A stretch of DNA of 21,859 nucleotides from IMG/VR virus record IMGVR_UViG_3300009508_000074, positions 1 to 21,859 of that record, one strand, 5' to 3'. The notes beneath the pieces were generated by a model. The model made no database searches. It was not told the DNA's origin and worked only from the letters and a program-made list of their open reading frames with translations. Made by a program: the position numbers and the translations under genes. The stretch is from a virus. This document shows, piece by piece, positions 1-21,859 of the stretch (the stretch's first letter is position 1; every line of letters starts with the position of its first letter).

Positions 1-3000
1 AAGATCTGCAAATGCAGTTCCATTACCTGGTGCTACTTGTAATTTAATAAATTCTTCACCTGCTTGTATGTTAGTGAGATTTATTTGTAACGCACCATTT
101 ACTTCACTAGCTGAAACATTTGGTATATCTGCATTTGTTATATCCGTAACCAAACTTGCAACTGTTGTACCAGTGAGTGTGACATAATAATTGTTAATTC
201 TTATACTGTCTGTAGCAGTAAGCACGGGATTTGTTTCAGTTCCTGTGATTGTGCCAAACAATCTGCTTTGATTAATCCATCTATCAACACTACCGCCTTG
301 AACTGTAATAGTGCTATCATTTGGCTCTGCAATGTACAAACTACAATTGGTTGAACACATATCTACCACTTGTCCAAAATTATACTCTTCGCCAGGTGTT
401 GGTGAATTAATTGTTTGTACCAATCTAAATGTGTTTGTTTCAACTTCAATAATGTCGCCAACATTCAGTGTGTAGGGGTTGGTTGCAGTACCAATTGTTA
501 TTGTAGTTCCTGAGTGACTGAATTGTGAATTGTTATTTTGTGCAGTAGGAATCAAGTATGTTCCATTTACAGTTACAACTGGTGTGCCTACTGGAGTATC
601 TGTTGTTGTAAAATTTTGTGTTGTTGTTGATGCAGTAGTAACTTGAAACCGTTGTACACTTCTATCATAGATATAAACTTTACCAGCGTCGGTAGTTGTA
701 GTCGAGCCCACAGTAACATCTGATCCTGGTGCACCAATTATAAGTTGTCTACCATCTGTGGTTGTGGAGATACTTTGTCCGATTAAATCGCCAACACTTC
801 CTGAAATGTTTATGTTTGCTACAAAATCCCAATATGTTTTAGCACTTATTAAAAGAGCTCCGGAGCTTATCCCGGACAACAAAGTAACTGTGTTTGCGGC
901 AAATGTGTAATCATGTATTGGACGTAATAATTCACCATTATAATACACTGCAAAACTGTAAATGTCTGTTACGCTAAACACTGTAGCAGTTGAAAAAGTT
1001 GTGGTAAGAACACTAGGTAGATAGGTAACACTTTGTTTTCTAGTTATTCTAATTTCATCATTTTCATTTGGAGCAGTTACAAATCTTACAACTTGATTGC
1101 CACCAACAGTTTCTACCGTATACTCAGTTGTAACTGTTTGCGATACATTATTACGAGTAACTCCAATTTGTGTTTCAGCAGTTGAATTCACAGAACTTAC
1201 AACAATAGTACCTGTGATAATAAAATCAGTGGTTGTACCGTTTGCGGTGTATTCTATTGTTTGATCTTGTACACCAATTTGCTGATAAGCGTACACATAG
1301 TTGCTACTTGCAGTTGCAGTTGGAGCACTAATGTACAACCAACGTTCATCATCGCTTACTGCAACACTCTGTCCAAAATTATCAACATTGTTGGTTCCTG
1401 TGTTGAACAATTGTGTTTGTGTGTAGGTACCATTTGAAGAATTACGTCTTAAGCCAAGTGCATAACCTTTATTACTATCACTAGCAGGAGCACCTGTAAC
1501 TATACGCTCATTATTACCAACGCTTAAACTTGTGCCAACTCCTGAAAATCCAGTAGCTCCAGGTGTCATTATGGCAACTTGCTTGTATGTATTTGTATCA
1601 GATTTGTTAAGACAGTAAATTGCACCAGTTCCGCTACCATAACCCGGTGCACCAATAGCTAACCCTTGTCCAACCAATCCCTGCTCAACAGTTGTTCCGT
1701 AGAGGTCATTGATTATAGGAGCATCTGCGTCTAGTTCAGTAGATGTTCCAAAAGGATTAATTTTTTGTAACACTGCCCATTTATCGTCGCCAAAATTGTC
1801 AACCCAAACTTGATTGCCCGTTACAATATTGTTTACAAAACTTAGATCTGCTACATCACTTGTTTGTGCAACACGAACACTCTCAAGAGTAAGAACTAAA
1901 CCATCTCCTGTGAGTGAAGTTATGTCACCAGGTAGGCTCAAAGAAATCACAATGGTTTTCAGTGATGGTATACTGTTTACAATATATGCGCCATCAACAT
2001 CATCGTCAAAATATTTAATTACAAATCTTTTACCAACAGACAAATTGTGATTGGTATTGAATGTAAGAGTACATGTGTCATTTAAGTTGTCAACTACAAT
2101 TTCCAAAGAGGCATTCAATAGATTATTTCGATAAATGTTCCAATCAAATGAGTTAGCTTTTGCAACCCAAACATTTGTACCTATTGCAATCTTATCTAAG
2201 TTAGCTACAACATTGGTTAAATCATCAAAGTCAAAAACTTTAATATCTACATCATCATAATTTACATAACCTGCACTTGGTAATGCTCTATCCTCAGGAA
2301 TAGTTGCTACAGTGGGTAATATATTTTTATTAGTAATCTTATAACTTTGTTTCCAAATATTATTGATCAGTATTTCTTGATTAGCAGTAGTTATGTCTCC
2401 AGGGTCAACAACTGCTACTGTACTTGGATTAGCAAGTAATTTGCTTTCATCTAACCTAAGTTCAAAGTAACTTCTATTTGCATTAGCACCATAGATACCA
2501 CGTTGTATTGCCCAATTTTCTTTAATTTCATACTCAGCTTCTTCTTTGCCAAGGTTTGCACTTTTTAGTTGTTCAGCAGCACGAATAGTACCTTTTGTTC
2601 CTAAAAATTGTGAGTACAAACCTGCTTGAGAAATATCATCAAGGTTCAAGTTCTGCATATATTGTCTCGGACGAAACCCAATTAATCCTAAACCAAGTAA
2701 TGTTGAATCACTTTCTAAATTTGCAGTATGTATATCATAGTTTTCTCTTTGAGCATCTGCTTTGGTTGCAATATTTGGTAGTAAGCCAGTTTGTATTCTA
2801 TCAAAGTCACTTTTTATCCAATCAGCAAAAACAAACTCTGGATTTGGTGGTAACAGTCTTGTAGCACTCCAATATGCTTCTTTGTATAAAACAATTTGAC
2901 CTTTTGTATATGGTTGATTTGGCACCCATTCCTTGATATTGTCTTGATTTAAAATAAAACCTTGTGCATCTAAAGTGCCGTTCCATTCATAAACAGTATT

Positions 3001-6000
3001 TCCATTCAGTAACAACCTGTTTTGTCTAGCACCAGTAATAGGGTTATAAATTAGGTCATTAAAAATAGTTGTGTTGTCAAAAACAATTATGTGCTCGTAA
3101 CTTGTAAATCTAGCATTTAGAAAACTGAATGTTTGATTGTTCAAACCAATTAGTTTTAATTCGTTGTCTAATCTTTCAACTGCATAGTCTTTTCCAAACA
3201 AAGGTTCAAAGTTTTGATCAAGCATTATGTCATTTATATTTTCGTTTTTTAAACTTTCAACAACTGCAAAATTCTGCTTTAGCTTGAGTATATCAGCACC
3301 AGGATTCAAGTTTATAAGACTACCAACTGTCCAACTCTGACCAACCCAATACAAAAACTCTCTTGCCATTTGTGTCCAGTCAACTATTGTTTCGTTTACT
3401 TGACTGTCAAATGTTAGTCCTTGTTTATCAAGGTATGCTCCATAACTTGTGAGAAAATCAACAACTGAATTAGTACTTGTAAACACATAACCATAAGGTA
3501 CTTGTACGACATTATTTGTATAGGTATTATTAATTCTACTTTGCTGACCGTTAACATCGATACTGGTAAACTTACCAGTTGGAACACTTTGCAGTATCTC
3601 AAAATATGGTTTCGTAGTACTATATCCATTTACTGAGTATCCGTTTGTTGTCCTTTGTACTGTTACTGCACTGTATTGGATTTCACTAAAACTTGGATTT
3701 TGATATAGGTACAAGTTGAAGCTTTCATCAGGCAGTAGCAAACTACTGTTTAAACTGTTTGGTGATGATTTTTCTGCAAATATTTTTAAATAACTCTTAT
3801 CACTAAATGATGCCATTCTATAGCACAATCTAACATTAAGATTCGCAAGTTTATCAGTAACTAAAACTGTGCTATCAGTACCAGTGACTCTGTTATAATC
3901 AACTACAAAGTTGATGTAACTATTTTTGATTATTCCATTACCGTATACTGAAACCTGTGCTGGATCAATTCTAAATCTATTGTTATACAAGTACTGATTG
4001 AATTCAGTGTTGTATTTGTATAGATCTCTGTCTGCAAATAAGCTAAAATATTTTGCTGGTTCACATAATGCAAGTAATCTTTGAATTGCAAAAGGATAGT
4101 AACTGCTCCTTCTCCAAGCAGTTTGTGTTGGTCCAAAATCTCCTGCTACCCAACTTTTAACAAAACTACTTTGATCATAGCTTCCAACTATACTTTGCAT
4201 TGGACTTACAAGGTTTCCTTGGCTATCAGTTGGTAAGCAGTCGAGCAATTGTGGACGTACAAATTCTTTAACTACAACATCGCCTGTTGGGTACGCAATA
4301 ATACCTTTGGCCATGTCGTTCCACAACACAAGGTTTCCTGATGTATATGGAGCTGGGCCATATTTAGTATTCCACCAACTTGGTCGTACACTAAGTCCTA
4401 CCATTTCCCAAGGACGTGTATGTGGGCTATCAGTGTCATAGAGATCAAAATATATGCCTCTCCAGAATCCTAACAGTGGATCATTATCGAGACGATTTGA
4501 GCTATTAGAGTAGTTCCAAGTAAACTGATTATCAGCATCATATGATTGGTCCTTGTAATTTACTCTGTTTGCACCAACCCAGGCAAGAAAACTTACATTA
4601 AGGATATTATTAACTTCTGTTAGCGTGTAGTCAGTTGTTCTAAATTGTCCTGGAATAACATCACTTGCTCTCAATGGTGGGTCGTATTTTTCAGCAGAAT
4701 TAATTTTTATATTGTTGTATATGCGTTTTTCTAGTTCTAGTAGGACGTCATTTCTATAATCACCTGTTTCCCATGCAACGGTTAAACTTCCATCATGACC
4801 TTGAATCACAGTAGTAGGAGTTACATAGGTGTTGTCTACAAAGGATTGTGGCAGATATACTGGATATAGTCCAAGCATACTAGGAGTTGCAGGAACATAA
4901 CTTCCATATGTGGCAGTATATTCTCTAATGGTAATTATATCACCAATTTCTAGAGTAACGGTACTGCTATTGATTGTAATTCTTGGTCCATCTGTTGCAA
5001 CTGTGTATTCTTCGCCGTCTCCTATTAATTGTGTTTGCTTTCCAGTTGCTTTTGGAGTAAGGTATACTAAAATACCGTTATAATTTGCAGTTGTGAAGTC
5101 ATAGCTATACAAAGTATCAAATGTATATGTTGATATTGCACTAAAAGTGTATGTGGTTGTTTCAAATACATTACCACAAGGTACAGAATCAGTCCAGTAA
5201 AAAGGTGCATTTGCATCTTTACCTGCATTTATTGTAGTAAGTGTGGTGTCAAGAATATATGCAGTTGACTTTCCTGACCAATCGTTGTTTGCTACAAAAT
5301 CAAGAATTTTATTTTTAGTTTTTCCATATTCTGCACTGTTGAATTCTAATGCACGAAAGAACTCTGTATCTCGACCGTTGATGAATGGAGTCATCATTGT
5401 AAGAGGAGAACTTTGTTGTAGTATTAGCTGACCGTAGGGTACAACATTTCCAAGATCACGTAAATTATTTGCTCCGTGTATCTTACCAGTAAAATCTTCT
5501 AGATTTTGACAGATAGTTTCGTAGTGTGTTCTTATTGTTCCTAGAGTGAATCCTTCACTGTTTTTATTCATAGGATTGGATTCAAGGTTAGAAGGAACAG
5601 TATAAAAACCAATTGTGCTGGCACTGTTACTAAGAACTTGAGCTTCAACGACTGTTCCAACTGGTGGATCAGTATTTGGTTCACCAGTAACATTTGGATT
5701 GAATGTAATATCTGTTACATTATCTGCATTAGTAGTATATGTGTAGGTATCTGGCAGTACAAATTGTCCATCAACAAAAACCTTTACTGGAACCTGCGAC
5801 GTATCTGTTATAACGGGTATATCTAATACCAATGGTAATCCAGTATAATCAAATGTGAAACTTTGTCGTTGGACACTTGTGTTAAAGTGTGTTTGCCAGC
5901 CCAGCAATTTATTAAACGTTGTTCTTGTGTTATACTGTCTTATTAGACCTGTGTCAATCTTTTGAGTCGAACTACTAGCATTTACTACATAGGTAAATGT

Positions 6001-8295
6001 ATCCGTATACAAATTGTTATCAAATACTATATCGCCAACATTGTTAATAGAACTATATTTCAATGGTTGATCAATAATTGTATCCGTAGTACCTGTTCCA
6101 ACTGCGTAACTGAATATTTTGGTTCCCTGAAATGTGGTACTTGGATATACACTAGTATCGCTGTAGCTGTACCCATTGGGATCAAAGACATCAAACAACG
6201 GAGCCTGGTTAGTATCAGTTTTCTGCTGACCTTTTATCCACGACGTACCGTTAAAATAATAACTTTTTCCCTGCTCGGTAATACCGCTCAATACAACTAG
6301 ATTGCTGTTAATTGGCACCTCAGGTGATGTCAAACTAGCGGCTTGTAAATCAATAGTTGGTGCACTACCATCCTTTAAATCAACAAAACTCACAGTATAA
6401 ATTTTGTTTTTTACTTGTGAATCATTGTCATTAGCAAATATTATTCTTGAACCTTGTATAAGAGTATAGCCATCTACGCTATAACCTATACTGCCATTGA
6501 CATTTTGAAAGGCATTTTCCTGACTGAAGTCAATTATATCAACAGGAGTTATACCTTCAGTTCCGCTGTTGATTAGTTTAAGGTTTTTTCTAAATTCAAG
6601 TATTGGACGTTTTGCTCTTGCATTATTGTCGATTACTAGCGTTACATTATTATAGGTTGCAGTTGATCTTAACACATCAATATGGAACCATCTATTGCTT
6701 CGACTCCAAGCATTTTTATCAATGCTTGCTCGATTTATTGTCATGTAATCTTGTTGAGTCGGCGCATTTGCAGTTGCGTCATATCCGCCGACGTCGTAAG
6801 CTAAACTATCAAATGGAGTTGTTGCACTTACTGTATAGGTTTCTGGTGTTACAAAGTCAGTAACTGGTAAAAGCTCTATTGCAGAGCCAACTCCTTCTAC
6901 GTAGTATTCTTTACCTTCGTATGAGTTTGGTACGATAGCTCCAGTAAATTCTACTTTCAGACCGTTAGTAAAAACCACTCCATTAGGAGATGTATATGTT
7001 GCTTTTCCAACAATATCTTCATCAACATTTAAATCTGATAAATTTTCTTGGTCAACTAATCTAATTACACCAAAGTTTAGTTCGTCACTAGCATCTTGAT
7101 AGTAAAGTATATCAAGGTTTGCAGTAATCAATGGTTGTAATTCAAATACACCATCTGCATTCTTGTACCATGTTTTTCCAGCATTACTTGTACCATATTC
7201 AATTACAGTTTTACTTAGGTTAGCAATACTTTGTACTTTTGTAAGTTCCATAAAAGGACGCTCAGGATCTGCATAGTTGTAATTTATTCTCCATTGTACA
7301 AGTCTATTTGCGTTGCCATCAATTGGGTCAGTGTCCGAGAACACCGTATTATCAAATCCTTGACTATCAAATGGCTCTTCATCTGCCCACCCATCAGATT
7401 GTCCTCCTACAAAAATAAGTGTGCGATTTTGTAGATCTGTAATTCCATCTATTCCGCCATTTGCGGCTAAAAATACATCAACATACTGATTATTGATTTG
7501 GTTAAAGTTAAGGGTACTAGCAACTAAATCAGTTGCACCTATGTCGGTTAGAGTAAAATAAAAATTTTGTGCAGTATTACTTGGAACGTTAAATGTCACT
7601 GTGCCAAAATCGTCGCCGTTGTTTGTTACACCAAGTACATCTCTTGAACTTTGATTTGGTTGTTGTGATAACACGCCTGATGTACCAGGTTGCGATTGGA
7701 TCCAAAAGTTACGTCCTGTGTCGCTTACGTTGAAATTATACTCACCTTGTCTAGCTAATGAAATAGTTGGCAATGTTCCTGAGTAACCTGAGAATGTATA
7801 ACCTGTGTTTTCATATTTTACATCATAACTTGCTCGTATAGGAATAGCGTTTGCAAAAACACTAACGCTATCTGGACCAGCCGCTACCCAATAGTACTGA
7901 CCAAAATTTACATACTTGTCAAAATCAACCATTGGATCAAAACTATAGTATTCACTGTCAAACAATCTATCGTCACGTGTGGTATTAGAACCTTGGAGTG
8001 CTAAACTATCAATTATGCCAGGATAGGTAATGGTATTTTTAATTTCTGTGCCATTGTCGTTTGTTTGCACAACGCCTGGTTCAAGTTGATAGTTGGTGCG
8101 TGTTTGTGTTGGTTCAAGTACGTAGCTATCACTGGCAGTAACTCCAGGACCTATTTTACGTCCTATATAACCTTCAGTTGGTTTGAGTTTTGGGTTTTGT
8201 GTGAGTTGATCAAGAGTACTACGCAACAACTGCTTGTTTGCAGGTGTTTGAAAAATTTCAGGTAAAAAATCTTCTGAGCGTATACGCTTAGCCAT
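1..8295 (-). CDS. Giant virion/baseplate structural protein, C-terminus beyond window
   Basis: I read this frame codon by codon from the ATG at 8295 to base 1 and found no stop, so at least 2765 residues are encoded and the 3' end is missing. The start follows the gp6 stop by one base (TAATATG) and has GGAG at 8305-8308, nine bases upstream. Position right after gp6 is that of T4 gene 7 (wedge protein, about 1030 residues), but this protein is far larger. Similar giant virion proteins follow gp6 in marine T4-like phages, sometimes named VrlC-like; that name is from memory. The N-terminus (LPEIFQTPANKQLL, then GYIGRKIGPG) looks like an assembly anchor. Visible further on are FDVFDPNG near residue 705, a Trp-rich segment near 1240-1400, a chitin-binding-like motif at 1790-1826, FG-GAP-like repeats at 2206-2650 and a flagellin hook-IN-like stretch near 2695-2735. 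The rest is mainly Thr/Asn/Val-rich beta-type sequence. I infer a wedge, fibre or adhesin role; the structural assignment is firmer than the gp7 equivalence. Confidence 0.8.
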   Translation of the reverse strand, partial: MAKRIRSEDFLPEIFQTPANKQLLRSTLDQLTQNPKLKPTEGYIGRKIGPGVTASDSYVLEPTQTRTNYQLEPGVVQTNDNGTEIKNTITYPGIIDSLALQGSNTTRDDRLFDSEYYSFDPMVDFDKYVNFGQYYWVAAGPDSVSVFANAIPIRASYDVKYENTGYTFSGYSGTLPTISLARQGEYNFNVSDTGRNFWIQSQPGTSGVLSQQPNQSSRDVLGVTNNGDDFGTVTFNVPSNTAQNFYFTLTDIGATDLVASTLNFNQINNQYVDVFLAANGGIDGITDLQNRTLIFVGGQSDGWADEEPFDSQGFDNTVFSDTDPIDGNANRLVQWRINYNYADPERPFMELTKVQSIANLSKTVIEYGTSNAGKTWYKNADGVFELQPLITANLDILYYQDASDELNFGVIRLVDQENLSDLNVDEDIVGKATYTSPNGVVFTNGLKVEFTGAIVPNSYEGKEYYVEGVGSAIELLPVTDFVTPETYTVSATTPFDSLAYDVGGYDATANAPTQQDYMTINRASIDKNAWSRSNRWFHIDVLRSTATYNNVTLVIDNNARAKRPILEFRKNLKLINSGTEGITPVDIIDFSQENAFQNVNGSIGYSVDGYTLIQGSRIIFANDNDSQVKNKIYTVSFVDLKDGSAPTIDLQAASLTSPEVPINSNLVVLSGITEQGKSYYFNGTSWIKGQQKTDTNQAPLFDVFDPNGYSYSDTSVYPSTTFQGTKIFSYAVGTGTTDTIIDQPLKYSSINNVGDIVFDNNLYTDTFTYVVNASSSTQKIDTGLIRQYNTRTTFNKLLGWQTHFNTSVQRQSFTFDYTGLPLVLDIPVITDTSQVPVKVFVDGQFVLPDTYTYTTNADNVTDITFNPNVTGEPNTDPPVGTVVEAQVLSNSASTIGFYTVPSNLESNPMNKNSEGFTLGTIRTHYETICQNLEDFTGKIHGANNLRDLGNVVPYGQLILQQSSPLTMMTPFINGRDTEFFRALEFNSAEYGKTKNKILDFVANNDWSGKSTAYILDTTLTTINAGKDANAPFYWTDSVPCGNVFETTTYTFSAISTYTFDTLYSYDFTTANYNGILVYLTPKATGKQTQLIGDGEEYTVATDGPRITINSSTVTLEIGDIITIREYTATYGSYVPATPSMLGLYPVYLPQSFVDNTYVTPTTVIQGHDGSLTVAWETGDYRNDVLLELEKRIYNNIKINSAEKYDPPLRASDVIPGQFRTTDYTLTEVNNILNVSFLAWVGANRVNYKDQSYDADNQFTWNYSNSSNRLDNDPLLGFWRGIYFDLYDTDSPHTRPWEMVGLSVRPSWWNTKYGPAPYTSGNLVLWNDMAKGIIAYPTGDVVVKEFVRPQLLDCLPTDSQGNLVSPMQSIVGSYDQSSFVKSWVAGDFGPTQTAWRRSSYYPFAIQRLLALCEPAKYFSLFADRDLYKYNTEFNQYLYNNRFRIDPAQVSVYGNGIIKNSYINFVVDYNRVTGTDSTVLVTDKLANLNVRLCYRMASFSDKSYLKIFAEKSSPNSLNSSLLLPDESFNLYLYQNPSFSEIQYSAVTVQRTTNGYSVNGYSTTKPYFEILQSVPTGKFTSIDVNGQQSRINNTYTNNVVQVPYGYVFTSTNSVVDFLTSYGAYLDKQGLTFDSQVNETIVDWTQMAREFLYWVGQSWTVGSLINLNPGADILKLKQNFAVVESLKNENINDIMLDQNFEPLFGKDYAVERLDNELKLIGLNNQTFSFLNARFTSYEHIIVFDNTTIFNDLIYNPITGARQNRLLLNGNTVYEWNGTLDAQGFILNQDNIKEWVPNQPYTKGQIVLYKEAYWSATRLLPPNPEFVFADWIKSDFDRIQTGLLPNIATKADAQRENYDIHTANLESDSTLLGLGLIGFRPRQYMQNLNLDDISQAGLYSQFLGTKGTIRAAEQLKSANLGKEEAEYEIKENWAIQRGIYGANANRSYFELRLDESKLLANPSTVAVVDPGDITTANQEILINNIWKQSYKITNKNILPTVATIPEDRALPSAGYVNYDDVDIKVFDFDDLTNVVANLDKIAIGTNVWVAKANSFDWNIYRNNLLNASLEIVVDNLNDTCTLTFNTNHNLSVGKRFVIKYFDDDVDGAYIVNSIPSLKTIVISLSLPGDITSLTGDGLVLTLESVRVAQTSDVADLSFVNNIVTGNQVWVDNFGDDKWAVLQKINPFGTSTELDADAPIINDLYGTTVEQGLVGQGLAIGAPGYGSGTGAIYCLNKSDTNTYKQVAIMTPGATGFSGVGTSLSVGNNERIVTGAPASDSNKGYALGLRRNSSNGTYTQTQLFNTGTNNVDNFGQSVAVSDDERWLYISAPTATASSNYVYAYQQIGVQDQTIEYTANGTTTDFIITGTIVVSSVNSTAETQIGVTRNNVSQTVTTEYTVETVGGNQVVRFVTAPNENDEIRITRKQSVTYLPSVLTTTFSTATVFSVTDIYSFAVYYNGELLRPIHDYTFAANTVTLLSGISSGALLISAKTYWDFVANINISGSVGDLIGQSISTTTDGRQLIIGAPGSDVTVGSTTTTDAGKVYIYDRSVQRFQVTTASTTTQNFTTTDTPVGTPVVTVNGTYLIPTAQNNNSQFSHSGTTITIGTATNPYTLNVGDIIEVETNTFRLVQTINSPTPGEEYNFGQVVDMCSTNCSLYIAEPNDSTITVQGGSVDRWINQSRLFGTITGTETNPVLTATDSIRINNYYVTLTGTTVASLVTDITNADIPNVSASEVNGALQINLTNIQAGEEFIKLQVAPGNGTAFADL
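346..1680 (-). repeat. FG-GAP/integrin-like beta-propeller repeats within the giant protein
   Basis: Five related segments recur in the translated giant protein. They are GQGLAIGAPGYGSGTGAIY from about residue 2209, GTSLSVGNNERIVTGAP from about 2254, NFGQSVAVSDDERWLYISAP from 2306, IGQSIS...RQLIIGAPG from about 2505, and NFGQVVD...CSLYIAEP from about 2639. The shared plan is F/I/V-G-Q-S/G, a polar turn (often D/N-rich), a hydrophobic strand and then G-A-P or similar. This is the FG-GAP plan found in integrin-alpha and bacterial surface propellers. Spacing is uneven (about 40, 60, 195 and 135 residues), so other beta domains appear to be inserted between blades. The propeller assignment is by motif only. 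Confidence 0.6.
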
Positions 8296-8296
8296 A

Positions 8297-11200
8297 TTAG
8301 ACTACTCCGCTATTTGGTGCAGTTCGCAACTGCGTACCAGTAAGTGCATCAATTACCTGTACATCGTTAACTGTGGCTGCATTAACAAATATCTCATTTG
8401 CTTGTGAGCGTATTTCATATAAATCACCAAACGATTTAAGAGGATCAGTTGGTACTAATACCACCGAACTAATAATACTTCCTAATCTGTCATGTAAATA
8501 TGCACTTAGCTCACTAAAGAAAAACGTATCACCAAAATCCCAGTTCTCTATAGTAAAATAAGTGTTCATTGCACTAACAACTTGACTTTTAATTTCACTA
8601 ACACTAGCAGTACTTGCTGTATTTTTTACACACTTGATAGTGGCTTGTAGTTCAACTGATGCTTTTGTTCCAAACAACGGTTTAAAAGTTACACTATTTA
8701 AAATAATATTATCACTGATCATCTTGTATTGATCAAGTGTACTATAACTAGTTGTTAGTTCGTCGATTGTAGGTTTTGTTGGTTCAGTTACAGTTCCTGT
8801 ACTGTCGCGTATGTAATTTTGATAAGCAATATAATATGATTGTGTTACTAGATACAAATCAATGATATTTGTTGTGCCTGGATCAATACGTCTACTCAAC
8901 GGAGCATTGTGGCGATACTGAAAATACAATCCCTGCCTTCCTGTATATGTTTGGTATCCAGTTACTAGTACTATAGTTCTTGTTCCTTCATAGTCAACTG
9001 TCAGTTGATAGAACTTTTCGTCTGTATATGCATAAAACACTTGCTTGTCTGCATACTCGCTTTTCACAAGTTCAATTGCAGATTTTGTTGCAAAAGAACC
9101 AATTACTACACCTTCTGCTAATGGCAAATATCTTTCTAAGTTATCAAAGTCAATTGTCTGTTGCAAATAGATTCTCTTGTTGTTCGGGTTGACAGTTGGA
9201 GCAACAAGTGTTTGAAAATAATCTGGATTGTCTGGTATACCGTCATTGTCAGAATCTTTGTATGATATTCTGACTCTAAAGTCATCTACAAAACCATCTG
9301 CTTCTACAGGCTGGTCAATAATGTCTAAAACTTCATCACTGTTAAGTGTTGCACTGCTATCGGGTAAGTTGTTCGTTTTTAAGACATTAATAAAATCATT
9401 TATCACTGTGCCTGTCTTTGGATCATAAACTTTTTGTGTACCATCATAGAAAAACCGTGTTTCTAAAACACTAGCCCAAAATCTCTGTAAACTACGTGAA
9501 CTTACTGTGTAAGTTACTCCATCAGTTTCAAAAGCAACCAACCAACTATTGTCTAAACCTGTACCTGAAGTGTTTTGTGCATTTGTAAGACTAAAAGTAA
9601 TGGCTGGATTTAAGTTTGTGGTTGTGATTACATACCAAGTTCCGGTTAAATTATTATATCCTAATCCAAAATCTCGATACAATTCAATGTTTTCACGCAT
9701 TGTGGTTTCGATTGCGGTTGGTAAATCTGTAATAAAGTTTGGAATAACCTCTGTTGGAATTGCATTAGTTGGAATAAAATTATTAAGTGTTACAGGACCT
9801 GTGCCATCAGCATTATTACCAACTCCAAAATTTGTACCATCAAGTTCTAATGCAGTAACAGTTGCCCACAACACCATTTTATCACCAGGTAATGTTGGAG
9901 ATCCAACTGCAAGCCTATTGGTAGCAGTAAAATATTGTCCAGTTGGTGGAGTAAATTTTACCAGCCCGCCTTGAGCAATATATTTCTTATTGTCACTTGC
10001 CTGCGGTCCAACTGGTGCAGGTGCATTGTTCGATACAAACCTAAAAAATCCAGTGGTTTCATTGTTACTTGTGGTACTCTGGCTCCAGTTTAGATTTAAT
10101 ACTGTTAACGAAGGACGTGTGAAGTTTTGATAGTAAAACTCTTGCATTCCTCTACTTGATATTACAGGTTCAACTTGATTAACAATAACATCAGTAATAT
10201 CATTTTGATCAACAAATGTAAAAGTAAAACTTGGCACAGCAGTATTTTCGTATATCATGCCATCACTAGCAAAAACATTTGTACTTGAATATTTTCCAGT
10301 GATATCAACAAGATCCAAGTATCTACTAGTACCAATTGAGCTTCTGTTTACGGCTTTGGACTTGATTATAGTTGAATAAAGTGTATATGGAAAATTATTG
10401 TAATCTTCACCGTTTACCATTCTGTTTTGCGTATAAAATCTAGCAGGAGCACGTTGTTTAATATCGTTAATATTTTCTCTATTAGCGGCATTGCTTACTG
10501 GTTGTGTCAAAGCACATGTAAAAGTAAGTGTTTCATTCCTACCTGTACGACTTACATAGCCAATCGAGATAGTTACGTTTTGCATCTCATCTTGATTGAT
10601 AATATAACTTAATCCGTTACTAGCACGTACATAAGTTCTGAAACTGCCAACTGGTATGCTACTAAACACGCCATCGCCAAAGTTTAAATTGATTTGATCA
10701 TTTGTTCTAGAACTTATTGTAAAGTACCGACGTTGCTCAGGAGTAAGCTCTTCAACTGCACCTGAGTATATGTTTTCAACATATTCCCATTCATTCTCAA
10801 TATTTCCTTGAGAATTAAGTTGATATAACCAAACATCTTCGTTATTGATTCCTTCGATGTTGACATTTACAACCCTGTTTGATATTCTTTCTCCTAAATT
10901 AAAATCTAAATCTTGTAGACTTCCTTGTTTAAATAAAAAGAAAAAGCCAGTGTTTGCACTAGCATAACCTTGTTTATCATTTCTATACAATATGTTAAAT
11001 GCCCCATTTGGAGCAGGTGAAGGTTCGTATACATATGTTTTGTTTTGAGATGTAGCACATACTGCTTCAAAACCCATTGAAGTTCCGTTTATTGTGCTTG
11101 TAAACGGTATCACTGGCAAGAATCCTTGCAGTAGATTTATAGCATATTCGTCTGTTTGGACACCTAGTATAGTTTGTGAATTTGCTGGACGTCCAAAACG

Positions 11201-11704
11201 CTGACTGTTATCCAAAGCTGCATTTATTATAACTGTGAATTGTTCTAACCAATTTGCATTTGTAGTATCATTCCAATTGATTGTGATATTTGATAAATTG
11301 ACACCAGTAAAGTCAACTACACCTTCTGTGGTGCTTATGCTTTGTACTTTTAAAAAGCCTGATGCTGCAGTGTTACGCTTTGGTGTGTAACTTACTAGTT
11401 CTGCTAGTCGATTGACACTGTCTCTACGTTCAGCAGTGTCGATAAAATTCTCTCTTGTGTTTAGGTCATTTCTAAAACTACCAGCTTGGCCCATAAATGC
11501 CATAACATCAAGCAGTGCTATAAATTCACTTGACTCAATATAGTCGTTAAAACTCTCTGGGTAATATAAACGAATGTAGTCTATAAAGCTCTTACGTAGT
11601 GTTTCAAAGTCATAACTTTGAAAGTCTGCTTCGCGGTAAGTTTGGTAAATTCTCTTCCAATCCTCAACCCCAAATATACTAGTTTGTCTTGTAGTCTTAG
11701 CCAT
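8297..11704 (-). CDS. gp6: Baseplate wedge protein gp6
   Basis: This 1135-residue protein is the gp6 wedge component, which forms the inner ring of the baseplate around the hub and changes shape when the sheath contracts. The N-terminus (DWKRIYQTYREADFQSYDFETL, then YYPESFNDYIESSEFIALLDVMAFMG) carries the conserved start of marine T4-like gp6. The C-terminal part (residues about 990-1110, VTFKPLFGTKASVELQATI through the FFFSELSAYLHD region) fits the baseplate-J-type domain. T4 gp6 is 660 residues, so a large middle expansion is present. It includes DSDNDGIPDNPDYF at about residues 816-829, a calcium-binding-type Asp repeat. AAGGAA at 11711-11716 lies six bases before the ATG, and a late promoter element lies just upstream. 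The stop is one base from the start of the giant gene, suggesting coupled translation. Confidence 0.93.
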   Translation of the reverse strand: MAKTTRQTSIFGVEDWKRIYQTYREADFQSYDFETLRKSFIDYIRLYYPESFNDYIESSEFIALLDVMAFMGQAGSFRNDLNTRENFIDTAERRDSVNRLAELVSYTPKRNTAASGFLKVQSISTTEGVVDFTGVNLSNITINWNDTTNANWLEQFTVIINAALDNSQRFGRPANSQTILGVQTDEYAINLLQGFLPVIPFTSTINGTSMGFEAVCATSQNKTYVYEPSPAPNGAFNILYRNDKQGYASANTGFFFLFKQGSLQDLDFNLGERISNRVVNVNIEGINNEDVWLYQLNSQGNIENEWEYVENIYSGAVEELTPEQRRYFTISSRTNDQINLNFGDGVFSSIPVGSFRTYVRASNGLSYIINQDEMQNVTISIGYVSRTGRNETLTFTCALTQPVSNAANRENINDIKQRAPARFYTQNRMVNGEDYNNFPYTLYSTIIKSKAVNRSSIGTSRYLDLVDITGKYSSTNVFASDGMIYENTAVPSFTFTFVDQNDITDVIVNQVEPVISSRGMQEFYYQNFTRPSLTVLNLNWSQSTTSNNETTGFFRFVSNNAPAPVGPQASDNKKYIAQGGLVKFTPPTGQYFTATNRLAVGSPTLPGDKMVLWATVTALELDGTNFGVGNNADGTGPVTLNNFIPTNAIPTEVIPNFITDLPTAIETTMRENIELYRDFGLGYNNLTGTWYVITTTNLNPAITFSLTNAQNTSGTGLDNSWLVAFETDGVTYTVSSRSLQRFWASVLETRFFYDGTQKVYDPKTGTVINDFINVLKTNNLPDSSATLNSDEVLDIIDQPVEADGFVDDFRVRISYKDSDNDGIPDNPDYFQTLVAPTVNPNNKRIYLQQTIDFDNLERYLPLAEGVVIGSFATKSAIELVKSEYADKQVFYAYTDEKFYQLTVDYEGTRTIVLVTGYQTYTGRQGLYFQYRHNAPLSRRIDPGTTNIIDLYLVTQSYYIAYQNYIRDSTGTVTEPTKPTIDELTTSYSTLDQYKMISDNIILNSVTFKPLFGTKASVELQATIKCVKNTASTASVSEIKSQVVSAMNTYFTIENWDFGDTFFFSELSAYLHDRLGSIISSVVLVPTDPLKSFGDLYEIRSQANEIFVNAATVNDVQVIDALTGTQLRTAPNSGVV

Positions 11705-11710
11705 GTGTAT

Positions 11711-11716
11711 TTCCTT
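11711..11716 (-). promoter_or_regulatory. Ribosome binding site for gp6
   Basis: AAGGAA on the minus strand lies six bases upstream of the ATG at 11702-11704 and supports that start. Confidence 0.75.
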
Positions 11717-11722
11717 ACCTAG

Positions 11723-11730
11723 TATTTATC
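11723..11730 (-). promoter_or_regulatory. T4-type late promoter element upstream of gp6
   Basis: GATAAATA on the minus strand differs at one base from the T4 late consensus TATAAATA, which is recognised by gp55. It lies in the 51-base spacer between gp25 and gp6. Transcription would start about six bases further on, leaving a leader of roughly 20 bases that contains the gp6 ribosome site. The palindrome at 11737-11754 sits six bases upstream, as also happens upstream of gp48. Confidence 0.7.
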
Positions 11731-11736
11731 TACAAA

Positions 11737-11754
11737 ATAAACTACGTAGTTTAT
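11737..11754. repeat. Perfect 18-bp palindrome upstream of the gp6 late promoter
   Basis: ATAAACTACGTAGTTTAT reads the same on both strands, with two 9-base arms and no loop. It starts one base after the gp25 stop codon and ends six bases before GATAAATA. A diverged copy (15 of 18 bases identical) stands at 20450-20467 at exactly the same distance from another late element. The shared spacing favours a promoter or operator element over a terminator, although a short T-run follows it on the minus strand. Confidence 0.85.
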
Positions 11755-11755
11755 A

Positions 11756-12136
11756 CTAGACGTCTGAGTATGCGGCTCGTTGTTGTTGATTGTCAAAGAA
11801 TACAGTTAATGTATTTGCATCCTGTCCTGCAATGGTTTGTACTTCAAGTTCACATAAAAAACCATTTTCTTGTGCAAAAACATTTATATCTGAAATTTCT
11901 ATTCTTGGGTCTTGTGCTACAACACGTTGTAGTTCAGTGATTATAGCCTGTGATGTTTGTGCATTTTGTGGTTCGAATATTAGACTCCACATTGTTGTAC
12001 CAACATCAGGTCTGCCAGGCATTTCGCCTTGCCTTATATTAAGTGCATTCAAGAGGTCAGCTTTAATGAGTTCAAAATCAGTTAGTGTATAATTTTTAAA
12101 CCTGCCAACTGTGCTATATCCGATTACTGATGTCAT
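11756..12136 (-). CDS. gp25: Baseplate wedge protein gp25
   Basis: This 126-residue protein is gp25 (T4 gp25 is 132 residues), the small wedge subunit that joins gp6 and gp53 in the inner baseplate core and is related to TssE of type VI secretion and phage P2 GpW. It shows the family layout: an N-terminal segment (YTLTDFELIKADLLNALNI), then MPGRPDVGT, and the core WSLIFEPQNA with the Glu-Pro of the family EPR motif, where Gln replaces Arg. A beta-rich C-terminus follows (GFLCELEVQTIAGQDANTLT). The ATG is seven bases after the gp5 stop. The only purine-rich sequence, GGAATAAG at 12151-12158, is 14 bases away and probably too distant, so translation is likely coupled to gp5. Confidence 0.93.
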   Translation of the reverse strand: MTSVIGYSTVGRFKNYTLTDFELIKADLLNALNIRQGEMPGRPDVGTTMWSLIFEPQNAQTSQAIITELQRVVAQDPRIEISDINVFAQENGFLCELEVQTIAGQDANTLTVFFDNQQQRAAYSDV

Positions 12137-12140
12137 AACG

Positions 12141-12148
12141 TATTTATG
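12141..12148 (-). promoter_or_regulatory. Possible late promoter element before gp25
   Basis: CATAAATA on the minus strand is the same octamer found before gp48. It overlaps the gp5 stop and ends four bases before the gp25 ATG, so a transcript starting at the usual distance would be essentially leaderless. It lacks the AACTACGYAGTT box present upstream of the other two late elements. It may be a weak promoter or chance. Confidence 0.3.
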
Positions 12149-14381
12149 TGCTTATTCCAGTGACTTTTTGACTAGCAATCACTGACTGTACTGCTGTATC
12201 AATTTCAGTACGAACTACAGTACCAGTTGCTCCTGATGATCCTTTGGTAAACCCTTGTATTTCACTGCTGATTTTTTGTGTAGTAAGATTAACTGCATAC
12301 TGTCCGCCTTTGACGAGCTCATTCATTTGTCCAGCAGTGATATTTCCGCTTAGTGCCCCATTAAGTGTTTTACCAAGTACTGCACTACCTTGTGTCCATT
12401 TTTTGACAGCATCAACTCCAAACTTACTAGCACCACTGACTAAACCAGCCAGATCAGCGTCGTCTTCTAAGCCTGTAACAACACCTGCATTTTGCAAGCC
12501 ATTAAGTCCTTTGGTGAACAAATCAGTTTTTGTTATGTCTTGTATGGTTTCATTGTTTAGAAAATCACTAACACCATTTATTCCTTGGTTACCGGTCCAT
12601 ACACTTGAACTGCTAAGAACAGTACTGAGGTCACTGGTAGCATCTTTCAAAAAGAAGTCACTGGTACCAGGTTTTAAAAATCCAGCATCTTCTAGTTCAG
12701 GTGCACTGAATCCAAATTTACCTACTCCTTTAGAGTTTGATATTTCGTTTGCCTTCTGCTCAACTTGTTTACTAGATTGGGCCAACATACCTGTTACTTT
12801 TTCAGGCGGTATTTTACCAACGTTATTAGTTGCATTGGCTTGCTTTTCATAATCGCCCTTTTCGATCTTTTTAATTTCTGTAGTTTCAGTTTTGTTGATT
12901 GCTTCTTGTGTTTTTGGCTCCAAAGGCACCGTCGTACTAGTATTGGACAAATTTGTAGTTGTGTTTATTCCTGTGCCTCTTTCAGCATAAGGTTCATGAG
13001 TTGGTACTCTTGTGGCAATTGTTTCTATTGCAGATGGTTCGGGTATCCAACCTTGTTGCGGTGAGAACTTTGTATCAGGCAATCTAAGTTTTGGAATTTC
13101 TTGAGCCTTGGGCACATCGCCTGCAGATCCACTGTTTAGTTTGATACAACCTGCTTCAAGTGTAAGTGCTGATCCAGCACCCCAACTTCCAGTATTGCTT
13201 TTCAACATCATTGAGCTGTCGCTTTTCAATCCAATCATGCTTTTGCTATAGGCCAATAAACTATTTGTACCTGTGAGGTTGAGACCAGCACTTTCCAAAC
13301 TCATAGAGGTCTTTGCATGCATGTTTATACTGCCAGTTTCACTGTTTATGTTTATATTTTTATCTGCATGCATGTTGATTTCACCAGCACTTCTTATGTT
13401 TAAACTATTTGAGGCATAGACATCTATAGTGCCTTCCTTGCCTAGTTCAACCCAACTTTGTCCATTAGCATGCATAATATGTATTGTTTGTCCATCGGGT
13501 GTATCGTTCATCATTATCTGATGTCCGCCACTGGTACGCAATCTAATTAAATTGTCTTCGTTGGCCTGACTACCGTCATCCATTACCAAACTATGTCCGC
13601 CTTTACGGCCAATTACATTAACTTCATTTGCTTGTAGTGTTGAACTGTTTATTTTTTGTTGTAACTGTGCATCTGTTAATCCACCCGAGTATACTGCCCT
13701 CCCAGGAGTACTAATACCAAAGCATGCACTAGGAGATTCACGTTGACTGTTTGATGTTATAGGTCCAAGCAGTGGATCCGCTATTACACCTTGTGCTAAC
13801 ATTTGTCCAGCAAGGACACTATGCACTGGTTTTACTTCTTCAAAAAATCTTGGATTTTCACTTATTGCAGGATTTGAATTATTGATCTCAACCACAGGTA
13901 ATTTTTTTTTGTTTGCAAACAGAGGACTATTACTATCATCTACGTACTTGTCACTTGCTCCAATTGCTGGTAGCATGTGATTAAGTCCAGGTTCTATTGG
14001 CATACCCATATAGTAACCTTTGCTTGGATCCCCATCTACAAAGAAACACAATACTTTTGTTCCTAAGTCTGGTGGTGTTCCCCAAAATCCATAACTTTGA
14101 TTATTACCTGTAAAACTACCCGGGCCTGTAGGTTGAGGTGCACTTTGTTGCGTAACTCCATAGAAAGGACTTAGGTAACTTACTGTTCGCCAAAGACTTT
14201 TATTGTTTTTATCTGAACCAGCTAAATGTGTTATAAAAACTTGCAATCGACCACTGCGTGTTGGATCTACATTATTTGTAACTTCTCCAATAAACGGACC
14301 GCTTTCAGCAGGTGTTCCTCCAACATCTTGCTTATAGTTAGATTGGACGCCTCTACTTCTTTGATAGTTTTCACTTGCCAT
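12144..14381 (-). CDS. gp5: Baseplate hub needle protein gp5 (no lysozyme domain seen)
   Basis: This 745-residue protein is the gp5/VgrG-type spike at the centre of the baseplate that pierces the host envelope. Residues about 28-135 form the OB-fold (GPFIGEVTNNVDPTRSGRLQ, then YGFWGTPPDLGTKVLCFFVD and GYYMG). Residues about 255-400 form the trimeric beta-helix needle: IGRKGGHSLVMDDG, a second GGHQIMMND, then a run of short alternating segments (INMHADKNININ, SINMHAKTSMSLES). T4 gp5 has a lysozyme domain between these parts. Here the linker is about 115 residues (including FGISTPGRAVYSGG) and shows no lysozyme signature. After the needle come some 325 further residues, with FGFSAPELEDAGFLKPGT and VWTGNQGINGVSDFLNN, of unknown function. 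AAGAGG at 14388-14393 is six bases before the ATG and overlaps the upstream stop. Confidence 0.92.
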   Translation of the reverse strand: MASENYQRSRGVQSNYKQDVGGTPAESGPFIGEVTNNVDPTRSGRLQVFITHLAGSDKNNKSLWRTVSYLSPFYGVTQQSAPQPTGPGSFTGNNQSYGFWGTPPDLGTKVLCFFVDGDPSKGYYMGMPIEPGLNHMLPAIGASDKYVDDSNSPLFANKKKLPVVEINNSNPAISENPRFFEEVKPVHSVLAGQMLAQGVIADPLLGPITSNSQRESPSACFGISTPGRAVYSGGLTDAQLQQKINSSTLQANEVNVIGRKGGHSLVMDDGSQANEDNLIRLRTSGGHQIMMNDTPDGQTIHIMHANGQSWVELGKEGTIDVYASNSLNIRSAGEINMHADKNININSETGSINMHAKTSMSLESAGLNLTGTNSLLAYSKSMIGLKSDSSMMLKSNTGSWGAGSALTLEAGCIKLNSGSAGDVPKAQEIPKLRLPDTKFSPQQGWIPEPSAIETIATRVPTHEPYAERGTGINTTTNLSNTSTTVPLEPKTQEAINKTETTEIKKIEKGDYEKQANATNNVGKIPPEKVTGMLAQSSKQVEQKANEISNSKGVGKFGFSAPELEDAGFLKPGTSDFFLKDATSDLSTVLSSSSVWTGNQGINGVSDFLNNETIQDITKTDLFTKGLNGLQNAGVVTGLEDDADLAGLVSGASKFGVDAVKKWTQGSAVLGKTLNGALSGNITAGQMNELVKGGQYAVNLTTQKISSEIQGFTKGSSGATGTVVRTEIDTAVQSVIASQKVTGIST

Positions 14382-14391
14382 TTATAACCTC

Positions 14392-17300
14392 TTATCTAAA
14401 TGCACTTGAATTAGTGCCAGCTCCACCGCCGCCAACTACTTTTGCTCCAGCCTTTACTCTACGATTTGATCTTTCTAAGGAACGTTGCGTTTTCTTTTTC
14501 AACAACGATCCTCTAAACCCACTGTTGGTACCAGCGTCATCACTAATTGTGTTGCTTCCTGGTTTAGGCTGTACCGGAGGTTGCCAGTTGTCTGTGTCTG
14601 TATCTATAGTTGAGCCTGTGTAATCAACATCGCCGTTGATTCCTGATTCAGCAATTCTTCTTGTTGTTGCATTATTTACTGTTGCACTTGTATAGGGAAC
14701 AGTTTTACTTGCAGTATTATTCACTGGAGTAGGCCCACTGCTTCTTGTACTTCCAGAGATATAATCAGGAACTTGATTTACACCAGTTGGTGCTGCCTGT
14801 TTACGACCTCTAGGATCAAGAAACTCACCACTACCTCTAGACCCTACCGGTGCCGCTGGTTTTTTTGTTGGCCGTACAGTTTCACCTGCACCGCCAAATG
14901 CATCTAATCCTGGTTGCTCTTCAACAACATTCGATTGTGCTTTCTTTTGTTCTGGACTATCAACTGCTGTATCAAATGTTCTAATGGCTCCGTGTAACCT
15001 TTGTGTGAACTGTCCGTTTTTGAAATAGTTAAAAATTTCAACACCAGTAAATACTATGCTTTCTTGTGCAATATTTGTTTCGCCAGTAATGCCACTCTTT
15101 GATAAGTTTTCTTTAAACACAGGAGTCAGCCCTGTTGCATAATCATAATCAACTACTCGGTTAAAACGTATTTCGTAAAGCACTTCGCTTGCATTACTAT
15201 TCACACTACCATCTGCTTCAAAACTTCCAAGCGTAACATTGTTGTAAAAAATTTCACTTTGTGTTATAAAATCAGGATCACCTACTATTGTGATTTCACT
15301 TTTTGCAACGTCTGCTGGATCATATAATCTTGATGCTAATTCTGCTGCAGGTCTTGTACTTTCTCCTTCACCACCTTGCATACTACTGTTTGGAGCCGTT
15401 TCAAAAAATTTCTTTTCTGCAAAACGTGCATCTCCGACTACTGTGGTTGATTCGTCATTTAAACCGTCTTTGCCAATTGACTGTAGGTAGTTACTGTTTA
15501 CATCAATTTGAAAATCTATTACTTCTGTGTTTTGCCCAGTGAACCAATAGTTGAATATTTTGTGTGCTCCTCTGTACATTGCTGGAGGAAAATATGGACT
15601 ACGAGGAGTATTGATTTGATATCTACTGATAAAATATTTTATTCTGTAAGCAAAATCATTACGTTTCCTGTCATATCCAATTGGTGTAGCAGTCTGTGTT
15701 ATTTTATACCATTGCACAGTTTTCACGGGAGGATTTTCAATACGCTTTCCTGTTACTTCATCAAAGGCAACTGTCTGTTGTGCAGTAATATAGGTGCTAT
15801 TTTTCATCACTTGGTCAATTAATTGTGTTATTTGTGTACCAGCAGTAATACTATATTCTCTACTGTTAACATCCAGGGCTTGTTTGTTTTGATTGAGCTT
15901 TTGATTTGGATCACTGCTTTTTTCAAATGCGGTGCGTTTTTTATCCACAGTACCTTGTTTTTTCATTTTAGCATCTTTAAGTCCGGCAACATCTTCTAAT
16001 TCAATCACATATTCATCTGCAATCAGGTATCCTTTCTTTTCGACAATATCACGTTGATGTTGATTTAACGCCGTTGCTAAACCCTGGGTGACTGTTCTGT
16101 CAGTAAGTCCAACTTTCTTTGCTGGTGGAGTACGTTCAGCAACTTCTAATGCCTCATCATCATCAGTATCAACCTGTTGTCTTTGAATATCGACCAACTG
16201 AGTGTTTCCGTTGAATAGTGTTTGTACGTCAGCGGCACTAAGTTGAAAGTTAAAAGGTATTGTTCCTCTTGCAGTTGAATATCCAACAGTGGTTTGCGGT
16301 ACCGTGGCTTCAACGCTGTACACCACGGCCTCTGTTTTAATTTGATAGGTTATATTTGAAAATTGGAACGGAACAAATTTTTCTACCAATGCATTAGGAT
16401 CGCTGGTTTGTTCATCACCACTAGCAGGATCACTGCTTATTAAATTGCCTTGGTCATCATAGCCATAGAATCTTATAACCATCAAAAAAGTTTGTGAATT
16501 TACATTTACGTTTTCAATGTTTTCATGTGCCGCACAAGCCTGCGATAGTCTACTTAGAAATGTTATACCTTGTGGTTCAAGGATGTTGAATTTCATAGTT
16601 TGAACATTGTGCGGTGATTGTGTTTCTTGTGTTCCTATAGCACAACGTATTTCTAAATCTTCAACATAAAAATCTAAGTCAAAAAACTCATTACGTTGTC
16701 CAACAGGAGCACCGCCTGACTGTATAATCAACTGGTCAGTAGGTAAAGTTTTTTTATCTGTTGCTAACAACTGTTTGTACTCATCCATGTTCATAATATA
16801 GATTGAAATACTGTATGTTTGACTTGCCAGTGCAGCCAGTTTATTTGGTTTTGCTACTATTGGTTTCATGAATTCAGCAGCCACAGCGACTCTACCTTCA
16901 ACCACTTGACTAGCAGTACCAACACTATTAGATGTTACAGTGGTTGCATCATCATCAGTTGCACGTGCTAAAGAGCCACCGCCAGCACCGCCAGCACCGC
17001 CACTTTGTACAATTGTAGGACCACCATTTGGACCTATAACTCCTCGATTTTGTGTCTGCGAAAGTTTTACAACAGGAGTTGCACCACCTACAGTGCTAGT
17101 TGATCCTGAACCTTTGTTATCTCCAAGTTGTTGATCTTCGAATACTCTTAGGTTGCTTTGAGTTGCATTTGAAGGTTTATTCAAACTGTCAATAACAGGT
17201 TTAACTTCTTGCTCAACATCGTCAAAAAAGAAATTGTTTCCAGCAATAGGTGTAGTAAATCTTCCATCCTCAACAGATGCAATCGATGCATTTTTTACAA

Positions 17301-17670
17301 TTGACCCAGCACTATTACGTGGTAGATTATTTGTTACTTCAAAACTGTTTTCATTTTTTTGAGTTGTTGTACGTACTTCGCCTAGTTCGCTTGAAAGAAC
17401 ATTTGTTTCTACAATGTTCTGTGTAATTTTTGATTTGGTAGTTACGTATCCAGGTTGGTTTTTTAGCCCTTCATTTTGCCCATTGAGATTTTGTAACGTT
17501 TTTCTTGTTAGTTTTACACTTTCGTCACTTTTGTTCCATTCATCAGTAATGTTGCTCCATCTCGCACCAGTACGTGCTTGTTGTTGCAAACTTTTTACTG
17601 CAAGTTTTTGGCGATTTATTTCAAGTTGTTGGGTGAGCCTGGCTGCATTTAATTCTGCCGGAGTTGTCAT
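14392..17670 (-). CDS. Large baseplate hub-type structural protein (possible gp27 counterpart)
   Basis: This 1092-residue protein lies between gp53 and gp5. Residues 1-70 are charged and helical (ELNAARLTQQLEINRQKLAV), suggesting a coiled coil. A Gly/Ser linker (GGAGGAGGGS) falls near residue 230. The central part, about 280-480, contains TYSISIYIMNMDEYKQLL, FYVEDLEIRCAIG, MKFNILEPQGITFLSRLSQA and FLMVIRFYGYDDQGN. The NILEPQG...FL..L segment resembles the tube-fold domains of hub proteins. gp5 needs a gp27-type partner, none is seen elsewhere in this window, and position fits, so I infer a gp27-like role; no sequence match to gp27 is claimed. From about 910 the chain is low-complexity (Thr/Pro/Gly/Asn) with a basic end (LLKKKTQRSLERSNRRVKAG). 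The ATG follows the gp53 stop by one base, with AGGAAT at 17676-17681 upstream. Confidence 0.7.
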   Translation of the reverse strand: MTTPAELNAARLTQQLEINRQKLAVKSLQQQARTGARWSNITDEWNKSDESVKLTRKTLQNLNGQNEGLKNQPGYVTTKSKITQNIVETNVLSSELGEVRTTTQKNENSFEVTNNLPRNSAGSIVKNASIASVEDGRFTTPIAGNNFFFDDVEQEVKPVIDSLNKPSNATQSNLRVFEDQQLGDNKGSGSTSTVGGATPVVKLSQTQNRGVIGPNGGPTIVQSGGAGGAGGGSLARATDDDATTVTSNSVGTASQVVEGRVAVAAEFMKPIVAKPNKLAALASQTYSISIYIMNMDEYKQLLATDKKTLPTDQLIIQSGGAPVGQRNEFFDLDFYVEDLEIRCAIGTQETQSPHNVQTMKFNILEPQGITFLSRLSQACAAHENIENVNVNSQTFLMVIRFYGYDDQGNLISSDPASGDEQTSDPNALVEKFVPFQFSNITYQIKTEAVVYSVEATVPQTTVGYSTARGTIPFNFQLSAADVQTLFNGNTQLVDIQRQQVDTDDDEALEVAERTPPAKKVGLTDRTVTQGLATALNQHQRDIVEKKGYLIADEYVIELEDVAGLKDAKMKKQGTVDKKRTAFEKSSDPNQKLNQNKQALDVNSREYSITAGTQITQLIDQVMKNSTYITAQQTVAFDEVTGKRIENPPVKTVQWYKITQTATPIGYDRKRNDFAYRIKYFISRYQINTPRSPYFPPAMYRGAHKIFNYWFTGQNTEVIDFQIDVNSNYLQSIGKDGLNDESTTVVGDARFAEKKFFETAPNSSMQGGEGESTRPAAELASRLYDPADVAKSEITIVGDPDFITQSEIFYNNVTLGSFEADGSVNSNASEVLYEIRFNRVVDYDYATGLTPVFKENLSKSGITGETNIAQESIVFTGVEIFNYFKNGQFTQRLHGAIRTFDTAVDSPEQKKAQSNVVEEQPGLDAFGGAGETVRPTKKPAAPVGSRGSGEFLDPRGRKQAAPTGVNQVPDYISGSTRSSGPTPVNNTASKTVPYTSATVNNATTRRIAESGINGDVDYTGSTIDTDTDNWQPPVQPKPGSNTISDDAGTNSGFRGSLLKKKTQRSLERSNRRVKAGAKVVGGGGAGTNSSAFR

Positions 17671-17671
17671 A

Positions 17672-17977
17672 TTAGATTCCTAATACTGATTTTAGTGTAG
17701 CTTCTTGAGGCAGATAAATTGTTGTGCCAATTGTAAAATCAAACAAAGGATCTTGCAATTGATTTGGATTACGTTGTGCAAATACCCACCAAAGATTTGA
17801 ATCACCGTATAAGTCAAATGCCAAAAGATCAGGACGCAGGTTATAAGTTTCGTTAATGGTAAAACTTAAATCATCAATGAGTTTTGGTATTGGTCTATCA
17901 ACCATAACGCCAAGATATTGATTTTGAACTATTGGAGTATCGAAATATGGACTTGTACTTGCATAGGAATTGGCCAT
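17672..17977 (-). CDS. gp53: Baseplate wedge protein gp53
   Basis: This 101-residue protein is gp53, the wedge subunit that packs against gp6 and gp25. The sequence shows SPYFDTPIVQNQYLGVMVD, a linker, and then a LysM-like fold: YNLRPDLLAFDLYGDSNLWW, VFAQRNPNQL and a final GTTIYLP. YGD-(x)3-WW-(x)4-RN-(x)n-G-(x)3-YLP is the family signature. T4 gp53 is 196 residues, so this is a short form like those of marine T4-like phages. Its ATG overlaps the gp48 stop (TAATG), implying translational coupling. AAAGGA at 17986-17991 is eight bases upstream, inside gp48. Confidence 0.92.
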   Translation of the reverse strand: MANSYASTSPYFDTPIVQNQYLGVMVDRPIPKLIDDLSFTINETYNLRPDLLAFDLYGDSNLWWVFAQRNPNQLQDPLFDFTIGTTIYLPQEATLKSVLGI

Positions 17978-20418
17978 TACCAGAATCCTTTCTTGATTAG
18001 GTTACCATTTGCGTATTCTTGAAGGCTAAACACTTGACTGACTGCTTGTCTACTTACGATTGGTAAGAGGTTAATAGTCATTGACATCTTGGTTGGTACA
18101 TAGGTAGCACCTTTTGATCCTAAGTTTCCTGGCGATGGCTTAAAAGGTTGAGCACCTGCCTGCAATGGTTCACTGCCCCCGTTAAGTGCGTTTGTTACTG
18201 CGGTCTTAAGCCTGTTTAATGCACTAAAATTGCCATTTGAAGTTGCAGTTGCTAGAGGTTTTTGAAACTGCAACTGATCATCCCTGTTTATATGTCTACT
18301 TCTTGCACGTATATAGTTAACATCACTAGGTAGGTTGTAGTTAAATTCAGTAATTGCACAAGGGGACTCGTTGAACTGATATTCTCCTAACCCTGTGAGA
18401 TATAACAAAGGCGGAGGCGAACCTCGTTGTGCATCTTGTCCGTAGAACATTTTACTTGCACTTTTTAGAAAATGTATACATGCTAAAAGATATTCTGCTT
18501 CAACAGTATCCTGTGCAGTAAATTCTGCTTGAAGTTGTACAGTTTGTACACTTGAATTTTTGTAAAAATAATGTTGATAGTTACTGTGTGTTGGCGAATA
18601 CGCATTGTACTCTGCTCTGTACTGTACGTCTATAGTGGGTGTATATGGAAAAATAATTCCATCAGTAATAGCTAATGGTGCAAGTATGCCCGGATCAGGT
18701 GCTTTGTACAGATAGGTTGCTTGCGGAGCTAGACGGAGCTTAACACGCCAATCGCCATCTGCGTTTTTTACACCAGATGCTTCTCGCATTTCATTAACAG
18801 TTTGTTGTTGTCTAGCTTTTTCTTTCAGTGCTTGTGCATCAAGTGCGGCCTGTTCTGGTCCATCGAGACCTGCCGTAGCATCACCAGGTGCAACTGTTTC
18901 ATCATCTATTTCACCAACTGGGTCGTCACCTACAAGACTTTCACCATCATTGTCAACACGATCTTCAGGTGCTAATATTGGATTTCCAAACTCATCAAAT
19001 TGTGCAACTTCACCGTCACCAAAGTCGTCTACTCCAAAAGGATTGACTTCGGCAGGACTACGTCTTGGATCACCAAAGTCATCAACTTGCCCCAATGGGT
19101 TGTTATCACCAAAGTCGTCTACGCCAAATTGGTTTACTTGATTTGGAGATGCAAAGTCACTAAAGTCTTCTTCATCTGCTATACCAAAGTCATTGTTACT
19201 GTATTCATCAAAGTCGTCTACTTGAGCAGGTGTGTTTATCTCACCAAAGTCATCTACTTGTGCACCAAAGTCGTTGTTGCTATAATCAGCAAAGTCGTCT
19301 ACTTGTGCTGGTTCTGGTCCAGGTCCAAATGCATCTAAACCTGGGTCCTCTGCACCAAAGTCGTTGTTTGAATATCCAGCAAAATCGTCAACTTGAGCTG
19401 GTGTGTTAATTTCAGCAAAGTCGTCTACTTGTGCTGGTGCTTGATACTCAGCAAAGTCGTCTACTTGTGCTGGTGCTTGAAATTCTGCAAAATCATCAAC
19501 TTGTGGTGGAACTGCAGATCCAGAGAAATCATCAACCTGTGTTATATTACGACTAGGCCCGCCAAAGTCATCAACTTGTGTAATACCAGTACCACCAAAG
19601 TCGTCAACTTGGGATATTTCTTGTGCTGGTCTGGATGGAGGTGGTGCAGGAGCATTTATATCCGGTCTAGGAGTAGGTTGTTCAACATTTACATTATCAT
19701 CTGGAAAATCGTCAAGATACGGACTAGGCGGTGTACCAGGACGTCTAGTATCTACTGGTATTGGCTGAGGATTTCTAAAATTCTCGCTATAAGGATCTGC
19801 AAAATCAACTTCTGTATTATTTGACTCTACTACTGGTGCAGGTATAGGTGTTGCTTGCCTATAATTTTCTCCATATGCATCAGTAAAATCTACATCTGAA
19901 TCTTGAGGTTGTACTGGCCTAGGTGGCGGTGGTGCTGGAAATGGGTCAGGAGCTGGTGTTCTATCGCTAAATGCTTGACTTGCAATAGTACCACCGCCTT
20001 GAAATGCAGTGCCCGAGCCTGTGGTATTTGTTACAGTTTCTGATGAGGCTGGTGATGTTACTGTTGGAGTTGTAGGTGTTGTAAACGGCCTACCTGTAAC
20101 TGGATTTATTCTTGTATTTGATGTTGAACTTGATGGCGATGTTACAGTTGGTGTTGGTGTAGTTGTACCAGTAAATGCAGATCCTGATCCAGGAGTCGTC
20201 CTTGGAGTATCAGTTGATTGAACATTCTGCGAGCGTTCACTGGTTACACGACCAAAGTTAGCATTAGCCGCACGTGTACCCACGCTATCAGTTGTGTAGT
20301 TGCCATATTCACTTGAAGGAATATTAGCCAAATCAAACAAAGTACCAAGAGGTGCCTTTGGATACTGTTGTGCTAGTGCGTTCATTCTAGCGGCTTTTTT
20401 TGGATCGTAACCAGCCAT
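17977..20418 (-). CDS. gp48: Tail tube cap protein gp48 with large repetitive N-terminal extension
   Basis: I place the start at the ATG at 20416-20418 (813 residues). AGGAG lies five bases before it, while the longer frame needs a TTG at 20451 that is upstream of the late promoter element. Residues about 545-813 are the gp48 core, with GDWRVKLRLAPQATYLYKAP, ILAPLAITDGIIFPYTP, YSPTHSNYQHYFYKNSSVQ, FTAQDTVEAEYLLACIHFLK and the end TINLLPIVSRQAVSQVFSLQ. gp48 caps the baseplate hub and, with gp54, starts tail tube growth. T4 gp48 is 364 residues. The first 545 residues are an extension: a short helical N-terminus (YDPKKAARMNALAQQYP), a Ser/Thr/Pro-rich part, a Pro-rich part with paired DVDF/EVDF units, an acidic QVDDF array at about 268-490, and a Glu/Asp-rich linker. 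The extension looks disordered and its role is unknown. It is first in the late block, and gp53 overlaps its end. Confidence 0.85.
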   Translation of the reverse strand: MAGYDPKKAARMNALAQQYPKAPLGTLFDLANIPSSEYGNYTTDSVGTRAANANFGRVTSERSQNVQSTDTPRTTPGSGSAFTGTTTPTPTVTSPSSSTSNTRINPVTGRPFTTPTTPTVTSPASSETVTNTTGSGTAFQGGGTIASQAFSDRTPAPDPFPAPPPPRPVQPQDSDVDFTDAYGENYRQATPIPAPVVESNNTEVDFADPYSENFRNPQPIPVDTRRPGTPPSPYLDDFPDDNVNVEQPTPRPDINAPAPPPSRPAQEISQVDDFGGTGITQVDDFGGPSRNITQVDDFSGSAVPPQVDDFAEFQAPAQVDDFAEYQAPAQVDDFAEINTPAQVDDFAGYSNNDFGAEDPGLDAFGPGPEPAQVDDFADYSNNDFGAQVDDFGEINTPAQVDDFDEYSNNDFGIADEEDFSDFASPNQVNQFGVDDFGDNNPLGQVDDFGDPRRSPAEVNPFGVDDFGDGEVAQFDEFGNPILAPEDRVDNDGESLVGDDPVGEIDDETVAPGDATAGLDGPEQAALDAQALKEKARQQQTVNEMREASGVKNADGDWRVKLRLAPQATYLYKAPDPGILAPLAITDGIIFPYTPTIDVQYRAEYNAYSPTHSNYQHYFYKNSSVQTVQLQAEFTAQDTVEAEYLLACIHFLKSASKMFYGQDAQRGSPPPLLYLTGLGEYQFNESPCAITEFNYNLPSDVNYIRARSRHINRDDQLQFQKPLATATSNGNFSALNRLKTAVTNALNGGSEPLQAGAQPFKPSPGNLGSKGATYVPTKMSMTINLLPIVSRQAVSQVFSLQEYANGNLIKKGFW
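18955..19615 (-). repeat. QVDDF tandem repeat array inside gp48
   Basis: The translated region contains QVDDF eleven times, plus two GVDDFGD units and one QFDEFG. Typical units are PAQVDDFAEYQA and PAQVDDFAEINT, with a 12-residue (36-base) period in the most regular part. Longer units add NNDFGA or NNDFGI. Synonymous codons differ between copies (GAC GAC and GAT GAT, GTA and GTT), so the protein motif has been conserved while the DNA diverged. This indicates an old expansion under selection rather than a recent slippage event. The array is strongly acidic with one regularly placed Phe per unit. Confidence 0.92.
19755..19905 (-). repeat. Two-copy DVDF/EVDF unit in gp48 extension
   Basis: Two adjacent units of about 30 residues read DVDFTDAYGENYRQATPIP and EVDFADPYSENFRNPQPIP. 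They share VDF-x-D-x-Y-x-EN-Y/F-R and a PIP end, and precede the QVDDF array. They look like a related, more diverged acidic-aromatic repeat. Confidence 0.75.
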
Positions 20419-20423
20419 GTTAT

Positions 20424-20428
20424 CTCCT
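20424..20428 (-). promoter_or_regulatory. Ribosome binding site that sets the gp48 start
   Basis: AGGAG on the minus strand lies five bases upstream of the ATG at 20416-20418. It selects this start over the in-frame TTG at 20451, which has no comparable site and lies upstream of the late promoter element. Confidence 0.85.
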
Positions 20429-20435
20429 ATAGTCT

Positions 20436-20443
20436 TATTTATG
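20436..20443 (-). promoter_or_regulatory. T4-type late promoter element for the tail block (gp48 onward)
   Basis: CATAAATA on the minus strand matches the T4 late consensus TATAAATA at seven of eight bases. Transcription should begin near 20430, giving a leader of about a dozen bases that just includes the AGGAG site. The element is preceded at six bases by the AACTACGCAGTT box (20450-20467). It faces away from the gp55 promoter. Confidence 0.78.
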
Positions 20444-20449
20444 CTCACC

Positions 20450-20467
20450 AAAAACTGCGTAGTTAAT
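20450..20467. promoter_or_regulatory. Imperfect palindrome between the divergent promoters
   Basis: On the minus strand this reads ATTAACTACGCAGTTTTT; its core AACT-ACGC-AGTT is a near-palindrome. It matches the perfect palindrome at 11737-11754 at 15 of 18 positions and holds the same six-base distance to a late element. Its other end is two bases from the -35 box of the plus-strand promoter, so a protein bound here could affect both directions. Confidence 0.7.
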
Positions 20468-20469
20468 GA

Positions 20470-20498
20470 TTGACTTCTGATAAGTAATGTTGTATAAT
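20470..20498 (+). promoter_or_regulatory. Sigma-70-type promoter for gp55-gp47
   Basis: TTGACT at 20470-20475 and TATAAT at 20493-20498 are separated by exactly 17 bases, five of six and six of six matches to the host sigma-70 consensus. The start would be near 20505, leaving a leader of about 23 bases. It reads into gp55 and implies expression by unmodified host polymerase, early in infection. Confidence 0.9.
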
Positions 20499-20515
20499 GT
20501 TACAGTTATTAGGCT

Positions 20516-20521
20516 AAGGAG
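20516..20521 (+). promoter_or_regulatory. Ribosome binding site for gp55
   Basis: AAGGAG lies six bases upstream of the ATG at 20528 and is a strong Shine-Dalgarno match. Confidence 0.88.
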
Positions 20522-20527
20522 AATCGT

Positions 20528-21418
20528 ATGCCACAGGTGAGAACACCTAGAAAAGTAAACTATCTAAACAACAGAGACATACTGAAAGAAGTTTGGAAAA
20601 GCAAAAACACTTTCTGTTCATATTTAGAACGTGAATATGCACAGTATGATATAATTTTACCAAGTGTTGACAAAATTAATCAACGTACTGTTGCAGAAGC
20701 AAGACGCAATAAAGCAGATCGTATCAAAAGAGAAACTGGCGAGATTGTTGATCCTGTTAAACTTAACAATCAAGAATTGGTATTCAGAGTAATTTGCTGG
20801 GATCATATCCCAATGGTGCCAAAGAAACTCACCAAAGCACAGCAAAAGAAAAAATCCAAACTTGAAGAACTTCTAGAAATGGACGATGTGGACATCGAAG
20901 ATGATGGATTACAAGAACTTATGAGCGACGTTGAACAAGATCTCAACTATGTTAAATTAAACTTTCCTCCTTTTTGGCACTACATGATTGATGAAAATCG
21001 TGTGCCATATGTTGTTGGCAAATCACATTGGATTGGTGGTATGGAAAACGGATATTTTTCAAAAGATCATGGCAAAATGACAGACAAACTAGCACACATG
21101 TTTATAAAACTGTGTGAACGTTATGCAACAAGGTCAAACTGGCGTGGTTATACATATAACGAAGAAATGCGTGGACAAGCACTGTTGCAACTTAGTCAAA
21201 TTGGGCTACAATTTGATGAGAGCAAGTCGCAAAATCCATTTGCATACTATACCGCAACCATCACAAATAGTTTTACCAGAGTGTTGAACATAGAAAAGAA
21301 AAACCAAAACATAAGAGATGATATACTTGAACAAAATGGGTTGAATCCAAGTTGGACAAGACAGTTTAACAACTCACCAGATGCAAAAAAACTACAACCA
21401 GAAGCGACTAAAAAATAG
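20528..21418 (+). CDS. gp55: Late-transcription sigma factor gp55, enlarged by an internal insertion
   Basis: This 296-residue protein is gp55, the sigma-like subunit that directs host RNA polymerase to phage late promoters. The C-terminal part from about residue 183 is diagnostic: DKLAHMFIKLCERYATRSNW, RGYTYNEEMRGQALLQL, FDESKSQNPFAYYTATITNS and FTRVLNIEKKNQNIRDDILE. These correspond to the sigma region-2-like core of T4 gp55 (GYT, FDETK-x-KNPHAY). The N-terminus (NYLNNRDILKEVW) matches the T4 start NYVNNKELLQAI. T4 gp55 is 185 residues. The excess is an insertion of roughly 130 residues between these parts, containing ELVFRVICWDHIP, a Lys-rich helix (KKLTKAQQKKKSKLEELLEM), an acidic stretch and FPPFWHYMIDENRVPYVVGK. 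It has its own sigma-70-type promoter and strong ribosome site. gp47 follows after eight bases. Confidence 0.9.
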   Translation: MPQVRTPRKVNYLNNRDILKEVWKSKNTFCSYLEREYAQYDIILPSVDKINQRTVAEARRNKADRIKRETGEIVDPVKLNNQELVFRVICWDHIPMVPKKLTKAQQKKKSKLEELLEMDDVDIEDDGLQELMSDVEQDLNYVKLNFPPFWHYMIDENRVPYVVGKSHWIGGMENGYFSKDHGKMTDKLAHMFIKLCERYATRSNWRGYTYNEEMRGQALLQLSQIGLQFDESKSQNPFAYYTATITNSFTRVLNIEKKNQNIRDDILEQNGLNPSWTRQFNNSPDAKKLQPEATKK

Positions 21419-21426
21419 GAATACAC

Positions 21427-21859
21427 ATGGGTTTGTTTAAAAAAGCTCTCGTGTTTACAGATATTCACTTTGGCATGAAAAGCAATAGCATCATGCACAA
21501 TCAAGACTGTGAACAATTTGTTGAATGGGCAGTACAACAAGGAAAGTTACACAACTGCGAGACTGCAATATTCATGGGCGACTGGCATCATCACAGAGCC
21601 AGTCTAAGTTTGCAAACCATGCACCACAGTTTACGTGCATTAGAAAACCTTTCTCGTAGTTTTGATATAACATATTTCATAACTGGCAATCATGACTTGT
21701 ACTATCGTGACAAACGTGACATCTACAGTTTTGAATGGGCAAAGCATATTCCAAATCTAAAAATATGTAACGATTGGTTTGAACAAGATGATGTGATACT
21801 ATGTCCTTGGCTGGTTGGTGACGATCACAAGCAGATAAAAACTGCAAGTGCTCGGTATA
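21427..21859 (+). CDS. gp47: Recombination endonuclease subunit gp47 (Mre11-like), 3' end missing
   Basis: The first 144 residues are present. They show the calcineurin-like metallophosphoesterase motifs in order: DIHFG (residues 11-15), GDWHHHR (about 50-56) and GNHDLYY (about 85-91), followed by CPWL. These are the metal ligands of Mre11/SbcD nucleases. T4 gp47 has the matching DWHLG, GDIFDVR and GNHDLHY blocks. gp47 pairs with gp46 (Rad50-like) to process DNA ends in recombination-dependent replication. The ATG lies eight bases after the gp55 stop, with GGA at that stop as a modest ribosome site, so it is probably co-transcribed with gp55. gp46 would be expected further right but lies outside the window. 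Confidence 0.9.
   Translation, partial: MGLFKKALVFTDIHFGMKSNSIMHNQDCEQFVEWAVQQGKLHNCETAIFMGDWHHHRASLSLQTMHHSLRALENLSRSFDITYFITGNHDLYYRDKRDIYSFEWAKHIPNLKICNDWFEQDDVILCPWLVGDDHKQIKTASARY

Follow-up and report, generated by a model that had tools for sequence, protein, structure and literature searches.

Transcription of the late genes of bacteriophage T4 is the textbook example of promoters that consist of a single short element and whose output is set by replication via the gp45 clamp. T4 middle promoters have a MotA box near -30, at fixed spacing to the -10 element, and depend on a separate activator. The T4 protein DsbA, a DNA-binding protein of ~10 kDa, has sites that overlap two late promoters, according to the available part of one account (PMC2988020), and in jumbo-phage subgroup 2.2 DsbA is reported, in the portion available, as a GapR homolog (PMC7824862). 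For phage CBB, the accessible excerpt describes an ATAAATA motif at 35 places, predicted for late genes and also reported for phage GAP32 (PMC5259590).

The DNA analyzed here, referred to as the window, is the stretch of 21,859 nucleotides that forms positions 1 to 21,859 of IMG/VR virus record IMGVR_UViG_3300009508_000074. Megablast of the window matched no phage record, and protein searches placed it near the jumbo T4-like phages PA5oct, RaK2, GAP32, Atu_ph07, Phosso, and SCTP-2, with gp6 identities of 38-40% over the first 400 residues.

Two boxed late promoters in the window

The window encodes a gp55-family late sigma factor and contains three copies of ATAAATA, all on the minus strand, upstream of gp6, gp25 (12141), and a gene that we call gp48-like; each of these TATAAATA-type -10 elements precedes a structural gene. 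The relevant features are as follows.

8297..11704 (-): gp6 baseplate wedge gene (phrog_10646, E 5e-278)
11723..11730 (-): late-promoter element of gp6, GATAAATA, 10 bases from the box core
11737..11754 (-): palindromic box of gp6, ATAAACTACGTAGTTTAT, 18 bp, with a 12-base core at 11740-11751 (direct reading)
12141..12148 (-): late element of gp25, CATAAATA, without a box, the internal control (motif search and alignment)
17672-17977: gp53-like gene adjoining the gp48-like gene (phrog_7145, baseplate wedge)
17977..20418 (-): gp48-like gene, first of a baseplate operon (phrog_12050, 'virion structural protein', E 5e-51, and gene order)
20436..20443 (-): late-promoter element of the gp48-like gene, CATAAATA (direct reading)
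20450..20467 (-): box of the gp48-like gene, ATTAACTACGCAGTTTTT, core 20453-20464 (direct reading)
20470..20498 (+): sigma70-type promoter of gp55, TTGACT, 17 bases, TATAAT, with the box core 5 bases away
20528..21418 (+): gene for the late sigma factor gp55, oriented divergently to the gp48-like gene (phrog_12791, 'sigma factor for late transcription', E 2e-75)

Before gp6 the minus strand reads ATAAACTACGTAGTTTAT-TTTGTA-GATAAATA (11754-11723), and before the gp48-like gene it reads ATTAACTACGCAGTTTTT-GGTGAG-CATAAATA (20467-20436). The two 32-mers are identical at 24 of 32 positions, and at 17 of 25 when the common ATAAATA is set aside (P ~1.3e-5 under independent composition), so that the pairing of box and late element at these two genes, first pointed out in the initial annotation, is correct and above chance. 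The 32-mer of gp25, a gene whose PHROG label is also baseplate wedge, matches that of gp6 at 17 of 32 positions, seven of which are the shared ATAAATA. An exact AACTACGYAGTT is found in the window only at the gp6 and gp48-like sites. With three mismatches allowed, the motif was found 57 times vs 43 expected, a number reached by 7 of 100 shuffles; over-representation at this level is not clear, and the window alone could not settle the matter.

The name gp48-like rests on gene order, because the PHROG label says only 'virion structural protein' and a PDB profile search with the family gave no convincing relative (one match, a chitinase, E 0.05); the initial annotation had called the gene gp48. 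The gp48-like protein (17977-20418) has a long N-terminal extension with many QVDDFGDY-type repeats, and none of these appear within residues 1-160 of the shorter relatives compared.

The gp6 palindrome sits between the gp25 stop codon and gp6, beginning right after that stop codon and followed by TTTT, as might be expected of a terminator or RNA hairpin belonging to gp25. However, the stem is A+T-rich, and neither of the divergent transcripts predicted from local promoters includes the gp48-like box. A chance palindrome is excluded by the conservation and spacing described below, and we regard a hairpin or a coincidence as scarcely credible.

Conservation of the box and of its spacing

The element is real and widely conserved among phages. 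In IMG/VR, 66 loci encode close gp25 relatives, and the gp25-gp6 gap was readable in 64 of them (the incomplete L043 and L068 were left out), giving 36 distinct sequences. A box score of at least 8 was obtained for 35 of the 36, each at gap 10 to ATAAATA, and the remaining type (L065-L067) scored -5.7; G007-type contigs are without a gp6 box. As the 12 sites behind the weight matrix come from these same four gene classes (gp6, gp48-like, X, and Y, described below), its scores show position, not independent presence. Across the gp6 loci the center of the core varies (ACGT, GCGT, ACCC, GCCC), with the flanking AACT and AGTT and the outer A/T positions mostly kept. The gp6 dyad is 81% paired over 8 pairs at the true center vs 2-46% at shifted centers (31 distinct rows), the paired fraction of the gp48-like dyad is 0.47 at its true center (59 rows), and for both genes pairing is lower at all 12 shifts.

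For the gp48-like gene, the best 80 of 599 gp55 loci were taken, of which 74 were kept, with 63 distinct intergenic sequences. Of the sites upstream of a TAAATA, the one that scores best is at gap 10 in 58 of these 63 relatives. When the box was placed by weight matrix alone, with the late element ignored, 51 of the 63 passed the score and sigma70 filters, and the gap from box to late TAAATA was 10 in 50 of the 51 and 11 in one; the boxes of G001 and G003 score only 6. The prediction of a second, dyad box whose spacing to the late element is fixed is therefore borne out at both genes.

The gp48-like box also adjoins the divergent gp55 promoter, lying 5 bases upstream of TTGACT-17-TATAAT in the window, and it might instead serve the late sigma gene, as an operator or as an activator site. 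Among the divergent regions, however, the distance from the box to the TTGAC (-35) of gp55 is 5 (14 sequences), 9 (6), 10 (21), 11 (5), 12 (2), or 15 (3). Because the gap to the late element is constant whereas the -35 distance varies, the box is tied to the late promoter and not to the adjoining sigma70 promoter. As gp6 has a box with no divergent gene, ownership by the gp55 promoter is most improbable, although the box may have a dual role at the gp48-like/gp55 site.

IMG/VR was also scanned with the pattern AACTRCNYAGTT-N{0,28}-ATAAATA, in which the gap is free between 0 and 28. The 119 loci among the matches listed comprise 111 distinct ones, with gap 10 in 58, gap 11 in 17, and every other gap in at most 5. 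The control with a backward core (120 loci among the matches listed) had 12 of 107 at gap 10-11, the commonest gap being 26 (n=12). Still among the matches listed, 69 of the 75 distinct gap-10/11 sites have a downstream frame of at least 60 aa, and six are without a readable downstream gene. By PHROG labels taken from examples, the 69 readable genes are 33 gp6, 19 tail-tube-like, 14 gp48-like, and 3 single others; at 80% identity the three main classes form 12, 16, and 13 clusters, respectively. In the window's own lineage, the tube-like gene comes after the tube gene within an operon, and no box is present in the 89 bases examined (4 contigs).

Among cultured relatives, 146 TAAATA sites in stretches of PA5oct, SCTP-2, Phosso, Atu_ph07, RaK2, and GAP32 were scored at gap 9-12, and two score at least 8 in register. 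These are degenerate boxes, one in the gp25-gp6 promoter of Sinorhizobium meliloti phage Phosso (L133 near 3391; score 9.4, gap 9) and one in Agrobacterium phage Atu_ph07, at the promoter of the gp55-divergent operon (L135 near 2366; score 10.6, gap 10). The other scored gp6, gp25, and gp55-divergent promoters of the six phages are below zero or have no TAAATA in 110 bases, the latter being the case for the gp6 genes of PA5oct, SCTP-2, and RaK2. No in-register box was found in PA5oct, RaK2, and GAP32 (gp6, gp25, and gp55-divergent promoters scored) or in SCTP-2 (gp6 scored), in which the gp48-like gene was not found; likewise, none precedes gp6 or the gp48-like gene in GAP32, or the gp48-like gene in RaK2. 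A decayed or ancestral element may extend to cultured phages, for which the two sites are suggestive only.

Unboxed late promoters and the small genes X and Y

A candidate late promoter was defined as a TAAATA that has C or A as its next base and lies 8-50 bases ahead of a start preceded by a ribosome-binding-like motif, and six contigs yielded 111. An in-register score of at least 6 is found in 11 of them, before gp6 (5) or the gp48-like gene (6), leaving 100 of 111 without the box. In G002 the sheath, tube, portal, and neck genes (PHROG labels) have a late element and no box, and no late element occurs in the 70 bases examined before 143487, which by position is probably the capsid gene. The NATAAATAC profile over 83 promoters chosen on TAAATA, boxed ones included, has no column upstream of the late element above 0.26 bits, and the box was rejected as a general late-promoter element. 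The view that it is a lineage-wide feature of late promoters has thus to be given up, both on the promoter count and on the genes, sheath and tube among them, at which it was to be sought. Apart from gp6 and the gp48-like gene, the highest in-register score is 4.2, for a box-like stretch, one base shorter, that precedes a different gene in G004 (84978) and was not counted: the same promoter scores below zero in the orthologs of G001, G002, G003, and G005.

Because most candidate late promoters lack the box, a general late factor is an unlikely reader of it. Of the readers first proposed, gp55 itself and a gp33-like subunit have become unlikely, and a separate regulator fits best. A -35-like element read by gp55 or by a gp33/sigma4-like subunit, which would divide strong from weak late promoters, has in its favor that the position and one-base tolerance of the box mimic a -35 element, the tolerance of gap 10 or 11 resembling a -35/-10 spacer. 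The available part of the T4 account places gp33 close to the DNA at -39 and -36/-35 (PMC2988020), and gp33 orthologs with an HTH domain are described for jumbo-phage group 2 in the accessible text of PMC7824862. However, the site is a dyad, occurs at other distances on genes X and Y, and is confined to so few of the candidate late promoters; T4 gp33 binds no DNA sequence, as stated in that part of the T4 account (PMC2988020), and the gp33 family (PF16805) was over cut-off in none of 13 records, several of which are fragments. We consider this reading improbable.

The six-contig scan for sites before orthologous genes returned gp6, gp48-like/gp55, two small genes designated X and Y, and weaker sites. 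At gene Y (95-99 aa), the NATAAATA promoter carries two boxes in tandem in G001, G002, and G003, separated by 21 bp, or two helical turns. In 55 distinct gene Y sequences the best site is at gap 4-7 or 24-25, and gene Y sites among the matches listed in the free-gap scan have gaps 1, 5-7, 12, 14, and 15; gap 10 or 11 is absent from both sets, the second again among the matches listed. The spacing of the box to the late element is therefore not universal, gene Y departing from it. A test for chance-level occurrence at the expected spacing had been proposed at the outset: among the matches listed, the excess at gap 10-11 (75/111 vs 12/107 in the control) stands, and uniformity of spacing fails at gene Y. 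Protein Y (L230-L309), which mostly starts MSRPKP, is at least 80% identical over the best 80 of 321 phage loci and 43-61% identical in PA5oct, Phosso, Atu_ph07, and SCTP-2. It has no PDB sequence relative and one weak match to PHROG, none below 0.04; its AlphaFold model (pLDDT 65) has no convincing PDB fold.

Gene X (84 aa) belongs to phrog_13789, whose function is unassigned in PHROG. In 9 of 13 loci (L225 with one change) a box stands close upstream of the gene X start, the other four being visible for ~50 bases only, and the box follows closely on a TAAATA. In PA5oct a box-like site (score 14.8) directly follows GATAAATA before the gene preceding X, an arrangement shared with X in G004 and G005. 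The model of protein X has two helices (pLDDT 78), with no Foldseek match at E 0.001 and only weak PDB sequence matches. The predicted folds and sequence comparisons of X and Y would be compatible with DNA binding. A weak box-like site before the MNKFEQLIEYV.. gene adjoining the portal gene (G002 140.7 kb, G001 246647, G003 99518; score 6.7-11.6) was not counted as a member.

A putative regulator and its relation to known systems

The box has a dyad, is conserved, marks a particular set of genes, and keeps a gap of 10, sometimes 11. We propose that it is the putative site of a dimeric, sequence-specific regulator of T4-type late promoters, which by contact with the polymerase would raise the baseplate promoters, and we give this proposal about an even chance. 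The dimer would bind over the gp55/NATAAATA late promoters of a few genes, mainly gp6 and gp48-like, together with the tail-tube-like gene in other lineages and the small genes Y and X. Presuming that ATAAATA occupies -12 to -6 in T4 numbering, the dyad center would be ~28 bases upstream of the presumed start, at the sigma region 4/-35 position, where T4 gp55 and gp33 read nothing. Bound there, the protein would touch late RNA polymerase and form a composite promoter, and at Y and X, with their different spacing or a site that abuts the start region, the same protein would repress. Contact with the polymerase is argued from the constancy of the spacing at 10-11 over three gene classes, and occlusion from its variation at Y and from the location of the X box downstream. 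Both would be accommodated by a regulator whose effect depends on position, with activation at the baseplate genes and repression at X and Y; repression at all of them is almost equally likely.

A pure repressor operator, at which a dimeric phage or host repressor would block late RNA polymerase, delay or lower baseplate expression, and control X and Y, is a serious possibility, if not an explanation we would favor. Baseplate proteins are needed in few copies per virion. The box overlaps or adjoins the presumed polymerase footprint, at ~-28 for gp6, gp48-like, and tube-like genes, mostly closer at Y, and at about the start at X, and tandem boxes with the 21-bp spacing seen at Y are typical of autorepressed operators. 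The variable gap of gene Y and the gene X box downstream of TAAATA are more easily explained by a repressor than by an activator. Repression does not require an exact spacing, however, and the gap is 10-11 at two-thirds of the free-gap sites (75/111 among the matches listed, in three gene classes) and 10 at 50 of the 51 gp48-like regions that passed the filters, although the fixed gap could be partly inherited from one ancestral promoter. At the baseplate promoters, activation is somewhat more likely than repression.

One candidate reader of the box may be a DsbA/GapR-like phage protein. PF11126 (DsbA) matched frames of 91-100 aa in 6 of 13 records, with E values between 4e-5 and 0.008 that all fell short of the cut-off, and a model made from these six frames found clear orthologs in G001, G002, and G007 and none in the shorter contigs G003-G005. 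DsbA-like frames are also present in PA5oct and SCTP-2, where the gp6 box was not found, so co-occurrence is no proof of a link between DsbA and the box. Several of the genes for the DsbA/GapR-like small proteins (L437-L442, G001 59149-59400, G002 24479-24736) have, by eye, sigma70-like promoters upstream. HTH_3 was over cut-off in none of 13 records, and a Pfam scan of 141 G002 proteins, drawn from 182 conserved in G001 and of suitable length, found no HTH-type regulator among the families listed (25 of 29 and 25 of 46 in two of three lists). G002 also encodes an RNA polymerase omega-like protein (66380-66640; L072:6380-6640, +; PF01192, E 4e-6), with similar frames in G001, G003, G005, and G007, and, by Pfam, ClpP, ClpS, DnaJ, Hsp20, ferritin, superoxide dismutase, and an Hc1-like histone.

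The literature search found no earlier report of such a box, with most subscription papers and the PA5oct and Syn9 transcriptome papers outside its reach. More tentatively, the box may define a second class of T4-type late promoter, in which an activator at a dyad 10 bases upstream would replace the missing sigma4/-35 contact, so that one late sigma factor would serve a separate baseplate regulon under a regulator circuit that includes X and Y. Conservation of such an additional box, mainly at baseplate genes, would imply that late genes are divided into sub-programs in many T4-related phages, and the box provides a handle for finding the factor involved. In metagenomic phages it also serves as a sequence signature of baseplate operons, and its traces in two cultured phages make it testable. 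An extra box on the baseplate genes of a large, mostly uncultured group of T4-related phages suggests a protein that controls the timing or strength of baseplate production.

The boxed promoters resemble T4 middle promoters, whose MotA box likewise lies around -30 and keeps a constant distance from a -10 element, and differ from them in that the -10 element is of the late type and the box is a dyad. The likeness to T4 DsbA lies in the distantly similar small proteins of the jumbo phages examined; the part of the account available describes the DsbA sites as A/T-rich and of low affinity and mentions no 16-18 bp dyad fixed at 10 bases (PMC2988020). For the late promoter of CBB and GAP32, no box is mentioned in the accessible excerpt (PMC5259590). 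Like T4, with its gp55, gp33, and gp45, these phages have NATAAATA at late genes and a gp55 gene, and the great majority of their candidate late promoters have no in-register box. Unlike T4 late promoters, which in the available part of the account are without an upstream or -35 element (PMC2988020), those of gp6 and the gp48-like gene have a dyad box at a fixed distance.
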